Part shown: positions 1-64,000 of the stretch, piece by piece
Layout of the letters: every line of letters begins with the position of its first letter
Numbering within the stretch: position 1 is the first letter of the stretch
From: Armatimonadota bacterium
Lineage (GTDB): Bacteria; Armatimonadota; Zipacnadia; UBA1398; JAKPQA01
NCBI GenBank assembly: GCA_029547025.1
Contig: JAKPQA010000124.1
Coordinates: 1-64,000, forward strand
Length of the DNA: 64,000 nucleotides
Direction of reading: 5' to 3'
The notes under the pieces: model-generated
Databases searched by the model: none
Told to the model about the DNA's origin: nothing
What the model saw: the letters and a program-made list of their open reading frames with translations, nothing else
Translations under genes and position numbers: made by a program

Positions 1-35
1 GCCTGCGCGTGTGCTCTGTGGGAGGTCGACAGCCA

Positions 36-2756
36 GTGACCCTCGTTCGCATGTCGCTCATGAGCCTGGTTGTACCCGCAACGTGCGTCGCCGGAGCCGG
101 CGCCGCTCCCGCCGCATCGGTGGGCCAGCCCGTCGACATCGCCCCATGGGCCTACTCGTGGCGCGCGGATCGCGCGGTCCAGGAGAAACCCGAGGCGTGT
201 TTCATCCCGCGCCGCCTCGAGCGCCTCGATCGCGTGTACCGCACTGCCATCGACGCCCTGCCGCCGGACCAGCTCAAGAGCATCTACTACGACCAGCCCG
301 ATCTGCTGAAGCGGCTCCCCCCCGCGCCCGAGGGCAAGCTACGTGCGGGCCTGCTGTGGACCGGCGGCCTGGTCGACTACGCGGTGGAGCTCGAGTGGCC
401 AGCGGATTCGCCGGTCCCGGATCCGGGGCAGGTTGAGGTGCGGGTCTACCCCACCGCCTTCGGCTGGTTCGGCTGGACCGTGGACAAGGCCCTCGGCGAG
501 CCGACGGTTTCGGAGGACGGGCGCAGGTGGACCTACCGGAGCGACCCGACGGAGCTGATGGACACCTCCTACAGCACCCGCGTCCCGGCAGCGACCGAGA
601 TGGTGGCCGTGTTCGGCTCGGGCGAGCTGCCGGTTCCGCGCCTCCGGGTCAGCGGGCCGAGCACGGGTGTATGGGCGCCGATGGACTTGGAGATCGAATG
701 GGGGTTCCGGCCGGGGACGGAGAGGAAACCCGTCAGTGGCCGACTCGAGACCCACGTGGCAGTCATCGGGACGGTCGCGCCGCTTCGGGGCGACGCCACG
801 ACCACCGTCATGGGCGGGGCGCGTTGGCGCTCAGCGGCGGAGCACCGTTCGCCCGAACGCCGGGGCCTGCGGGTCTCGTTGCTCTACGCCCCCACGATAC
901 GCCCGGGCCTCGACAGCCGTGTGACGCTGTGGACCGACGCGGGTGATGTGACCTTCAGCGTGAAGGACCTGGAGTCGGGGCCGATCTACCTCCCGCGGCA
1001 GGGGTTGTTCATCTCGCGCGCGGGCAGCGCGGAGACTGGTGCTGCGTTCGCGGCGCGGTTGGAGGCTGAGGGCAGGAAGAGCTTGCGGCAGATGACCCGC
1101 GAGCATCGCGAGCCGCGATCGTGGGAGGAGTTGATGGAGCAGGTTCGGTTCTGGACCTGTCCCGAGGGCACGCCGGTGCCGCCCTTCCCGGAAGTGCCCG
1201 ATCCGGCGATGACGGTCGAGCTGTCCGACGCGCGCTGGACCGGCGCCTGGCGCACGGCCTGCGACGAGTTGCGCGGCCGGCATCTGTGGCCGACTCTCAG
1301 TGCCGAGATCGCGCGAGCAGCGCGCGTGATGGAGCTGGTCGGTCTTCACGACGAGGTGATGCCGGTCTACGACTACTTCCTCGGCTCGCCGGGCGTGAAG
1401 TCCGACGGCGACTTCACTGACCCGGCGGGGTCGCTCGAGTGGGCGACGTCGATGCGGCATGACATGGGTTACAGCCACGAGGGTACCCACGCCTCGACGG
1501 GCCGGCTTCTATGGGCGATGTGCGACCGATACTTTCTGACGGGCGACAGGGACTGGTTCGCCGCGCACCGCGAGCGTCTGCAGGCCGCCGCGGATTGGAT
1601 CATTCGTGAGCGCGATCGCTACATGGAGGACTGTCCGAACCGAGACGAGCTGCACGTAGCGGGTCTCATGCCGCCGTCGATGCTCGGCGACTATGCGCTC
1701 CCCGCCTGTGACTGGCACTGGTACTACTGCGAGAACGCTTGGTCGCTGCAGGGGCTGCAGCGGTTCGCGGATGTGCTCGCCGAGCTGGATCCCGCGGCGG
1801 CGGAGGTCTATGGCCGGGAGGCCGCGGACTTTCGACACGATCTGCGGGCCGCTCTCGATCGCGAGGCCGCGCTGTCGCCGGTTCGGCTCGGCTGGGATGG
1901 CGCCTATCACTGCTACCTCCCGCGGATGGCCTACTGCGCCGGCCTCACCGGCCCCGAGCTCGGTGCGCCCCATTACCCCGACCTGGACCTTTTCCTCGGG
2001 GCGCTCCCGGTGGCGCTACCGCGTGGCGCGCTGGACCCGAGCGACCCCCGGATCGCCGAGACCCTCGATGCCATGGACGAGTGGGGCACCTCGGGCACGG
2101 TGGGGACTGTGAAGGCCACATTCGCGAGGCCCCTGGCCGAGGTCGAGAAGGCCCGCGCGGAGCGAGGGCTGTCGGCGTCCGACACGTGGTTCTGGCAGAC
2201 CTACGCACAGCTCGCGAAAGTCTCGGACAACGCGACCGTGTACCTCCTGCAGGACGACATCCCGAGCTTCCTGCGCTTCTGGATGAACGCCTACGCGGGC
2301 ATGGTGGGGGCCAACGGCAAGCTGTGGGAGCACTGGCACCTGGGTAGCTATGCGGACTGCGACTCGCCGGACACGATGACGGCCGGTTGGTTCCTTGAGG
2401 GCTTCCGCAACCTCCTGGTGACGGAGGAGGGCGACACGCTGTGGGTGGGCCGGGGCATTCCGCGCGCGTGGCTCGAGCAGGGCAAGCACATCACCGCGCG
2501 CCATGCACCAACGTACTTTGGGACGGTCGACTTCGAGATCACGTCGGACGCGGACAATGGCTCGATCAGCGCCCGCATCGTGCTCCCGGATCGCCGGCCT
2601 CCCGCCTCCGTGCTGGTTCGCTTCCGCCACCCCGATGCGGCGCCGATGAAGGGCGCGACAGTCGACGGCTGGCCCTGGAAGCACTTCGACCCGTCACGGG
2701 AGGTCATCGAGTTGGTGGGCCTCTCCGGCGAGGCGACGGTCACGGCGCGGTACTGA
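36..2756 (+). CDS. secreted six-hairpin-type glycosidase-like protein
   Basis: The reading frame encodes about 906 residues. GTG 36 is chosen because GGAGG lies 10 bases upstream (21-25); the frame is also open from an earlier start at 9. Residues 1 to about 28 look like a signal peptide (short Arg-containing start, hydrophobic stretch, Ala-rich cleavage region), so the product is probably exported. The N-terminal half is beta-rich. The middle and C-terminal half are rich in Trp, His and paired helices (for example RHDMGYSHEG and WFWQTYAQLAK), which suggests an alpha/alpha six-hairpin barrel like glucoamylase- or debranching-type glycosidases. I cannot assign catalytic residues or a GH family. 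It may belong with the carbohydrate-active genes at 48.7-64 kb. The coding call is firm; the enzyme type is inference. Confidence 0.7.
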   Translation: MTLVRMSLMSLVVPATCVAGAGAAPAASVGQPVDIAPWAYSWRADRAVQEKPEACFIPRRLERLDRVYRTAIDALPPDQLKSIYYDQPDLLKRLPPAPEGKLRAGLLWTGGLVDYAVELEWPADSPVPDPGQVEVRVYPTAFGWFGWTVDKALGEPTVSEDGRRWTYRSDPTELMDTSYSTRVPAATEMVAVFGSGELPVPRLRVSGPSTGVWAPMDLEIEWGFRPGTERKPVSGRLETHVAVIGTVAPLRGDATTTVMGGARWRSAAEHRSPERRGLRVSLLYAPTIRPGLDSRVTLWTDAGDVTFSVKDLESGPIYLPRQGLFISRAGSAETGAAFAARLEAEGRKSLRQMTREHREPRSWEELMEQVRFWTCPEGTPVPPFPEVPDPAMTVELSDARWTGAWRTACDELRGRHLWPTLSAEIARAARVMELVGLHDEVMPVYDYFLGSPGVKSDGDFTDPAGSLEWATSMRHDMGYSHEGTHASTGRLLWAMCDRYFLTGDRDWFAAHRERLQAAADWIIRERDRYMEDCPNRDELHVAGLMPPSMLGDYALPACDWHWYYCENAWSLQGLQRFADVLAELDPAAAEVYGREAADFRHDLRAALDREAALSPVRLGWDGAYHCYLPRMAYCAGLTGPELGAPHYPDLDLFLGALPVALPRGALDPSDPRIAETLDAMDEWGTSGTVGTVKATFARPLAEVEKARAERGLSASDTWFWQTYAQLAKVSDNATVYLLQDDIPSFLRFWMNAYAGMVGANGKLWEHWHLGSYADCDSPDTMTAGWFLEGFRNLLVTEEGDTLWVGRGIPRAWLEQGKHITARHAPTYFGTVDFEITSDADNGSISARIVLPDRRPPASVLVRFRHPDAAPMKGATVDGWPWKHFDPSREVIELVGLSGEATVTARY

Positions 2757-2781
2757 GGGGGCCAAAGCCGCAAACGGGCTC

Positions 2782-2810
2782 TTCACGCGCGCGGCGGGAA
2801 TCGGTAAACT
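2782..2810 (+). promoter_or_regulatory. candidate sigma-70-type promoter for rplI
   Basis: TTCACG (2782-2787) and TAAACT (2805-2810) are separated by 17 bases. Each hexamer matches the housekeeping consensus at four of six positions. They lie in the 186-base gap between the preceding gene and rplI, which gives a leader of about 125 bases. Seen by eye only; other promoters are possible. Confidence 0.4.
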
Positions 2811-2942
2811 GTGAGATTGCGTCCGTCGCCACCAGACGCTGGGCCTCGTGTGCGGCCCGGCAGGCGGGGCGCCCCACGGGAATGCACGCTGCTTGGCGCT
2901 GCGCTCGAGCGGCCGGCCCTAAGCGTATGGAGGCATATCGCA

Positions 2943-3518
2943 ATGAGAGTGGTACTCAGGGAAGAGATCGAGGGGCTCGGCTACCCGGGTGACTGTGTAC
3001 GTGTCCGAGACGGGTATGGGCGCAACTACCTGATTCCCCGTGGTCTGGCCGTGCTGGCGACGCCGGGGGCGCTTCGCGCGGTCGAGCAGGCCAAGGAACA
3101 GCGGCGTCGCGTCGAGTCACGCGCTCGCGACCAGTTTGAGAAGCTCGCTGCCACTCTGGCGGGCAAGACCGTTCGCGTCGAGAAGCGCGCTGGCTCGGGC
3201 ATGAAGCTGTACGGCTCGGTCACCACCGCCGATATCGCGGAGGCGCTCAAGGCGCAGTATGGGCTCGACATCGAGCGCCGGCGCCTCGAGTTGGAGTCGC
3301 AGATCAAGACGGTGGGCACCCACGAGGTGACCGCGCGGGTGTCGGCCGACGTTCACGCCAAGTTCCTCATCGAGGTCGTCCGCGAGGGGGGCGAGCCCGT
3401 GGCCGAGGAGGCCGCGGCCGCGACGGAGGCCCCCGAGGTGGTCGAGGCGCCGGAGGCACCTGCGGCCGATGCGCCTGCCGCTGAGGAGCCGGCCATCGAG
3501 GATTCGGTGGACTCGTAA
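2943..3518 (+). CDS. rplI: 50S ribosomal protein bL9
   Basis: bL9 binds 23S rRNA at the base of the L1 stalk. The protein has 191 residues. It opens with the typical bL9 N-domain: MRVVLREEIEGLGYPG, then the conserved GYGRNYLIPRGLA segment at about 25-37, followed by the long connecting helix and the C-domain. ATG 2943 has GGAGG (2929-2933) nine bases upstream; earlier in-frame codons lie outside the conserved N-terminus. Most bL9 proteins have about 150 residues. The extra C-terminal 40 or so are an Ala/Glu/Pro-rich acidic tail that looks disordered. The usual partners rpsF, ssb and rpsR are not adjacent here. The next gene is rtcB, 54 bases downstream. Confidence 0.96.
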   Translation: MRVVLREEIEGLGYPGDCVRVRDGYGRNYLIPRGLAVLATPGALRAVEQAKEQRRRVESRARDQFEKLAATLAGKTVRVEKRAGSGMKLYGSVTTADIAEALKAQYGLDIERRRLELESQIKTVGTHEVTARVSADVHAKFLIEVVREGGEPVAEEAAAATEAPEVVEAPEAPAADAPAAEEPAIEDSVDS

Positions 3519-3572
3519 GGACCCGCAGCCTGGCGGCCCAGCCGCGCGGCTCCGGGGAGGGAGGGCGCGGTC

Positions 3573-5039
3573 GTGGAACCGAGAGTTGTGGGCAGCATCA
3601 CACTAGAGCCAGTCGATGACTATCGCTGGCGCGTCCCCCGCGATCCGCAGTTGGGCATGGGCGCTGAGGGTGTGGTGTACCTTAGCGAGGCCATGGTTCG
3701 GTCGTCGCTGATGGAGCCCGAGCTCAGGCAGGTGGCCAATGTGGCATGCTTGCCGGGCCTTCAGGGGCCGTCGATGGCCATGCCCGACATTCACTTTGGC
3801 TACGGTTTTCCCATCGGAGGCGTGGCGGCCACGGACTCCGAAGCCGGGGTCATATCGCCCGGCGGTGTGGGGTATGACATCAACTGCGGCGTTCGTCTGC
3901 TCCGCACCGACCTGACCCGGGCGGAGATTGAGCCGGTTCTCGACCGCCTTCTCCATCAGATCTCGCGCGATGTGCCGTCGGGAGTGGGGTCGGAGGTCCG
4001 CGACAAGCTCGCGAAGACCGACCTGGAGCGGATCGCCCAGCGCGGCGCCCGTTGGGCGGTCGAGCGCGGCTTCGGAACGGCCGCCGACCTCGAGGTCACG
4101 GAGGAGAACGGGGCTCTCGCAGGAGCGGATCCCGCGGCCGTCTCGGCGCGGGCCGTCGAGCGCGGGCTCAAGCAGGTTGGTACACTGGGCTCCGGTAACC
4201 ATTTCCTCGAGATCCAAGCCATCGACGAGATCTATGACGCGCAGGCCGCCGCGGCCATGGGGTTGCACGAGCCCGGCCAGATCACGGTGCTGATCCACAC
4301 GGGATCGCGGGGTTACGGCTATCAGATCTGCGACGACTCGATCGAGATGATGCAGCGGGCCGTTGTGAAGCACAGGATCTCGCTGCCCGACCGCCAACTG
4401 GCGTGCGCACCGGTCTCATCGAGCGAGGGGACACAGTATCTGTCGGCCATGGCGTGCGCGGCTAACTTCGCCTGGGCGAACCGGCAGATGATCGCCCATC
4501 GGGTCCGGGGTGTTTTCGAGAGGATCCTCGGGCAGAGCTCCGACGCGCTGGGAATGCACCAGGTGTATGACGTGGCGCACAACATCGCGAAGATCGAGGA
4601 GCACCCGGTGGGCGGTGCCGTGCGGAAGCTCTGCGTGCACCGCAAGGGTGCCACACGGGCCTTTGCGCCGCACACGCCCGGAGTGCCGGCCCGGTATCAG
4701 GAGATCGGTCAGCCCGTGCTGGTGCCGGGCGACATGGGCCGCTACTCCTTCGTGCTGGTCGGCACGGACGTGGCCATGTGGGAGACGTGGGGGTCCACCT
4801 GCCATGGAGCCGGCCGGCTGCTTTCGCGCGCGGCGGCGATGAAGCTCCGGCCGGGGCACGAGGTCATCGCCCACATGCGGGACCGTGGCGTGCTGGTGGT
4901 CACGCCGAACAAGAGAGGCGTGGCCGAAGAGCAACCGGAGGCCTACAAGGACGTGGGGGATGTCGTCGACGTGGTGCACGGCGCGGGGCTCTCGACCAAG
5001 GTGGTTCGCATGAGGCCCCTGGGTGTCGTGAAGGGATAG
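3573..5039 (+). CDS. rtcB: RNA-splicing ligase RtcB
   Basis: RtcB joins RNA 2',3'-cyclic phosphate or 3'-phosphate ends to 5'-OH ends using GTP and Mn2+. The 488-residue length is normal. The expected signatures are visible: FGYGFPIGG at 75-83, the metal-binding Cys105 in DINCGVR, His210 in GSGNHF, His242 in HTGSRG, His336 in VAHN, and the guanylylated His411 in STCHGAGR. All catalytic residues appear present. GTG 3573 follows a GGGAGGGAGGG sequence. No rtcA, rtcR or archease gene is adjacent, so nothing local points to a stress regulon. It follows rplI by 54 bases and may be cotranscribed with it. Confidence 0.97.
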   Translation: MEPRVVGSITLEPVDDYRWRVPRDPQLGMGAEGVVYLSEAMVRSSLMEPELRQVANVACLPGLQGPSMAMPDIHFGYGFPIGGVAATDSEAGVISPGGVGYDINCGVRLLRTDLTRAEIEPVLDRLLHQISRDVPSGVGSEVRDKLAKTDLERIAQRGARWAVERGFGTAADLEVTEENGALAGADPAAVSARAVERGLKQVGTLGSGNHFLEIQAIDEIYDAQAAAAMGLHEPGQITVLIHTGSRGYGYQICDDSIEMMQRAVVKHRISLPDRQLACAPVSSSEGTQYLSAMACAANFAWANRQMIAHRVRGVFERILGQSSDALGMHQVYDVAHNIAKIEEHPVGGAVRKLCVHRKGATRAFAPHTPGVPARYQEIGQPVLVPGDMGRYSFVLVGTDVAMWETWGSTCHGAGRLLSRAAAMKLRPGHEVIAHMRDRGVLVVTPNKRGVAEEQPEAYKDVGDVVDVVHGAGLSTKVVRMRPLGVVKG

Positions 5040-5069
5040 TGCGCCCGCCGCGCAATATGCAGGGCGGGG

Positions 5070-5771
5070 GTGGTATCTATGGTCCGCACTGGCGACTGGC
5101 TGCGCGAGGCGTGGTCGGTGGTGACGGCCGACATTGGTATGTACATTCTGGTCGGTCTGATCGTCGGCGCAACCAATGGGATTCCGTATGTCGGCACGGC
5201 CCTGGTCTGTGGTTCCTTCCTCGCGATTTTCGCGAGCCTGCAGACCGGGTCCCGGCTCGAGCTCAGCCCGCTCGGCCGCGCCTTCCAGGCGGACATCGGG
5301 CTGCCGGCCTTCCTGGTTGCGCTCATTCAGGGCGGCATCGTCTTCGTGATCTACATCGCCATGTTCGTCATCGGCCTCATCACGGGGGGCCTGGGTCTCA
5401 TCGTCATGATCCCGGGCCTGCTGGTCGTGATCCTTGGGATGGGCGTCCTCTGGCTGTTCGCCTTCCCACTGGTGGCGGACCGCCAGCTCCCTTGCTGGGA
5501 GGCCATGGAGACTAGCCGGAAGGCGACGATGGCCAACTTGGGCGGGTTCGTGGGCTTCGTGCTCATCGCGGGACTCATCGCCGGGGTTGGCAGCATGTGC
5601 ACTTTGGGTCTCGGCAGCCTGATCCTCATTCCGTGGATGATGGTGGCGACGGCCATCGCCTACCGCGACACGCTGGGGATCCAGTCGGTGGGCGCGGCGG
5701 CCCCTCCGGCGTACGCGGCGCCTGGAGGAACGGGGACACTGCCTCCCCCACCGACGCCGCCTACGCAATAG
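5070..5771 (+). CDS. uncharacterised multi-pass membrane protein
   Basis: The protein has 233 residues and about five hydrophobic segments (around 20-60, 75-130 and 155-200), separated by short loops. A Pro/Ala-rich tail of about 30 residues follows. The pattern of a PLVADR-type loop, an Ala-Met-Glu-x-Ser-Arg segment and a C-terminal AYRDTLG is typical of small integral membrane proteins in the DUF975/GDPD-membrane-domain style, but I do not recognise the exact family. GTG 5070 and ATG 5079 are both possible starts behind AGGGCGGGGG. It begins 30 bases after rtcB, and its last 11 bases overlap the converging HAD gene. Confidence 0.75.
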   Translation: MVSMVRTGDWLREAWSVVTADIGMYILVGLIVGATNGIPYVGTALVCGSFLAIFASLQTGSRLELSPLGRAFQADIGLPAFLVALIQGGIVFVIYIAMFVIGLITGGLGLIVMIPGLLVVILGMGVLWLFAFPLVADRQLPCWEAMETSRKATMANLGGFVGFVLIAGLIAGVGSMCTLGLGSLILIPWMMVATAIAYRDTLGIQSVGAAAPPAYAAPGGTGTLPPPPTPPTQ

Positions 5772-6471
5772 CTTCGTTGTCTCCGGGTGCCGGGCCGAAG
5801 AGGTCCGGCACCACGCTTTCCAGTTCGATGATGTCGTCGATGGCCGGGCCCGGTAGGTCGGTGGGGGATTGCTTTCGCCCCCATCGGGCATAGACGGCTG
5901 GCATGCCCAGCGCACGGGCGGCGGCGATGTTGCGTGGCGTGTCCTCGACGAGCAGGCACTCGTCCGGTCTGAGCCCGAGCGCTTGGGCGGCGGCGACGTA
6001 GAACCCCAGGCGCGGTTTCCCGCGGTAGCCGGCCGATTCGATGTCGATCACGTGCCAGATTTGGTCGCGAATGCCCAGCGCGTCGAGCACCCGTCTGGCG
6101 TAGTGCCGGTCGGCGTTGGTCAACACCGCCGCGGGCACGCGGAGGCGGGCGAGCATGGCTTTCAGTGCCGGGCGCGTCGTCACGTGATCACGCACGTCGA
6201 GATCGTAGATGGCCCGGTGGTAGTCGCTGGGATCCACGCCGTCCCGGGCGATCAGCCCGCCGAGTGTGGTGCCGAACTCGCGCGTGTAGGCCACACGGGT
6301 GCGGTTGGCTTCGTCTTCGGGCTGGCCGAGCACGGCCGCCACGTAGCGGGTGATGTGGGTGTCGACGTGCGCCAGCAAGCCCGTGTCCGGGTGGTAGAGC
6401 GTGTTGTCCACGTCCAGCAGTACCACGCGGCACCGTTGGACTTGGTGGGGCGCGATGGCCGCAGGGTCCAT
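5761..6471 (-). CDS. HAD-superfamily hydrolase (pyrimidine 5'-nucleotidase/phosphatase type)
   Basis: The protein has 236 residues and all four HAD motifs: motif I DVDNTLY at about 20-26 (nucleophile and acid/base Asp), motif II LTNA at about 117-120, motif III Lys near 152 in YRGKP, and motif IV VEDTPRN. DNTLY and the helical cap between motifs I and II resemble the SDT1/YjjG-type nucleotidases that turn nucleoside monophosphates or small phosphoesters into the dephosphorylated product. The true substrate cannot be read from sequence. The gene is last in a minus-strand run and starts six bases after the methyltransferase stop, so the two are probably cotranscribed. Its end overlaps the converging membrane-protein gene by 11 bases. 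Confidence 0.9.
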   Translation of the reverse strand: MDPAAIAPHQVQRCRVVLLDVDNTLYHPDTGLLAHVDTHITRYVAAVLGQPEDEANRTRVAYTREFGTTLGGLIARDGVDPSDYHRAIYDLDVRDHVTTRPALKAMLARLRVPAAVLTNADRHYARRVLDALGIRDQIWHVIDIESAGYRGKPRLGFYVAAAQALGLRPDECLLVEDTPRNIAAARALGMPAVYARWGRKQSPTDLPGPAIDDIIELESVVPDLFGPAPGDNEAIA

Positions 6472-6477
6472 GCGGCA

Positions 6478-7386
6478 TCAGTCCCGGGGCCGCGAGAACA
6501 GTAGCAGGTACTGGTGGTGGACGTTGGGCACGAACCGGTAGGGGCGGCCGTAGGCGTAGAGGTTCTTGTTGTCTTGCGCCAGGATGGTGATGCCCTCCAG
6601 GATGTATCCGGCTGCCCTCATCAGTCGCGTGACATCGGAGTGATAGTCGTAGTACTCGGGCCCGTGGCGAAAGTCGGACACGATGACACAGGCGTAGGCC
6701 CCGGGGCGCAGGAGTGGGAGTGCCCCGGCGAACACCTGCTGGAGGCTGTCGAGGAAACCCTCGTAGCTGTCGATGTTCCCGAGATCGTCTCCATCGTCGG
6801 AGTAGTGGGTCGGCAGGCCCTTGCACTCGCGCTCGCGCCGCTGCTTCTGGCCGGGCCGTTTGTTGAGGATGCGCCAATAGGGCGGGCTCGTGATCAGGAA
6901 GTTGAAGCGCTCGTGTTCCAGAGTCCCGATGATGGCCCGGGAGTCGCCCTGAACGACCTGGAGTGAGAGCTCGCAGGCCCCGCGCTCGCGCTGGCGTTCG
7001 AGCGCCCGGCGCACGCGTTCGTTGGCCGTCTCGGCCCACTGGGCGCACAGCTCGATGCCGAGGCCGTTGCGGCCGGTCTCGGCGCAGGCGACCAGGGTGG
7101 ATCCCGATCCGACGAAGGGATCGATGACCCAGCCGCCGCGCTTGGTGAAGAAGCGGATGGCGCGGGCCACGTCCGCTTCTGAGAAGGTCGCCGGGTGCCG
7201 GGCCTTGAGCGGGTCCCGGGGCGGCGAGATGCTGAACCAGACGCTCTTGGTGGCGAGGAGCCACTCCCGGTTCGTCAGGTCATTGAGGCGGTTGCGTGGG
7301 TCCACCTGGTTCTCTTCGGGTCGCGGGGCACTGCGATGCGCCACACCGCGGACCACGGGGGCAGAGCCGACCGCGGCCACGTCCAT
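6478..7386 (-). CDS. DNA methyltransferase (amino-methylating type, permuted motif order)
   Basis: From ATG 7386 the protein has 302 residues; AGGGAGG lies just upstream. An open frame extends to 7506 but lacks conserved sequence. The SAM-binding motif DPFVGSGST is at 89-97, preceded by a KARHPATF motif-X-like segment, and the catalytic motif TSPPYW is at 166-171. SPPY/W motifs are typical of enzymes that methylate the exocyclic N4 of cytosine or N6 of adenine. The motif order (X, I, then IV) is the reverse of the common class-beta order, so the catalytic domain appears circularly permuted. No restriction endonuclease is nearby, so it looks like an orphan methyltransferase. A TRM11-like RNA methyltransferase is a less likely alternative. 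It sits 71 bases after the FHA gene and six before the HAD gene. Confidence 0.85.
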   Translation of the reverse strand: MDVAAVGSAPVVRGVAHRSAPRPEENQVDPRNRLNDLTNREWLLATKSVWFSISPPRDPLKARHPATFSEADVARAIRFFTKRGGWVIDPFVGSGSTLVACAETGRNGLGIELCAQWAETANERVRRALERQRERGACELSLQVVQGDSRAIIGTLEHERFNFLITSPPYWRILNKRPGQKQRRERECKGLPTHYSDDGDDLGNIDSYEGFLDSLQQVFAGALPLLRPGAYACVIVSDFRHGPEYYDYHSDVTRLMRAAGYILEGITILAQDNKNLYAYGRPYRFVPNVHHQYLLLFSRPRD

Positions 7387-7457
7387 CGTCCTCCCTGGCG
7401 GCAGCCAGAGAGCCGCACGGGAAACCGCGGGTGTAACGGCCGCAGGGCAGCCTTCGT

Positions 7458-7850
7458 TCAAGCGGACGCGGCGTTCAGTCCTTGGGGCGCCACGGGGGCG
7501 CGGCACACGATGTGTGTGTGCTCACCCAGCGCAATCTCATCGCCATCGTGAATGACGACCTCGATGGCCGGAGTGAGTGGTATGCCGTTGACCCGCGTGC
7601 CGTTGGTGCTGTCGAGGTCTACGGCGCAGGCCCAGTCGGCACGGACTACCAGGCGAGCGTGCCGACGCGAGACGGTATCGTCCTCGATGAGCTGCACATG
7701 CTGGGCGCCCTCTTCATAGGGGTCATCCCGCCCGAGCGTGATGCATTCGGCCTCGACCGCAACCTCTCGCTCATGTCCGTTGCAGTTCACCAAAAGGGTC
7801 GCGATGGCTCGTGCCGCGGGGTTGGGGGCCGACCCGCTCTCGTCCGCCAA
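7458..7850 (-). CDS. FHA-domain phosphothreonine-binding protein
   Basis: The 130-residue protein is almost entirely one forkhead-associated domain, which binds phosphothreonine peptides. The signature residues are visible: LGRDDP (about 38-43), VSRRHARL (about 60-67), and STNGTRVNG (about 81-89). The N-terminal 15 residues look disordered. No catalytic or membrane region is present, so the protein is probably a cytoplasmic adaptor. It starts 42 bases after the vWA gene and is followed by the methyltransferase gene, so these minus-strand genes are likely one transcript. No Ser/Thr kinase lies in the window, so the phosphorylated partner is unknown. Confidence 0.93.
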   Translation of the reverse strand: MADESGSAPNPAARAIATLLVNCNGHEREVAVEAECITLGRDDPYEEGAQHVQLIEDDTVSRRHARLVVRADWACAVDLDSTNGTRVNGIPLTPAIEVVIHDGDEIALGEHTHIVCRAPVAPQGLNAASA

Positions 7851-7892
7851 TGGTCACTCGTCCTCTCCGGGCGCCAGGGTCCGACGGGCTGC

Positions 7893-9302
7893 CTAGAGCC
7901 CGCGGCCTCGGGTGATCTTTCGAGTTGCCGCTTTGAGTCGCTTGGTGCGGCCGCTATCGGCGGCCGTCTCGCCGCGCAGGCTGGCCGCCTCTTCCTGTGC
8001 AACGCCGGCCAGATCCGACTCGCCGAGCGAGTTGAGGACCTGGGAGAGCGCCTCCATCTTGGCGGCCGCTCCGCGTTCGTCGCCGGCCTCCGCGGCCTGA
8101 CGTGCTTGCCTCTGAATGGCGAATGCCTTGACGCGCCGGGCCAGGTGAGTTGCGCGGGGCTCGAGGTCGGTGGCCGTTCCGGCGCCGCCGGGCGGATCCA
8201 GCACGCGGCTGACCACGCCTTTGGGCGGTTCGTTGGGCCCCGACGGGGCCGGGTAGAGCTCGACCTCGATGGCTGGGCCGCCCGGGCTGCTCGGCGCGCC
8301 ACGAAGCTCAAGCAAGAACACGCGTTCCTCGCCGGCCCCCATGGCCCCGGCGCTGTAGACCCGGTCGACCATGGTTCGCCGGAGGGGTTCGTTGACCTTA
8401 ACGAACGGCAGAACCTGGTACAGGTCTCCCAGGGTGAGGCCCATTTCGGGCCGCAGGCCCAGGTGGATATCGCCGGTGACCAGGGAGCGTTCGGCCATGA
8501 TCTCCTCTTCGAGGGCCTGGGCGACCTGGTCCGGTGTCTCCATGAAGTGGTAGTCGCCGCCGGCATCGTCGGCGATCTGAGCGAGCATGTCCTCATCGAA
8601 CTCGACGCCGAGGCCAAAGGTGCTGATGGACGCTCCGGTCTGCATGAGCCGTTTGACCGATAGGGCCGCCCGGGGCCGATCGTCGACGAGGCCGTCGGAG
8701 AAGAGGATGACCTTCTTGCGGGTGTCACTGTAGCGCCGTTCGCCCAGCCAATCGAGGCAGGGCCCCAATCCGGTGGCGAGCTGCGTGCCCGTTCCGAGTT
8801 CGCGGACGTAGCGGCGATGGGAGAGGTCGTTGAGCGCGCTGAGGTCCAGGGAGCCCACCGCGCCTTGGGCGATGAGTCGGCCCCTGTCGGCGAAGGCGAT
8901 GACTCCGGCCTCGTCGTCGGGGTCCAACTTGCCGAGGGCGCCCTCGATGGCTCGAACCACGAAGTGCATGGGCGTGACGTCGGCTTCCATCATCTCGCGA
9001 CGGGTCTCGCCCACCACAGTGGTCATGTTCCGGCCATCGGTGACGACGGTGGCCAACTCGCCCCGGGACCGCGCGATCTGTGCCCAGCGCGACAGCTCAC
9101 GCTTGGACATTAGCGAGAAGTACATGGATCCACTGCTGTCGATGACGAAACAGACCGACAAGGGCCGCCTCTCGATGGGCTCGCCGCCCGGCGCGATGGC
9201 CGTGAGAGACAGGCAGACCATCCAGCAATCGGCGCCGGGCTCGGGGGGCACCCAGCAGTACCGGAGCTCGGGCAGCAAGGTTGCTTTGGTGGCGTGAGAC
9301 AT
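7893..9302 (-). CDS. von Willebrand factor A domain protein
   Basis: From ATG 9302 the protein has 469 residues; AAGGGAG lies about 10 bases upstream. The longer open frame to 9548 has no conserved sequence. A MIDAS-type vWA domain spans about 48-230: DSSGSM at 55-60, a downstream TGTQLATG segment and an FSDGLVDD segment provide the metal-coordinating pattern. After it come a beta-rich region (about 240-340) and a charged helical C-terminus. The arrangement resembles vWA proteins annotated as calcium-activated chloride-channel-like in environmental bacteria, which often pair with FHA proteins. No signal peptide is seen, so it is probably cytoplasmic. It is first in a four-gene minus-strand run. 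Confidence 0.9.
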   Translation of the reverse strand: MSHATKATLLPELRYCWVPPEPGADCWMVCLSLTAIAPGGEPIERRPLSVCFVIDSSGSMYFSLMSKRELSRWAQIARSRGELATVVTDGRNMTTVVGETRREMMEADVTPMHFVVRAIEGALGKLDPDDEAGVIAFADRGRLIAQGAVGSLDLSALNDLSHRRYVRELGTGTQLATGLGPCLDWLGERRYSDTRKKVILFSDGLVDDRPRAALSVKRLMQTGASISTFGLGVEFDEDMLAQIADDAGGDYHFMETPDQVAQALEEEIMAERSLVTGDIHLGLRPEMGLTLGDLYQVLPFVKVNEPLRRTMVDRVYSAGAMGAGEERVFLLELRGAPSSPGGPAIEVELYPAPSGPNEPPKGVVSRVLDPPGGAGTATDLEPRATHLARRVKAFAIQRQARQAAEAGDERGAAAKMEALSQVLNSLGESDLAGVAQEEAASLRGETAADSGRTKRLKAATRKITRGRGL

Positions 9303-9574
9303 CAGCGTCCAGCTCCCTTGGGGCATTCGTTTCTTCGCTTGAGGCCGTTCGGAGTCCTCGGAGGCGCCTGGAGCCGCCGGCGAAAAAGCATGGCGAAGAG
9401 GAGGAGAGGGATTGCACATTTGCGAACCCTGCGTCGTTAGAGCGTTAGATCGGTGGTGGATGGACCGGCCCCGCCGCGGGTGGCGGCGTGGTGGGTTTTT
9501 CTGTGCGGACCGCATGGTGCGGGGTTCACGAGGTATGAGGGCGGTCACGCTCGACTGAGCTGGGAGGACCTTTG

Positions 9575-10495
9575 ATGCTGAGGAAGTCAGCCGGGTTTGC
9601 TTTGGTGCTGGTGCTCGCCGCGACGGTGCCGTGCTGGGCGCAGTTTGCCGGTCACACCGGGACCGCGCGCCAGATGGGCATGGGTGGTGCTCAGGTCGCG
9701 ATCGCGGACGATGCCTCCTCGGCCGCGTCCAATCCGGCGGGGCTGGCGCGGCTTCGGGCGTACTGGACTGGTGCCACCGCCCAGGATGAGGACGTCTTCT
9801 TGTTCGGCGACGATAATGGCCGCAGTGACGCGGATCAGAACGAGGTGCTGGCCACGGGCGGCGTGCAGGCTCTGCCGGCTCTCGGCGTGGCTCGCTCGAC
9901 CCGCGCCGGGGTGGCCTTCGCGGGCGGACCGGACGACCTGGACTCCGGTTACGGGTTGACTGCCGACATCGCGGGGATCGGTGTCACGCCGTCCCTGATT
10001 TGGAGCCTCGGCTATGGCGCGCAGTTCGGCGGGACCTCGAAGCTGAGTTGGGGCGCGGGGTTCGCCGGCGTCACGCAGCAGGCGCGCAGCCTGGCCGAGG
10101 TTCGGGTTGGCTTGTTGTGGTGCTCGGAGGAGCCCCCGGCACGGCCTGATGAGGGCATCGCTCTGGGCATTACGGCGGGGTACAACACCCAAGGCCTGTT
10201 TACGGTCCGTGGCGGCCCGGCATTTCACATCGGTGACAGCTTCCTGGTGGCGGGCGATCTCACGTGGATCCAGAATCAGGCCGCCCTCGGCTACAACGTG
10301 GGCGCCGAGGGTGAGATCGGCGACCACGTGGCCCTGCGCATTGGCACCCACAACTCGCTGGGCACCACCGGCGCAGTGCTCTGCCTCGGTGCGGGCTACA
10401 AGAGCGATGACGACGGCTGGCGTGTCGATGTCGGCTGGGAGTATCTCAACAACGCAACCCAGGGTCTGATGGTGAGCGCGGGGACGACCTTCTAG
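9575..10495 (+). CDS. outer-membrane beta-barrel-like protein
   Basis: The protein has 306 residues. ATG 9575 has GGGAGG (9562-9567) seven bases upstream. The first 23 residues form a clean signal peptide ending near CWAQ. Close behind is GTARQMGMGGAQVAIADDASSAASNPAGLA, here described only by its hallmarks: the Gly-rich start followed by an Asn-Pro-Ala-Gly turn near residues 53-56. That is typical of FadL/PorV/UPF0164-like outer-membrane proteins. The rest alternates short beta-like strands and Gly-rich turns and ends in an aromatic residue (TTF), as beta barrels do. It suggests a diderm envelope. The gene is monocistronic, divergent from the vWA gene and followed by a strong terminator. Confidence 0.75.
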   Translation: MLRKSAGFALVLVLAATVPCWAQFAGHTGTARQMGMGGAQVAIADDASSAASNPAGLARLRAYWTGATAQDEDVFLFGDDNGRSDADQNEVLATGGVQALPALGVARSTRAGVAFAGGPDDLDSGYGLTADIAGIGVTPSLIWSLGYGAQFGGTSKLSWGAGFAGVTQQARSLAEVRVGLLWCSEEPPARPDEGIALGITAGYNTQGLFTVRGGPAFHIGDSFLVAGDLTWIQNQAALGYNVGAEGEIGDHVALRIGTHNSLGTTGAVLCLGAGYKSDDDGWRVDVGWEYLNNATQGLMVSAGTTF

Positions 10496-10523
10496 CACGA
10501 CCCACTCGGCACACTGACCTTCG

Positions 10524-10556
10524 CGGGGGCGCTCCGGTTCGGAGGGCCCCCGTTTT
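10524..10556 (+). terminator. intrinsic terminator after the outer-membrane protein gene
   Basis: A 13-base arm (10524-10536) pairs with 10540-10552 with a single mismatch and a three-base loop, followed by TTTT (10553-10556). It starts 28 bases after the preceding stop codon. A textbook rho-independent terminator. Confidence 0.85.
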
Positions 10557-10570
10557 GCATCTGGGGGCGG

Positions 10571-10813
10571 CATGGCGCGACGTTGGGCGCAGCCCGCTGC
10601 CAGTGCGAGGTCGGCGAGTTCGAGGAGGGACTCGAGGCGTTCCGCAAGGCCGATGCCATCGCCCCGCGCCTCCGCCCATGGCCGATCGAGCTGGCGTAGT
10701 TGCTCCTGCTGTTGGGGATGCGCGACGAGGCTCGAGGGGAGCTCGAGGACCTGGACCGATTGGACCCGCCGAGTCCCGGCCCCACGGGCGGCCTGCGGTC
10801 TCGCATGGCCTGA
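10571..10813 (+). pseudogene. decayed TPR-repeat gene fragment
   Basis: Read in the frame starting at 10571, this stretch gives a helical, TPR-like sequence: LGAARCQCEVGEFEEGLEAF, then RKADAIAPRL, then an in-frame TAG at 10697-10699. The same frame continues after the stop with LLLLLGMRDEARGELEDLDR and LDP, and ends at TGA 10811-10813. The Gly-x-x-x-x-Gly/Ala pattern and the DAIAPRL and LDRLDP helix ends are typical of tetratricopeptide repeats. No start codon or ribosome-binding site precedes it, and its 5' end abuts the terminator of the upstream gene. I read it as the remnant of a truncated TPR-protein gene. A sequencing error at the TAG would still leave it without a proper 5' end. Confidence 0.5.
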
Positions 10814-10957
10814 GGTATCGCGCTCGCGTCACGCCGCGCCGGTGCTTGTGTGCCCGCCCCGGGTTAGGGGTCTGCGCGCCCGGGGTAACCTCTGTGTGTG
10901 CCGGGGCCGCGATGCCGGGCCGGGCGTACCCCACTCCAAGGACAGGGGCACACTCAC

Positions 10958-12157
10958 ATGAGCAGATACGGACGGCACAAGGCCCGTTACGGGTTGGCCA
11001 TGGCTGTGGTGCTGGCACTGCTGCCATTGCTGGCCGGCTGCAGCGTGCTCGAGGGGATTGGGAACGGCAACGACGAGGCCGATGGCTCGGTCGACAAGGA
11101 CACCAACCGCGGGCCCTTCTTGTTCGATGTGTCGCCGACGACTGCCACCATCGTCGGAGTGGCCCACGTCCCACTCGCGCGTCAGGCGGGCCGGGCGGCC
11201 GAGGTCAGGCTCGACATCTCCCCGCCGGCCACAGTCGCCGACACCAGCACGGCCACCGACGGCTCCTACTGGTTCGAGCTCACAGGTCTCACCCCGGCGA
11301 CACTGTATACCTACGTGGTCGAACTCGGCGGCGAGGCCTGCTCCGAAGCCTACCAGTTCCGTACCGCACCCCTGGGGAGTTCGAGTACCCGTTTGGCCGT
11401 GTTCGGCGACACGCGCGACAACCCGCGCGTCCTCTCGAACCTGGCGGCGCTGATCCGGTCGTGGGATCCCGACCTGGTCATCCATGTGGGCGACTTCGTG
11501 GGCGACGACGAGGCCAGCGAGTGGCAGGAGCAGTGGTACACACCCACGCAGGAACTCACCGCCCAGTACTGGCTCCTCCCCGTCCAGGGCAACCATGAGG
11601 AGGACAGCCGCGAGTACGCCACTTGGCTCGGCCGCGCCAAGCTCCACAGTGACACGCTCCTCAGTGGGAGTGTCTATTCTGAGGTCTGCGGCCTGGTCTG
11701 GATCGGCGTCCTGAACGCCAACCATCGGATGAACGAGGGTTCGGCCCAGTACGCCTGGCTGGAAGGCCAACTTGAGTCCGCAGCCGCCCGCAACGCCACA
11801 TGGCGCGTGGTGGCGGTCCACGAACCGCCTTTCCACTCGTCCACCAAGCACCAGCCGGGCAACGAGGATGTGGCTCAGGATCTGCTCCCGCTCCTGAAGC
11901 AGAACGAGGTGCAGCTCCTGGTGACCGGGCATGTCCACGCCTACGAGCGCCTGCAGGACGACGACCTGACGATCATCATCACGGGGGCGGGAGGTGCGCC
12001 GCTTCATGGCGACCGGATCAGCTCGCCGCCGCCACAGAGCCAGGTCTTCGTCGCCGAGTATGAGGCCTGCCTGTTGGACATGACCCGGACGAGGCTGACG
12101 GCCAGCGTCCAGACGCCCAGCGGTACACAGCTCGACCAGTTCGTGCTCACGCCGTGA
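10958..12157 (+). CDS. lipoprotein metallophosphatase, purple-acid-phosphatase-like
   Basis: The protein has 399 residues from ATG 10958. Residues 1-28 form a lipoprotein signal ending in the lipobox LAGC (Cys28), so it is probably anchored in the envelope. A fibronectin-type N-domain (about 52-137) precedes a calcineurin-like phosphoesterase domain. Metal-binding motifs are visible: FGDTR with Asp151, HVGDF with Asp179, QGNHEE with Asn212/His213, then AVHEPP and TGHVHAYER. Domain order and motifs match secreted purple-acid-phosphatase-like enzymes that hydrolyse phosphomonoesters; the real substrate is unknown. The gene stands alone and converges on the copper-amine-oxidase-N-like gene across a hairpin-rich gap. 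Confidence 0.92.
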   Translation: MSRYGRHKARYGLAMAVVLALLPLLAGCSVLEGIGNGNDEADGSVDKDTNRGPFLFDVSPTTATIVGVAHVPLARQAGRAAEVRLDISPPATVADTSTATDGSYWFELTGLTPATLYTYVVELGGEACSEAYQFRTAPLGSSSTRLAVFGDTRDNPRVLSNLAALIRSWDPDLVIHVGDFVGDDEASEWQEQWYTPTQELTAQYWLLPVQGNHEEDSREYATWLGRAKLHSDTLLSGSVYSEVCGLVWIGVLNANHRMNEGSAQYAWLEGQLESAAARNATWRVVAVHEPPFHSSTKHQPGNEDVAQDLLPLLKQNEVQLLVTGHVHAYERLQDDDLTIIITGAGGAPLHGDRISSPPPQSQVFVAEYEACLLDMTRTRLTASVQTPSGTQLDQFVLTP

Positions 12158-12158
12158 C

Positions 12159-12191
12159 GGGTTTCGTGCCGGCGGCCGTCCTCGGCCGCCA
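12159..12191. repeat. 33-bp hairpin repeat, copy 1
   Basis: This copy starts two bases after the metallophosphatase stop codon. It contains GGCGGCCG (12171-12178), a TCCT loop and CGGCCGCC (12183-12190), a perfect 8-bp stem. The whole 33-bp unit recurs at 12246-12278 with one mismatch. Between the copies lies a different perfect hairpin (GCGGGCC 12214-12220 / GGCCCGC 12225-12231, loop AGGA). Confidence 0.8.
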
Positions 12192-12245
12192 CTGCGGGGC
12201 CGACGCCTACGATGCGGGCCAGGAGGCCCGCGGGCACGGAGTACT

Positions 12246-12278
12246 GGGTTTCGCGCCGGCGGCCGTCCTCGGCCGCCA
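12246..12278. repeat. 33-bp hairpin repeat, copy 2
   Basis: Second copy of the unit at 12159-12191, in the same orientation, with stem arms at 12258-12265 and 12270-12277 around a TCCT loop. The A-B-A hairpin arrangement resembles REP/BIME-type intergenic elements, but two copies do not establish a family. Confidence 0.8.
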
Positions 12279-12300
12279 GTTTCCTACCCCACCAAAGGCT

Positions 12301-12326
12301 GCGGGCTCACCCGAAGGTGAGCCCGC
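12301..12326. terminator. strong hairpin between convergent genes, likely bidirectional terminator
   Basis: GCGGGCTCACC (12301-12311) pairs perfectly with GGTGAGCCCGC (12316-12326) across a CGAA loop (TTCG on the other strand), an unusually stable tetraloop hairpin. It lies between the converging metallophosphatase and copper-amine-oxidase-N-like genes. There is no good U-tract on either side, so termination is likely but not certain. Confidence 0.6.
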
Positions 12327-12336
12327 AATCCCCCGA

Positions 12337-12356
12337 CGATTAGTCCGGACTAATCG
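12337..12356. other. perfect 20-bp palindrome
   Basis: CGATTAGTCC joined directly to its reverse complement GGACTAATCG. It lies seven bases before the stop codon of the minus-strand gene. It is AT-richer than its surroundings. It could be a protein-binding dyad or part of a terminator; nothing else identifies it. Confidence 0.7.
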
Positions 12357-12362
12357 CCTCGA

Positions 12363-12767
12363 CTAGTCACCCTCCACGTCCACGACCATGTTGATCTCGC
12401 TCTGGCCGCGGCTGAAGTAGGACTTGCCGAACAGCAGCCCAGCCATGACGTCGTGAGCGCAGTACCAGTTGCCGTTGATCTTGCGGGCGCCCAGGTCGGT
12501 GAAGTTGCAGCGGATCGACCGGGTGTGATCGCCCTTGACCACGACCACGCGGTTGCGCTCCTCGTCACTCTGGATGGTCGCGCCAGCGGCGGCGGCGACG
12601 TCATCCATCGCCACGAACACGGTGTTGCGCACCGGAACCGGATCCTTGATGTCAATCGCCTGGTGGTCCTGAGTCTTGCTCAGGTACACCTCCCAGGCCG
12701 GCTCGGCACACACCGCACCCGCCAGAAGGGCTACGCCCACAATCGCGAGTCCGAGGGTCAGCCTCAT
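12363..12767 (-). CDS. secreted copper-amine-oxidase N-terminal-like domain protein
   Basis: The protein has 134 residues. ATG 12767 follows GAGGAGG about 11 bases upstream. A signal peptide covers about 1-21 (Arg near the start, hydrophobic core, cleavage near VCAEP). The rest is one domain of the kind found at the N-terminus of copper amine oxidases and widespread as small secreted proteins (PF07833-like): a VPVRNTVFVAMDDVAAAAGA segment at about 43-62, then a VVVVKGD strand. No amine-oxidase catalytic domain follows. Such domains usually act in envelope or cell-wall-associated roles; the function here is unknown. Confidence 0.8.
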   Translation of the reverse strand: MRLTLGLAIVGVALLAGAVCAEPAWEVYLSKTQDHQAIDIKDPVPVRNTVFVAMDDVAAAAGATIQSDEERNRVVVVKGDHTRSIRCNFTDLGARKINGNWYCAHDVMAGLLFGKSYFSRGQSEINMVVDVEGD

Positions 12768-13159
12768 GCTCTCGATTCACCTCCTCTGCCACATGCCGTC
12801 AGTTGCCAGGGCACCGAGCTACATCGGAGGCCGGTGGACCGTTGGTCCCAGCGCATCCGAGCCTCGTCCCTCAGCTCCTATGGCCAGCCCCGGCGTGCCA
12901 GCTGCGGTGCGGCAGGCTCAGGTTGGCCTTCCGGCAGGTTGTTCCGGCGGCGACAGGCTTTCACCTTCTCCGGGCGCAAAAGACCCACCCCAGGGCAGAC
13001 CCGGCACCCCAAGTGCAGGCGCCGCCGCCCGGCCCGCCGGTGGAGTTCTGCCCCAACCGGTCTAAATCCACCAACAGGATGGGCGGTTCATTGCGTCCCA
13101 AGTCCTCCGCGGACCCATCCCACCGAGCGAGCCGGGTATACGTCCGGGCAGTCTCTTTG
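12768..13159. other. 392-bp gap between two minus-strand genes, no gene recognised
   Basis: The stretch lies between the histidine kinase stop and the start of the small secreted protein. Its first 20 or so bases hold the Shine-Dalgarno sequence of the latter (complement of 12779-12788). Frames reading through it lack family resemblance and starts with ribosome-binding sites. I see no terminator or promoter I would defend. Confidence 0.5.
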
Positions 13160-15190
13160 TCAAGATGCACGCCGCGGGAGGGTCACATTCCATTCGACAC
13201 GCTCGGCGTCCGCCCCGACCAGGAGAGATCCGCCCAGCCGCTCCGCCGACTGCTTGGCAAGGAACAATCCCAGGCCCAGCCCCCCACCGGGGCGAGGGCC
13301 CGCTCCGGCCACGGCAAAGGGTTCGGAGGACTCGGCGGCCACCCGGCACAGCCTGGGGTCGGCGCGGAACGAGACGGAGAGGGTGAGCGTGTCACCCGAC
13401 GACGCGGTGGCCACCCGGATGGGCGTCCCGGGCTCCGACCGTGTCCACGCGTCGCGCAGCAACCGGCTGACCAGCCGCTCAACCTCATCGGCCGGCGCGG
13501 CCGCCACCGCCTCGCTCTCCTCGAGAGAGGTTTCGGCTCGGCGGCCCGGCGTGGCTCGCTCCTGGTCCGCAACGACGCGCCGGACGACCTCTGAGAGTGG
13601 CGCGAGCGCCTCGTCCGTATCCGCCGGCCCCCCGCCATCTGGCCCCGTGCTCCCGGGCTCGGCGGCGTCGATCAACTCATCGATGGCGGCCTGCAGCCGG
13701 TCTGCCTGTGCCAGGCTTTCCTGCAGCAGCTGCTCCCGCGTACTGGGGTCGAGGGTCGGAGCTCTCAGGAGCGTCGACGTCGCCGCGCGGATGGCCGTGA
13801 GCGGCGTTCTGAGCTCGTGCGAGACCGCCGAGAGGACGCGGTCGCAAACCGCCCGAGTGTCCGTGGCCAGGGGGTCCACGGACAAGCTGACTACGGCCCC
13901 CAGGTGCGCCTCTTCGGCCAGGAGGGGAGTGAGCTGGACGGCGACCCGAGCGCCGTCCGGTGCGGTCCAGTGGCCGACTTGCCGCTCCGTGCCGTGGAGG
14001 CCCTGGGAGAGAAACGACCTTAACTCATCCGATCGGATGGCCTCGGTGAGAGGACGGCCCACGGCGTCGTCGGGTAGCCCCATGAGCGATCTCGCGGCGC
14101 CGTTGGCGCTGACTAGAACCCCTTGGGCCCCCAGGACCAGCATGGGCTGGATGGCCAGGTCAGGCAGGAAGGCCAGCGCTCCGTCGGGTCCTGGCGGCTC
14201 CTCATCGGTGACCGGCGGGCATTCGGAGGGGGCTTCGGAGGCCGCTTCGGCGGCCCGGCACGCCAGGGCGGCCACGAGCATGCCGAGGCCCGCGTCCTCG
14301 TCCGAGAACGGGTCGCCGCTGTTCTTGTCCACCAGGACCACGACGCCCCGGGCATCGCCCGCTCCCTGGACCGGGAGGACGAGCAAGTCGCTGGGGCGCA
14401 AGCCCCGGACGAAGTCCAGCGGCAGCCGCGGGTCACGGCTCGGATCGGGGATCACGGCGGCCCGATGCGCTCGCGAGGCCGATCGCAGCAGCTCGCTCGC
14501 CGCCAGGGAGCCCGCGGCATCGCACTGGGCATCCGAGAGACTCATCAGGGGGTCATGGAAGGTCAGACTGCCGTCGGCGTGCAGGACGTAAAGCAGGCTA
14601 CGCCGCGCGTCCAGCAACCCCCCGATGGTCTCGGTCAGGCCGCGCAACTGCGCGATGGTTCCTCGGCCGTGCGGTGAGGCTGCGGCATCGCGGACCGCCG
14701 ACCAGCGCGGGCGAGCCCCGCGAGCCGACCGTGCCACCGCCCATACACCGGCCCCCGCCACCGCCAGCGCCGCCGCGCGCAGGAGAGCCCGCGTCAGGTC
14801 CTCGGCGCCCGGTAGGCTGCTGGGCAGACTGAGGGCGTGCAGACCGACCGCCCCCGCCACGGTCAGTGTGATGTCCCATGGCCCCAGGGACCACACGGCG
14901 AGGATCACGGGGAACAGCAGAAGCCAGAACAGATCGGCGCCGGAGAGGGCCGAAGCCGACGCAAAGAGAGCCAGGTCGAGTGCCACCATGAGCCGGCGGT
15001 GGGCGATGGGTGAGACCAGCCGCTCGAACGCCCACAAGAGGCCCTGACCACCCAGTGCGGCCAGGGCCCACCCCGCCGCGAGCCCGGGAGCACTGAACCG
15101 TGGCGCCAGCGCGACTCCGAGGAGCGCCAGGAGAAGGGCGGCGAACCGGACACGCAACAGGTGCCGGCGCCCGTTGAGCAGCTCGCGCAT
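13160..15190 (-). CDS. membrane sensor histidine kinase with GAF and PAS domains, degenerate ATPase domain
   Basis: The protein has 676 residues. Several hydrophobic helices occupy about 14-152, followed by a GAF-like domain (about 188-310), a PAS-like domain (about 340-437) and a HisKA dimerisation region with the phospho-acceptor His458 in AVSHELRTPL. The C-terminus keeps the G2 box GGGLGLGLF at about 635-643. The N-box is LVSRLLRDAW at about 573-582, without the usual metal-binding Asn, and no DxGxG G1 box can be found near 605-620. The kinase may therefore be weakly active, a phosphatase, or a heterodimer partner. No response regulator is adjacent, so its target is unknown. It is transcribed away from the flagellar block. 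Confidence 0.85.
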   Translation of the reverse strand: MRELLNGRRHLLRVRFAALLLALLGVALAPRFSAPGLAAGWALAALGGQGLLWAFERLVSPIAHRRLMVALDLALFASASALSGADLFWLLLFPVILAVWSLGPWDITLTVAGAVGLHALSLPSSLPGAEDLTRALLRAAALAVAGAGVWAVARSARGARPRWSAVRDAAASPHGRGTIAQLRGLTETIGGLLDARRSLLYVLHADGSLTFHDPLMSLSDAQCDAAGSLAASELLRSASRAHRAAVIPDPSRDPRLPLDFVRGLRPSDLLVLPVQGAGDARGVVVLVDKNSGDPFSDEDAGLGMLVAALACRAAEAASEAPSECPPVTDEEPPGPDGALAFLPDLAIQPMLVLGAQGVLVSANGAARSLMGLPDDAVGRPLTEAIRSDELRSFLSQGLHGTERQVGHWTAPDGARVAVQLTPLLAEEAHLGAVVSLSVDPLATDTRAVCDRVLSAVSHELRTPLTAIRAATSTLLRAPTLDPSTREQLLQESLAQADRLQAAIDELIDAAEPGSTGPDGGGPADTDEALAPLSEVVRRVVADQERATPGRRAETSLEESEAVAAAPADEVERLVSRLLRDAWTRSEPGTPIRVATASSGDTLTLSVSFRADPRLCRVAAESSEPFAVAGAGPRPGGGLGLGLFLAKQSAERLGGSLLVGADAERVEWNVTLPRRAS

Positions 15191-15751
15191 CGAGACGCCC
15201 CTGACGCCGCGCGGGTTCTCTCGTGACGAGCGGGCTCACACACCGCCCGCAGGGGCTGCGCGGTCGTGGACGTCACTATAGCCAGGGCACCAACCCGCTG
15301 TCAACGGCGGAGGCGGAGTGGCGCCTTGATCCCTCCGTCCTCCTCTTGCATGCGGCCACTCCCTCGTAGTTTGGACGGCTTCTGGAGGGCCGCGCAGGGG
15401 GAATCAGCCGCAGGCCGCCGGGTCGCTGCCCGTCCCAGGGCCATCGGCGCCTGCGGAGGTTCGCGCCCCGGTAGGAGTATGAGATGACTGCGGGGGGCCC
15501 GCTCGAGCCCGAGGCGTCAGGTCTCGCGGGAGACCCGTGGCTCCAGGGGGCCAGTGGGAACCGGGCCGCGGTCGGAGATGGCGGCTCTCTGGCATCCCGC
15601 CGGCTGGGACCACCCGGAGCCCACTCCCTGGCAACTGGAGGGCCAGGAAACCTGTCGATTGTGGCGAACTCCCGTGGTGACTGGTCTGGTTTGTGGAAGG
15701 TATCGCCAGAGTCTTGCCTGAACAGCGTACGTGGTCTGGAGGGGTCGGGCC
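15191..15751. other. 561-bp intergenic region ahead of the flagellar/chemotaxis block
   Basis: The region separates the divergent histidine kinase from the FlgN-like gene and should carry promoters for both, but I see no convincing sigma-70, sigma-28 or sigma-54 element. A perfect 6-bp hairpin lies at 15520-15535 (GGTCTC, GCGG loop, GAGACC). An open frame from ATG 15484 has a fair ribosome-binding site, but it runs into the FlgN-like gene out of frame, has biased composition and matches nothing. FlgM, often placed before FlgN, was not found. Confidence 0.5.
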
Positions 15752-16135
15752 GTGCTCGACAGCGAGGCGTCTCGGATTGCTGGGGCCGGGCCGGACGCCG
15801 TCTTGCGCGAGCTGATCCGGCTGTCGCGCGACCAACACACGGCCCTGTGCGCCGGCGATCTTGAGCGCGTTCGGGAGTTCATGGAGGCCCGGGCCGAGTT
15901 GTTGCGTGTATGGGGGTCCGAGTACCGGCCGCGCCCCGAAGACGCCTCTTCGGTAACCGATGAGCTGCGCTGTGCGCTGGCGTCTGCTGATGCCGACTTG
16001 GCGCGCGCGCTTGAGGAGCGGTTGGGCGCCACGGCTGAGGAGCTCCGGCAAGTCCGTCGCGCGCGGCGAGCGTGGCGAGGCTACCTCGAACCGCGTGGCA
16101 CGGGAGCGGGCCGGATCGTGGACCGCACTGGCTAG
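15752..16135 (+). CDS. FlgN-like flagellar chaperone
   Basis: The protein has 127 residues from GTG 15752; GGAGGGG lies about nine bases upstream. It is nearly all helix, with Leu/Ala/Glu/Arg heptad character and no signal peptide. The segment LIRLSRDQHTALCAGDLE (about 22-39) has the FlgN pattern of a helix starting with a hydrophobic-x-x-x-Gln/Lys motif followed by a Gly-Asp-Leu turn. FlgN keeps the hook-filament junction proteins FlgK and FlgL soluble for export. Those genes are not in the window. Size, composition and position at the head of the flagellar block support the call, but small helical proteins are easy to misassign; FliT-like is the alternative. Confidence 0.6.
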   Translation: MLDSEASRIAGAGPDAVLRELIRLSRDQHTALCAGDLERVREFMEARAELLRVWGSEYRPRPEDASSVTDELRCALASADADLARALEERLGATAEELRQVRRARRAWRGYLEPRGTGAGRIVDRTG

Positions 16136-16179
16136 GCCGTGCTCAAGAGCCTGAGCGGACCGAGTCAGGGGGTGCGAGT

Positions 16180-16476
16180 GTGGTCACCCTTCGTGGAGTG
16201 GGGATCTCGGTTCGTGTCCCCGATTCCCAGGCACATCTCCGGGTCTTGGGGGAGGCCGTCGGCGCGCTGGGGCGGATGCGGCGTGAGGCTCGTGCACACG
16301 ACGGCACGATCATTGCCGAGAGCCTTACCTGCTACCGAAGCCCCTCCGAATCGGGCAGCACTCGGCTTCGGGCTTCCGCATCATTGACGCATCAGTACCA
16401 TGTGGCAACGGGCCGTACTGAGCGCGGTATTGCGCAGAGCGCATCGAACCCGGTCAGGGTGGACGTTCGGGTCTGA
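16180..16476 (+). CDS. small protein of unknown function
   Basis: The product has 98 residues from GTG 16180; AGGGGG (16167-16172) lies seven bases upstream. I recognise no family. The N-terminal half (to about 50) reads like an alpha/beta segment; the C-terminal half is rich in Ser, Arg and His. There is no signal peptide, membrane helix or Cys motif. It lies between the FlgN-like gene (44 bases upstream) and cheC (125 bases downstream) and may be flagellar. Third-codon GC is lower than in its neighbours, so a spurious frame is possible. Confidence 0.4.
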   Translation: MVTLRGVGISVRVPDSQAHLRVLGEAVGALGRMRREARAHDGTIIAESLTCYRSPSESGSTRLRASASLTHQYHVATGRTERGIAQSASNPVRVDVRV

Positions 16477-16601
16477 GCCTGAGTGCCTCGCTCCCGGCGA
16501 GACGCGGGTATGAGGCTGCCCGAATGAGGGACGCTGGGCGGCCGGGGGCCACTGGCTCGCTGAGCGGCGACGCGGGAACCGGAACGAGGGGGATCCTGTT
16601 C

Positions 16602-17222
16602 ATGGCATTCGAGGCCGAGGGCATCACCGAACTGCAGCTGGACGCGCTGCGTGAGGTGGGCAACATCGGAGCGGGCCACGCCGCAACCGCGCTGGCGGAC
16701 CTGCTCGGTGAGGAGATCGACATCACCGTGCCCACTGCGGGGCTCCGCCGGACAGAGGAAATCGCGGCCAGCCCGGAGGCCGCGGAGGCGATGGTGGTCG
16801 GAGTCCTGTTCATCGTCGAGGGCGATGCGGGCGGTGTCATCGTCTATGTGTTCTCCGAGGCGGACGCGCGCTTCTTGTCTGACCGGCTCATGGGGCTCGA
16901 ACCGGGCACGACACAGCAGATCGACGAGATGGGATGCTCGATGCTTGGCGAAGTCGGGAATATCCTGTCGGGGTCATTCGTGACGGCACTGGCGGAGTTC
17001 ACGCACTTGGATTTCGGCCTCTCGCCACCCAACGTGGCCGTGGACACGCTCGCGACGATCCTCAGTGAGATCACGGTGACGGCCGAGGCGCTTGGTGAGC
17101 TGTCGCTGGAACTCGATACGCACTTTGTCCAGCAGAGCGGGCAGTTGGAGGGCCGATTCTACTATCTGATGGATCGGGACAGCCTGGGCGCCATTCTGGG
17201 CGCGCTCGGCATGGCGGGGTAG
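16602..17222 (+). CDS. cheC: CheY-P phosphatase CheC
   Basis: CheC dephosphorylates CheY-P and is stimulated by CheD. The protein has 206 residues, the usual length, from ATG 16602; GAGGGGG lies about 10 bases upstream. Both copies of the active-site signature [D/S]-x3-E-x2-N-x22-P are intact: Asp14/Glu18/Asn21/Pro44 and Ser113/Glu117/Asn120/Pro143. Two active centres are characteristic of CheC as opposed to CheX. cheD follows after nine bases, as in Bacillus and Thermotoga-like gene orders, so the two are almost certainly cotranscribed and work together. Confidence 0.95.
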   Translation: MAFEAEGITELQLDALREVGNIGAGHAATALADLLGEEIDITVPTAGLRRTEEIAASPEAAEAMVVGVLFIVEGDAGGVIVYVFSEADARFLSDRLMGLEPGTTQQIDEMGCSMLGEVGNILSGSFVTALAEFTHLDFGLSPPNVAVDTLATILSEITVTAEALGELSLELDTHFVQQSGQLEGRFYYLMDRDSLGAILGALGMAG

Positions 17223-17231
17223 GAGGAGCTC

Positions 17232-17738
17232 GTGGGGCTGTCGATACCGGTGGGGATGGCCGAGGTGAAGGCGAGCAAGACGGCGGACGACTCGCTGTCG
17301 GCGCTGGGTCTGGGGTCCTGTATCGGGGTGTGCGTGTATGACCCCCGGGCGCGTGTCGCCGGGCTGGCGCACGTGATGCTGCCCGATAGCGCGGTCATCC
17401 GTGCGACGGATCGCGTGGTTGAGGGCAAGTTCGCGGACACTGCGGTGCCAGCTCTGGTTCAGCGGGTGGAGTCGCTGGGGGCTCGGCGTGCAGACCTTCG
17501 TGCCGCGATCGCGGGCGGCGCCCAGGTGTTTTCCTTCGCCACGAGCAGCCCCGCGCTGGCCATCGGCAGCCGCAATGCCGAGGCGGTTGTCGCGGCACTC
17601 AAGACGGCGGGGATCCCTCTGCTGGCTCAGGACTGCGGCGGCACCGTGGGGCGGACGGTGACACTGGATGTCGCTTCGGGGCTGGTTCGCGTGCGCGTCG
17701 TGGGTGGCGAGCCCGTGGATCTGTACCGGCTCGGGTAG
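17232..17738 (+). CDS. cheD: chemoreceptor glutamine deamidase CheD
   Basis: CheD deamidates glutamines on chemoreceptors and binds CheC. The protein has 168 residues from GTG 17232, which follows AGGAGGAGC. The catalytic Cys30 lies in LGLGSCIGVCVYD and the catalytic His47 in GLAHVMLP, with the usual spacing; the conserved Ala-Gly-Gly-Ala-Gln segment (AAIAGGAQVF) is at about 89-98. Complete and canonical. No receptor gene is in the window, so its substrates are encoded elsewhere. Confidence 0.95.
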   Translation: MGLSIPVGMAEVKASKTADDSLSALGLGSCIGVCVYDPRARVAGLAHVMLPDSAVIRATDRVVEGKFADTAVPALVQRVESLGARRADLRAAIAGGAQVFSFATSSPALAIGSRNAEAVVAALKTAGIPLLAQDCGGTVGRTVTLDVASGLVRVRVVGGEPVDLYRLG

Positions 17739-17814
17739 TCGCCGGGCGGCGGTGGGCCGCAGACGCCGCGTGCGTCAAGGTCACGGGGATGTTGGTGGAA
17801 GGGGGTTGGTCAGC

Positions 17815-18255
17815 ATGCAGGGCGCCAGACTACGGAGCTGCAAACAGTGCGGGCGACCGTTCCGCATGGTTCGCGAGCCGTTCTGTGTGGACTGCCTCAA
17901 GCTACAGGATGAGGAGTTCGCCCGTATCACGCGCTATCTGCGCGACAACCCAAAGAGTGGCACGCAGGAGATCAGCGAAGCGACGGGAGTCTCGGTCGGC
18001 CAGATACTGTACTTCTTGAGAAGTGGCCGCCTGGACACGGTGAGTTTTCCGATGGACGTGACGCTCAACTGCGAGATCTGCGGCAAGCCCATCAAGTCAG
18101 GGAGTCGCTGCGGGCCGTGCGCAGAAAAACTGGCGAATGAGTTTCGGAAGGCCCGGAGCGCTGAGGCGGGGAGGTCCGTCGAACCGAAGCACGAGGAGAC
18201 GGCGGCGAAGGAACGCACCCCCGACTCATACATCACATACCACCGAGACAAGTAG
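17815..18255 (+). CDS. YvyF-like flagellar operon zinc protein
   Basis: The protein has 146 residues from ATG 17815, behind GGAAGGGGG. The N-terminal zinc ribbon uses Cys9, Cys12, Cys24 and Cys27. The middle (about 36-73) is a winged or MerR-like helix-turn-helix (GTQEISEATGVSVGQILYFL). A second Cys cluster follows: Cys86, Cys89, Cys99, Cys102. This layout matches the flagellar operon protein family of YvyF (TIGR03826), which in Firmicutes sits next to flgM/flgN. Its role is thought to be regulatory; DNA binding is an inference from the helix-turn-helix. The acidic/basic C-terminus is not conserved. Confidence 0.85.
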   Translation: MQGARLRSCKQCGRPFRMVREPFCVDCLKLQDEEFARITRYLRDNPKSGTQEISEATGVSVGQILYFLRSGRLDTVSFPMDVTLNCEICGKPIKSGSRCGPCAEKLANEFRKARSAEAGRSVEPKHEETAAKERTPDSYITYHRDK

Positions 18256-18268
18256 AGGCGGCCCGACC

Positions 18269-19168
18269 GTGCAGAGGATGGGTACTACGAGCCCAACTCC
18301 AGACGAGATCGTGCAGCGCGTCCGTGACCTGCCTGCGATGCCGCTTGTGGTGACCCAGGTGCTGCGAGCCACGCGCGATCCAGACAGCTCGGTGGCCGAC
18401 GTCGCTCAGATACTGGGCACGGACCAGGGGCTGACCGCCCGGGTGCTGCGGCTGGCGAACTCGGCGCTCTTCGGCTTCCCGCGTCGTGTGGCCACACTGA
18501 CCGACGCGGTAGTCCTGCTTGGGTTCAGCACCCTGCGCAGCCTGGTCCTCGCCGGAACTGCCTTCGGGCTCCTCAACCGTGCCGTGAGCGGGTACTCGCT
18601 CGACAAAGGCGCGCTGTGGCGCCACTCCATGGGTGCCGGCGTGGCGGCTCGCCTTGTGTGCCAGCGCCAGCGGCTGCGCCGCCTCACCGAGGAGGCCTTT
18701 GTGGCCGGTGTGCTGCATGACATGGGCAAGCTGGTCCTCGACACCTATGTCCGTGAGCAGTTCAGCCAGATCATCCAGCGGGTCGAGGAGAACCGCGAGC
18801 CCTTCATGGCGGCCGAGCGTGCCATCCTCGGCTATGACCACGCTCAACTCGGCGCCATGGCCGCCGAGACCTGGGCCCTCCCCGCAGACTTGTGTGAGGC
18901 CATCCGACTACACCACGAGCCGCCGCCATGGTCCGAGCCCCGCCTGTTCCACGTGGTGCATGTGGCGGATGTGATCGCGCTGTCGCTCGGGATGGGGCTC
19001 GGGAGCGATGGCCTCAACTACGCCGTCGATTCGGGCGCCATGGAGACGCTGGGGCTTTCGGGCGCCGATGTGGAGGAACTGATTTCGCAGATGCCAGACG
19101 CCCTGACTGACATCGATACGTTCCTGGGCGAGGATGGCGGGGCCGCCGGTGGGGGCGGTGCCGCGTGA
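18269..19168 (+). CDS. HDOD-domain signalling protein
   Basis: The protein has 299 residues. GTG 18269 is preferred because AGAGGCGG sits at the right distance; ATG 18278 is an in-frame alternative. The HDOD domain (about 12-215) includes LPAMPLVVTQVL and the LARVLRLANS-type helix. Unlike many HDOD proteins it keeps HD-domain residues: His119 in WRHS and His150-Asp151 in LHDMGKL. It could therefore retain metal-dependent phosphodiesterase activity, though the motif set looks incomplete. HDOD proteins usually take part in cyclic-di-GMP or flagellar signalling. cheB starts within its last four bases, so the two are translationally coupled. Confidence 0.9.
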   Translation: MQRMGTTSPTPDEIVQRVRDLPAMPLVVTQVLRATRDPDSSVADVAQILGTDQGLTARVLRLANSALFGFPRRVATLTDAVVLLGFSTLRSLVLAGTAFGLLNRAVSGYSLDKGALWRHSMGAGVAARLVCQRQRLRRLTEEAFVAGVLHDMGKLVLDTYVREQFSQIIQRVEENREPFMAAERAILGYDHAQLGAMAAETWALPADLCEAIRLHHEPPPWSEPRLFHVVHVADVIALSLGMGLGSDGLNYAVDSGAMETLGLSGADVEELISQMPDALTDIDTFLGEDGGAAGGGGAA

Positions 19169-20235
19169 CCCGGCGGACGCGCGTTCTCGTTGTCGATGAC
19201 TCGGCGTTCATGCGGAAGATGATCGCCGAGCTGCTGGGGGCTGAGCCCGATGTTGAGGTCGTCGGCTCCGCCCGTAATGGCGAGGAGGGCGTCGCGCTCA
19301 CCCAGTCCCTGCGCCCCGATGTGGTCACCCTGGACATCGAGATGCCCGTCATGGACGGGCTCACGGCTCTTCGGACCATCATGGCCAAGTGTGCGACTCC
19401 GGTGGTGATGCTGAGCAGCCTGACGGCCGACGGCGGCGACATCACCATGCGCGCCCTGCGTTACGGGGCGGCGGACTTCGTGCACAAGCCTTCAGGCGCG
19501 ATCTCGCTCGACATCGCCAAGGTGCGCGACGAGCTGGTCAGCAAGGTGCGCGCTGCCGCGACCGTCGATGTGCGGAGACTGGCGCCGTCCGTGCTGCCGG
19601 TCCCGGCCATGCCGGCGGCGGCTCCGGTGAGTCCCGAGGCGCCGCGCCGGGCTCCAACGGCCGGTCCGGCCGACCGGCTGGTGGCGATCGGGACATCCAC
19701 CGGAGGTCCGCGGGCACTGCAGGCCGTCGTTCCGTTCCTGCCGGCGGATCTGCCGGCAGGCGTTCTGATCGTGCAGCACATGCCACCCAAGTTCACCAAG
19801 TCGCTGGCCGACCGGCTCAATGCGGATTCGCAGATCGAAGTGCGCGAGGCCCAGCCGGGGGACACCGTCACCACGGGGGTTGCCCTTCTGGCGCCGGGCG
19901 ACTATCACATGCGGGTGACGGCTGATCGGCGGATTGAGCTCACGCAAGACCCGCCGCTCTGGGGTGTGCGGCCTGCAGTGGACGTCATGCTCGACTCGGC
20001 GGTGCGGCTGTTCGAGCGCCGGATGTTGGCCGTTGTGATGACCGGGATGGGGCGAGACGGACGCGACGGTTGCGTCCAGGTCCGGCAAGCGGGCGGACGC
20101 GTGGTTGCCGAACACGAGGAGACATGCGTGGTCTACGGGATGCCGCGCGCGGTGGTCGAGGCGGGGGTCGCCGACGAGGTGCTTCCCCTGCCCCAGATTG
20201 CCGCAGCGATCAGCCGGATTGCCGCGCGACTGTAA
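19165..20235 (+). CDS. cheB: chemotaxis methylesterase/deamidase CheB
   Basis: CheB removes methyl groups from chemoreceptor glutamates and resets receptor sensitivity. The protein has 356 residues. The receiver domain (about 5-125) has Asp11/Asp12, phospho-acceptor Asp57, and Lys108 in the VHKP turn. A linker leads to the catalytic domain, with the triad Ser178 in GTSTGG, His205 in QHMPP and Asp298 in MTGMGRDG. Complete and standard. Its start overlaps the HDOD stop (GTGA), and cheR follows after 32 bases. Confidence 0.97.
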   Translation: MTRRTRVLVVDDSAFMRKMIAELLGAEPDVEVVGSARNGEEGVALTQSLRPDVVTLDIEMPVMDGLTALRTIMAKCATPVVMLSSLTADGGDITMRALRYGAADFVHKPSGAISLDIAKVRDELVSKVRAAATVDVRRLAPSVLPVPAMPAAAPVSPEAPRRAPTAGPADRLVAIGTSTGGPRALQAVVPFLPADLPAGVLIVQHMPPKFTKSLADRLNADSQIEVREAQPGDTVTTGVALLAPGDYHMRVTADRRIELTQDPPLWGVRPAVDVMLDSAVRLFERRMLAVVMTGMGRDGRDGCVQVRQAGGRVVAEHEETCVVYGMPRAVVEAGVADEVLPLPQIAAAISRIAARL

Positions 20236-20267
20236 GGAATGCTCTGGGCCAGAGGAGGATCGGGTGC

Positions 20268-21152
20268 GTGGATCAGGACATCGAGGTTCTGGCGCGAACG
20301 ATCCGCCGCTTGACCGGAATCGAGATTGGTTATTATAAGCCCAATCAGCTGCAGCGCCGGCTGGGGAACATGATGGGCCGGGCGGGGGCCCGCACGTTCG
20401 CCGAGTACGCGCGAGTCCTCGAGACCGACCCCGACGCCCTGGCCTACTTCGTCGACAAGTTCACGATCAACGTCTCCGAACTGTTCCGCAACCCCGAGAA
20501 GTTTGAGCAGTTGCGCGACCACTTCCTCGCGCCCATGCTGAGGCGTTTCGGACGGCTCAGCATCTGGAGCGCAGGGTGCTCGATCGGGGCCGAGATCTAC
20601 TCGGTGGTCATGCTGATGGATCAGCTGGATCCCAGGGGGACGCACCGGTACCTGGCCACCGACATTGATGCGGCCGTGCTTGAGCGCGCGCGGAAGGGGC
20701 AGTACTGCGACCAGGATGTGCGGAACGTAGCGCCAGCACTCATGAGCCGCTACTTCACGCGGGAGGGCTCGACATGGCAGGTCTGTGACGCCATTCGCTC
20801 CCGGGTGCAGTTCCGGCGCCATGATCTGCTGCAGGATCGATTCGAGTCCGGGTTTCATCTGATTCTGTGCCGCAATGTGGTCATCTACTTCAATGACGAC
20901 GCGAAGTCCGTGCTCTACCGTAGGTTCTACGAGGCTTTGGTGCCTGGCGGGGCCCTGTTCGTAGGCGGGACCGAGCGGATCCCGGATGCGCGGGAAATCG
21001 GGTTCCAGACGACCATGCCATTCTTCTATGTCCGCCCCGATGGGCAACCGGGTAGCCGCGGGGCCGCCAGTCTGAACCAAGGCACGGGCTTGCCCGCCCG
21101 GGGCGCGGGGGTATCAGGGCCGAGCGAACGGCATCGACGGGGTACGCAGTAA
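20268..21152 (+). CDS. cheR: chemotaxis methyltransferase CheR
   Basis: CheR methylates chemoreceptor glutamates with SAM. The protein has 294 residues from GTG 20268; GAGGAGG lies nine bases upstream. The N-terminal helical domain (about 5-75) holds the receptor/SAM-binding segment with FTINVSELFRNP. The SAM-binding loop is SAGCSIGAE at 101-109 and CRNVVIYF lies at 201-208. The C-terminal 30 residues are Gly/Ser/Arg-rich and resemble the flexible tail seen in some CheR proteins, but no receptor-binding pentapeptide is evident. It forms the adaptation pair with cheB. Confidence 0.96.
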   Translation: MDQDIEVLARTIRRLTGIEIGYYKPNQLQRRLGNMMGRAGARTFAEYARVLETDPDALAYFVDKFTINVSELFRNPEKFEQLRDHFLAPMLRRFGRLSIWSAGCSIGAEIYSVVMLMDQLDPRGTHRYLATDIDAAVLERARKGQYCDQDVRNVAPALMSRYFTREGSTWQVCDAIRSRVQFRRHDLLQDRFESGFHLILCRNVVIYFNDDAKSVLYRRFYEALVPGGALFVGGTERIPDAREIGFQTTMPFFYVRPDGQPGSRGAASLNQGTGLPARGAGVSGPSERHRRGTQ

Positions 21153-21164
21153 GGGGGAACGGAC

Positions 21165-21527
21165 GTGGCACGTGTCATGATCGTGGACGATGCGATGTTC
21201 ATGAGGGTGACCCTCAAGAACATCCTCACCAAAGAGGGGCACGAGGTCGTCGCGGAGGCGCAGAATGGGGAAGAGGCCGTGGCCCGCTACGCGGAGACCA
21301 AGCCCGACGTCGTCACCATGGACATCACCATGCCCAAGATGGACGGCATCTCCGCAGTCAAGGCCATCATCGCCGAGCATCCCGAGGCCCGCATTGTGAT
21401 GTGCACTGCCATGGGGCAGAAGAACATGGTTATGGAAGCCATCCAAGCCGGTGCCAAGGACTTCATTGTGAAGCCTTTCCAGCCCGAGCGCGTCATCGAG
21501 GGCATCGCGAAGGTTGTCGGTGCCTAG
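21165..21527 (+). CDS. cheY: CheY-type response regulator
   Basis: The protein has 120 residues from GTG 21165, behind AAGGGGG. It is a single receiver domain with Asp8/Asp9, phospho-acceptor Asp53, Thr81 and Lys103 in VKPF. The segment VMCTAMGQKNMVMEAIQAGA (about 78-97) is the pattern of the CheY proteins of Firmicutes and Thermotogae that bind the flagellar switch through FliM/FliY. The phosphatases CheC and CheX are encoded nearby. The phosphate donor CheA is not in the window. Confidence 0.95.
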   Translation: MARVMIVDDAMFMRVTLKNILTKEGHEVVAEAQNGEEAVARYAETKPDVVTMDITMPKMDGISAVKAIIAEHPEARIVMCTAMGQKNMVMEAIQAGAKDFIVKPFQPERVIEGIAKVVGA

Positions 21528-21586
21528 AACGCCGGCGACAGGTTCTTGGTGGCCCTCAGAGGCGCGTCGACGGAAGGAACTGCGGC

Positions 21587-22054
21587 GTGAAAGTCGACTT
21601 TGTGAACCCATTTGTCGGGTCTGCTTTCTCGGTTCTCCAGATGGTCATCGGCGACTCACCCAAGCGGGGCGAGCTGGCCGCGCGCACCAAGCTCTTCAAG
21701 TCGCAGCCCGTCACCATCGTCATCGGTGTCGTGGGGGCTGTTCATGGCCAGGTCTTGTACGGCATGAGTCAGGAGACGGCCAGACGGCTCTCCGGAGCCA
21801 TGATTGGCCAGGAGGTGCCCGAGCTGGACGAGCTGGCCATCAGCGCTCTGGCCGAGCTGGGCAACATGATCACGGGCAATGCGGCCTCCCAGCTCGCCCA
21901 GGCGGGCTACATCGCCGATCTGGCCCCTCCTGCCGTGATCCAGGGCCCCGAGATCATCATCCTGACGGTCGAGGCCGCGCTCGTCGTGCCCGTGATCACG
22001 GGCTGCGGGACGATCGAGATCAACATCGCTCTGGAGGAAGCACGGCAGGCTTAG
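21587..22054 (+). CDS. cheX: CheY-P phosphatase CheX
   Basis: The protein has 155 residues from GTG 21587; GGAAGGA lies eight bases upstream. It carries a single phosphatase signature (ISALAELGNMITG at about 85-97, Glu90 and Asn93), as expected for CheX, a dimeric CheY-P phosphatase. The opening MKVDFVNPFVGSAFSVL is typical of the family. CheX, CheC and FliY all carry related phosphatase folds here. It follows cheY by 59 bases. Confidence 0.92.
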   Translation: MKVDFVNPFVGSAFSVLQMVIGDSPKRGELAARTKLFKSQPVTIVIGVVGAVHGQVLYGMSQETARRLSGAMIGQEVPELDELAISALAELGNMITGNAASQLAQAGYIADLAPPAVIQGPEIIILTVEAALVVPVITGCGTIEINIALEEARQA

Positions 22055-22079
22055 TCCAGCCAGGGATCGATCGGGGACG

Positions 22080-22889
22080 ATGATGACCGAGGACGAGGCG
22101 CGGCGAGTGCTGGGGGTGGGGCCCCGGGCCACGATTGACGAGCTTCGCGAGGCCCGGCGCCGCCTGCTTCTGAAGTACCATCCCGACCACAATCCCGGCC
22201 GACAAGCCTGGGCCGCCCGGGCGACTCGCGCGGTACTCGAGGCTTTCACGCGGCTGGCTGACCGTCCCGCGCCATTGCAGCCACCGCCAGATCCTTCGGC
22301 CCCTCGGGCCGCTCAGGTGGAACGCCTCCGCGAGTTCCTGGACCGTCAGCGCGCAGCCCGCAAGGCTCCTGGGTCTGGCGACGCCCGCGCGAGCGCGGCG
22401 CCACGCTCGGTCACGACTGCCCCTCCACGCCGCCAGACCACCCTGGCGACGACGCCGGAAGTGCCCTTCGTGCTGTTCTCGGTGGACAGCCGAGTGTTCG
22501 CGCTTCCCGTGAGCAGTGTGGTGGAGGTGGTCCGGGCGGATGTCGAGTGTTTCAGCGACGAGTCGCGGCCAGCTCGCACACACCCCTTTGTCGTGGGCCG
22601 GATGAGGTTCCGCGACGCGCAAATCCCCGTCGTCGATCTCTCCGGAGCGTTGGGCCTCGAGGCTTCTGGCTCGGCATGCGACCACGTTGTCGTGGTCGAC
22701 TGGCGGTCGGCTCGCCTCGGTGTGGCCGTGTCGAGGGTGCACGAGGTGACTCGGGTGCGCCCTTCGGCCATCGAGCCTCCTCCTCCCGAGCTGGCGCAGA
22801 TGCGCGGCTGCGTACGGGGCGTGTTCGCCCGCGGTACAGAGACCGTCTACGTGCCTCACCTCGAAGCTCTCGTGGCCCTCGGTGCCTGA
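22080..22889 (+). CDS. J-domain/CheW fusion protein
   Basis: The 269-residue protein starts at ATG 22080 behind GGGG. Residues 1 to about 62 form a J domain with the diagnostic His34-Pro35-Asp36 (YHPDHNPG), the motif that activates DnaK-type chaperones. A Pro/Ala/Arg-rich linker spans about 63-125. Residues about 130-265 form a CheW domain: FVLFSVDSRVFALPVSSVVEV, the VVGRMRFRDAQIPVVDLSG strand pair, then VVVVDWRSARLGVAVSRVHEV. CheW couples CheA to receptors. A free CheW is not in the window, so this could be the coupling protein, possibly under chaperone control. It ends the chemotaxis block 22 bases before a candidate promoter. Domain calls are firm; the combined function is unknown. Confidence 0.9.
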   Translation: MMTEDEARRVLGVGPRATIDELREARRRLLLKYHPDHNPGRQAWAARATRAVLEAFTRLADRPAPLQPPPDPSAPRAAQVERLREFLDRQRAARKAPGSGDARASAAPRSVTTAPPRRQTTLATTPEVPFVLFSVDSRVFALPVSSVVEVVRADVECFSDESRPARTHPFVVGRMRFRDAQIPVVDLSGALGLEASGSACDHVVVVDWRSARLGVAVSRVHEVTRVRPSAIEPPPPELAQMRGCVRGVFARGTETVYVPHLEALVALGA

Positions 22890-22911
22890 CGCGGCAGCGT
22901 TTACCCAACTT

Positions 22912-22941
22912 TTGCAGCGCGGGCCAGAGGAAGGCCATAAT
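22912..22941 (+). promoter_or_regulatory. candidate promoter for the flgB operon
   Basis: TTGCAG (22912-22917) and CATAAT (22936-22941) are 18 bases apart; the second hexamer matches the -10 consensus at five of six positions, the first only at three. It would give a leader of about 270 bases before flgB. No sigma-28 or sigma-54 element was found instead. Confidence 0.4.
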
Positions 22942-22952
22942 CTGGTGGGGAA

Positions 22953-23125
22953 TCGTGCGAGAGTCGCACGAAGGGGAGTGGAGTCGGGAGCGATACGGAG
23001 TCCAGGACAGAGCGTGGGTTGTGCGCCGGACTGCTAGGCAGAGGCCACCCGCACCGCTGACTGACTGATGCGGTGCCTCCGGAATACACGCTCTCCTCGC
23101 GCTGATGCTGGCGTCTGCTGCCAGC
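22953..23125 (+). promoter_or_regulatory. structured 5' leader of flgB
   Basis: The leader contains a perfect 8-bp hairpin with a three-base loop (22953-22960 pairing with 22964-22971), a 7-bp hairpin (23051-23057 pairing with 23070-23076, 12-base loop) and a 6-bp hairpin (23107-23112 pairing with 23120-23125). It does not clearly match a riboswitch class I know. The bases between it and the start (23126-23215) show nothing I recognise. Confidence 0.4.
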
Positions 23126-23215
23126 GATGCCCTCTGGGCTCCTCGATCGCCCGCATCCCTCCCCTGGCGCACTGGCCGCGCAGTTCCTGTCGGGCTCCGT
23201 TGCCGACGGGTGTGC

Positions 23216-23605
23216 ATGGGATCGGGGGTGACGCCGGTGGGTTGGCTCTTCGATGATGTGCCGAACCGTGTGCTGAAGCTCGGTATGGATGTGGCGGCTC
23301 TCAGGCATCAGGTCATCGCCAACAACATCGCCAATGTCGACACGCCCTACTTCAAGGCCTCGGATGTGTCGTTCGAGGAGCAGTTGCGCGCCGCTCTGAG
23401 CAGCGGCGGCGCGGGCGCTGCCGAGCTGGCCGAGGCGGGTCCCGTGGTGTACCGTGTGCCTGCGACGCGGTTCCGGATCGACGGCAACACGGTGGACATC
23501 GACTGGGAGACCGTGAAGCTGAGCCAGAACACGGGGCGTTACAACGCCCAAGCCGCAGTGCTGCGCCGCCGTCTGGCCATGTGGCGGCGGGTGGCCGGGG
23601 AGTAG
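23216..23605 (+). CDS. flgB: flagellar proximal rod protein FlgB
   Basis: FlgB is a rod component above the MS ring. The protein has 129 residues, the usual size. It shows the rod/hook family N-terminal motif at about 25-45 (HQVIANNIANVDTPYFK), where ANNIANxxTPG/YK is diagnostic. The start is uncertain: ATG 23216 and GTG 23228 are both in frame and neither has a strong ribosome-binding site, which fits regulation by the long leader. flgC follows after 11 bases. Confidence 0.93.
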   Translation: MGSGVTPVGWLFDDVPNRVLKLGMDVAALRHQVIANNIANVDTPYFKASDVSFEEQLRAALSSGGAGAAELAEAGPVVYRVPATRFRIDGNTVDIDWETVKLSQNTGRYNAQAAVLRRRLAMWRRVAGE

Positions 23606-23616
23606 GAGGGATCACC

Positions 23617-24060
23617 ATGGGCATCATGGCGGGCGTGACCGCCAGCGCGTCGGGGCTCACGGCTCAGCGGTTGCGCATGGATGTCATCGCCGACAACATC
23701 GCCAATGCCAGCACGACTCGAACCAGCAGTGGTGGCCCGTTCCGGCGCCGATTGGTGCTGTTTCAGGCCCGGGAGTCGGGGGCGGATTCGTGGCTGCCCG
23801 TGCCCATGGGCGGTGGTGAGCCGAAGGCCGGGCAGGGAGTGCGGGTGGTGGGGATCGAGGAGGACCTGTCTCCCTTGCGGCGAGTGTACGACCCCGGGCA
23901 CCCCGATGCGGACGCCGAGGGGTACGTCGACCTGCCCAACATCCACGTCGTGCGCGAGATGGTGGACCTGATCTCGGCCACTCGCGCCTATGAGGCCAAT
24001 GTGAGCGCCATCTCCTCGGCCAAGGAGATGGCAACGCGGGCCCTGGAGATTGGGGCCTAG
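23617..24060 (+). CDS. flgC: flagellar proximal rod protein FlgC
   Basis: The protein has 147 residues from ATG 23617, behind GGAGGG. The N-terminal rod motif ADNIANAST is at about 25-33. The C-terminal LPNIHVVREMVDLISATRAYEAN segment, cited here by its ends only, is the usual FlgC terminus in which helices pair with those of other rod proteins. Part of the flgB-flgC-fliE trio that joins the MS ring to the rod. Confidence 0.95.
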   Translation: MGIMAGVTASASGLTAQRLRMDVIADNIANASTTRTSSGGPFRRRLVLFQARESGADSWLPVPMGGGEPKAGQGVRVVGIEEDLSPLRRVYDPGHPDADAEGYVDLPNIHVVREMVDLISATRAYEANVSAISSAKEMATRALEIGA

Positions 24061-24103
24061 CCGGGTGGTCTGGGCTCTGGCCCTGCGAGAGTGAGGGACC
24101 CGG

Positions 24104-24400
24104 ATGAACATCACGCCCCTGCAGCCCGTGGCGAACGCCACACCGTCCGCCGCCCAAGGCCCGGCAGATCCGGTGCACTCCCGGACCTTTGGACAGATGC
24201 TGCGCGATGCCGTTCAGGCCGTCGACGATGCGCAGAACGAGGCCGACGAACAGGCGACGAAACTCGTCACCGGTGAGGCGGAGAACCTTCACGACGTCAT
24301 CATCGCCACCGAGGAGGCCGGCATCATGCTCTCGCTGGCTCAACAAGTCCGCAACAGAGCCGTCGAGGCCTACCAGGAGATCATGCGCACGCAGATCTAG
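24104..24400 (+). CDS. fliE: flagellar hook-basal body protein FliE
   Basis: FliE is the adaptor between the MS ring and rod. The protein has 98 residues from ATG 24104, normal for the family. The conserved half reads SFGQMLRDAV-like at about 28-37 (TFGQMLRDAV), then helical NLHDVIIATEEAGIML, and ends with the typical QVRNRAVEAYQEIMRTQ segment. Position after flgC is standard. A 262-base gap without recognisable features separates it from fliF. Confidence 0.94.
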   Translation: MNITPLQPVANATPSAAQGPADPVHSRTFGQMLRDAVQAVDDAQNEADEQATKLVTGEAENLHDVIIATEEAGIMLSLAQQVRNRAVEAYQEIMRTQI

Positions 24401-24662
24401 CATCGTGGAGCGGAGCGACGGCGCTGCCCTGTGCGGACGGTGGCGGCGGCGTGGCGCCGTCGGACATTCCGCGTCAGCGAGCCGAGTGTTGAGCGAGGGG
24501 GACCGCCGGGCGGGGGTCGCGGTTCGTGGCCCAGAGAGGACTTGGGTTTGCCATGAGGAATGGTCTCGTGCCAAGCCTTAGCACACGACCCCGCCCAACG
24601 CGCGCACCTGGCTGCCCGTTAGGTGGCTGCCGCGTGGGCGAGGTGGACGCCTGGGGGCGATC

Positions 24663-26300
24663 GTGGTGGAAGACCGGCCTCAGTCACTGACCGAGCGCCT
24701 GAGGGCCTTCTGGTCCGAGCGCACGACCCAGCAGCGCACAGCCATCCTGGGCTCTGTTGCGCTCATCCTGGGCTGCATCGTGCTGGCCAGCTTCCTGCGC
24801 AAGCCGGCCATGGCTCCACTGTACGCCGACCTCGAGCAAGAGGATATGAACCAGATCGTCACACAGCTCGAGGCCACGCGCACTCCGTATCAGATTCAGG
24901 GCAACCTGGTGCTCGTGCCGAGGGACCGGGTCTACTCGCTGCGGGCCCAGCTGGCTGAGGCGGGTCTGCCCGTGGGCCAGGTTAAGGGCTGGGAGCTGTT
25001 CGACGGCCAGGACCTGGGTCAGACGGACCAGCAGTTTCGCGTGAAGCGTCAGCGGGCGGCTCAGGGCGAGATCGTGCGCATGATCCGCGGCATCCGCGGG
25101 ATCACCGATGCCAAGGTCGCAGTGGTGTTCCCTGAGGACAAGCTGTTCAAGGAGGAACAGGAACCGCCCACGGCTGCGGTGCAGGTCGGCTATGTGGGCG
25201 CCACCTTGCCCCAGTCGAAGGTGGACGCCTTGGCCCTATTGGTCTCCCACGCCGTCGAGGGGCTGGATCCGAAGAACATCGCCATCACGGACACCCGGGG
25301 GAACACCTATCGGGCGACCTCGGCCGAGGAGGGCGCGTTCAGGACCTCGGAAGCCGCCGAGCGCGAACAGCACCGCCGGGATCGCGTGGCTGAGCTCGAG
25401 AAGAAGATCCAGGAGGCACTGGACCTGGCCCTGGGCCGCGGCCGTTCCACGGCCAAGGTGAACATCGAGCTGAGTTGGGACAAGCAGACCCAGGACGACG
25501 TGAACTACTCGAACGATGAAGACTCGGGTAAACCGTACGAGAAGACGCGGAGTACCGAGGACCAGACGTACAAGGGCCTCTGGCCACGCGGGTACGAGCC
25601 GGGTGTAGCGCGCAATGTGCCCCCGGCGACGCCCGAGAGCCCGCTGGCGCCGGCCCCTGGGGCGGCGGGCGCCGCCGCCACGCCGCCGGCCACGGCCGGT
25701 CCCACGTACCCGGAGACGGGAGCCGGGAGTGCGGACTACACCATCTCCAAGGCGCACAACGAGTATGTGCACGATGAGAAGCGCACCCATCGCGAGCAGT
25801 CGCCGCCGGTTGTGACCCGCATCACCGTCGGTGTTCTCATCGATGAGGGAGAAGTCGACGCGGCCACGGCCCAGGGGCTCGAGCAGGCGATTCAGCAGGT
25901 CGCCGGCCTCGACCCGAACCGGGGCGACCAGATCACCGTGCGACGAGTGCCCTTCACGGCTGTCACCGCCAAGGCGCCTCCCGGCCCGGGCCTGCTCCAG
26001 GCTCTGGGCGCCTGGCTGATCCCCGTCCTGGTGGCCCTGATGGGACTGGGGAGCGTCGTCGTCACCCACCGTGCCTGTAATCCTCCTCCGGTTCCCGTCG
26101 AGGAGATCGCGGAGGAAGAAGAGGAAGTCGGCCCGACGCTCGAGCAGCTGATCGCCGAGCACCTGCCGACCGAGGAAGAACTGGCTCAGGAGCGCAGGAA
26201 CCAGCGCACTCAGGACAACTTTGAGGTCATCACCGCAGAAGCCCGGCAAGACCCTGAGGGGTTCGCCAACCTGCTACGGACATGGCTGACCCAGGAGTGA
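24663..26300 (+). CDS. fliF: flagellar MS-ring protein FliF
   Basis: FliF forms the membrane ring on which the motor is built. The 545-residue length is typical. The first transmembrane helix is at about 27-44 (ILGSVALILGCIVLASFL). The ring-building motifs follow, with conserved FDGQDLGQTDQQFRV and a central VALPEDKLF-like strand (VVFPEDKLF). A Pro/Ala-rich periplasmic linker (about 315-350) precedes the second transmembrane helix at about 445-465. The acidic C-terminal tail ends in a segment that binds FliG. The GTG 24663 start has only a modest ribosome-binding site (GGGGGCGATC). fliG follows. Confidence 0.96.
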   Translation: MVEDRPQSLTERLRAFWSERTTQQRTAILGSVALILGCIVLASFLRKPAMAPLYADLEQEDMNQIVTQLEATRTPYQIQGNLVLVPRDRVYSLRAQLAEAGLPVGQVKGWELFDGQDLGQTDQQFRVKRQRAAQGEIVRMIRGIRGITDAKVAVVFPEDKLFKEEQEPPTAAVQVGYVGATLPQSKVDALALLVSHAVEGLDPKNIAITDTRGNTYRATSAEEGAFRTSEAAEREQHRRDRVAELEKKIQEALDLALGRGRSTAKVNIELSWDKQTQDDVNYSNDEDSGKPYEKTRSTEDQTYKGLWPRGYEPGVARNVPPATPESPLAPAPGAAGAAATPPATAGPTYPETGAGSADYTISKAHNEYVHDEKRTHREQSPPVVTRITVGVLIDEGEVDAATAQGLEQAIQQVAGLDPNRGDQITVRRVPFTAVTAKAPPGPGLLQALGAWLIPVLVALMGLGSVVVTHRACNPPPVPVEEIAEEEEEVGPTLEQLIAEHLPTEEELAQERRNQRTQDNFEVITAEARQDPEGFANLLRTWLTQE

Positions 26301-26372
26301 GGCCGATGACGCGACCCGGCAGCGTGTGCATGCCCTGGTGCGGTGTAGGCCGCTGGATGGAGGGCTGAGCGA

Positions 26373-27395
26373 ATGCGCAAGGCGGACATATCGCCCGCGG
26401 ACCTCACTCCGCCGCAGAAGGCGGCTGTGCTCGTGGTGTGCCTGGGCCGTGACTTGGCCGCCAAAGTTCTCGGGTACCTCTCCGAAGAGGAGATCGAGCA
26501 GCTCACCTTCGAGATGGTGAACCTCGGCACCATTTCGCCCGAGGTCCGCGACCACGTGCTCGAGGAGTTCCGCCACGTGGTCGAGGCGCAACAGGCCATC
26601 ACCGTGGGGGGCGCCGAGTACGCGCATCAGTTGCTCGCCCAGGCCTTGGGCGAGGACAAGGCCATGGAGGTCATCGATCGCCTCACGGCACTGCTCAAGG
26701 TGAACCCCTTCGAGTTCGCGCGCTCGGCCGATCCCGCGCAAGTGCTGTCCTTCATCCAGGACGAGCACCCGCAGACGATCGCGCTGATCCTCGCTCACCT
26801 CAAGGCAGAGCAGTCGGCTGCCGTGCTGGCCGAGCTCCCGGCCGACATTCAGGCCGATGTGGCCCGGCGGGTGGCGACCCTCGGACGGACCCCCCCGGAT
26901 GTCGTCCGCAAGGTCGAGACTGTCCTCGAACGCAAGATGTCCAGCCTGCTCCAGGAAGACTATGCCCTGGCCGGCGGCGTGCAGGCCCTGGTGGACATCC
27001 TGGCCCGGGTCGACCGCACCACGGAGCGCAGCATTTTCGAGCGCCTCAGCGAGCAAGCGCCCGAGCTTGCCGAGGAAGTCAAGAACCGGATGTTTGTGTT
27101 TGAGGATATTGTCAATCTCGATGACCGGACCATCCAGCAGATCGTCATGGAGATCGATTCGGCGGACTTGGCCCTGGCCCTCAAGGGCTCGAGCGCCGAG
27201 GTGCAGGAGTGCGTCTTCCGCAACGTGTCGGCTCGCGCCGGCGAGCGGTTGCGCGAGGACATGGAGTACATGGGGCCCGTTCGCGTGCGCCAGGTTGAGG
27301 AGGCCCAGCAGCGCATTGTCAATGTGATCCGCCGGCTCGAGGATACAGGTGAGATCGTCATCTCCCGTGGCGGGGAGGACGAGGTCATTGTCTGA
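26373..27395 (+). CDS. fliG: flagellar rotor/switch protein FliG
   Basis: FliG transmits torque from the stator to the MS ring. The protein has 340 residues, the normal size, from ATG 26373 behind ATGGAGGG. It opens with LTPPQKAAVLVVCLG (about 10-24). The EHPQT motif of the middle domain that contacts FliM is at about 130-134. The C-terminal domain (about 230-330) has the charged torque helix and a conserved NVSARAGERLREDMEYMGPVR segment. The stop codon lies within the start of fliH, so the two are coupled. Confidence 0.97.
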   Translation: MRKADISPADLTPPQKAAVLVVCLGRDLAAKVLGYLSEEEIEQLTFEMVNLGTISPEVRDHVLEEFRHVVEAQQAITVGGAEYAHQLLAQALGEDKAMEVIDRLTALLKVNPFEFARSADPAQVLSFIQDEHPQTIALILAHLKAEQSAAVLAELPADIQADVARRVATLGRTPPDVVRKVETVLERKMSSLLQEDYALAGGVQALVDILARVDRTTERSIFERLSEQAPELAEEVKNRMFVFEDIVNLDDRTIQQIVMEIDSADLALALKGSSAEVQECVFRNVSARAGERLREDMEYMGPVRVRQVEEAQQRIVNVIRRLEDTGEIVISRGGEDEVIV

Positions 27396-28236
27396 TGTCA
27401 TCAAGGCCGAGTGGCTCCGCGTCGGCGGCGAGGTGACGGTCCCGGCCCCCAGCGGCACCCAGGGCCGGCGCTCGCCGGAGTGCGACGCACCGGCGGCCCA
27501 GGCTGGAGAGCCCCTCGGCGTGGACGGGTCGGTCGAGGCGGACGGGGGGTCGCTCGCAGGCCAGCCGGACGTCTGCCGCGCCATCGTGGCCGAGGCTGAA
27601 ACTGAGGCCGCCGAGATCCGCGCCGCGGCGAGGCGCGAGTCGGACGCGTTGCTGGCCCAAGCTCGGCGCCAGGCCGAGGAGATCCGGGCGCAGGCCATTC
27701 GCGAGGCCGACGCACTTCGCGTGGAGGCCGAACACCAGGGCCGGGCGGCCGGCGAGGAGCAGGCGCGCGATCAGTGGACGGCCATCCTCGCTGACCTTAG
27801 GGACTCGCTTGAGGCCCTCCGCGACCGGGCTACCGAGGAGTACGCCCGTACCCTGGCCGAGGTCGAGCCCGAGGTGGTCTCCCTGGTGTTGGCCATTGCC
27901 CGGCGAGTGCTCGAGGCCGAGCTTCACTATGCCGAGGAAGCCTTGCCCAACATGGTGGCCCAGTCGCTGGCGCGGCTCCGCGAGACTCGCGAGCTCCGCA
28001 TCCGCGTGAGCCCCGGCGACCTGGGCCGGGCCGAGGCGATCCGCCACCAGCTTATGACGGTGCTCGAGGGTGTGGACGGCATCGACATCATCCCGGACCC
28101 CCGGGTCGACGGAGGCGCTGTCATCGAGACGCCCATGGGCACCATCGACGCCTCGCTGTCCGGGCAACTTCGCGAGATCGAACAGGCGATGGCTGAGGCA
28201 GCCACACCGGATCGGGGGGCCGATGAGCCAGCCTGA
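27388..28236 (+). CDS. fliH: flagellar assembly protein FliH
   Basis: FliH holds the export ATPase FliI at the export gate. TTG 27388 is chosen because GGAGG (27374-27378) lies nine bases upstream and gives MSDVIKAEW, close to the family's N-terminus; it overlaps the fliG end by eight bases. The 282 residues include a long Ala/Glu/Arg coiled-coil region (about 68-125) and a C-terminal domain with a conserved VEPEVVSLVLAIARRV segment. The N-terminal part is longer and more Ala/Pro-rich than usual. It ends overlapping fliI by 14 bases. Confidence 0.9.
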   Translation: MSDVIKAEWLRVGGEVTVPAPSGTQGRRSPECDAPAAQAGEPLGVDGSVEADGGSLAGQPDVCRAIVAEAETEAAEIRAAARRESDALLAQARRQAEEIRAQAIREADALRVEAEHQGRAAGEEQARDQWTAILADLRDSLEALRDRATEEYARTLAEVEPEVVSLVLAIARRVLEAELHYAEEALPNMVAQSLARLRETRELRIRVSPGDLGRAEAIRHQLMTVLEGVDGIDIIPDPRVDGGAVIETPMGTIDASLSGQLREIEQAMAEAATPDRGADEPA

Positions 28237-29584
28237 TGGCGCCATGGCATCGCGACTCGCGCCTCCGCCGGATCTGACGCCCTACTTCCGCGCGGTCGAG
28301 CGGTGTGACCCGAAGCGGCTGAACGGCCGCACGACCCGAGTCGTCGGACTCACCATCGAGTCCCACGGCCCCGCCTGTCGGATCGGCGAGATCTGTGAGC
28401 TCGCGCGGCGGGACGGTCCCCCGATCGTCGCCGAGGCCGTGGGGTTCCGTGATCAGTTCGTGCTGCTGATGCCGCTGGACGACATGGAGGGCATCGAGCC
28501 TGGCAGCGAGGTCCGGGCAACCGGCCGTTGCCTGCGCGTGCCGGTGGGTCCGGGAATGCTGGGCCGAGTGCTGGATGGCCTCGGACGGCCCATCGACGGG
28601 GGGGGCGACTTCGAGATCGAGACCGAGTACCCGGTCAATGCCCGGCCTCCATCGCCGCTCCTTCGCTCTCGGATCACCGAACCCCTCGAGATGGGGGTCC
28701 GAGCCATCGACGGCCCGCTCACCATCGGCCGGGGGCAGCGTGTGGGCATCTTCGCCGGCAGCGGCGTCGGCAAGAGCACGCTTCTGGGCATGATCGCCCG
28801 CAATACCGAGGCCGCGGTGAGCGTGGTCGGGCTTGTGGGCGAGCGCGGACGCGAGGTCCGGGAGTTCGTCGAGCGGGATCTCGGACCCCAGGGCCTGGCC
28901 CGGTCGGTGGTGATCTGTGCCACGTCCGACTCCCCGGCGCTCGTCCGCCTCAAGGCGGCGTTCGTCGCCACGGCGGTGGCCGAGTACTTCCGCGATCAGG
29001 GCCAGCATGTGCTTCTCATGATGGACTCGATCACGCGGGTGGCCATGGCCCAGCGTGAGGTGGGCTTGGCCATCGGCGAGCCACCGGCCACCCGGGGCTA
29101 CACACCATCGGTCTTCGCCATGCTGCCGAGACTGCTCGAGCGCTCGGGCTGCTCGAGCCGCGGCACCATCACCGCCCTCTATACGGTCCTGGTCGAGGGC
29201 GATGACATGAACGAGCCGATTGCCGACCAGGCGCGCAGCATTCTGGACGGCCACATTGTTCTGTCCCGCCGCCTGGCTCAGCGTCCGCACTATCCGGCCA
29301 TCGATGTGCTGCAGTCGGTCTCTCGGGCCATGCCCGACATCGTGTCCCCATCGCATCGGCGGGCCGCGGACCGCCTTCGCGATGTACTCGCCACCTATCA
29401 GGAGGCCGAGGACCTGATCAACATCGGCGCCTATGTCCCGGGCTCCAACCCAAGGATTGACTACGCTCAGGTCATGGTCCAGGGCGCGAACGATTTCCTG
29501 AAGCAGGACATGCTGGAGCGCACCGGCTATGAAGAGGCCCGCCTGGCACTCGAGTCCATGTTCGGCCAAGAGGGCGTGAGCTGA
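28223..29584 (+). CDS. fliI: flagellar export ATPase FliI
   Basis: FliI is the F1-beta-like ATPase of the flagellar type III export apparatus. The protein has 453 residues from ATG 28223 behind GGGGGG, and its start overlaps the fliH end by 14 bases. The Walker A loop GSGVGKST is at 179-186 and a Walker B-type strand VLLMMDSITR ends near residue 270. The conserved GERGREV segment lies between them, and the arginine-rich and PAIDVLQSVSR motifs are near residues 350-372. Complete and standard. fliJ follows one base after its stop. Confidence 0.97.
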   Translation: MSQPDGAMASRLAPPPDLTPYFRAVERCDPKRLNGRTTRVVGLTIESHGPACRIGEICELARRDGPPIVAEAVGFRDQFVLLMPLDDMEGIEPGSEVRATGRCLRVPVGPGMLGRVLDGLGRPIDGGGDFEIETEYPVNARPPSPLLRSRITEPLEMGVRAIDGPLTIGRGQRVGIFAGSGVGKSTLLGMIARNTEAAVSVVGLVGERGREVREFVERDLGPQGLARSVVICATSDSPALVRLKAAFVATAVAEYFRDQGQHVLLMMDSITRVAMAQREVGLAIGEPPATRGYTPSVFAMLPRLLERSGCSSRGTITALYTVLVEGDDMNEPIADQARSILDGHIVLSRRLAQRPHYPAIDVLQSVSRAMPDIVSPSHRRAADRLRDVLATYQEAEDLINIGAYVPGSNPRIDYAQVMVQGANDFLKQDMLERTGYEEARLALESMFGQEGVS

Positions 29585-29585
29585 G

Positions 29586-30074
29586 ATGGCCACCCGCGCC
29601 TTCCGGTTCGCGCTTCAGCGGGTGCTGGACGTCCGCCAGGTGGTCGAGCGGCGGGTTCAGACCGAGCTGGCCAGCCTCGAGACGGCTCTCGAGCGCTGGC
29701 GGCAGGAGCGTGCGTCGCTCGAGCGACGTGTGGAGCAGGCCCAAGACGCTCTCCGTGCCGCCCAGCAAGGCGAACCCGACCTGGTCGAGCAGCAGCTGCA
29801 GCGCGCCCATATCCGGCGTCTGGATCAGCTGATCCACGCCGCCGACGCCGAGATTCGGCTGCACATGGCCCGCATCGAGGCCAAGCGGGCCGAGCTCATC
29901 CAGGCCGCGACCGACCGGCGGGTGATGGAGCGGCTGCGTGACAGGGCCTATGACGCGTGGGTGGCCGAGCATCTGCGGCGGGAGCAGATCCGTCTCGATG
30001 AGGTGGGCGTGCAGGGCTTCTTCCGTGCGCGGAACTCCCCCGCAGATCCCGCGCCACGGGAGGGGACCTTCTGA
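29586..30074 (+). CDS. fliJ: flagellar export chaperone FliJ
   Basis: FliJ is the coiled-coil stalk in the FliI hexamer and a general export chaperone. The 162 residues are one long charged coiled coil with heptad Leu/Ala patterns throughout (about 5-140). It opens with the [17 protein letters not shown] motif ([13 protein letters not shown] at about 6-18) that defines the family. Position after fliI is standard. Its TGA shares a base with the ATG of the following lytic transglycosylase. Confidence 0.93.
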
Positions 30075-30664
30075 TGGACAGACCACTGGACGGTCTGCGC
30101 GCCATCGAGCAGAGCCTGAGCGCGTTGCGGGAGCGGCTCGACCAGCTCCACCCCGCGCGCGTCCTGGGCGACATGGCGGGAGTGTCCCCCTTCGCCGAGG
30201 CTCTGCAGCGTCAGATGGCCCTTCAGGATGAGGCGGCGGTCGACGAAGCCACGGTCGAGTCATTGGGAGCTGGAACTGCCCAGTGGCGTGGGCTCATCGG
30301 CAAGCATGCCGCCCAGTGCGGGGTCGATCCCACGCTGGTTGAGGCGGTCATGCGAGTCGAGTCCGGCGGAGCGCCGCACAGCCTATCGCCCGCCGGCGCC
30401 GCCGGCCTCATGCAGCTCATGCCCGCCACCGCCCGGTCGTTGGGTGTGCGGGACCCATTCGACCCCGACGAGAGCATTCAGGGCGGCACGCGCTACTTGC
30501 GCCAGATGCTCGACCGCTTCGGCGACCTGCCGCGTGCGCTGGCGGCCTATAACGCCGGACCGGCCGCGGTCGAGCAGTATGGGGGCGTTCCCCCCTACCC
30601 AGAGACCCAGGCCTATGTGAGACGCGTGCTCGATGAAGCACGGCGTCTGGAGCCGGGGGGCTAA
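30074..30664 (+). CDS. flagellar-operon lytic transglycosylase
   Basis: The 196-residue protein has a C-terminal SLT-type lytic transglycosylase domain (about 70-195) that cuts peptidoglycan glycan strands. The catalytic Glu96 lies in RVESGG; GLMQLMP at 111-117 and AYNAGP at 158-163 complete the fold. Residues 1-65 are helical and not recognised. No signal peptide is present, unlike most periplasmic transglycosylases, so export through the flagellar apparatus is a reasonable inference. It may open the wall for the rod, the role of FlgJ or SltF in other bacteria. It overlaps fliJ by one base. Confidence 0.88.
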
Positions 30665-30667
30665 GCC

Positions 30668-31312
30668 GTGGCACGCGCCAAGGGACAGGCAGGCAAGCCG
30701 GCCCCGGGTGCCCGAGGAGGGTCGCCTGATGCCGCGCAGGCGGATTCCGGCAAGCCGCGGCGGGGCTGCTGCCTCCCGCGCCTTGTCCTCGCGCTCCTGC
30801 TGACCGCCATGGTCTGCTTCGTCCTCCACACGCTCTGGATCATCGACCTACCGCGAGTGCCGCATCTTCGGGCCCGGCCCAAGCGAAAGCCCGCGGCAGC
30901 GGCCACCGAGGTCGAGAAGGCTCGAGCGGCCGAGGAGGCGGCGGGAAAGCCGCCGGGCGAGACGGCGGGCCCCGAGCCGGCCGAGACGGGCGCTGTGGAG
31001 CTCGGCGGACTCGCCCGTGCCGGGGCCCAGCCGGCGCCGGCCGGATCATCGGCGCCGGCGGCGGCGCTCAAAGCACAGGAAGACGAGCGCAAGAGAGCCG
31101 AGCGTAGGCAGCAACAGAAACAGGCGGCCATCTTCGCGGCCCTCTCGCCGCAGAAGGCCGCCGAGGCCCTGGCGGCGATGCCTGAGGACCAGCAGCTGCA
31201 GATCCTGCAGGCCCTGGAGGAGAAGCAGGCGGCCAAGATCCTCGAGCAGATGCCGGTCGAGAAGCGGGTGCGGGTCCTGACGGCCCTCGGAGAGCCGTTC
31301 GCCCCGCTCTAG
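30668..31312 (+). CDS. MotE/YlxF-like flagellar operon membrane protein
   Basis: The protein has 214 residues from GTG 30668, three bases after the transglycosylase stop. One transmembrane helix lies at about 38-58 after a basic start. An Ala/Pro/Glu-rich stretch follows, then a helical domain at about 125-214 that repeats short helices like the MgtE N-terminal or FliG-type domain (AALSPQKAAEALAAMPEDQQ is its start). This is the layout of YlxF/MotE proteins that sit between fliJ and fliK and are linked to the motor. The C-terminal domain would lie outside the cytoplasm. The exact role is unproven. Confidence 0.8.
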   Translation: MARAKGQAGKPAPGARGGSPDAAQADSGKPRRGCCLPRLVLALLLTAMVCFVLHTLWIIDLPRVPHLRARPKRKPAAAATEVEKARAAEEAAGKPPGETAGPEPAETGAVELGGLARAGAQPAPAGSSAPAAALKAQEDERKRAERRQQQKQAAIFAALSPQKAAEALAAMPEDQQLQILQALEEKQAAKILEQMPVEKRVRVLTALGEPFAPL

Positions 31313-31487
31313 GCAGTACCTGCCGGCGAGCATGCTCGCTGGCAGAGCGTTCTGGCCCGTGGAGACGGGTCGGACCAGGTTGCGGTCGGTGGCGAGGTGC
31401 CCTCGCGCCCGCCGCTCCGCCGGCAGGCATAGGTCTGTCGGGCACGACAACGGGGCTCTGCCCCAGAGGAAGGGAGGTGAGATCATC

Positions 31488-33848
31488 TTGCAGGTTATGG
31501 ATGTAATAAGTGCCCTCCTGGGACTATCGACCTCGGAGGGCACGGTTCCAGGGATTGCGGAAGGCGCTGCCGGCTTCGCCGATGTGCTCCAGGCGGCGCT
31601 AGCCGGGGCGGGTGCGCTCGGTGCCGGGGACGCGACGGAGGTGACTGCTCCGTCCGGAAGTGCCCGGGAGGCACTGGCGTGGCTGGCCTCGGCCCTGGGC
31701 TTGGGTTCGGCGGACACCACGTCACCCACCGAGCGGGGACAGCCCGCTTCCGTGACGTGGGCCGCTCTGCCCGAAGCCCTACGGCATCGTCTGACGCAGC
31801 TCGACGCACTGGCCGGCATGTGGCTGGCCAGTGTGGTGGCTCGCATCGCCTCGGTGGAGGCCGAACCCCCGGCTGGGGAGACGGCCGGATCGAACCCACC
31901 GCCGTTGCCCAAGGCCGTCGATCGGGTGCTGAAGCAGCTCGAGGAGGCTGGTGTTGTGCTGCCCGAGTCTCTCCGCGCCCTGGCCAGTATGGCCAGGGGT
32001 GATGAGGGCTCAGGAACGCAAGGCCAGTCGTCGGTCTCCGCAGCGCAGGCGGTGGTGGACGTCACGCCGGTCGAGGCCAGGACGCGAGTCTTCGACGAGG
32101 CCAGCGCGGCGACGGTCACGATCGGCGAGCGGCCGGAGACCGTCGTCGTTGCGGTCCCCGAGCTGCCGCGGCGTGGCGCGAGTCCGTTCGGGGGGACTCG
32201 TGCCGATCGGTGGGTGCCGAACGCGGAGCCCACCCGGGTCGCGCCTGCGGTAGCCCGGTCTGAGCCGAACGAAGGGTCCACCGTGCGGGCGGCGGGCGTG
32301 GCGCCGGATGATGGTGGTTTGGGTCCCGCAGTCGCGGCCGTCACGCGCGAGGCGAGTGATGCCATGCAGGCAACGACCGGCTCCGCGAGCGTGCCGGTCG
32401 GCGGCCGCCTGCCGGCGTTGTCGTCGGTGGATGCCGCGGTGCAGGCTCTCCTGGGTGCGCTCGAGAGGACCGTCGAGGCATCGGACGCGCCGCAAGCGCT
32501 ACAGGGCGGCGGCGCTGCCCGTGTGCCGACTCAGGCGCTTCCCGAGCAGTTCCGCGTCGCTCGAGTGGCATCTGAACTCGCGCGACAGGTGGGCCAAGTG
32601 CTGGCTCCCACGGCCGGGATATCCGTGTCGCCGACCCAGTGGCTGAGCGCCCTGCGCACCCAGTTCGCGACCGGCGCGACGCTGGATGGAACGGCGCCGG
32701 CAGTCGACTCGCCGCGACCCACAGGTGTGGTTCGTGCGGTGCCGGCGGAGGTGGTGGTGGCCGAAGCCGATCTGCCGCCGACCAGCGCCCACGGTGTTTC
32801 CGTCTGGGCCGAGCCAACGGTCTCGGCCGTGCGACCGGCGGCCGGGATCGTGCCTTCCGCCGGAGCGAATCCGGCGTGGTCGAGCGAGGGAGAGGAGGCC
32901 GGCACAGTCTCCCAGGCGCCGGTGGCGGCCGTGGTGGCCAGCAAGACCGATCCCGTGCCCGTCACGGCCGGGGCTACGGCCTCGGGGTGGGTGGCACGGC
33001 AAGAACCATCGCTCGCACCCCCGGCAACCGTGCGGGCTTCCGATGTGCCGCCGGTGATCCGGGTCGGCACGGTGGAGTTCGTTACCGGAGCGCCGGTGGG
33101 CCCGGTTCCTGCACCGGTGGCAGCCGAGGATCCCAGCGCGGTGGTGGCTCGAGTGGTTCGCGCTGCCGTTTCCGGCCGGCCGAAGGCCCAGGCCTCGGTC
33201 CGTGTCGCGGGCACGGTGGCGAGTGGGCGAGGCGCCGGAGTCCAGGCGACGGCAGCCCCCGCTTCGGCCGAGACGGTCAGTGGGACCCGAGCCGACGCCA
33301 CGCTCCCCGTGCAACCCGCGGGGGCCATGCAGGTGGGGACGCCGCGGTCGACCATCGCGTCCGGCAGCGAGGCCCGAGTCGAACCGGGCGCCTCCGCGGC
33401 GGGCGTCGATCGGGTAGAACTGCTGCAACAGATTCACGATGCCGTCAGCCGGATGCGCCTGAGCCGGCGGGGCGGTGAGGTAAGCCTCCGCCTCAAGCCC
33501 GAGCACCTGGGTGAGATGCGGGTGGCCGTGTCGGTCTCGGACGGGATCGTCCGGGCCCGCATCGTCACCGAGAGTCCCGCGGTGCGCGCGGCACTCGAGA
33601 CGGACGTGGCGGCGTTGCGGCGTTCGCTGTCCGACTCGGGGTTGGTGGTCGATAGCATCCAGGTCTCGGTGGGGGGCGACGGTGCCTCGCGGTTCCTGCC
33701 GCAGAGAGACCGTTCGTTCTATTCCGAGGTGTACCGGAGTTTCGAGCCTCGCGCCTCCTCGGCGCTGGAGGCCGTCGCTCCAGCCGTCGGGCTGCTGGCT
33801 GTGGCCAGCGCCGCGGCGGGGGCGACCAGCCTCAGTGTTCTGGTGTGA
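31488..33848 (+). CDS. fliK: flagellar hook-length control protein FliK
   Basis: FliK measures the hook and switches export to filament proteins. TTG 31488 is preferred, with GGGAGG (31472-31477) 10 bases upstream; ATG 31497 is also in frame. The product is about 786 residues, longer than most FliK proteins (300-700). Residues up to about 640 are low-complexity Ala/Val/Pro/Ser, as expected for a flexible ruler. The C-terminal domain contains the family signature near 675-720 (LRLKPEHLGEMRVAVSV), which contacts FlhB. Residues downstream of it are not conserved. flgD follows 27 bases later. Confidence 0.9.
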   Translation: MQVMDVISALLGLSTSEGTVPGIAEGAAGFADVLQAALAGAGALGAGDATEVTAPSGSAREALAWLASALGLGSADTTSPTERGQPASVTWAALPEALRHRLTQLDALAGMWLASVVARIASVEAEPPAGETAGSNPPPLPKAVDRVLKQLEEAGVVLPESLRALASMARGDEGSGTQGQSSVSAAQAVVDVTPVEARTRVFDEASAATVTIGERPETVVVAVPELPRRGASPFGGTRADRWVPNAEPTRVAPAVARSEPNEGSTVRAAGVAPDDGGLGPAVAAVTREASDAMQATTGSASVPVGGRLPALSSVDAAVQALLGALERTVEASDAPQALQGGGAARVPTQALPEQFRVARVASELARQVGQVLAPTAGISVSPTQWLSALRTQFATGATLDGTAPAVDSPRPTGVVRAVPAEVVVAEADLPPTSAHGVSVWAEPTVSAVRPAAGIVPSAGANPAWSSEGEEAGTVSQAPVAAVVASKTDPVPVTAGATASGWVARQEPSLAPPATVRASDVPPVIRVGTVEFVTGAPVGPVPAPVAAEDPSAVVARVVRAAVSGRPKAQASVRVAGTVASGRGAGVQATAAPASAETVSGTRADATLPVQPAGAMQVGTPRSTIASGSEARVEPGASAAGVDRVELLQQIHDAVSRMRLSRRGGEVSLRLKPEHLGEMRVAVSVSDGIVRARIVTESPAVRAALETDVAALRRSLSDSGLVVDSIQVSVGGDGASRFLPQRDRSFYSEVYRSFEPRASSALEAVAPAVGLLAVASAAAGATSLSVLV

Positions 33849-33875
33849 GGGGCTCGCGAGAGGATGTGACGATAC

Positions 33876-34307
33876 GTGGCCTATGTCAGCGATGCCGTGG
33901 CCGGCGTGCTTGGTTCCACCCAGAAAGTGAGCACGTCGGGTACCACGCCGACCCAGTCACTCGGGCGCGATGACTTCTTCGCCCTGCTGATCGCCGAGCT
34001 GAAGAACCAGGACCCGATGGAACCCAAGGACGACACCGAGTTCCTGTCCCAGCTCGCCCAGTTCAGTAGCCTTGAGGAAATGCGCGCCCTGACCGAAACC
34101 CAAAGTACTCTTCTGTCCTACCAGATCGTCGCCCAGGCGGCGGCGCTCTTGGGGCGTACCGTGGAGGCCCAAGTGGTCGACTCCTCCACCGGCAAGACCA
34201 CCACGGTGACCGGCACGGTCTCCGAGGTGAGCTTGTCGACGTCGCCACCCAGTCTGATGGTGGACGGGCAGAAGGTGGACATCTCATCCGTGACTCGGGT
34301 GTACTAG
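33876..34307 (+). CDS. flgD: flagellar hook assembly (cap) protein FlgD
   Basis: FlgD is a scaffold cap that lets hook subunits assemble. The protein has 143 residues from GTG 33876. The N-terminal signature at about 28-70 has FFALLIAELKNQDPMEP followed by TEFLSQLAQFSSLE, both diagnostic. The short C-terminal portion (a beta-rich region with a DGQKVDIS segment) resembles Bacillus-type FlgD without the large extra domain of enterobacteria. It precedes flgE with the short operon protein between, the usual Gram-positive-like order. Confidence 0.95.
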   Translation: MAYVSDAVAGVLGSTQKVSTSGTTPTQSLGRDDFFALLIAELKNQDPMEPKDDTEFLSQLAQFSSLEEMRALTETQSTLLSYQIVAQAAALLGRTVEAQVVDSSTGKTTTVTGTVSEVSLSTSPPSLMVDGQKVDISSVTRVY

Positions 34308-34334
34308 CCCGAGCGCGGCGCCCAGGTGAGGCCG

Positions 34335-34745
34335 ATGGCTGACGACATCAGGATCAATCTGCCGAGCGAGATTCGGATCCGCCCCCCCCAGCGGGAGCGG
34401 GTCACGTCCGAGGCGACTCCTGAAGCCCGGCCCGACGAGGCTGCCAAGTCCTTTCGACAGACTCTGCAGGAGCAGATCCAGCGGGCCGCGCCCGATGTGC
34501 GGTTCTCGGCGCACGCGCAGTCGCGGCTGGCCGCCCGTCAGATCGTGCTGAGCGACTCCGATCTCGCTCGTATCCAAGATGCGATTGATCGGGCCGCCGG
34601 CAAGGGTGCCCGGGACTCGCTCCTGGTGATGGATGACCTGGCTCTCGTGGTGAGCGTCACGAACCGCACGGTGATCACGGCGGTGGACGGTCCCAGTCGC
34701 AAGGGGAACGTCTTCACGAACATCGACAGCGCCGTCATCGTGTAG
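34335..34745 (+). CDS. conserved flagellar operon protein (TIGR02530-like)
   Basis: The protein has 136 residues from ATG 34335, after an AGGTGAGG. The C-terminal half is strongly conserved within this family: FSAHAQSRLAARQI at about 55-68, then KGARDSLLVMDDLALVVSV, a VTNRTVITAVD segment, and NVFTNIDSAVIV at the end. It lies between flgD and flgE, the family's usual place. It is thought to be a hook-associated or export-linked factor; no activity is known. The N-terminal 50 residues are charged and probably flexible. Confidence 0.9.
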   Translation: MADDIRINLPSEIRIRPPQRERVTSEATPEARPDEAAKSFRQTLQEQIQRAAPDVRFSAHAQSRLAARQIVLSDSDLARIQDAIDRAAGKGARDSLLVMDDLALVVSVTNRTVITAVDGPSRKGNVFTNIDSAVIV

Positions 34746-34799
34746 GCGAACACGGAGCCCGACAAGCGAACGGGCCGGACCTCTTCGAGGACGCCCGAC

Positions 34800-34823
34800 G
34801 GCCGCCAACCGACTGCGGCGGCC
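34800..34823 (+). other. hairpin in the flgE upstream gap
   Basis: GGCCGCC (34800-34806) pairs with GGCGGCC (34817-34823) across a 10-base loop, in the 182-base gap before flgE. No U-tract follows, so it is more likely a processing or attenuation hairpin than a terminator. Weakly supported. Confidence 0.35.
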
Positions 34824-34927
34824 GGGACCCGCGTGGCGGAAGCGCGCCGGGTCGCCACGGTCCATGGGCCGGGGCGTCCTCGGGGCCAGCCTCCGCGCAC
34901 CATGGCCGACAAGGAGGTCGATCGCCA

Positions 34928-36880
34928 GTGCTCCGTTCCCTGTTCTCAGGCACCTCAGGCCTGAGGGTGCACCAGCTCTGGCTAGACGTAGTAGGAAGCA
35001 ACATATCTAACGTCAACACGACTGGCTACAAAGACACGCGGACCAGCTTCAAGGAAGCCATCCAGCAGACCTTGCGCGGCGCCAGCGCGCCCGGCACGAA
35101 CATCGGCGGTGTCAACGCCCAGCAGGTCGGACTGGGGTCGTCGTCCGGGTCCATCGACTCCAACTTCAACCAGGGCAACCTCGAGACCACTTCGCGCCGC
35201 GGCGACCTGGCCATCGAGGGGAATGGGCTCTTCATCCTGCGCCGGGGCACCGAGAACGTCTACACGCGTAACGGTGCCTTCGAGATTGACGCCGATGGCA
35301 ACCTGGTGTCGCTAACCACCGGCCTGCGCGTCCAGGGATGGAACGCCGACAACAGGGGAGTCATCGACCCCTCGCAGGCACTCCAGGACCTGATCATTCC
35401 TATCGGTGGCCTCACCTTATCTCGAGCGACCACCAGCGTTCAGTATCTCGGCAACCTCGACGCCGAAGCCATCGGCTACGCACAGACCCAAGAGGGAGCC
35501 GGCTCGGCTCTGCCCGGGCTGCGCGGGGCCGCCACCTTCGGTGTGACCATCGGTGGTACCACGACCAGCGTCGATGTCGAGATTCCGGGCCTGGGGACCT
35601 TGCCCACGGCAGGCGGGGCGTACACGCAGTCGCCGTGCACCGTCGACTACTCACACTTCGTGGGTGGATCAACCTATGACTTCACGGTGACTTCCGGGGC
35701 GGCCGGCGGCACCTCGGCGGCCGTCAGCATCACCGTGCCGGCCGGCGGCTTCGCCGACGTCGCCGCCTTCGTCGCCGCGTGGAACGACCCGGCCAACTGG
35801 AGCGCCGGCGTCGGCCCTGCCAACGTGAGGGCCGTCCTCGAGGACCTGGCCGCCGGCACCGTCCGGTACTACGATGTCACCGGTAGCGGCTCCGGCGCTT
35901 CGAGTCAGTTCACCGTCACTTCCGCGGCGGTGCCCCCGGTACCCGCGGATGTCACCGCCCTCGGTCTCCAGTCGGGAGTCCCGGTCACCTACGGCGCTTC
36001 GTCGACCCCCGACTCGGAGTACAATGCCCTGGTGTTCGCTGATTCGCTCAACTCCGCCGGACTGCCGATCACGGCGTCGACGGATGGAACCGGCGGTATC
36101 CAGATCGTCTCGTCGGTGCCCGGTGTAGCCGGGAACTTCACCCTGGCTGACCAGACGGGTTCGGCCATCGCCGACTACTTCGGCTCCTCGTCCGTCAACG
36201 GTGGGGTCGACGTGGCCCGGTCCAGCGTGGTCGTCTATGATTCCCTCGGCGTGGCGCATACGGTCGATGTCGAGTTCAGCCGCATCGGCAGCAGCCGCCA
36301 GTGGGAGTGGACGGCCACCGACGAGAGCGGTGCCACCGTCGGCTCCGGGTCGCTGAACTTCAGCTCCGACGGCCAGCCCCTGACGCCCACTGGTGTCATC
36401 CAGTTGACCCTGACCAACCCCCAGGCCACATCGCCGCAAATCATCACACTGCACTTCGACAATGTGCAGCAGTTCGCGGGACAGAGCACCGCCCAGGTGG
36501 CAAACCAGGACGGTGTCGCTCCGGGAACCCTGCAGACATTCTCGGTGTCGCAGGATGGCGTGATCGTCGGCGAGTTCTCCAATGGCCTGAGCCAGGCCGT
36601 GGGGCAGGTGGCTCTGGCCACCTTCCAGAACAACGGCGGCCTGGTCCGCCTGGGCAGCACCTTGTTCCGGGAGACTGTGAACTCGGGAGCGGCTCAGGTC
36701 GGAACTGCCGGCTCGGCGCAGCGCGGTACCATTCAGGGGGGTACCCTGGAGGCGTCGAATGTGGATCTGGCCGACCAGTTCACCAAGCTGATCATTGCGG
36801 AACGCGGGTTCCAGGCGAACTCGCGCATTATGACCACCTCCGACGAGATCCTGCAGGAGCTGGTCAACCTGAAGCGGTAG
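34928..36880 (+). CDS. flgE: flagellar hook protein FlgE
   Basis: FlgE polymerises into the hook. The protein has 650 residues from GTG 34928; GGAGG (34912-34916) lies about 11 bases upstream. The N-terminal segment has SLFSGTSGLRVHQ and SNISNVNTTGYKDTRTSF (about 4-16 and 25-45), typical of hook proteins. The C-terminus ends ERGFQANSRIMTTSDEILQE and LVNLKR, the polymerisation helix. The centre (about 150-500) is long, Gly/Ser/Thr-rich and beta-like, with probably surface-exposed domains inserted relative to 400-residue FlgE proteins. No filament-junction genes follow. Confidence 0.95.
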   Translation: MLRSLFSGTSGLRVHQLWLDVVGSNISNVNTTGYKDTRTSFKEAIQQTLRGASAPGTNIGGVNAQQVGLGSSSGSIDSNFNQGNLETTSRRGDLAIEGNGLFILRRGTENVYTRNGAFEIDADGNLVSLTTGLRVQGWNADNRGVIDPSQALQDLIIPIGGLTLSRATTSVQYLGNLDAEAIGYAQTQEGAGSALPGLRGAATFGVTIGGTTTSVDVEIPGLGTLPTAGGAYTQSPCTVDYSHFVGGSTYDFTVTSGAAGGTSAAVSITVPAGGFADVAAFVAAWNDPANWSAGVGPANVRAVLEDLAAGTVRYYDVTGSGSGASSQFTVTSAAVPPVPADVTALGLQSGVPVTYGASSTPDSEYNALVFADSLNSAGLPITASTDGTGGIQIVSSVPGVAGNFTLADQTGSAIADYFGSSSVNGGVDVARSSVVVYDSLGVAHTVDVEFSRIGSSRQWEWTATDESGATVGSGSLNFSSDGQPLTPTGVIQLTLTNPQATSPQIITLHFDNVQQFAGQSTAQVANQDGVAPGTLQTFSVSQDGVIVGEFSNGLSQAVGQVALATFQNNGGLVRLGSTLFRETVNSGAAQVGTAGSAQRGTIQGGTLEASNVDLADQFTKLIIAERGFQANSRIMTTSDEILQELVNLKR

Positions 36881-36950
36881 CCCTGAACAACGGCGCTGGC
36901 GTGGCTGCGGGATGGCCCCGCGGCCGCGCCAGCCCTCAGGAGGAGCTCCG

Positions 36951-37154
36951 ATGATCCCGGTGACGCGCCTCAACGGCACCGAGCTCTATGTCAACTCCGA
37001 CCTCGTCGAGACCGTCGAAGCCACGCCGGACACGGTAGTCACCCTCACCACCGGGAAGAAGCTCGTGGTCCTCGAGTCCGTCGATGACGTGGTGGAGCGG
37101 ATGGTCCAGTTCCGGCGGCGCATCAATGTGGCCCTTCAGCCCCCCAGCGAGTGA
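36951..37154 (+). CDS. flbD: flagellar protein FlbD/SwrD
   Basis: The protein has 67 residues from ATG 36951, with AGGAGGAG (36938-36945) upstream. It is the short FlbD family: MIPVTRLNGTELYVNSDLV (1-19) followed by VEATPDTVVTLTTGKKLVV, a small beta fold. It is normally placed between flgE and motA and in Bacillus helps motor power (SwrD). Here motAB do not follow; the next gene is fliL. Confidence 0.9.
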   Translation: MIPVTRLNGTELYVNSDLVETVEATPDTVVTLTTGKKLVVLESVDDVVERMVQFRRRINVALQPPSE

Positions 37155-37273
37155 GCCCGTTTCCGTGCAGGTGATCGCGCCGCGCATTCGGAAAACAGAT
37201 GCTGCTGACACAAAGACACTGAGTTGGATATCCTGGTGACCTGCTCTCCATGACGAAAGGAAGGCCTTAGCCG

Positions 37274-37753
37274 GTGGATGAGATCTCCGAAGAGGGTGCG
37301 AGCGGTTCTTCCGGGGGCCCGAAGCAGCTCTCGCTCATGCCCGTCATGATCCTGCTGGTCCTGGTCTGCATCCTCATGGCAGCGAATCTCTACGTCAGCA
37401 TGACCCGGAGGAACGGAGGAGGCGGCGGCGAGGCTAAGGGCAAGGGGCCGGTGAAGGCGGTTCCCTGGGAAGCCCCTGAGGAGATTCCAACCCAGTTCAC
37501 GACCACCGACGGCGTGGTAGTGATGAAGGTTGAACTTGAAATGGCGGGGGAGGCCCCGGCGAAGACGCTCTCCGAGCACCCCGGCCGCGTCGCCGACGTG
37601 TTCGTGTCTGTCCTCGAGACCAAGAAGACCGACGAGGTCACCACCGAGGCGCTCAAGGAAGAGATAAAAGAGAAGATTAATAAGATGCTGGGCATAGATG
37701 ACCAGGTGGTGGAAGTGAACTTCCTGCAGTTCCAGAAGCAGAAGCTGCAGTAG
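37274..37753 (+). CDS. fliL: flagellar basal body-associated protein FliL
   Basis: The protein has 159 residues from GTG 37274. One transmembrane helix lies at about 20-42 (LSLMPVMILLVLVCILMAAN). The C-terminal periplasmic domain (about 70-159) has a strand/helix pattern with VVVMKVELEMAG and a terminal VVEVNFLQFQ strand, as in FliL. FliL stabilises stator units near the rotor. The Gly-rich linker and lack of further residues fit the family. It is preceded by a 119-base gap rather than by motA and motB. Confidence 0.88.
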   Translation: MDEISEEGASGSSGGPKQLSLMPVMILLVLVCILMAANLYVSMTRRNGGGGGEAKGKGPVKAVPWEAPEEIPTQFTTTDGVVVMKVELEMAGEAPAKTLSEHPGRVADVFVSVLETKKTDEVTTEALKEEIKEKINKMLGIDDQVVEVNFLQFQKQKLQ

Positions 37754-37811
37754 GCGTGTGCGCCGCTGAGGCCTCGATGGCCCCCGGCGGCAGAGTGGGA
37801 GGCGGAGTCCT

Positions 37812-38840
37812 TTGGGTGAGGTGCTCACCCAGGCCGAGATCGAGGCATTGCTCGCCGGGGTACCGGCGTCGGGCGCGGCCACTCAGGTGGCGAGGAAGCC
37901 CGACGAGCCCGCCGCCGCCGGTCGGCGTCGGCAGACCGTCCGCGAGTACAATTTCCGATCACCTAACAAGTTCTCGCGCGATCAGCTCCGGGCACTCCAG
38001 ATGGTTCACGAGACCTTCGGGCGCCAGTTATCCACCGCGTTCGCGGCCAGTCTGCGGAGCCCGGTGCACTTTGATATTGTCTCGACCCAGCAGCTGCCCT
38101 ACCAGGAGTTCATGGACCTGCTGACGTCGTCGATCATCTACATCTTCAGTGCGCCGCCGCTCGAGGGCCCCATGTTGCTCGAGATTCACTCCGGCCTCGG
38201 GCTCTACATCCTCGAGAGGCTACTGGGTGGCTTCGGCTCGATGACGGCCACCGTGGACCGCGCCCTGACTGAGATTGAGCGCACCATCCTCCACAGCGTC
38301 GCCGAGAGGATGCTGGACGCCCTCGCCTCCGCGTGGAGCGCCATGGTCGACCTGCGGCCTCGGATCGAGGGAACCGAGACCGACCCGCAGTTCGTCCAGA
38401 TCGTGCAGCCCACCGAGACCATCGTCGCCGTCCTCTTCGAGGTCAAGATCGGCGAGGAGACGGGCACGATGAACCTGTGCATGCCGTGCGTGGTGCTCGA
38501 GCCCATTGCCTCGAAGCTGAGCGCGCAGCAGTGGCTCACCAGCACGCGCAAGCCGGCGACCGAGCAGACCATCGCCGCACTGCAGGCGCGGCTCGCGCAG
38601 ACCACGGCGGAGGCTTCGGTGGTACTCGGCGAAGCCCGTCTGTCCATGCGTGAGCTCGTTCATCTCAAACCGGGCGATGTGATCGTCCTGGACCGGAGTA
38701 CCAACGACCCCCTCGTGATGCGCATCGCAGGACGTCCCAAGTTCCACGTCCGACCGGGTTTGGTGGGGAAACGCATGGCGGTGCGCGTGGAATCACTCAT
38801 TCGATCCACAGCGCCGGATGAGGAAGAAGGGAATCCATGA
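37812..38840 (+). CDS. fliM: flagellar motor switch protein FliM
   Basis: FliM is the switch component bound by CheY-P. TTG 37812 gives 342 residues and follows GGGAGGCGGAG. The N-terminal CheY-P-binding motif LTQAEIEALL is at 5-14. The middle domain (about 40-240) contains FGRQLSTAFAASLRSPV and the FliG-contact Gly-Gly motif near 138-139 (LLGGFG). The C-terminal SpoA domain (about 250-340) has LKPGDVIVLDR. Complete. fliY starts within its last four bases (ATGA). Confidence 0.96.
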   Translation: MGEVLTQAEIEALLAGVPASGAATQVARKPDEPAAAGRRRQTVREYNFRSPNKFSRDQLRALQMVHETFGRQLSTAFAASLRSPVHFDIVSTQQLPYQEFMDLLTSSIIYIFSAPPLEGPMLLEIHSGLGLYILERLLGGFGSMTATVDRALTEIERTILHSVAERMLDALASAWSAMVDLRPRIEGTETDPQFVQIVQPTETIVAVLFEVKIGEETGTMNLCMPCVVLEPIASKLSAQQWLTSTRKPATEQTIAALQARLAQTTAEASVVLGEARLSMRELVHLKPGDVIVLDRSTNDPLVMRIAGRPKFHVRPGLVGKRMAVRVESLIRSTAPDEEEGNP

Positions 38841-40030
38841 GCGCTCCGGACGAGCGGACGGGCCTGGCCGCCACCGCACTCGCTCCGTGCTGGGAACGCG
38901 TCGCCGACAAGCTCACCGGTGCCTTCGGCCGCACGGTCTCCCTGGTCGATATGGTGGTGCGCCCGTGCACGCCCGAGGAGCTGGCCGAGGCACTGCCGTT
39001 CGCCGTGGTGGGATGCCTCCACCGGGCCGATGGCGGGATCACCGGTGATGGCCTCGTCGGGCTGAGTGAGGAGCAGGCCCGGGCCGTAGCCGACCTCATG
39101 ATGGGCGGCGACGGGGTCAACTTTGGCGATGAGTTCGGCGACCTACAGGTCTCGGCTGTGGCCGAGGCGCTGAACCAGATGGCCGACGCCTTGGCACAAG
39201 GACTGGGCAGTGCGGTCGGGAACCCGGTCAGCATCGTGTGCGAGGAGGCTGCGACGGGCGTCCTCGGCGAGCAGCTCGACGGGCTGCGCCGGATGGCCGG
39301 GGAGAGTCCCTTGGACCTTGTGACCGCGCGCGTCGATGTCGACGGCGCTCTCTCGCTGTCCTTCTATCACATCCTCCAGTCCACGTTCGTCGATCAGCTG
39401 ACCGGCGGCGCATCCGCCGCCGGAGAGGCGGTCGCCGCCTCGTCCGCACCCGGTGGGATGCCCGAGCCGGCCCCCGCGGAGGCGAGCGACGCCCTCATGA
39501 GTCAGGACGAGGTGGCCGCTCTCCTCGGCCGGACTGGTGGGGCCGCAGCCGAAGAAGAGGCTTCGCCGCTCTCCGCCAGGGCAACGGCGACCGACTCACT
39601 CGCCGCGTCGGCGGCCATGTCGCAGGACGAGATCGCCTCGCTGCTCGCCGGCATCTCCACACCCGCGCCGCCCTCGCCCGCGCCATCGGCCGTCACGGCC
39701 ACCGAAGCGCGGCCCGCGCGGTTCGAACCGCTCGGCGCCCCTCCTTCGGTCAGCGGTGAGTCGGGGTACGAGCTCATCCTCGATATCCCTGTCCAGGTGA
39801 GTGTTGAGTTGGGCCGCGCGACCATGAGAGTGCGGGACATACTGGGCCTGGGGTCTGGCGCCATCGTCGAGCTGGACAAAGCGTCGGGTGAACCCGTGGA
39901 CGTACTCGCCGGAGGCCGGCGCATCGCCACGGGCGAGGTCGTTGTGGTGGATGAGAACTTCGGGGTGCGGATCCTCCAGATTCTCCGCGTCTCACCCGAT
40001 TCCGGGACAAGTACCGACTCGAGCAGGTAG
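38837..40030 (+). CDS. fliY: flagellar motor switch phosphatase FliY
   Basis: FliY combines a CheC-like CheY-P phosphatase domain with a C-terminal FliN/SpoA domain. The protein has 397 residues. The N-terminal CheC-like domain covers about 20-190, with an ALNQMADALAQGL helix at 111-123 in the position of the phosphatase motif; the expected Glu-x2-Asn looks altered, so activity is uncertain. Two CheY-binding-type motifs lie internally: MSQDEVAALL (221-230) and MSQDEIASLL (261-270), each in a Pro/Ala-rich linker. The SpoA domain is at about 311-386 (ILDIPVQVSVELGRATMRV). FliY normally has one such motif at its N-terminus; here that start has none. Confidence 0.92.
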   Translation: MSAPDERTGLAATALAPCWERVADKLTGAFGRTVSLVDMVVRPCTPEELAEALPFAVVGCLHRADGGITGDGLVGLSEEQARAVADLMMGGDGVNFGDEFGDLQVSAVAEALNQMADALAQGLGSAVGNPVSIVCEEAATGVLGEQLDGLRRMAGESPLDLVTARVDVDGALSLSFYHILQSTFVDQLTGGASAAGEAVAASSAPGGMPEPAPAEASDALMSQDEVAALLGRTGGAAAEEEASPLSARATATDSLAASAAMSQDEIASLLAGISTPAPPSPAPSAVTATEARPARFEPLGAPPSVSGESGYELILDIPVQVSVELGRATMRVRDILGLGSGAIVELDKASGEPVDVLAGGRRIATGEVVVVDENFGVRILQILRVSPDSGTSTDSSR

Positions 40031-40290
40031 GACCGGCAAGTCCCGCGAATGGCGTGTGGCAGACCCGATCGGCGTTTGTCAACAACGGGCCGCCATATTC
40101 GCCCTGGCTGGGTGGCCCCTCAGGTGGGCGCCCTCGGGTCCAGTGGGCTTGACGGACCGAGGCCGGGACCGAGACCGCACTTCTCGCCCTCCCCGCAGGG
40201 ATCTCTCGTGCGGCGCGAGATGGCGCGAAGCGGAGCTCTGGCATTTCGTCGATGGCTGCCAAGCCCGACGTGTTCAGTCTGGTGGGGTGG

Positions 40291-41154
40291 ATGCACATGA
40301 GTGCCCCCGTGGTGTTTGCGCGTTCTCTCGGGGCCCTGCTGTTGGTTGCGGCCTTTGCCGCTCCAGCCACAGCCCAGGGCGAGGGCCCCCGGGACCAGGG
40401 GAAGTCGGGCGCCACGGCAGCCCGGTCGGCCGTGGCCGAAGCGGAAGAGCAGCTCCGCCGGGAGGCCGAGGGCCAGTTCACCATCGATTCCAGCACCGAG
40501 CCCGAGGCGAAACAGGCTGAGGGATCCAGGCTGCTCCGCCCGACAAAGCCCCAGCCCATGTGGGCTGTGGGTCTGGATGCCGCCTGGCGTCTGGCGCTGG
40601 TCATCGGCCTGATCTGCGGCGTCGCCTGGGTGCTGAGGCGGCTCAGGAGTCCGTCGGTGTCCGACGCGTCCACGCCGGGGCTCCGGGTGGTTGACACCGT
40701 CCGGCTGTCGGCCGACCGTGCGCTTCACGTGGTTCAGGCGCGAGGACACACGTTCCTCATCGGCTCGGCCCCGCAGTCTATCAACCTCGTGGCCGTCCTC
40801 GACGGCCACACCGGCTACGAGCCTGCCAGCGACGCCGATGCCCTGCCCGCCTACAGTGATTCGCGCCGCTGGCCCGAGGACCGAGCGGCGGCCGGCCCCG
40901 AGGATTTCTTCGACCGGCTGGTGGCCGCCGAGCGTGGTTTCGAGCTCGATGACCTGCCGGAGCCAGAGCTGGAGCCGCCCGCCCCCGCCCCTCCTGCGCC
41001 CCCGGTCCGTCGATCGCCGGCCCTGCGTCCCAGCGATGCGCTCGAGCGCGCCATGGGGGTCATCTCATCGATGGAGGGGCGCCTGGACGCGCCCTCGGCA
41101 GGCCGGCGCCACGCCCGGCCCGCCGGGACGTACGATCGTCAAGGACGGCTCTAG
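40291..41154 (+). CDS. fliO: flagellar biosynthetic protein FliO
   Basis: FliO helps assemble FliP into the export gate. From ATG 40291 the protein has 287 residues; ATG 40297 is an alternative. A signal-like hydrophobic segment (about 8-24) precedes a charged region, then a transmembrane helix at about 98-116 ([17 protein letters not shown]). The FliO domain follows with [19 protein letters not shown] at about 130-148. The C-terminus is Pro/Glu-rich and longer than usual. fliP starts in its stop codon. The 260-base gap upstream (40031-40290) holds nothing I recognise. Confidence 0.85.
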
Positions 41155-41987
41155 TGACCAGGCGCGCCGGCGCGTGGGTAGTGCTCGGGCTCATGCTGGT
41201 GAGCCTGGGGGCGGCTGCATGGGCGCAGACGGACTCCCGTCGGCCATCGCCTGGGGCCACCGCCCCGGGCAAAACGCCGGCCGCGGTGGACCCCGCCAAC
41301 CCGGACACGGGTTTTCGCTTCTCCCTGGACCCGAAGGCGTCCGACGATGGGATGACCCTCCAGCTCTCGGGGCCGCTCCGGGTGCTGTTCCTCCTCACCC
41401 TGATCACCCTCATCCCCGCGGTCGTCATGATGATGACCTCGTTCACTCGCATCGTCATCGTCCTCGGGTTCCTCCGAAGCGCCCTGGGGACCCAGCAGAT
41501 CCCGCCCAACCAGGTCATGGTCGGTCTGGCGCTCTTCCTGACCGCTTTCGTCATGGCCCCGACGCTGCGGGATGTGAACGAGAAGGCATTGAAGCCCTAC
41601 CTGGCCAACGAGATCGGGGTGGAGGCGGCCATCAGCCGTGGCCTTACTCCCCTTCGCGTGATGATGTACCGGCAGACCCGGGAAGCCGACATCGCGCTTA
41701 TGGTGCGTCTGGCCAAGTTGGACCGTCCCAAGTCGTTGGCGGATGTGCCCACCCATGTGCTCGTGCCTGCATTCATCATCAGTGAGCTCAAGACGGCGTT
41801 TGAGATGGGCTTCATCATCTACGTGCCGTTCCTGATCATCGACATGGTGGTTGCCAGCACGCTGATGTCCATGGGCATGATGATGCTCCCGCCGGTGATC
41901 ATCTCGATGCCCTTCAAGTTGTTGTTGTTCGTGCTCGTCGACGGCTGGCATGTGATCGTACGTTCGCTGGTCACGAGTTTCGGATAG
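41154..41987 (+). CDS. fliP: flagellar export gate protein FliP
   Basis: The protein has 277 residues from GTG 41154, one base overlapping the fliO stop. A cleavable-type signal segment covers about 1-24, followed by a Pro-rich linker. The export-gate core shows [20 protein letters not shown] at about 82-101, then [20 protein letters not shown], and the C-terminal [20 protein letters not shown] segment, all diagnostic. FliP forms the gate pore with FliQ and FliR. Confidence 0.97.
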
Positions 41988-42119
41988 GCGCGCGAGGCGG
42001 GCCCGCGTCGGACGAGGACACTCGCCGGCATTGGGCCGGATGGTTCGTGTCGGCGCACCAGTGTCTGCCGCGGTAAGTCCGGTCCTGGTCGTGGTGGCAG
42101 ATCGAGGAGCGAGTCGATC

Positions 42120-42389
42120 ATGGACGAGGGTATGGTGCTGCGCATCGGCAGCAAGGCGATGCTGACAGCCCTCTACATTGGCGGGCCGGTCCTGGTCTTT
42201 GGGCTGGTGACGGGCGTGCTGGTCAGCATCATCCAGGCGGTGACTCAGATCCAGGAGATGACGCTTACGTTCATCCCGAAGATCATCGCCGTGGTGGTCG
42301 CCATGGTGGTATTCGGGCCCTGGATGCTGCGCATCATGACGGGCTTCACGTCCGAGCTCTTCAACCTTCTCCCGGCGATTCCGAGGTAG
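42120..42389 (+). CDS. fliQ: flagellar export gate protein FliQ
   Basis: The protein has 89 residues, exactly the family norm, from ATG 42120 with GAGGAG upstream. Two transmembrane helices (about 18-38 and 51-70) flank the family motif SIIQAVTQIQEMTLTFIPKI at about 36-55. It assembles with FliP and FliR. The 132-base gap after fliP is unusually wide for this operon but holds no recognisable gene. Confidence 0.96.
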   Translation: MDEGMVLRIGSKAMLTALYIGGPVLVFGLVTGVLVSIIQAVTQIQEMTLTFIPKIIAVVVAMVVFGPWMLRIMTGFTSELFNLLPAIPR

Positions 42390-42398
42390 CGGACCGAC

Positions 42399-43175
42399 AT
42401 GCAGGCGCTGGTCGACAGCCTGCCCGTGTTCCTGCTGATCTTCGCGCGGGTGACGGGCGTGTTCATGACGGCTCCGGTGATCGGGAGCCAGAATGTCTAC
42501 CCGCTGGCACGCGTGGGAGCGGCGGCCGCCCTGGCATTCCTCGTGGCGCCGCTGGTGCCGGTCGATGTCGCATTGTTGCCCGCCGGGGTCATTCCCTATG
42601 CTGGGGTACTCGTCAAGGAGCTCCTCGTCGGCGTCATGATCGGTTTCGCCGCCATGCTGGTGTTCAACGCGGTCCAGATTGCCGGGCAAGTGGTGGACAT
42701 TCAGGTTGGGTTTGGTGTGGCGAATGTTCTCGACCCCGTCACGAGCGCTCAGGTGCCGACCATGGGGCAGTTTCAGTTTGTGATCGCCATGCTGTTGTTC
42801 CTGGCCTTCAACGGCCACCATCTGCTGCTGACGGCGCTCGTCCGGAGCTTCGAACTGGTTCCTCTCACCCACTTCTGGTTCACGGGGGCGTTGGCGACCA
42901 AGTTCTCGGACCTCGTCGGCGAGATGTTTGTTATGAGCGTTCAGATCGGCGCTCCAGCCGTGGGCGCCCTGTTTTTGGCTGAGGTGGCGCTGGGCATGGT
43001 GGCCCGCACGGTGCCGCAGATGAACGTGTTCCTGGTGGGCATACCCATGAAGATCGCCTTGGCATTCGTTATCGTCCTGGCCACACTGCCTATCTTCAGC
43101 CTGTTCGCCGCCCGAGCATTCGACGGCGTCCTACGGGACTTGCTGGAGTTGAGCCGGGCCATGGGGGCCGCTTAG
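42399..43175 (+). CDS. fliR: flagellar export gate protein FliR
   Basis: The protein has 258 residues and about six hydrophobic helices. Diagnostic stretches include FARVTGVFMTAPVIGS at about 14-29, QIAGQVVDIQVGFGVANVLDP at about 87-107 (quoted by position) and the C-terminal region with PQMNVFLVGIPMKIALAFV. Complete. It starts nine bases after the fliQ stop. Confidence 0.96.
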   Translation: MQALVDSLPVFLLIFARVTGVFMTAPVIGSQNVYPLARVGAAAALAFLVAPLVPVDVALLPAGVIPYAGVLVKELLVGVMIGFAAMLVFNAVQIAGQVVDIQVGFGVANVLDPVTSAQVPTMGQFQFVIAMLLFLAFNGHHLLLTALVRSFELVPLTHFWFTGALATKFSDLVGEMFVMSVQIGAPAVGALFLAEVALGMVARTVPQMNVFLVGIPMKIALAFVIVLATLPIFSLFAARAFDGVLRDLLELSRAMGAA

Positions 43176-43211
43176 GCAGAGCTTCCGGCCGCAAGGAGGT
43201 GAGTGGCCCGC

Positions 43212-44288
43212 ATGGCCTCACAGGAGAGAACGGAGACTGCCACACCGAGGCGCCGGCAGGACGCGCGCGAGCGCGGGCAGGTCGCCCGAAGCAGCGACGT
43301 CAACGCGATCATTGTCTTCCTGACCGTGCTGGTCGTCCTGCGGATACTCACCTCTCGCGAGTACGACACGGTGGCGACCCTTTGTGTCCACTACTGGGGG
43401 GCTTTGGACGAGATCCGCGTCTCGCCTGATTCGATCATGGCCTACGCCATCACGGCCATCGCCCAATCGGCGCTCGTGCTGTGGCCGGTCGTGGTTGCCG
43501 CTGCTGCCGCTGCGCTGGCTGCGAATCTGTTGCAGGTGGGGTTCCTGTGCGCCCCCAAGGTCATTCGGCTGGACGCCAGTCGCCTCAATCCCGTCAACGG
43601 CTTCAAGCGCCTGTTCTCGCTGCGGGCGTGTGTCGAGCTGCTCAAGGCGTTACTCAAGATTGCGGTGGTTGCGTATATCGGTTACAGCACGCTCTGGGGG
43701 AGCCGCCATCTGCTGTTCGTGCTGCCCGAGCAGACAGTGGCCGGCGTCATGCTGATCATCGGCGACATCGCGTACCGTATCTGCCTCAAAGCGGGGCTCG
43801 CGCTGCTGGTGCTCGCGCTGGCCGACTACGGGTTCCAGCGATGGCAGCATGAGAAGGATCTCCGGATGACGCGTCAGGAGCTCCGCGACGAGTACAAGCG
43901 GCAGGAGGGTGACCCGCTGCTGAAACAGCGAATCCGCCAGCGGCAGCGCGAACTCGCCCGCCGGCGGATGATGGCCGAGGTGCCCAAGGCCGACGTCGTC
44001 ATCACCAACCCGACGCACTTGGCCGTTGCGCTAAGGTACGACCCGGCGCATATGGACGCGCCCTGCGTGGTGGCGAAGGGCGAACGCGCACTGGCCGAGC
44101 GGATTCGCGAGATTGCGCGCGAGGCGGGCGTGCCCGTGATCGAGAACAGGGAGTTGGCTCAGTCGCTGTTCCGTCTGGTGCCCGTGGGAGGCGTGATACC
44201 GAGCCAGCTCTTCGAGGCCGTGGCACAGATCCTGGCTTACGTCTATCGGATCCGCGGCAAGACACCGGCCTTCTCGTCGGCCGCGTAG
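43212..44288 (+). CDS. flhB: flagellar export switch protein FlhB
   Basis: FlhB switches export specificity. ATG 43212 is preferred: AAGGAGGT (43193-43200) is 11 bases upstream, whereas GTG 43203 would be too close. The 358-residue protein has four membrane helices (about 25-200) and the cytoplasmic domain. The autocleavage motif NPTH is at about 263-266, in VITNPTHLAVALRY. The conserved ENRELAQSLF segment is near 310-320. The opening RTETATPRRRQDARERGQVARSSD is typical. Complete. Confidence 0.97.
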   Translation: MASQERTETATPRRRQDARERGQVARSSDVNAIIVFLTVLVVLRILTSREYDTVATLCVHYWGALDEIRVSPDSIMAYAITAIAQSALVLWPVVVAAAAAALAANLLQVGFLCAPKVIRLDASRLNPVNGFKRLFSLRACVELLKALLKIAVVAYIGYSTLWGSRHLLFVLPEQTVAGVMLIIGDIAYRICLKAGLALLVLALADYGFQRWQHEKDLRMTRQELRDEYKRQEGDPLLKQRIRQRQRELARRRMMAEVPKADVVITNPTHLAVALRYDPAHMDAPCVVAKGERALAERIREIAREAGVPVIENRELAQSLFRLVPVGGVIPSQLFEAVAQILAYVYRIRGKTPAFSSAA

Positions 44289-44421
44289 GCCCGGTCTGTG
44301 GACGGAGACGGGGCAGGGGGCGAGGGGGCTCTGTCCTTCCCCGCGTGTGGGGAGAACCGGGACTGGGCACTGATATCGTGACTTTTGACTTCTGATTGCT
44401 ACTTCCAAGAGGCCGCTCAGC

Positions 44422-46494
44422 ATGGAAGCCATCCTCGCACCGGCACGGCTCATGAGCCGCTACCGGGACCTCCAGGTCCCGGTAGCACTCATTGCCGTCA
44501 TCGCCATGCTCGTGCTGCCCGTGCCACCCGTTCTCCTCGATGCCCTGCTGTCGATCAACCTCGTTCTGGCCATCACCATTTTGCTGCTGACGACCTACAC
44601 CAAGGACGCCCTCGAGTTCTCGGTGTTCCCGTCGCTGTTGCTGTTCACCACCCTGTTCCGTCTGGCCCTGAACGTAGCTGCCATGAAGCTGATCCTGACC
44701 ACGGCCCACGCGGGGAAGGTGATCTACGAGTTCGGCGACCTGGTGGTCGGAGGCAACCAGGTCGTGGGCATCATCCTGTTCGCGACGCTGGTCGTCATTC
44801 AGTTTATTGTCATCACATCGGGCGCTGGGCGCGTGGCCGAGGTGGCTGCACGTTTCACGTTGGACGCCATGCCTGGCAAGCAGATGTCCATCGATGCCGA
44901 CCTGAACGCTGGGATCATCGACGAGGCTGAGGCCCGGAGACGCCGCCGCAACATCGAGCGGGAGGCGGACTTCTACGGAGCGATGGACGGCGCGACGAAG
45001 TTCGTCCGTGGTGATGCGATCTTTGCCATCATCGCCGTGCTCCTGAACATCGTGGGCGGGTTCATCATCGGCGTGATGATGAAGCACATGACCGCCGCTG
45101 AGGCATTCGAGACCTACACCCGCCTCACGGTCGGCGACGGACTCGTCACTCAGATCCCTGCGCTCATCGTCTCCACCGCCACCGGCATCATCGTCACGAG
45201 GGCCGCCAGCGAGGAGAACCTGGGCTCGGACATGGCCACCCAGCTCACTCGCTACCCCCGGGAGATCATGGTGGCCGCCGTAGCTCTCCTCATATTCGGG
45301 GCCGTGCTGCAGGCCGTTCCCATGATCACCGTCTCGCTCCTGACCGGCTTGGGGGCCTATGCGCTGACGGCCACCGCCAAACGCGAGCGGGTCGCCGCGG
45401 TTCGGGCTGAGGAAGAGAAGGCCAAGGCAGCGCCCCGGGGTCCCGAGGATGTCACGCCACTGCTTGAGGTCGAGCCCATCGAGCTCGAGATCGGCTATGG
45501 CCTGATTCCGCTCGCCCATCCGGGCCAGGGCGGCGATCTGCTCGACCGTGTGACGATGATCCGCAAGCAGGCGGCCATCGACCTTGGGCTCGTGGTGCCC
45601 CCAATCCGCATCCGTGACAATATGCAGCTGGAGCCGAACTCCTATACCATGAAGCTGCGAGGTGTCCCGGTGGCGACCGGCCAGGTGGTCATCGACCGCT
45701 TCTTGGCCATCGGTGTTCCGCCCGAAGACCAGCAGATCCATGGCATCCGGTGCACGGACCCGGCCTTTGGGCTTTCGGCCGTCTGGGTCACTGAGGCCGA
45801 TCGGATGCGGGCGGAGATGGCCGGGTACACAGTGGTCGACCCGACATCGGTGATCGCGACCCATGTGACGGAGGTCATCAAGAAGCACGCGGCCGAAATC
45901 CTGGGCCGGCAGGAGGTGCAGGACCTGGTGGAGCGCATCCGCCAGACACGCCCCGCAGCGGTCGAGGGGCTGATCCCCACCGTGCTCAGCGTTGCGGATC
46001 TCCACCGAATCCTGCAGAATCTGCTGGCCGAGCAGGTTTCGATCCGAGACATGCTCAGCATCATGGAGGCGCTGGGTGACCGGGCACCGCAGACGCGCGA
46101 CATCGACGCGTTGACCGAGGCTGTGCGGCTGGGGTTGCGGCGTCGCATCTGTGCCCAGTATCTGACCGAGGACGGCCGCCTGCCGGTGCTCACCCTCGAC
46201 CCCAGGGTGGAGCGTCTGATTCTGGCCGCGGTGCAGGAGGATGCCTCGGGCCAGTTCCTGGCGCTCGAGCCCGATCAGGCGCGCGCGATTCTTGAGGAGC
46301 TGGCCAAGGGGATGGAGCGGGCGTCGCGAATGGGGTACCAGCCCATTCTGGTGGTCACGCCGCGATTGCGTCTGGTGGTCCGGCGGCTGACGGCGTCGGT
46401 ATTTGAGAATCTGGTCGTGCTTTCGCAAGCCGAGTTGGTACCTGACATCACCATCGAGAATCTAGGAATGGTCTCGCTGCCCAGTGAAGGTTAA
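44422..46494 (+). CDS. flhA: flagellar export component FlhA
   Basis: FlhA is the main export-gate protein that docks chaperones and the ATPase. The 690-residue length is typical. About eight transmembrane helices lie in the first 320 residues; the family signature RFTLDAMPGKQMSIDADLN begins at about 145. The cytoplasmic domain (about 330-690) has the DPTSVIATHVTEVIKKHA segment and the conserved VLSVADLHRILQNLLAEQVS region. Complete. flhF starts inside its last 11 bases. Confidence 0.97.
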   Translation: MEAILAPARLMSRYRDLQVPVALIAVIAMLVLPVPPVLLDALLSINLVLAITILLLTTYTKDALEFSVFPSLLLFTTLFRLALNVAAMKLILTTAHAGKVIYEFGDLVVGGNQVVGIILFATLVVIQFIVITSGAGRVAEVAARFTLDAMPGKQMSIDADLNAGIIDEAEARRRRRNIEREADFYGAMDGATKFVRGDAIFAIIAVLLNIVGGFIIGVMMKHMTAAEAFETYTRLTVGDGLVTQIPALIVSTATGIIVTRAASEENLGSDMATQLTRYPREIMVAAVALLIFGAVLQAVPMITVSLLTGLGAYALTATAKRERVAAVRAEEEKAKAAPRGPEDVTPLLEVEPIELEIGYGLIPLAHPGQGGDLLDRVTMIRKQAAIDLGLVVPPIRIRDNMQLEPNSYTMKLRGVPVATGQVVIDRFLAIGVPPEDQQIHGIRCTDPAFGLSAVWVTEADRMRAEMAGYTVVDPTSVIATHVTEVIKKHAAEILGRQEVQDLVERIRQTRPAAVEGLIPTVLSVADLHRILQNLLAEQVSIRDMLSIMEALGDRAPQTRDIDALTEAVRLGLRRRICAQYLTEDGRLPVLTLDPRVERLILAAVQEDASGQFLALEPDQARAILEELAKGMERASRMGYQPILVVTPRLRLVVRRLTASVFENLVVLSQAELVPDITIENLGMVSLPSEG

Positions 46495-47749
46495 GAAGTA
46501 CCAGGCATCGAGCTACCGTGACGCGCTGGCCCAGGTTCGGCAGGACCTGGGGCCGGATGCCGTGATCCTGACGACTCGGGAGATCAGCCGGAGTCGCTTT
46601 CTGGGCATCGGGCGGCGGCGGGCAGTTGAGATCGTGGCCGCACAGGACATTCGCCTGAGGGAGGGCCGCCCCGATCGGCACGATCGAGGCCGGGCTCGGC
46701 CGCGGGCGCCTGAGCGGGCCAGACCTCATGTCTCGTCGCCCGCGATCTCACGGGACCCCCAGCCCTTGGCGAGCGCGACGCCCAGCGCTCTGCGCGAGCC
46801 GTTTGGGGCTTCGTCCCCGGCCGCCGCCGCGGCGGCGGGAGACCCCGCCACCCGCGAGCGCCTCGAGGAGCTCGAAAGGCACCTGAGCACCATGCGCGTC
46901 GCCCTCGACGCCGTGGTGCACCCGGCTGAGCCGACGGCACCGGTGGTCCCGCCGCTTTCCGAGCCGGGGCCCGAACTCGGGCCGCTGTACCGCATCCTCT
47001 GCGAGGCCGACGTATCCCCCGCCTTGGCGGCCGAGATCGTGTTGGCCGCCGGCAACGGATCGGGGGGTGATGGGCGCCCCGAGGCCGTGCGCGCCCAGCT
47101 TGTCGAGCGTTTAGTCACCTCCGGCCCCATCGGTCGGCCCGAGGGCGAGAAGCCGCGCGTCGTGGCCCTCGTCGGTCCCACCGGCGTCGGCAAGACGACG
47201 ACCATCGCCAAGCTGGCCGGCGAGTACACCTTTATGCACAACTGCCGCGTGGGCCTGCTGACCGTCGACACCTACCGGGTGGCCGCCGTCGAGCAGCTCC
47301 GCACCTTTGCCAAGATCATGACCGTACCGGTGCAGGTGGCGGCATCTCCCCGCGAGGCCCGCGAGTGCCTGGACAAGTTCACGCGCCCCGAACTGATTCT
47401 GGTGGATACCGCCGGGCGCAGCCAGAAGCACGACGAACAGGTGCGGGCCCTGCAGAAGCTGCTGGCCGCCGTCGAGCCCGATGAGGTGCACCTGGTGCTG
47501 TCGGCGACCACCAAGTCCCGCGACCTCATCGATGTGGTCAAGCGGTTCAGAGAGGTCGGGGTCGACCGGATGATCTTCACCAAGCTGGATGAGACCAACT
47601 CCTACGGTCCCGTGCTGAACGTTGCAGTCGAGAGTGGCCTTCCGATATCCTATGTCACCAATGGCCAGATGGTGCCGGAGGATATCGCCCTCGCCACACC
47701 GGGATATCTTGCGGACCTTGTCATGGGTGGACGGACTCGGGATGCTTGA
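46484..47749 (+). CDS. flhF: flagellar placement GTPase FlhF
   Basis: FlhF is an SRP-type GTPase that directs where flagella form. The protein has 421 residues from GTG 46484, overlapping flhA by 11 bases. The N-terminal B-domain has MKVKKYQASSYRDALAQV. An Ala/Pro-rich linker follows, then the NG domain: GPTGVGKTTT at 231-240, DTYR at about 257-260, VDTAGRS near 307-313 and TKLDE near 365-369. All GTPase motifs are present. flhG overlaps the end by eight bases. Confidence 0.96.
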   Translation: MKVKKYQASSYRDALAQVRQDLGPDAVILTTREISRSRFLGIGRRRAVEIVAAQDIRLREGRPDRHDRGRARPRAPERARPHVSSPAISRDPQPLASATPSALREPFGASSPAAAAAAGDPATRERLEELERHLSTMRVALDAVVHPAEPTAPVVPPLSEPGPELGPLYRILCEADVSPALAAEIVLAAGNGSGGDGRPEAVRAQLVERLVTSGPIGRPEGEKPRVVALVGPTGVGKTTTIAKLAGEYTFMHNCRVGLLTVDTYRVAAVEQLRTFAKIMTVPVQVAASPREARECLDKFTRPELILVDTAGRSQKHDEQVRALQKLLAAVEPDEVHLVLSATTKSRDLIDVVKRFREVGVDRMIFTKLDETNSYGPVLNVAVESGLPISYVTNGQMVPEDIALATPGYLADLVMGGRTRDA

Positions 47750-48635
47750 CCAGGCCGACGGCCTCAGGCTGCTAGCGAGCTGCTACCGCAAGCACGACCA
47801 GCGAATGGTGCGCGATCCGGCCTCCCGCCTGGTGTGTGTAACCGGTGGCAAGGGCGGCGTCGGCAAGACGAACGTGGCGGCCAACCTCGGTCTGGCGCTG
47901 TGCTCCCTGGGATCCCGCGTGGTCCTGTTCGATGCCGATCTGGGCCTCGCCAACCTCGATATGATCCTCGGCCTCGAGCCCCGCTACACCCTCGAGCACG
48001 TGGTCCGGGGCCAGGTTGAGGACCTGCGCGACGTGGTGATGGATGGTCCGGGTGGGCTCAAGGTCGTGGCCGGCGGGAGCGGGATCGCCGAGCTGGCGAA
48101 CCTTCCTGGTGCTGCGGTGCAGCGGCTTCTCCGCGGACTCATGGGTCTGCAGGAGCTCGGGGACACCGTCGTCATTGACACCAGTGCCGGGATTCATCAG
48201 ACCGTTCTCTCGTTCATCGTCAGCGCTCACGAGACCCTCCTCGTGACTACGCCGGAGCCCACGGCCGTGGCGGCGGCCTATGCCACCATGAAGGCCGTCT
48301 CGACCCAGATTCAGGATCCGCGGTTCTTCCTCGTCGTGAACATGGCTCGGAGCGACCAAGAGGGGCAGGAGGCCATCGATCGCCTGACTCACGTGGCGAA
48401 GCAGTTCCTGGGCATCCGCGTGCGCTCGCTGGGTATCATCCCATGGGATTCCCGGGTCAGCGACGCCGTGCGTCTCCGAGTCCCCTTTGTGCAGCAGTTT
48501 CCCGGCTGCGCCGCCTCGCGCCGCCTCCGCTCGGTAGCCGAGCAGCTGTGCACGCGCAAGCCGCAGCCCCAGCCGGGCGTTGGTCTCGCCACCGCCGTCG
48601 ACCGGCTGCGGAAGTTCTTCTTTGCCCGGGCGTAG
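47742..48635 (+). CDS. flhG: flagellar number regulator FlhG (MinD-like ATPase)
   Basis: FlhG stimulates FlhF and limits flagellar number. ATG 47742 gives 297 residues and the family opening MLDQADGLRLL; GTG 47727 is in frame but would place five extra residues ahead of it. The deviant Walker A loop GGKGGVGKTN is at 35-44, the DADLGLANLD switch at about 64-73, and VIDTSAGIH at about 144-152. Start codon overlaps the flhF stop. The flagellar sigma factor gene that commonly follows is absent; after an 80-base gap a carbohydrate-active gene begins. Confidence 0.93.
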   Translation: MLDQADGLRLLASCYRKHDQRMVRDPASRLVCVTGGKGGVGKTNVAANLGLALCSLGSRVVLFDADLGLANLDMILGLEPRYTLEHVVRGQVEDLRDVVMDGPGGLKVVAGGSGIAELANLPGAAVQRLLRGLMGLQELGDTVVIDTSAGIHQTVLSFIVSAHETLLVTTPEPTAVAAAYATMKAVSTQIQDPRFFLVVNMARSDQEGQEAIDRLTHVAKQFLGIRVRSLGIIPWDSRVSDAVRLRVPFVQQFPGCAASRRLRSVAEQLCTRKPQPQPGVGLATAVDRLRKFFFARA

Positions 48636-48715
48636 AGGCTCGTGCTGCACGCTGTCGTGCTTGTCGCATGAGTGGACCGGTCGGCATGCTTTGCATGGTG
48701 ATCGAGGAGGCCTCC

Positions 48716-51079
48716 GTGGACACTCGCATCGCTCCGTGGCTACTGCTGGCTCTGGCTCTGGCCGCGTCCGCATCCGCGACTGCCCAGGAGCGCGGCGCGA
48801 ACCTGGTTCGCAACCCGAGCTTCGAGGACGACTCGGTCTGGGAGGCCGTGAGCGGGGGCTTCGCATACGACGCGGGCGTGGCGCACTCGGGGAAGCGCTC
48901 GGTTCGCGTCTCCGGTGATGACCTCGAGGCCAGCTCGGGGCTTTGGCAGGTCATCGAGCTCGATCCGCCCGTTGCGCACCCGTTCCGCATCTCCGGCTGG
49001 AGCCGGGCCGAGGGCGCCGAAGTGGGGCAGGACTACGACATCTACCTCGACCTCACGTATGACGACGGGACACCCCTGTGGGGCCAGACCGCCCGCTTCG
49101 ACCCGGGCACCCACGACTGGCAGAGCGCCCAGTTCGACTTCGACCCGTCCAAGCCCGTGCGACGCATCGAGGTGTTCGTGCTATTCCGTAAGGCCAAGGG
49201 GACGGTATGGTTCGACGACATCCAGGTCTGCCTGCGGCCCTTCGCGTTCACCGGGCTTGACCTGACGCCCGGGCTCTTCGGCGGCACAAGTCTGGGCATC
49301 ACGGCCAACACCACGATGCCCGCTCGATGGCGCATGGCGATCAGCGGCCCCGGCGGAACCAGGGCCGAGCAGAGAGGCGAGGGCTCCCGCTTCCGGGCCA
49401 TCTGGGCGGGCTCGCCGAGGGCCGCAGCGGGCACATACCGCGTGAGCCTGACCGCGAGGGACGGCCTCCGCGGCGAGGCCATTCGCGAGACGCGCGAGCT
49501 GGAACTCGGAGCCGGCGGCCCCGATGGTCCCTACCGCCTTTGGATCGAGGACAGCATGGTTCGCGTGCTGCCCGATGCCTTTCCGCCATCACGGCCCGGC
49601 AGGCCGGTGGCCAGCCTCTCGTTGGCGGGGAACGAGTATGAGAGCTTCCAGCTCGCGTTTCTGGCTGCTCCGGGCGCGCGGGTAGAGGGGCTGTCGCTGG
49701 AGACCTCAGACCTGGTGGGGCGCTCGGGCGCCCGCATCGCGGCCTCCGAGATCGAGTGGCACCAGGTCGGGTTCGTCCACGCCGAGCGGCTGCTCGGGCA
49801 CCCAGCCTACCCCGAGGCGAGTCCGGGCTGGTGGCCCGATCCGTTGCTCGAGGTCGGCCGGTTCTCGCTCGAGCCGGGCCGCACGCAGGCCATCTGGGTG
49901 ACGGTCCATGCGCCCGCGGGCACGCCCGCCGGCGACTATGAGGGCACCCTCGCCATCGTGCAGCCCGGCCGGCCGGACACCGAGGTCGAGGTGCGCGCTC
50001 ATGTGTACGGCTTCGACCTGCCCGTGCAGGGCCACCTGAAGACCGCGTTCGCCCTGATGGACGGCTACCTGGAGAAGGTCTACGGCAAGCCGCTGAGCGC
50101 TGAGCTCAGGCAGCGCTACGGCGACTTCGTCCTCGAGCATCGGCTGAACCCCGATGACATCTCGCGCACCGATCCGCCGGCGATCGAGGACCTGTTGCGC
50201 TACGACTCGCGCGGGCTGAACGCGTTCAACGTGCTGAACATGGTCGAGCCGCGGGGCGAGAACGCCTGGGTGTGCTGGAGCCCCCTGGAGGCCTACACGC
50301 CCGAGTTCAAGCAGTACCTGATCGGCCGGCTGGACCCCTATGTAGCCCAGCTCCGCGTGAAGGGGCTGGCCGGGAAGGCCTATGTCTACACTTTCGACGA
50401 GCGGGGTGAGGAGTTCGGCCCCGTGATGCGGGAGTACTTCGGCATGATCCACGAACGCTACCCGGGGATCCCGACGCTCACCACGGCTTACCTGCCGCTC
50501 GACCCCGAGGCGCTCACCCGTGTGAATGTCGACTGGATCTGCCCGCTGACACCGCGGTACACCATCGCCGAGGCCGATCGGTGCCGGGCCGCAGGGCAGC
50601 AGGTGTGGGCGTATGTGTGTCTGGGGCCGCGCTACCCGTACGCGAACTGGCTGGCCGACTTCCCGCTGGTGGAGTCGCGGGTCATCTGGTGGCAGGCCTA
50701 TCACCAGAAGATGGACGGCTTCCTGTACTGGGGCCTGAACATCTGGGACCGGGAGCACAACGATAGACCCATCGATCCGGCCGACGGGCCGGACCTCGAG
50801 TGGAGCATCACCACTGGCGGGGAGTACGACTGGCTGCACGGCGATGGCCGCCTGATCTACGCGGGTCCCGATGGGCCCATTGGCAGCATCCGGCTGGCGA
50901 ACATCCGCGACGGGCTTGAGGACTACGAGTACCTGTGGCTCCTGGCGCAGAAGGCGGGCGACGTCGAAGTGGCGCGGACTGCTTGTCTGCCGGTGACGAC
51001 AAGCCTGACGCAGTTCACGCGGGATGTGGCGGTGGTGCGCGCCGAGCGGGATGCGGTGGCGGCGGAGATCGAGGGCTAG
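48716..51079 (+). CDS. secreted DUF4091-type carbohydrate-active protein
   Basis: GTG 48716 gives 787 residues; GAGGAGG lies five bases upstream. Residues 1-24 form a signal peptide (hydrophobic core ending ASATAQ). A jelly-roll carbohydrate-binding-like domain (about 28-165) begins with NLVRNPSFEDD, a common opening for such modules. The C-terminal half (about 400-787) has the features of DUF4091 proteins: a TIM-barrel-like core with acidic clusters (YVYTFDERGEEF) and the terminal RDGLEDYEYLWLLAQKAG segment. DUF4091 proteins occur near polysaccharide-degrading genes; I cannot name the activity. It stands alone after the flagellar block. Confidence 0.85.
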   Translation: MDTRIAPWLLLALALAASASATAQERGANLVRNPSFEDDSVWEAVSGGFAYDAGVAHSGKRSVRVSGDDLEASSGLWQVIELDPPVAHPFRISGWSRAEGAEVGQDYDIYLDLTYDDGTPLWGQTARFDPGTHDWQSAQFDFDPSKPVRRIEVFVLFRKAKGTVWFDDIQVCLRPFAFTGLDLTPGLFGGTSLGITANTTMPARWRMAISGPGGTRAEQRGEGSRFRAIWAGSPRAAAGTYRVSLTARDGLRGEAIRETRELELGAGGPDGPYRLWIEDSMVRVLPDAFPPSRPGRPVASLSLAGNEYESFQLAFLAAPGARVEGLSLETSDLVGRSGARIAASEIEWHQVGFVHAERLLGHPAYPEASPGWWPDPLLEVGRFSLEPGRTQAIWVTVHAPAGTPAGDYEGTLAIVQPGRPDTEVEVRAHVYGFDLPVQGHLKTAFALMDGYLEKVYGKPLSAELRQRYGDFVLEHRLNPDDISRTDPPAIEDLLRYDSRGLNAFNVLNMVEPRGENAWVCWSPLEAYTPEFKQYLIGRLDPYVAQLRVKGLAGKAYVYTFDERGEEFGPVMREYFGMIHERYPGIPTLTTAYLPLDPEALTRVNVDWICPLTPRYTIAEADRCRAAGQQVWAYVCLGPRYPYANWLADFPLVESRVIWWQAYHQKMDGFLYWGLNIWDREHNDRPIDPADGPDLEWSITTGGEYDWLHGDGRLIYAGPDGPIGSIRLANIRDGLEDYEYLWLLAQKAGDVEVARTACLPVTTSLTQFTRDVAVVRAERDAVAAEIEG

Positions 51080-51229
51080 GAGTCGAGAGCCAGACGCCAG
51101 GGGTCAGAGGGGAGGCGAGTCCCCCATACGGGTAGGGGGTGATGCCTCGCCGCACCCGACCTGAAGCTGGGCCTGTAACCGGGCCTGCCGGGTGGCACTG
51201 GACACCCCCGGGCAACCTGCCGGTCGCCC

Positions 51230-52255
51230 CTACCCCTCCGGCCGCAGGTGCTTGTCGAAGAACTCGAGCACCTTCTGGTCGATCTCGGCGCGCGGGGGCT
51301 GAGGCTGCGCGTCTCTCGATGTCGGGTTCAGGCCATGGCCGGCGTTCGCGACCCGGACCAGTGTGGACTCGACTCCGGCTTCGATGAGCGCACGGTGGAG
51401 CAGCTCAGACTGCTCCATGGGCACGACGAAGTCGTTCTCTCCATGCACGATCAGGAACGGCGGGTCGTCGGGCGAGACGTGACTGATGGGGCTGGCGAGC
51501 CGGACCAGCTCGGGCACGTTCTCGGGCGCGTTGCCGAGGAGCTGCCCCTGGGGCGAGTTGGGCGGGTCGTCATCGTCGGGCAATGTGGCCAAGTCGGCCG
51601 GCCCGAACCAATCGCACACCGCCTGGATGCGCGACGACTGCTCGGGCCATCCGCCGGTACCCTCGAGCTTCGGTTCGCCGGCGGCGGTGCCGAGCAGTGC
51701 CGCGAGGTGACCGCCGGCGGAGGAGCCCCAGGCGCCGATATGGTCCGGATCGATGCCGTACTCCTCAGCGTGAGCCCGGAGGAAGCGGATGGCGCACTTG
51801 CAGTCCTCGATCTGCGCCGGGAAGGGGGCCTCGCTGCTCGGACGGTACTCGATGCTCGCGGTGAAGTAGCCCCGGGCGGCGAGGAAGGCGGTCTGAAACA
51901 CCCGATGGGTACCCGCGCGCCAGGCGCCGCCGTGGATGAAGACCACGACAGGCATGGGCACCTTGGCGGGCTTCGCCGGCTTGAGGATGTTCATCAGCAG
52001 CTGCCGCTTGCCGCCCGTGCCGAACTCGACGTCCCTCACGAGCTGGACGCCGGGGGGCAGTCGGAAGGCCACGCCCGGTTCGCCGGTCCTCGGCGCGCGT
52101 GGCTCCCTCCTGGGGGCGGGTGAGGGCGCGGGGGCGGCCGCCACCTCGGCCGCGGCGGGCGCCGTCTGCGCCGCGCCCAGCGCGAGATGTGACGCCGTCA
52201 GGGCGCCGAGGAGAGCTGCGCCGGCCACAAGGCAGATGCGTCCATCGCGGTGCAT
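51230..52255 (-). CDS. secreted alpha/beta-hydrolase esterase
   Basis: From ATG 52255 (with GGGGGTGG upstream) the protein has 341 residues. A signal peptide covers about 1-28, followed by an Ala/Pro-rich linker. The alpha/beta-hydrolase core shows the oxyanion HGGAW at 108-112, the nucleophile Ser179 in GSSAG, a catalytic Asp in HGENDF near 283, and a His in AGHG near 317. The layout resembles BD-FAE-like acetyl- or feruloyl-esterases that remove esters from hemicellulose; the substrate is not known. It faces the neighbouring DUF4091 gene across a 150-base gap. Confidence 0.88.
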
Positions 52256-52374
52256 CGGCGTCCACCCCCTTCGGCCCCCGCAGCATTCTGACAAGCTCAG
52301 GGGCGAGAACAGCACGGGCGAGCAAACCGGTTGGGCCGGATGGCGCCCTTCCCGCTTCGCGGGCCCCTTCCATT

Positions 52375-52415
52375 CGGCCCCTCCTCGGTTGTTCGGAGGG
52401 TTTGCTGAGGGGCCG
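52375..52415. terminator. hairpin between the isomerase and the esterase gene
   Basis: CGGCCCCTC (52375-52383) pairs perfectly with GAGGGGCCG (52407-52415) across a 23-base loop, in the gap between two minus-strand genes. No U-tract follows on the minus strand. It could terminate the upstream sugar-isomerase transcript or be a structured leader of the esterase gene. Confidence 0.45.
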
Positions 52416-52470
52416 GATAGGGGGGACCACAGTCTGGTGAGACCCTACCCGGCCCGCCCTAGACGGCCAG

Positions 52471-53229
52471 CTACTTGTTCCCCGAGGCCAAGCCCGAGCC
52501 TACCAGGTACTTGTAGCTGTCGGCCACGGCCTCCATCATATCGGTCGCGCACGAATCGAGCTCGACGATGAGCCACTGACAGACGCTTGGATCGGCGGCG
52601 GCGATCACGGCCGGGAAGTCCATCTTTCCCTTACCCACGGCGGTGTGCGGGTGGGGCTGACCGGGGACGAGGGGCCCATCCTTGATGTGCAGGAGCGGGA
52701 TGCGCTTGCCGTAGCGCTTGAGCACCGCCGCGGCGTCGGCGCCTCCAAAGGTGCACCAGTACGTATCGAGCTGGGCGCGCAGATCGGGCGCCTCGGCCAT
52801 GAGGATGTCGAAGGCGCACTGGCCCTCGAGTGGCTCGAACTCCCACCAATGGTTATGGTAGCAGAGCTCGATGCCGGTGCCTTTGAGGAGTTCGGCGCCC
52901 GCCTGCATCTTGGCCGCGCAGGCCTTGGTGGCGTCGACGGTCTTCATGTCATCGGGGCCGAAGCCGGTGACGGTCTGGCTGATGCCGAAGGTCTTGCAGT
53001 CGGCGACGAGCTGTTCCACGTTCTCCTGGGTCGGCAGGGGCCCATGCTGGCTGCTGACCTTGAGGCCGAGATCGTCGAACATGGCCTTGGCCTGGGCGGC
53101 GGTCATGCCGTGGAGACCGGCCAGCTCGACGCCGGTATAGCCGATGTCGGCCACCTTCTTGCAGGTTCCCGGGAAGTCCACAGCGCAGGCGTCGCGCACG
53201 GAGTAGAGCTGCAGTGAGATCGGCTTCAT
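52471..53229 (-). CDS. sugar phosphate isomerase/epimerase (xylose-isomerase-like TIM barrel)
   Basis: ATG 53229 (AGGGGA upstream) gives 252 residues; the longer frame to 53391 is unconserved. It is a single TIM-barrel domain of the xylose-isomerase-like/AP2Ec superfamily. Metal-ligand positions expected for the family are visible in ELCYHNHWWEFEP, QLDTYWC, LLHIKDG and WLIVELD, spaced in order through the protein. The opening SLQLYSVRD is a hallmark. There is no signal peptide, so it acts in the cytoplasm, probably on a sugar or sugar acid released by the secreted glycosidases. Its substrate is unknown. Confidence 0.9.
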   Translation of the reverse strand: MKPISLQLYSVRDACAVDFPGTCKKVADIGYTGVELAGLHGMTAAQAKAMFDDLGLKVSSQHGPLPTQENVEQLVADCKTFGISQTVTGFGPDDMKTVDATKACAAKMQAGAELLKGTGIELCYHNHWWEFEPLEGQCAFDILMAEAPDLRAQLDTYWCTFGGADAAAVLKRYGKRIPLLHIKDGPLVPGQPHPHTAVGKGKMDFPAVIAAADPSVCQWLIVELDSCATDMMEAVADSYKYLVGSGLASGNK

Positions 53230-53681
53230 GTGCGTTCCCCTATCTGGAGTTCGGGCATGTGAGTGGGCCGGATCCGCGGCGGGCTCCGGCGGTAGTCGGT
53301 TCCTGGAGCAGGATTCGCGCCTGGAGTGTGCGGACCTTCGGGCGGAGATGGGGTCAGCGCAAAAGGGGTCTGGGGAGATGGTACGCGCCAATCGCCCCGG
53401 CCGGCCCTGAGGCCCACCTCAGGCCACAAGCAAGGGAGTCATCCTGAGCGGAGGATCCGCGGAGCGAGGGATCTCGGCTCGAACCGGCCGAGCGCCAAAG
53501 GCATGAGCCTGCGCCTGTGTGTGGGGGCCGTCGCCGACCGAGATCCTCCGTGCCTCGGGTCCTCAGGATGACGCCCTGGTTTGGGGTGCGAGGTAGTTTC
53601 GTTGGCCGATCCTGGGGCACCACAAGTCCCAAGTGCGTACCATTCGGGTCAGGAGCCTTTTCCTCGGCGGAGGCGATTGGG
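53230..53681. other. 452-bp gap with hairpin and inverted repeat
   Basis: The gap separates the minus-strand isomerase from the plus-strand F5/8-type gene and should hold both promoters. It contains a perfect 7-bp hairpin (53406-53412 with 53417-53423) and the 135-base inverted repeat at 53438-53572. Reading frames through it are not conserved. No promoter could be placed with confidence. Confidence 0.6.
53438..53572. repeat. 135-bp imperfect inverted repeat (MITE- or REP-like)
   Basis: The left arm begins GTCATCCTGAG (53438-53448) and reaches GGATCTCGG (53469-53477). The right arm mirrors it, from CCGAGATCC (53538-53546) to CTCAGGATGAC (53562-53572). Ends pair for 11 bases and the inner segment for nine, with looser pairing between. 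It resembles short intergenic elements whose arms start with GTCATYCTGAG in many environmental genomes (my recollection, not checked). Confidence 0.7.
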
Positions 53682-55187
53682 TTGTTAGTACTCTGGTGTG
53701 TGGCGGCGCTGGTGAGGGCCGATGCGGGCGCGGTCGACCTGGCGCGTGGTGACGGCGCCCGGATCGCGGCTGAATCCGCTCAGGCGGCGGTCCAGCGGCC
53801 GGCAGCGGCGCTGATCGACGGCGACCCTGCAACGACGTTCCGCTGGGAGTGGGCGAACGGCGGTGCGGAGGCGGTCATCGACCTTGGCCGCCCGGCCCGC
53901 TTGCAGGAGGTGCGGATCCAGCAGGGCCCAGGTGACGGCCTGTGCCGGTTCGTCACCTCCATCCAGATCAGCGGCCATCAGACGGAGTGGCGGAAGGTGT
54001 CAGACCGATGGCCGCTAGTGAGCCAGCCGGCCGCGTGGACGGCCATCCCACTGCGCCCCTGCGTCTGTCGCTATGTGAAGGTGGCGTTCGCCTCTGGGAG
54101 CCGGGAGGACTTGGCGGAGGTGGCCTCGGTGGAGGTGCTCGGCGCACCGCAGGAGCGGTTGCGGATCTTCGCCCTGTACTGGGGCGATCTCCCGGGACTG
54201 GCGGCATGTGCGGGCGATGTGGCGTCGCTGGGCGTGAGCGATCTGCTCGTCTCGTGGGTCGACGGCCCGGCCGTGTGCAGTTGGCACCAGGGGCTGGATG
54301 CCTTCGTCGACTCGGGCGCCAAGGCGGCACTGGATCGCGCCGGCGTGCGCTACTGGCTCGATGAGCACGAGCTGTGCTCGATCATCCGGACGGCCGCCGA
54401 CATCGGCGATGACCTCATCTGGGACCAAGCCTGTGCGCGCGCGCGGCAGTGCTACGCTCGGGCGAAGGAACTGGGATTCTCCGGCGCGAGTCTCGACCCG
54501 GAGCACTACTACGGCGACGATCGCGCATGGGGCGATGTGGCGCAGTACGGCCTGGCCGGGCTCTACTACCGGCGTGGGCAGCAGCTCGGACAGGCCATGG
54601 CCGAGGTGTGGCCGGGCATTCGGACCGTGCACATCTACGAAGCGCGGATCTACGGCAACTTCCGAGGGGTAGGCGACCCCAGCGATCCAAACATGGACTA
54701 CGCCCAGGGGCACATGTGGTGGCTGAAGGGGATGAAGGATGCGGGTGTCGGCATCACACTGGGGCTCGAGAAGACCTATGGCGCCGGCGAGGGGGAGGTG
54801 CTCGACGCGTTGCCCGAGGCCCAGCGAGTCAAGGTGCAGGGCACGGGACACTTGTTTCGCTGGTTCGACCACACGCCCGACTGGTACCTCAACCTGGCAT
54901 GGCAGGCTTATCCGTTCGTCGACGAGATCATCCCTGGCTTCAACCCGTGGTCGGTGAGCGAGGGAGACCTCTCGGGCGTGCACTACCGGCCCGAGTACCT
55001 GCGGGAGCAGCTCGAGTATGCGCGTGCGAACGCGACGGCGTGCTGGATGTACTGGGGCGGGTGGAGTTCGAACCCCGACCCGGCGATGTGTTGGCGCGGG
55101 AAGGAGCCGGGCACCTACCTGGCTCCGGAAGGCATCGACCTGGCGGCGTACGCGCCGGTGCTGCGGGAGTTCGGTGGGGCGCGGTAG
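53682..55187 (+). CDS. secreted F5/8-type-domain protein with TIM-barrel-like domain
   Basis: TTG 53682, with GGAGG (53669-53673) eight bases upstream, gives 501 residues starting in a short signal peptide (about 1-15). The upstream frame to 53517 crosses the inverted repeat and is not conserved. The N-terminal domain (about 16-160) is like the discoidin/F5/8-type carbohydrate-binding fold: ALIDGDPATTFRWEW, a VIDLGRPARLQEVRIQQG strand and a terminal YVKVAFASGSRE. The rest (about 165-500) reads as an alpha/beta barrel with acidic clusters (SLDPEHYYGDD) and Trp-rich strands. It may be a DUF4855-like glycoside-hydrolase-type domain, but I do not recognise it with certainty. Confidence 0.7.
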   Translation: MLVLWCVAALVRADAGAVDLARGDGARIAAESAQAAVQRPAAALIDGDPATTFRWEWANGGAEAVIDLGRPARLQEVRIQQGPGDGLCRFVTSIQISGHQTEWRKVSDRWPLVSQPAAWTAIPLRPCVCRYVKVAFASGSREDLAEVASVEVLGAPQERLRIFALYWGDLPGLAACAGDVASLGVSDLLVSWVDGPAVCSWHQGLDAFVDSGAKAALDRAGVRYWLDEHELCSIIRTAADIGDDLIWDQACARARQCYARAKELGFSGASLDPEHYYGDDRAWGDVAQYGLAGLYYRRGQQLGQAMAEVWPGIRTVHIYEARIYGNFRGVGDPSDPNMDYAQGHMWWLKGMKDAGVGITLGLEKTYGAGEGEVLDALPEAQRVKVQGTGHLFRWFDHTPDWYLNLAWQAYPFVDEIIPGFNPWSVSEGDLSGVHYRPEYLREQLEYARANATACWMYWGGWSSNPDPAMCWRGKEPGTYLAPEGIDLAAYAPVLREFGGAR

Positions 55188-55358
55188 CCACCTGGCTGCA
55201 GGGCCGGATGCGGTCGCTGCACTCCTCTATGGACCCGTAAGGGGCGGTGCAAGGCGGAGGCCGTCGCGTGCCGCTCGGGAGGTAGCGTCAAGACCGTGGG
55301 GCGTGGCGCCACAGCGTGGCCGGCCTCAGCGGACGCCACCCCGGGCCCGTGTCCCAGG

Positions 55359-55898
55359 CTAAGCCTCGATGCCGCGCCGGACGCGCACACCGGCATCGTA
55401 GTAGTGCTTCACCTCGCGCATCTCGGTGACCAGATCGGCGCGCTCGACCAGTGTCGGGTGGGCTCTTCGTCCGGTGACGATGACCTCGACGTGCGGGGCG
55501 CGGGCATCGATGGCAGCCAGAAGCTCTTCGATGGTGAACAGGCCGAAGTGGACGGCGATGTTGGCCTCGTCGAGGATGACGAGCGGGGGGTCGCCCGATG
55601 CAAGGGCCTGCCGAGCCAGTTCGAGCCCCTCGCGGGCCGCGGCGATGTCCTCCGGGCCCGGCTCTCCGACGATGAACGACGCCCCCCCGAACTGGCGCAC
55701 CGTGATGAGCTCCGCGAACCGGGCGAGGGCTCGGTGCTCGCTGGCTTCGGACGGCTTCGCGAACTGGATGATCAGGACGCGGATCCCAGCCCCGGCGGCG
55801 CGTACCGCCAGACCGAGGGCTGCCGTCGTCTTGCCCTTGCCATCGCCCGTGTAGACCTGCACACGGCCCACGTCCCACGGTGGACTGGAGTCCCCCAC
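55359..55898 (-). CDS. cobO: cob(I)yrinic acid a,c-diamide adenosyltransferase
   Basis: CobO/BtuR adds the 5'-deoxyadenosyl group to corrinoids using ATP. GTG 55898, one base after the GH36 stop, gives 179 residues, the family norm; the open frame further upstream is unconserved and lies in the GH36 gene. The P-loop GDGKGKTTAALG is at about 17-28, followed by the QFAKPSE segment, a VILDEAN motif near 104-110 and VIVTGRR near 142-148. No other cobalamin gene is nearby. Placement after a glycosidase suggests readthrough or an incidental neighbour. Confidence 0.93.
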   Translation of the reverse strand: MGDSSPPWDVGRVQVYTGDGKGKTTAALGLAVRAAGAGIRVLIIQFAKPSEASEHRALARFAELITVRQFGGASFIVGEPGPEDIAAAREGLELARQALASGDPPLVILDEANIAVHFGLFTIEELLAAIDARAPHVEVIVTGRRAHPTLVERADLVTEMREVKHYYDAGVRVRRGIEA

Positions 55899-55899
55899 C

Positions 55900-58386
55900 C
55901 TACGGTCCCACCTTCCTGTAGCGCACGAGCGCCGAGCCGGGGGCCTCCGCGATGTCGATCCGCAGGGCGGCGAGCTCGGCCCCGATGCCCCGCTGCGGCT
56001 CGGGCTTGGCGTAGTCCGGCGCGACCGACCACTCATACAGTGCATCCGGCTCGATGGCGCGAAGCGACCCGGCCAGGGCGAGATACGGGCTCTGGTGCCT
56101 TCGAAAGAACAGCGCGATGCCGGCATTCAGGTCCTCGCGATGGAGCTGATAGGCGGCCCAGTCTGATGGCGACACGCCGACCGGAGTCAGTGGGTATAGA
56201 TCGCCCAGGAAGTAGGGCCGGAGCTCCTTCACCTCGGCGACAGCCGCTCGGGCTTCGTCGCGGTCGTAGTCGTCCTTCCGCAGGTCGAAGTACATGTTGA
56301 TGCCCCCGCACATGGCCGAGCGAACGCTGTAAGGGTCGACACTGTATAGGCCGTTCGAGCTGAATGCCACGTACTGCCCCAGGCCGACATTCTGCACCTG
56401 GCTGGCGATGGCGGACGTGCCGAGCGGGGTTGGCAGGCTCAGCACGCCGATGTCCTGGAAATCGCTGCGCCATAGGGCATAAGAGCGGCTGACGGTCTCG
56501 AGGTCGATGCGGCGGCCGCCACTGGCGCAGTTGTCGATGATGAGCCCGGGGTGGCGCGCCACAAGGCTATCCCACAGGGCGTAAAGACCCTCCACGAAGC
56601 GGATCTCAGTGATCCCCTGGCGGTCGGGCGCGTCGGCCCTCTGCCAAAAGGGCAGCGGGTCGATGTTGAAGTCCTCGCGGTAGATGTCGACCCCGTAGTC
56701 GCTGATGGCCTTCGAGAGCAGGTCGGTCATGAAGGCCAGGGCTTCGGGGTTGCCGAGGTCATACAGCAGGTCGCCCTGGCCGAGGTCGATGCAGAACTCG
56801 GGGTGCTCCCGGGCGATCTGGCTGGCGCGGGCCACGCGCTCGGGCTCGAACCACAGGCAGAACTGCATGCCCCGGGCGTGGGCGGCATCGCCGAGCGGCT
56901 TGAGGCCACGCGGGAAGTCCTCGGGCCGCGGGATCCACGTGCCCACACCACCGGGAAAGCCGCTGGGGAACCAGTAGGCATCGAGCCAGTAGACCTCGCA
57001 CCCGAGGTCCGCCGCGGCGTTGAGCATCTCGAGCTGGTTGGTCTCGTTGCCGGTCACGCCGCTGGAGAGGATGGACCAGGCCGTCGGATGGGTGACCGGG
57101 GGCTGGATGAGCTCACCATTCACGCGCGGGCAGTAGTGGGCCATCAGGAGCTGGCGGAGCATGTTCGCCCCGCGCGACTCGCCCCCGCCGTTCCACCACT
57201 GGAGCAAGATGCGGGGCGTCCGGATGGTCTCACCGGGCTTCAGGCGCAGGTGGCAGGTCTCCTGCCCCATGTCGAGCCGGACGGTGCGCGCGTCGGGCCG
57301 CGCCAGGTTGGCATCCCACTGGCCCGACCAGCCGACGGCCGCCGCCATGCCGCCCGTGCCCCAGTCGAGGTGGAAGAAGGGTAGCGTCCCGTTCGAAGAG
57401 CGCCCGCCTGCGGGTGCCAGGTGGATCCGGCCCTCAGTCTTCAGCTCGTCGACCTGCGGGAGGAAGTCGGTGATCTCGCACGTGCTGCCGCGCGGGTGGT
57501 GCAGCCGGACGAACTCGCCCGGCGGTGCAGTCAGAGAGAGGTCGAGCGGCCGGATGCGCTCGAGGAGCGGCGATTCCTCGGTCCCCTCGTTGCTGATCTC
57601 GAGCACCCATTCGACGGCGGGGAAGTCGGGAAAGCGGCGCACGTGCGCCGTGATGCGGAGCCCGCCCGCCGGGTCGCGGAAACTGACGCGGTGGTTGAGG
57701 TTGTGGACGGCCTGAATTGAGCGTTCCCAGCCCGGCAGCAGATCGGCGGACGGCTTGCCGTCGAGGGTGAACGAGAACGGCAGCGCGGTGGTCGGTGTCG
57801 TGGGGCCGCGGAGGATGGGCAGTTCGTCCAGGTATACCACCCGGCCGTCCTCGAGCTCGACGCGCGCCTCGCACCAGTCGGCCTGGTCGCTGTTGGGCCC
57901 GTCCTCGGCCTCGCCGATCTTCAGTGTCAAGACGCGCGCCCCGGCGAGGTCGAGGTTGAGGTCCAGGGGCGGATCGTCAACGCCGGCGGGACCCGACCTG
58001 AGCAGCTCGCGGTCATCGGCCGTGACGGCGAAGGTGACGTGCGGCTGCGCGCCGCGCGTGTTGCCGTTGTCGTCCACCCCGGCCAGTGCCAGGAAGCGGC
58101 GCCCGGGAGCGGGCAGGTGGACGCGGATGGTGCTCGCGGCGTGGGTGCCCAGCCCGCGGGTGTAGGTCCTCCCCGCCAGCTTGAGCGGGGCTTCCCACAC
58201 CGACCGGTTGAGGCGGAATGTCCCCCAGGTCTGCTCGACGACCTCGATGCCGGGACCCGCCAGGGGTCGCTCAGCCGTGGCGGCGAGCCAGGCCGCATCG
58301 GCCCACCCGTGGGCCGCGGCGATCTCCTGCGGCGAGGGTGCAGCCGTGGCCAAGAGGGCTCCGGCGACGCTGGCGATCAGTCCCAT
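55900..58386 (-). CDS. secreted alpha-galactosidase-like glycosidase, GH36 type, with NPCBM domain
   Basis: ATG 58386, with GGGAGG upstream, gives 828 residues with a signal peptide (about 1-16). An NPCBM carbohydrate-binding domain covers about 48-187 (WEAPLKLAGRTYTRGLGTHA start). The GH36 part includes a beta-sandwich, then the TIM barrel: LWFEPERV at 511-518, the nucleophile Asp572 in YREDFN, and NCASGGRRID leading to the acid/base Asp642 in WRSDF. These correspond to the KWDxN and CxSGGxRxD...SD motifs of GH36, with Lys-Trp replaced by Arg-Glu before the nucleophile. Likely acts on alpha-linked galactose or a related sugar; specificity is not certain. Confidence 0.88.
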   Translation of the reverse strand: MGLIASVAGALLATAAPSPQEIAAAHGWADAAWLAATAERPLAGPGIEVVEQTWGTFRLNRSVWEAPLKLAGRTYTRGLGTHAASTIRVHLPAPGRRFLALAGVDDNGNTRGAQPHVTFAVTADDRELLRSGPAGVDDPPLDLNLDLAGARVLTLKIGEAEDGPNSDQADWCEARVELEDGRVVYLDELPILRGPTTPTTALPFSFTLDGKPSADLLPGWERSIQAVHNLNHRVSFRDPAGGLRITAHVRRFPDFPAVEWVLEISNEGTEESPLLERIRPLDLSLTAPPGEFVRLHHPRGSTCEITDFLPQVDELKTEGRIHLAPAGGRSSNGTLPFFHLDWGTGGMAAAVGWSGQWDANLARPDARTVRLDMGQETCHLRLKPGETIRTPRILLQWWNGGGESRGANMLRQLLMAHYCPRVNGELIQPPVTHPTAWSILSSGVTGNETNQLEMLNAAADLGCEVYWLDAYWFPSGFPGGVGTWIPRPEDFPRGLKPLGDAAHARGMQFCLWFEPERVARASQIAREHPEFCIDLGQGDLLYDLGNPEALAFMTDLLSKAISDYGVDIYREDFNIDPLPFWQRADAPDRQGITEIRFVEGLYALWDSLVARHPGLIIDNCASGGRRIDLETVSRSYALWRSDFQDIGVLSLPTPLGTSAIASQVQNVGLGQYVAFSSNGLYSVDPYSVRSAMCGGINMYFDLRKDDYDRDEARAAVAEVKELRPYFLGDLYPLTPVGVSPSDWAAYQLHREDLNAGIALFFRRHQSPYLALAGSLRAIEPDALYEWSVAPDYAKPEPQRGIGAELAALRIDIAEAPGSALVRYRKVGP

Positions 58387-58559
58387 GGTGGTGCCTCCCT
58401 CCCTGGGGGGACGATCACACCCATCGCACATCGGCGATGACATAGCGCTCCATCACGAGCCGCCGAGTCCGGACACGGCACGACCCGGTCTTGCGGAAGG
58501 GCCGCGCCGGGCTGCGCCCGGTTCCCCCCATCGGGCATCGGCAGGATCGGTAAGTGCCA

Positions 58560-61346
58560 TCACTGGGCCTCTCGGGCCGCCGCGGCCACCTCGTCGTCGG
58601 TGAGCGCGCGGGCGTAGAGGGCGAAGTCGTCCATGCAACCGACGAAGCATTCGCTGGCACCCGTGTACAGCGGGTTACCGCCGATGGCGAACTCGACCGA
58701 TGAGGAGTAGATCTGCCACGGCACATCGCACGACTGCGCCCAGGCGCCGTTGATGTAGAGGCTCAGCTTGGTGCCACGCTTCACGGCAGCCACATGGGTC
58801 CACTCGCCCAGCGTCATCGGCGCGGCCGGCGTGCCGTAGAGCCCGCCAGCCTCGATGCGTGCCACGAGGCCGTCAACGGTCAGCGCCACGCGGAGCGGAT
58901 CATCCATACCCCTCGACCAAGCCGAGCAGAGCTGCGCCAGCGGCCGCGGCTGCTCGTCGGGCCGAACCCAGACGGTGAATGAGTAGTCGGTCTCTGGGAA
59001 GTAGGGCAGTTGGTAGACGGCCATGCTCCAGTCGCCTGAGAAGCGGAGCGCGCCACTGGGTCTGCCGTGGCGATCGGCCGCCGGCTCGATGCCTTGGGTG
59101 CGCGCCAGCCTGCCGAAGCTGGGTGTGGCGTCGCCATCGAGCGGCGAGGCGACCATGAGCTCGCCGGGGCCGAGCTTCTCGAGCTCGAGCCTCTCCGCTA
59201 GGGTGTTGGCCACCGCTGGATCCACCGTGAAGCTCCGTGCCCCGCCACTGTGAGCCATCTCGCCGGCGGGGTTCGTGGCGACCACGCGCCAGTAGTAGGT
59301 TCCCGGCTGCAGGCCGGCTTCGAGGACGAAGCGCCCGCGGGTGAGCTTGGCCTCGTCGACGACCGGGTCGGTGAAGGCGGCATCGCGGGAGACGGTGAGG
59401 CGGAAGGTGCGGTCGTGCGGCCCGGGCTGCGCGGTCCACTCGAACAGCGTCGGCCCGGTGGCGATGGTCTCTCCCGGACGCGGGCGCGAGAGGCAGAAGG
59501 GGGCCGGTAGCCCGTTGGTAGCGGGTAGCCATGTGCGGTAGTCGGTGCCGTTCGCGCCGGCCGAAGCGAAGTCGCATAGCACCACGGGTTCGCCGCCGGC
59601 TGCCGTACACCTGAACGCCACCATGGGCGGGAAGTGAGCCTCCACCCTGGCCGGCTCGAGGTCCAGCTTCGCGAGATCGAGCGTCGGTGTCTTCGGCACG
59701 TCGATCGCGTTGTACTTTTGATCATAGGCCAGCAGCAGCGGGCCCCGGTAGATGACCGCATGGCCCGAGCGGGCGAGCTCACCCGACCAGGTGCGGACGG
59801 TCATGTCGAGGTCGAGCTCGATGCGGTCGCCGTCGCGCCACGCGCGATCGAGGGTCAGGTAGGTGCCCGGTGACACGGTGTCGATGGCGCGGCCGTCGAC
59901 GGTCGCCGAGGCGTGTGCCGTCCATGCCGGGATCCGCAAGCGCAGGGGGAAGCGGGCAGGCTCCTCGAGGCCGACCGTGATGTGTATGGTTCCCTCGGCG
60001 GGGTACTTCGTGTCCTGCGCCAGAGACAGCCGGCCGATGCCGGGCAGCTCGGCCACCAGCGTTCCCGGGCCATAGTAGTTGAGCAGCGGCCCGGCGGCGT
60101 CGGCCATGAGGCCCCATTCAGAGATCATCCCGATGCCGCGGGGCGCGTTGGCGGAACAGCAGTTGAGTTCGGGCGTCCCGAATCGCGCCTGGAACACGAT
60201 GTGGTGCGCCGAGGCCTGGCGGACCCCATCGAGCGGCGTGTCATAGGTCCACCAGCGGCCCGAGGGATGCTGCGAGCCGAGGATGCTGTTCCACGTCGAC
60301 AGCTCGAGCTCATCGGCCACCTTCGGGTCGGCAGTCAGCTTCAGCATGTCGACCGTGATGGCGGCCCATGCCGTGGTGCAGCACGTCTCGATGGCACCGA
60401 GGCTGTAGGGATTCCCGACGGACTGCTCGTTGGTCGAATAGGCGCCGCTCGGATGGCGGTCGTGGTTCACGATACTCGTCCAGTGCTGCTCGAAGGCGCG
60501 GCGATAGGGCTCATCGCCGGTGATGCGGTAGAGCTCCACCAGCCCCTGGAGATCGTGCAGACTCTCCCACCGTGGCCTGGGCGTCCGGTGGAAGTCGATG
60601 CCATCGAGGCCGGTGCGGAAGTAGTCGCCGGCGCCAGGCTTCTGCCAGTCTTCCTCGATCTGACGCATCATCCGCAGATAGCGGTCATCGCCCGTGTGCC
60701 GATAGAGCCGGCCGAGCGATGTGATGACCGCCATGTTCATCTCGTAGGAGCCGGCGTCGTAGACGCGCCTGCCGGTGTCGAGAAAGGTGTTGCAGATGAG
60801 GTCGCCGGCGCGCATGGCGCAACCCAGAGCCTCGGCATCGCCGGTGTCCTCATGCCACATCAGCAGTGCCAGCATGGCGTGGTAGTGGCCCCAGAGGTCC
60901 CACTGGCCCAAGAGGCGATCGGCCCTGCGGAATGGGCCGAGGTAGCCATCGTCGGCTTGGGTCGCGATGAGGTCCCGGAGGACCGAGGCGATGTAGGGCT
61001 TCAGGCGGCCGTCGGTGGTCATCCGGCACGCCTGGATGGCCGAGATGAGGTACTTCCCCACGAACTCGCCGGCCCACGGCACCAGGTCGGGCACGGGCTC
61101 TCGGTCGCGCCGACGGAACATCTCGAGCATGCCCGGGTTGGCTTCAGGCGCTCGCAGCAGCCAGTTGTCGATGTTCGCCCGCACGCGCTCGCCCATGGGC
61201 CCGGCGAGATCGAGGCGAACGCCGTGGATCTGGTCGCAGCGCAGCGCGCCGGCCTCGCGGGGGCCGCCGGCAGCCGTGGCGGGACCGATCTGGCCGAGCA
61301 CGGCGAAGGCGAGGGGGACCACGGGCGCGAGAGGTTTCGGTGGCAT
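58560..61346 (-). CDS. secreted GH127-like beta-L-arabinofuranosidase with C-terminal LamG domain
   Basis: ATG 61346 (GGAGG six bases upstream) gives 928 residues with a signal peptide (about 1-26). The GH127-type alpha/alpha barrel spans about 35-520. The zinc/thiolate active site is recognisable: Glu320-Thr-Cys322 in GAIETCC and the Cys396-Cys397 pair in LNCCSANAPRG, matching the E-x-C and CC pattern of HypBA1. A fibronectin-like region (about 660-735) and a LamG-type domain (about 770-925) follow. GH127 enzymes release beta-L-arabinofuranose from plant glycans. The LamG addition probably binds polysaccharide. It is transcribed with GH36 and cobO, with a 173-base gap before GH36. Confidence 0.88.
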   Translation of the reverse strand: MPPKPLAPVVPLAFAVLGQIGPATAAGGPREAGALRCDQIHGVRLDLAGPMGERVRANIDNWLLRAPEANPGMLEMFRRRDREPVPDLVPWAGEFVGKYLISAIQACRMTTDGRLKPYIASVLRDLIATQADDGYLGPFRRADRLLGQWDLWGHYHAMLALLMWHEDTGDAEALGCAMRAGDLICNTFLDTGRRVYDAGSYEMNMAVITSLGRLYRHTGDDRYLRMMRQIEEDWQKPGAGDYFRTGLDGIDFHRTPRPRWESLHDLQGLVELYRITGDEPYRRAFEQHWTSIVNHDRHPSGAYSTNEQSVGNPYSLGAIETCCTTAWAAITVDMLKLTADPKVADELELSTWNSILGSQHPSGRWWTYDTPLDGVRQASAHHIVFQARFGTPELNCCSANAPRGIGMISEWGLMADAAGPLLNYYGPGTLVAELPGIGRLSLAQDTKYPAEGTIHITVGLEEPARFPLRLRIPAWTAHASATVDGRAIDTVSPGTYLTLDRAWRDGDRIELDLDMTVRTWSGELARSGHAVIYRGPLLLAYDQKYNAIDVPKTPTLDLAKLDLEPARVEAHFPPMVAFRCTAAGGEPVVLCDFASAGANGTDYRTWLPATNGLPAPFCLSRPRPGETIATGPTLFEWTAQPGPHDRTFRLTVSRDAAFTDPVVDEAKLTRGRFVLEAGLQPGTYYWRVVATNPAGEMAHSGGARSFTVDPAVANTLAERLELEKLGPGELMVASPLDGDATPSFGRLARTQGIEPAADRHGRPSGALRFSGDWSMAVYQLPYFPETDYSFTVWVRPDEQPRPLAQLCSAWSRGMDDPLRVALTVDGLVARIEAGGLYGTPAAPMTLGEWTHVAAVKRGTKLSLYINGAWAQSCDVPWQIYSSSVEFAIGGNPLYTGASECFVGCMDDFALYARALTDDEVAAAAREAQ

Positions 61347-61619
61347 GTGGGACCTCCAGGGTGAGCCTGCGGAGGTGGGGATTCGGTGAAGGGCCGAGGC
61401 CGGCCTCCCCGCCCTCGGCAGAGCCCTGCCTGGCGCCGCCCCGCGGCTCCCGAGCGTTGGCGTGATCGGGCCGTACACCGCACTGACCCGTCTTCTGGAG
61501 AGGCCGAACAGGGGTGCGGCCGAAGGGGGCATGATCCGGGCACATGGGTAACACGATGGAGGCTTCGTCTGAGGAGGCGCGGTCAACGCTCCTCCGGGGC
61601 TCCCGCCGCCCGGTCGCGC

Positions 61620-62987
61620 CTATGGACGGTCAAGCTCCGCACCTCTGCCGGCCTCGTACTCGTCGAGCTTCGGTGAGCCGAGGCGGTACCCGTCGGCGGC
61701 GGGCTCGTAACGGAATGGCTCGTCGGTGTAGGGATCGTCGGGCAGTGCGTCGGTGAGCTCGGGAGCCAGCCGGGCCAGTGCCGTCGGATAGTGCCCATAC
61801 CGGGCCCTGAAGGCGGCGAGGTAGGCGGTGGTCTCTTCGATGGCCAGGCGGGCACGGGCGGCGAGGTCGGTCTCCCGGGCTTCATTGAGGGGGGCGAGAA
61901 CGGCACGGGCGAACCAGTCGCCTCGGGCGGTCAGATCGAGCTGGGTCCGCTCCCACAGGCGAGCCCAGGATCGGCTGCCGTAGGGCGGCCGGGCGGCATG
62001 AGCCAGGCGGGCCATGCGATCCTCGAGCCACTCGGTCGAGTCCGCAGGATCCCATGCGAGGAACCGGACCGGAGAGGGCGCCGTCCCGGCGGCACCGAGC
62101 CCGGCGACTCGCCAGGCATGGGCGTGACCAGGAAGTGCCTCGGGTCCTCGGCTGCACAGGTCGGCCGCCGTCACGACGCTGGTGCGGAACTCGAACTGGA
62201 TCGCCCTGCCCAGCGGCCACTTGCGGGTGCGGAGTGCGCGAAGGGCGCGGGCGTGACGAAGGCAGTCGTCGGCTCCGAGCCTCGCTTCGCGGAGCACGTC
62301 TCGGGCGGGCGGGTGGACGATGGCGATGCATGCATTGCCCACGAGGAAGTCCTCGAGGGAGCCGTGGCGCGGGATGTTCACTGCCATGGCGTAGGCATCG
62401 CGCGCCGCGCTCAGCGCCTCGGCGCTGCGGCCCTGGCTGGAGAGATATCGGACGCGGGCTGCCTCGAGGCGTGCCAGAACGGGGAAAGCCCTCATGCCGG
62501 GCGGGGGCTCGGGCCCGGGGAGTGAGGGAGACACATAAGGCCAGCCCGCCGCACGGCGCACCAGCGCGAAAGCGCCGGCGCCGGCTTCGAGCACCGGTCT
62601 GGCATCAGCGGCAGGGCGGCTGCCGACGCGCACCGCGTCGATCACGTTCGCCCACGGGCCCGTGGCCGCGTCGGGACGGCTCTCCCGGGTGGCGGCGTCC
62701 GTCGGCGGGGGCAAGGCCCTCAGCACGTGCTCCAGCTCCAGCGCGGCTTGCTGATAGAGGTGCCAGCCGTTGTCGGCGACGGGCGGCTTGGTGAGATCAG
62801 GCACCCTCCAGCGTGCTTCGTCGATCCACCCGCAGGGCGTGTGGACACCATAGACGGGAAAGAGCGCGGCACGGGCGCCAAGGATCACGAAGGCCAGAAA
62901 CCCGGCGCACCGCCCCAAGCGGCCGCAGAGCCGGTGCCTCCGGCCAGGGCAGAAGCAGTACGAGGCCGACGGGCGGACGGAGCTCAT
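61620..62987 (-). CDS. membrane-anchored protein of unknown function
   Basis: ATG 62987, with GGGAGG eight bases upstream, gives 455 residues. One hydrophobic segment near 20-42 should anchor it, with the rest outside. The body (about 60-390) is Ala/Arg-rich and mostly helical, with TPR-like spacing but no clear repeat. The C-terminus (about 400-445) has a GHYPTALARLAPELT segment, then DDPYTDEPFRYEP and a Gly-Ser-Pro ending; it resembles the C-terminal part of GspG-like pseudopilins, a feature of some large Planctomycete-type proteins. I do not know its function. It is upstream of the GH127-like gene on the same strand, 273 bases away. Confidence 0.75.
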   Translation of the reverse strand: MSSVRPSASYCFCPGRRHRLCGRLGRCAGFLAFVILGARAALFPVYGVHTPCGWIDEARWRVPDLTKPPVADNGWHLYQQAALELEHVLRALPPPTDAATRESRPDAATGPWANVIDAVRVGSRPAADARPVLEAGAGAFALVRRAAGWPYVSPSLPGPEPPPGMRAFPVLARLEAARVRYLSSQGRSAEALSAARDAYAMAVNIPRHGSLEDFLVGNACIAIVHPPARDVLREARLGADDCLRHARALRALRTRKWPLGRAIQFEFRTSVVTAADLCSRGPEALPGHAHAWRVAGLGAAGTAPSPVRFLAWDPADSTEWLEDRMARLAHAARPPYGSRSWARLWERTQLDLTARGDWFARAVLAPLNEARETDLAARARLAIEETTAYLAAFRARYGHYPTALARLAPELTDALPDDPYTDEPFRYEPAADGYRLGSPKLDEYEAGRGAELDRP

Positions 62988-63326
62988 TCTGGCCACCTCC
63001 CATAAGCCATTGGTACCGGCTTCGGCGCGCGTTGGTGGGGGAAGGAGGGGCGCGGCGGCGGACCGGGCCGACGGCGAGGTGCGGCGCGCTGGCTGCGGCA
63101 TGCATGGCTGTCCTGTCGCTGTTCACGGCTCGTGCTCCTTGCCTGCCCAGCGGCCTGCTTCGTATTGACTAGGACGGTCTCGCGACGCGAAGGGGTTGCA
63201 GTGGCCACGCGATGGCGCCAGCTCTGATGCGTGCGACTGCTCCGTACGTTACAGCCACGGGCTGGCGGAGGCTGATACACTACGGAGGCACACCGTGCTT
63301 CACGAATGGCGGGGGGACTTGGAGCG
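62988..63326. other. 339-bp divergent intergenic region
   Basis: The region separates the minus-strand membrane protein from the plus-strand partial gene and should hold promoters for both. The best candidate is an extended -10 element TGATACACT (63273-63281), 46 bases before ATG 63327, without a convincing -35. Nothing else is recognised. Confidence 0.35.
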
Positions 63327-64000
63327 ATGACGACCCGATGGATACTCACGGCTGCCGCGCTGGCAGCGGGCACCGCCACAGCCGAAGCGGGGTCGTTCAC
63401 GCTGGTGCGCGACGGGAGGCCGGCCGCCACCATCGTGCTCTCGACCCAGCCGAGTCGCGCCGCCGAGTTCGCCGCCCGGGAGCTGCAAGCCCACGTCCGA
63501 ATGATGACCGGGGTCGAGCTGCCGATCGTCTCCGAGGGCGCGACGGTCGAGGGAGCGCGGATCCTGGTGGGCGAAAGCGCGGCGACACGCAGGCTCGGCC
63601 TCCGTGGAGACAGCTTCGCGTCGCAGGAGTATCTGGTGGGCTACCGGGACCATGATCTGATACTCATCGGGCGCGACGCGCCGACGGCGCCGGTACCGGC
63701 GAAGTGGGTGGAGGCGCCGCTAGGTAAGTGTTTGGAGTTCGACGGCCAGGATGACGTGCTCGTCTTCCCGGAGCCGGGCTTCTCGGATGAGGCTGGGACG
63801 CTGGAGGCCCGGGTGTGGCTGCCGGCGGAGGCGCCGAAGGCGCACGGCACGATCCTCCGTCTGGATGGCGCAGACCCGTGGACGTATCACATCGTCCAGC
63901 GCGACGCGGGCACCAGCGTCATCTCCTACACGGTATACGATGGGACGAACGGCGCTGCGGTGGTCTCGAGGCCGCTGGAGGAGGGTTGGCACCACGTCGC
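63327..64000 (+). CDS. secreted carbohydrate-active protein with LamG domain (partial, runs off the window)
   Basis: ATG 63327 opens a frame that stays open to the end of the window, giving the first 224 residues. A signal peptide covers about 1-21 (MTTRWILTAAALAAG, ending near AEA). Residues about 25-105 resemble the N-terminal accessory domain of alpha-glucuronidases and related GH20b/GH67N-like folds: ATIVLSTQPSRAAEFAAREL then ARILVGES. From about 130 a LamG/concanavalin-like domain begins (CLEFDGQDDVLVFPEPGF) with a typical TLEARVWLP strand and a GWHHVA strand at the end. The catalytic part, if any, lies beyond the window. It faces the other CAZyme genes divergently. Confidence 0.85.
   Translation, partial: MTTRWILTAAALAAGTATAEAGSFTLVRDGRPAATIVLSTQPSRAAEFAARELQAHVRMMTGVELPIVSEGATVEGARILVGESAATRRLGLRGDSFASQEYLVGYRDHDLILIGRDAPTAPVPAKWVEAPLGKCLEFDGQDDVLVFPEPGFSDEAGTLEARVWLPAEAPKAHGTILRLDGADPWTYHIVQRDAGTSVISYTVYDGTNGAAVVSRPLEEGWHHV

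Follow-up and report, generated by a model that had tools for sequence, protein, structure and literature searches.

J-domain proteins are Hsp70-targeting factors that normally act catalytically and in small amounts, and a J domain can be a late addition that gives chaperone power to an existing process (PMC8215388). In class C J proteins, such as E. coli DjlA and HscB, a J domain with its His-Pro-Asp (HPD) motif is combined with an unrelated targeting domain (PMC8215388). The residues R22, K26, R27, K48 and K51 of DnaJ are basic and position DnaJ on DnaK (PMC8215388). Chemotaxis proteins are already linked to this machinery in E. coli: without the DnaK co-chaperones DnaJ/CbpA, neither CheA nor FliN interacts with HtpG, and DnaK has interaction partners among the motor components (PMC3708813). 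Genetic work in Myxococcus places StkA, a protein resembling Hsp70, between T4P and the chemosensory Dif proteins (PMC4319316).

We describe a gene, which we call J-CheW, in a window of 64,000 nucleotides from an Armatimonadota genome (assembly GCA_029547025.1, contig JAKPQA010000124.1). The protein combines two known kinds, a class C J protein and a CheW with an extra domain. Like the class C proteins it has a J domain with an HPD motif and an unrelated targeting domain, but its J domain is shorter and lacks helix IV. It shares with CheW (Thermotoga maritima 2ch4, E. coli) a complete CheW fold and the Gly and Arg in and near the NLRG motif, and differs in its additional N-terminal J domain and linker, in the divergence of that motif, and in having two canonical CheWs beside it. 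CheV, too, occurs alongside standalone CheW and carries another functional domain besides CheW. That domain, however, is a receiver, which J-CheW does not have, and the J domain would pass its output to DnaK rather than act as a phosphorylation switch. CheWS of Treponema denticola is another CheW with an extra domain and is proposed to sit in CheA-CheW rings; its extra domain is C-terminal, CheR-like and senses SAM (PMC10653840), whereas that of J-CheW is an N-terminal J domain.

The first-pass annotation knew of no characterized protein with a J domain and a CheW domain, and our literature search for DnaJ or J-domain with CheW agrees, as it found no paper on the pairing and most of the matches were "chew" in other senses. 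One paper puts the number of CheW architectures in Pfam v35 that are undescribed at 30 (PMC10653840), and J-CheW may be one of these already.

The J-CheW gene and its domains

J-CheW is a single uninterrupted frame of 269 amino acids at 22080–22889 on the forward strand, with zero internal stops in its translation. The J domain, linker and CheW domain therefore do lie in one continuous frame, as the first-pass annotation had proposed, and a frame artefact is excluded. Chance as the source of the ORF is rejected by profile E-values of 1e-21 and 6e-8. The gene starts 25 nt past the stop of cheX. A second ATG at 22083 (M2) lines up with the position at which the single ortholog begins, and a Shine-Dalgarno-like GGGGA, a possible ribosome-binding site, lies upstream at 22073–22077 (+), so either ATG may serve as the start. 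Codon-position GC of both the J part and the CheW part is similar to that of the flanking che genes.

DnaJ and CheW are the sole Pfam matches in the protein, and each half also scores alone. The DnaJ profile PF00226 matches residues 10–61 (22107–22262, +) with 33.2 bits (E 5.8e-8, cut-off 27.8). An intact HPD motif had been noted at residues 34–36, and it is there, encoded by CAT CCC GAC at 22179–22187 (+) inside the PF00226 match. We built an AF2 model on two sequences (mean pLDDT 66.9), in which J-domain helices I–III span residues 4–11, 19–33 and 39–60. Foldseek superposes the model on the J domain of DnaK-bound DnaJ (5nro_B) with an rmsd of 1.3 Å over 55 columns. The canonical helix IV is missing. 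As in class C J proteins, neither a G/F region nor a Zn finger nor the C-terminal domains of DnaJ turned up in the Pfam search. Four of the five basic DnaK-contact residues of E. coli DnaJ align with arginines in J-CheW (R23, R27, R28 and R50), and the residue at the K51 position is Leu. Given a PF00226 score above the cut-off, an intact HPD and a fold match to 5nro_B, J-CheW is best read from its sequence as a class C J-domain protein.

The stretch between the two domains (about residues 62–126, 22263–22457, +) is of low complexity. The prediction of a disordered linker was correct for most of its length, where pLDDT ranges from 29 to 53 and is mostly below 50, save for one predicted helix at residues 77–94.

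The CheW domain covers residues 130–265 (22467–22874, +). PF01584 matches it with 77.5 bits (E 9.9e-22, cut-off 23.5) over positions 2–134 of the 138 in the profile, and in the whole-genome search it scored 78.9 bits, so both halves match their own profiles above the Pfam cut-off. The CheW fold is complete in the AF2 model, with a Foldseek TM of 0.81 to CheA-bound CheW (2ch4_Y). The canonical NLRG motif reads RFRD in J-CheW and LYRQ in the ortholog, so that the N, the L and the final G are replaced, while in J-CheW the Arg of the motif and a Gly five residues upstream are kept. Because this motif is divergent, binding of J-CheW to CheA or receptors is not assured, and its degenerate sequence leaves room for a changed binding partner. 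Pfam searches of the protein found no receiver domain as in CheV, neither HATPase_c nor Hpt as in CheA, and no match to a CheR-like domain as in CheWS.

Operon context and the ortholog

The gene order in the window is cheC-cheD-Zn ribbon-HDOD-cheB-cheR-cheY-cheX-[J-CheW]-flgB, all on the same strand and inside a large flagellar cluster, and this places J-CheW at the end of the cheC-cheX block as originally described. All of the following are on the forward strand. The cheC gene (16524–17222) scores 153.4 bits with NF041093, under the cut-off of 250, and has a homolog at the same place in the ortholog's locus (L041). It is followed by cheD (17232–17738; PF03975, 107.9 bits) and by a YvyF-like flagellar-operon Zn-ribbon/HTH gene of uncertain start (17668–18255), which has sub-threshold Zn-ribbon matches only and again a homolog at the same place in L041. 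Then come an HDOD-domain gene, its start also uncertain (18137–19168; PF08668, 207.6 bits), cheB (19165–20235; PF01339, 214.9 bits), a cheR ORF whose true start is probably about 20250 (20070–21152; PF01739, 164.4 bits), and cheY (21165–21527; PF00072, 112.4 bits), which is 78% identical to the cheY of the ortholog's operon. Directly upstream of J-CheW is the cheX ORF (21401–22054, probable start about 21590; PF13690, 62.1 bits). The first gene of the downstream flagellar block is a flgB-like ORF (23105–23605, start uncertain), which we recognized by reading the translation by eye.

In the two chemotactic genomes of the order, an extra cheD lies directly beside an HDOD gene at three loci away from the main che operon (L098:2612–4006, L099:5–1124 and L100:2830–4159, all on the reverse strand), so the CheD-HDOD pairing is a recurrent one.

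The same fusion is present in a genome from a different family of the same order (G249; L041:9584–10312, 242 aa), and it is 34% identical over its length to J-CheW. Identity is 50% in the J domain and about 30% in the CheW domain. The HPD is kept, and the positions equivalent to R22, K26, R27 and K48 of DnaJ are basic here too. Scored alone, the J domain of this ortholog reaches 25.0 bits, just under the Pfam cut-off of 27.8. The linker is not conserved, being shorter and unrelated in G249. The order of genes in G249 is cheC-cheD-Zn ribbon-HDOD-cheB-cheR-cheY-[J-CheW]-HATPase-STAS-cheW-cheA, with only cheX missing from the shared stretch, and we saw no flagellar structural genes in the stretch examined around the fusion. 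With both architecture and gene order recovered in a related genome, we reject the idea that the fusion is confined to a single genome. CheB, CheR and CheD of the same two operons are 54–58% identical; the J-domain identity is near that level, which suggests selection on the J part of about the same strength as on the core che genes and argues for a function.

Inside the G249 operon, between J-CheW and cheW-cheA, an anti-sigma-type HATPase and a STAS gene form an RsbW/RsbV-like pair (L041:10374–11229, +).

Distribution and origin

We searched 291 genomes of the phylum with profiles, scoring in most of them the best 8 candidate places so that a diverged copy could escape, and found no J-CheW beyond our genome and G249. 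These two are the only chemotactic members of an order of three genomes. The third (G248) has no CheW, no chemoreceptor and no J-CheW. CheW is found in 16 of the 46 genomes of the class, and J-CheW in none outside the order. A peptide-pattern scan of GTDB contigs, which needs near-exact peptide matches and is therefore weak, returned only a Pseudomonas CheW homolog, and a plasmid search returned one partial CheW match.

The two fused CheW domains form one clade with long branches in a tree of 51 CheW domains (support 99/97). This is compatible with a single fusion event, and one event is enough. In G276, which belongs to a different family of the class, a fliG-type gene comes right after cheB-cheR-cheY-cheX. 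J-CheW therefore appears to have been inserted into an older operon within this order's lineage.

With a profile of the J part, four proteins of the order reach 117–125 bits, and nothing else in the class exceeds 46 bits. These four comprise the two J-CheWs and a pair of proteins in which the J domain is joined to a PQQ/ACSF4-type beta-propeller. This points to a short, order-specific J domain that has been joined to two unrelated partners. The HPD and the basic helix II contact positions are kept in all four members, across both partner types. The J-domain tree is too short to order the J-CheW and J-propeller forms in time, and none of its branches is supported.

The propeller proteins are encoded at L043:1495–2781 (−) in G249 (428 aa) and, as a short form, at L042:9476–10009 (−) in G248 (177 aa), and in both genomes the gene adjoins an amidohydrolase-like gene. 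We also came across two other J-domain combinations. In our genome, a single protein has a J domain, a zinc ribbon and an FHA domain (L048:9149–9796, −), and its gene is beside a von Willebrand-type gene. Elsewhere in the phylum, G232 encodes a 235-aa protein (L101:7165–7872, −) with a related short J domain and, after it, a possible transmembrane stretch.

Chemotaxis and chaperone genes in the genome

Our profile search found four CheW domains in the genome, and J-CheW is the only one in the window, as the first reading of the DNA had said. The single CheA is on contig C123 with its CheW, a further CheW is on C154, and there are six chemoreceptor matches. The presence of two standalone CheWs besides J-CheW makes it an accessory adaptor, and we reject it as the cell's only coupling protein.

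On the chaperone side, dnaK is on C153 and is followed by the canonical dnaJ, and there are four other J proteins in the genome. A search that recognizes the HtpG (Hsp90) of E. coli and B. subtilis found none in G000, G248 or G249, the three genomes of the order. We therefore reject an HtpG hand-off as in E. coli, and a dedicated J/DnaK route to CheA would need to work without HtpG.

Possible roles of J-CheW

The sequences show the domain identities of J-CheW, the HPD and the charge pattern of its contact helix, che-operon conservation in two families and a common clade for the two fused CheW domains. Since the HPD and four of five basic contact positions are kept and dnaK is present, we believe that recruitment of DnaK to the receptor/CheA array is the most reasonable inference. 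J-CheW would then be an array-targeted class C J-domain protein, a reading in which we have about even confidence. Its CheW domain would dock in the CheA/receptor array, and the flexible linker would present the J domain to DnaK. The J domain would activate the ATPase of the housekeeping DnaK on site, and DnaK might then assist there in the folding, assembly or remodeling of CheA, receptors or CheW. The E. coli and Myxococcus precedents make such an array chaperone plausible by analogy. Hsp40-Hsp70 work on the chemotaxis kinase is common to E. coli and to our proposal for J-CheW, but E. coli uses the general DnaJ/CbpA together with HtpG (PMC3708813), whereas J-CheW has the J domain built into the adaptor in an order where HtpG was not found.

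The same anatomy would also fit a sensor. J-CheW could be a CheV-like accessory adaptor in the array in which DnaK on the J domain, depending on whether DnaK is free or busy with misfolded proteins, alters CheA activity; we think this unlikely, though worth keeping in mind. Sensor domains fused to CheW exist, as in CheWS, CheW-CZB and CheV (PMC10653840), StkA and the Dif system of Myxococcus offer a precedent (PMC4319316), and the canonical CheWs in the genome leave J-CheW free to modulate. Against this, J proteins normally work catalytically and at low abundance (PMC8215388), and the sequence holds no feature that tells a sensory from an assembly role. Heat or folding stress would, on this account, reach swimming behavior through J-CheW and the state of DnaK, which we hold to be improbable to the same degree. 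We give a similarly low probability to a two-way coupling, in which DnaK brought to the array by J-CheW would keep CheA and receptors assembled while DnaK availability tuned the kinase output.

Somewhat less probable again is a J domain that has lost its DnaK function and gives a divergent CheW a module for protein-protein docking or spacing. Hsp70 function has been lost in some J-like domains, and this one lacks helix IV and K51 and belongs to a short, order-specific subfamily. However, it is difficult to reconcile a spacer with an HPD and helix II basic contacts that persist in all four subfamily members and on two fusion partners, or with J conservation near that of the core che proteins.

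We doubt even more that J-CheW brings DnaK to the flagellar motor, switch or export apparatus (the side of CheC, CheX and FliM) rather than to the receptor array. The gene does have cheX on one side and flgB on the other, within a large flagellar cluster, and in E. coli DnaK has a role in the assembly of FliN (PMC3708813). However, CheW domains are known for binding CheA and receptors, and HATPase-STAS-cheW-cheA come after the gene in G249. A switch target is less supported because the G249 gene accompanies cheB-cheR-cheY and cheW-cheA in a stretch where we saw no flagellar structural genes.

Finally, the window comes from an assembly of 369 contigs, but an artefact by misassembly, frameshift or chance has almost no probability left, because an independent genome, from another family, repeats the full-length architecture at the matching place in the operon.

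Implications

What is known of a direct Hsp70 role in building or remodeling chemoreceptor arrays comes mainly from FRET work in E. coli, with general-purpose J proteins. A J domain fused to an array adaptor is a genetic tie between the chaperone and chemotaxis systems, and it puts the J domain among the few known fusion partners of CheW. J-CheW looks like a real, undescribed device for bringing a chaperone to a bacterial receptor array, and it lets the question of Hsp70 at the array be tested directly with one small protein.
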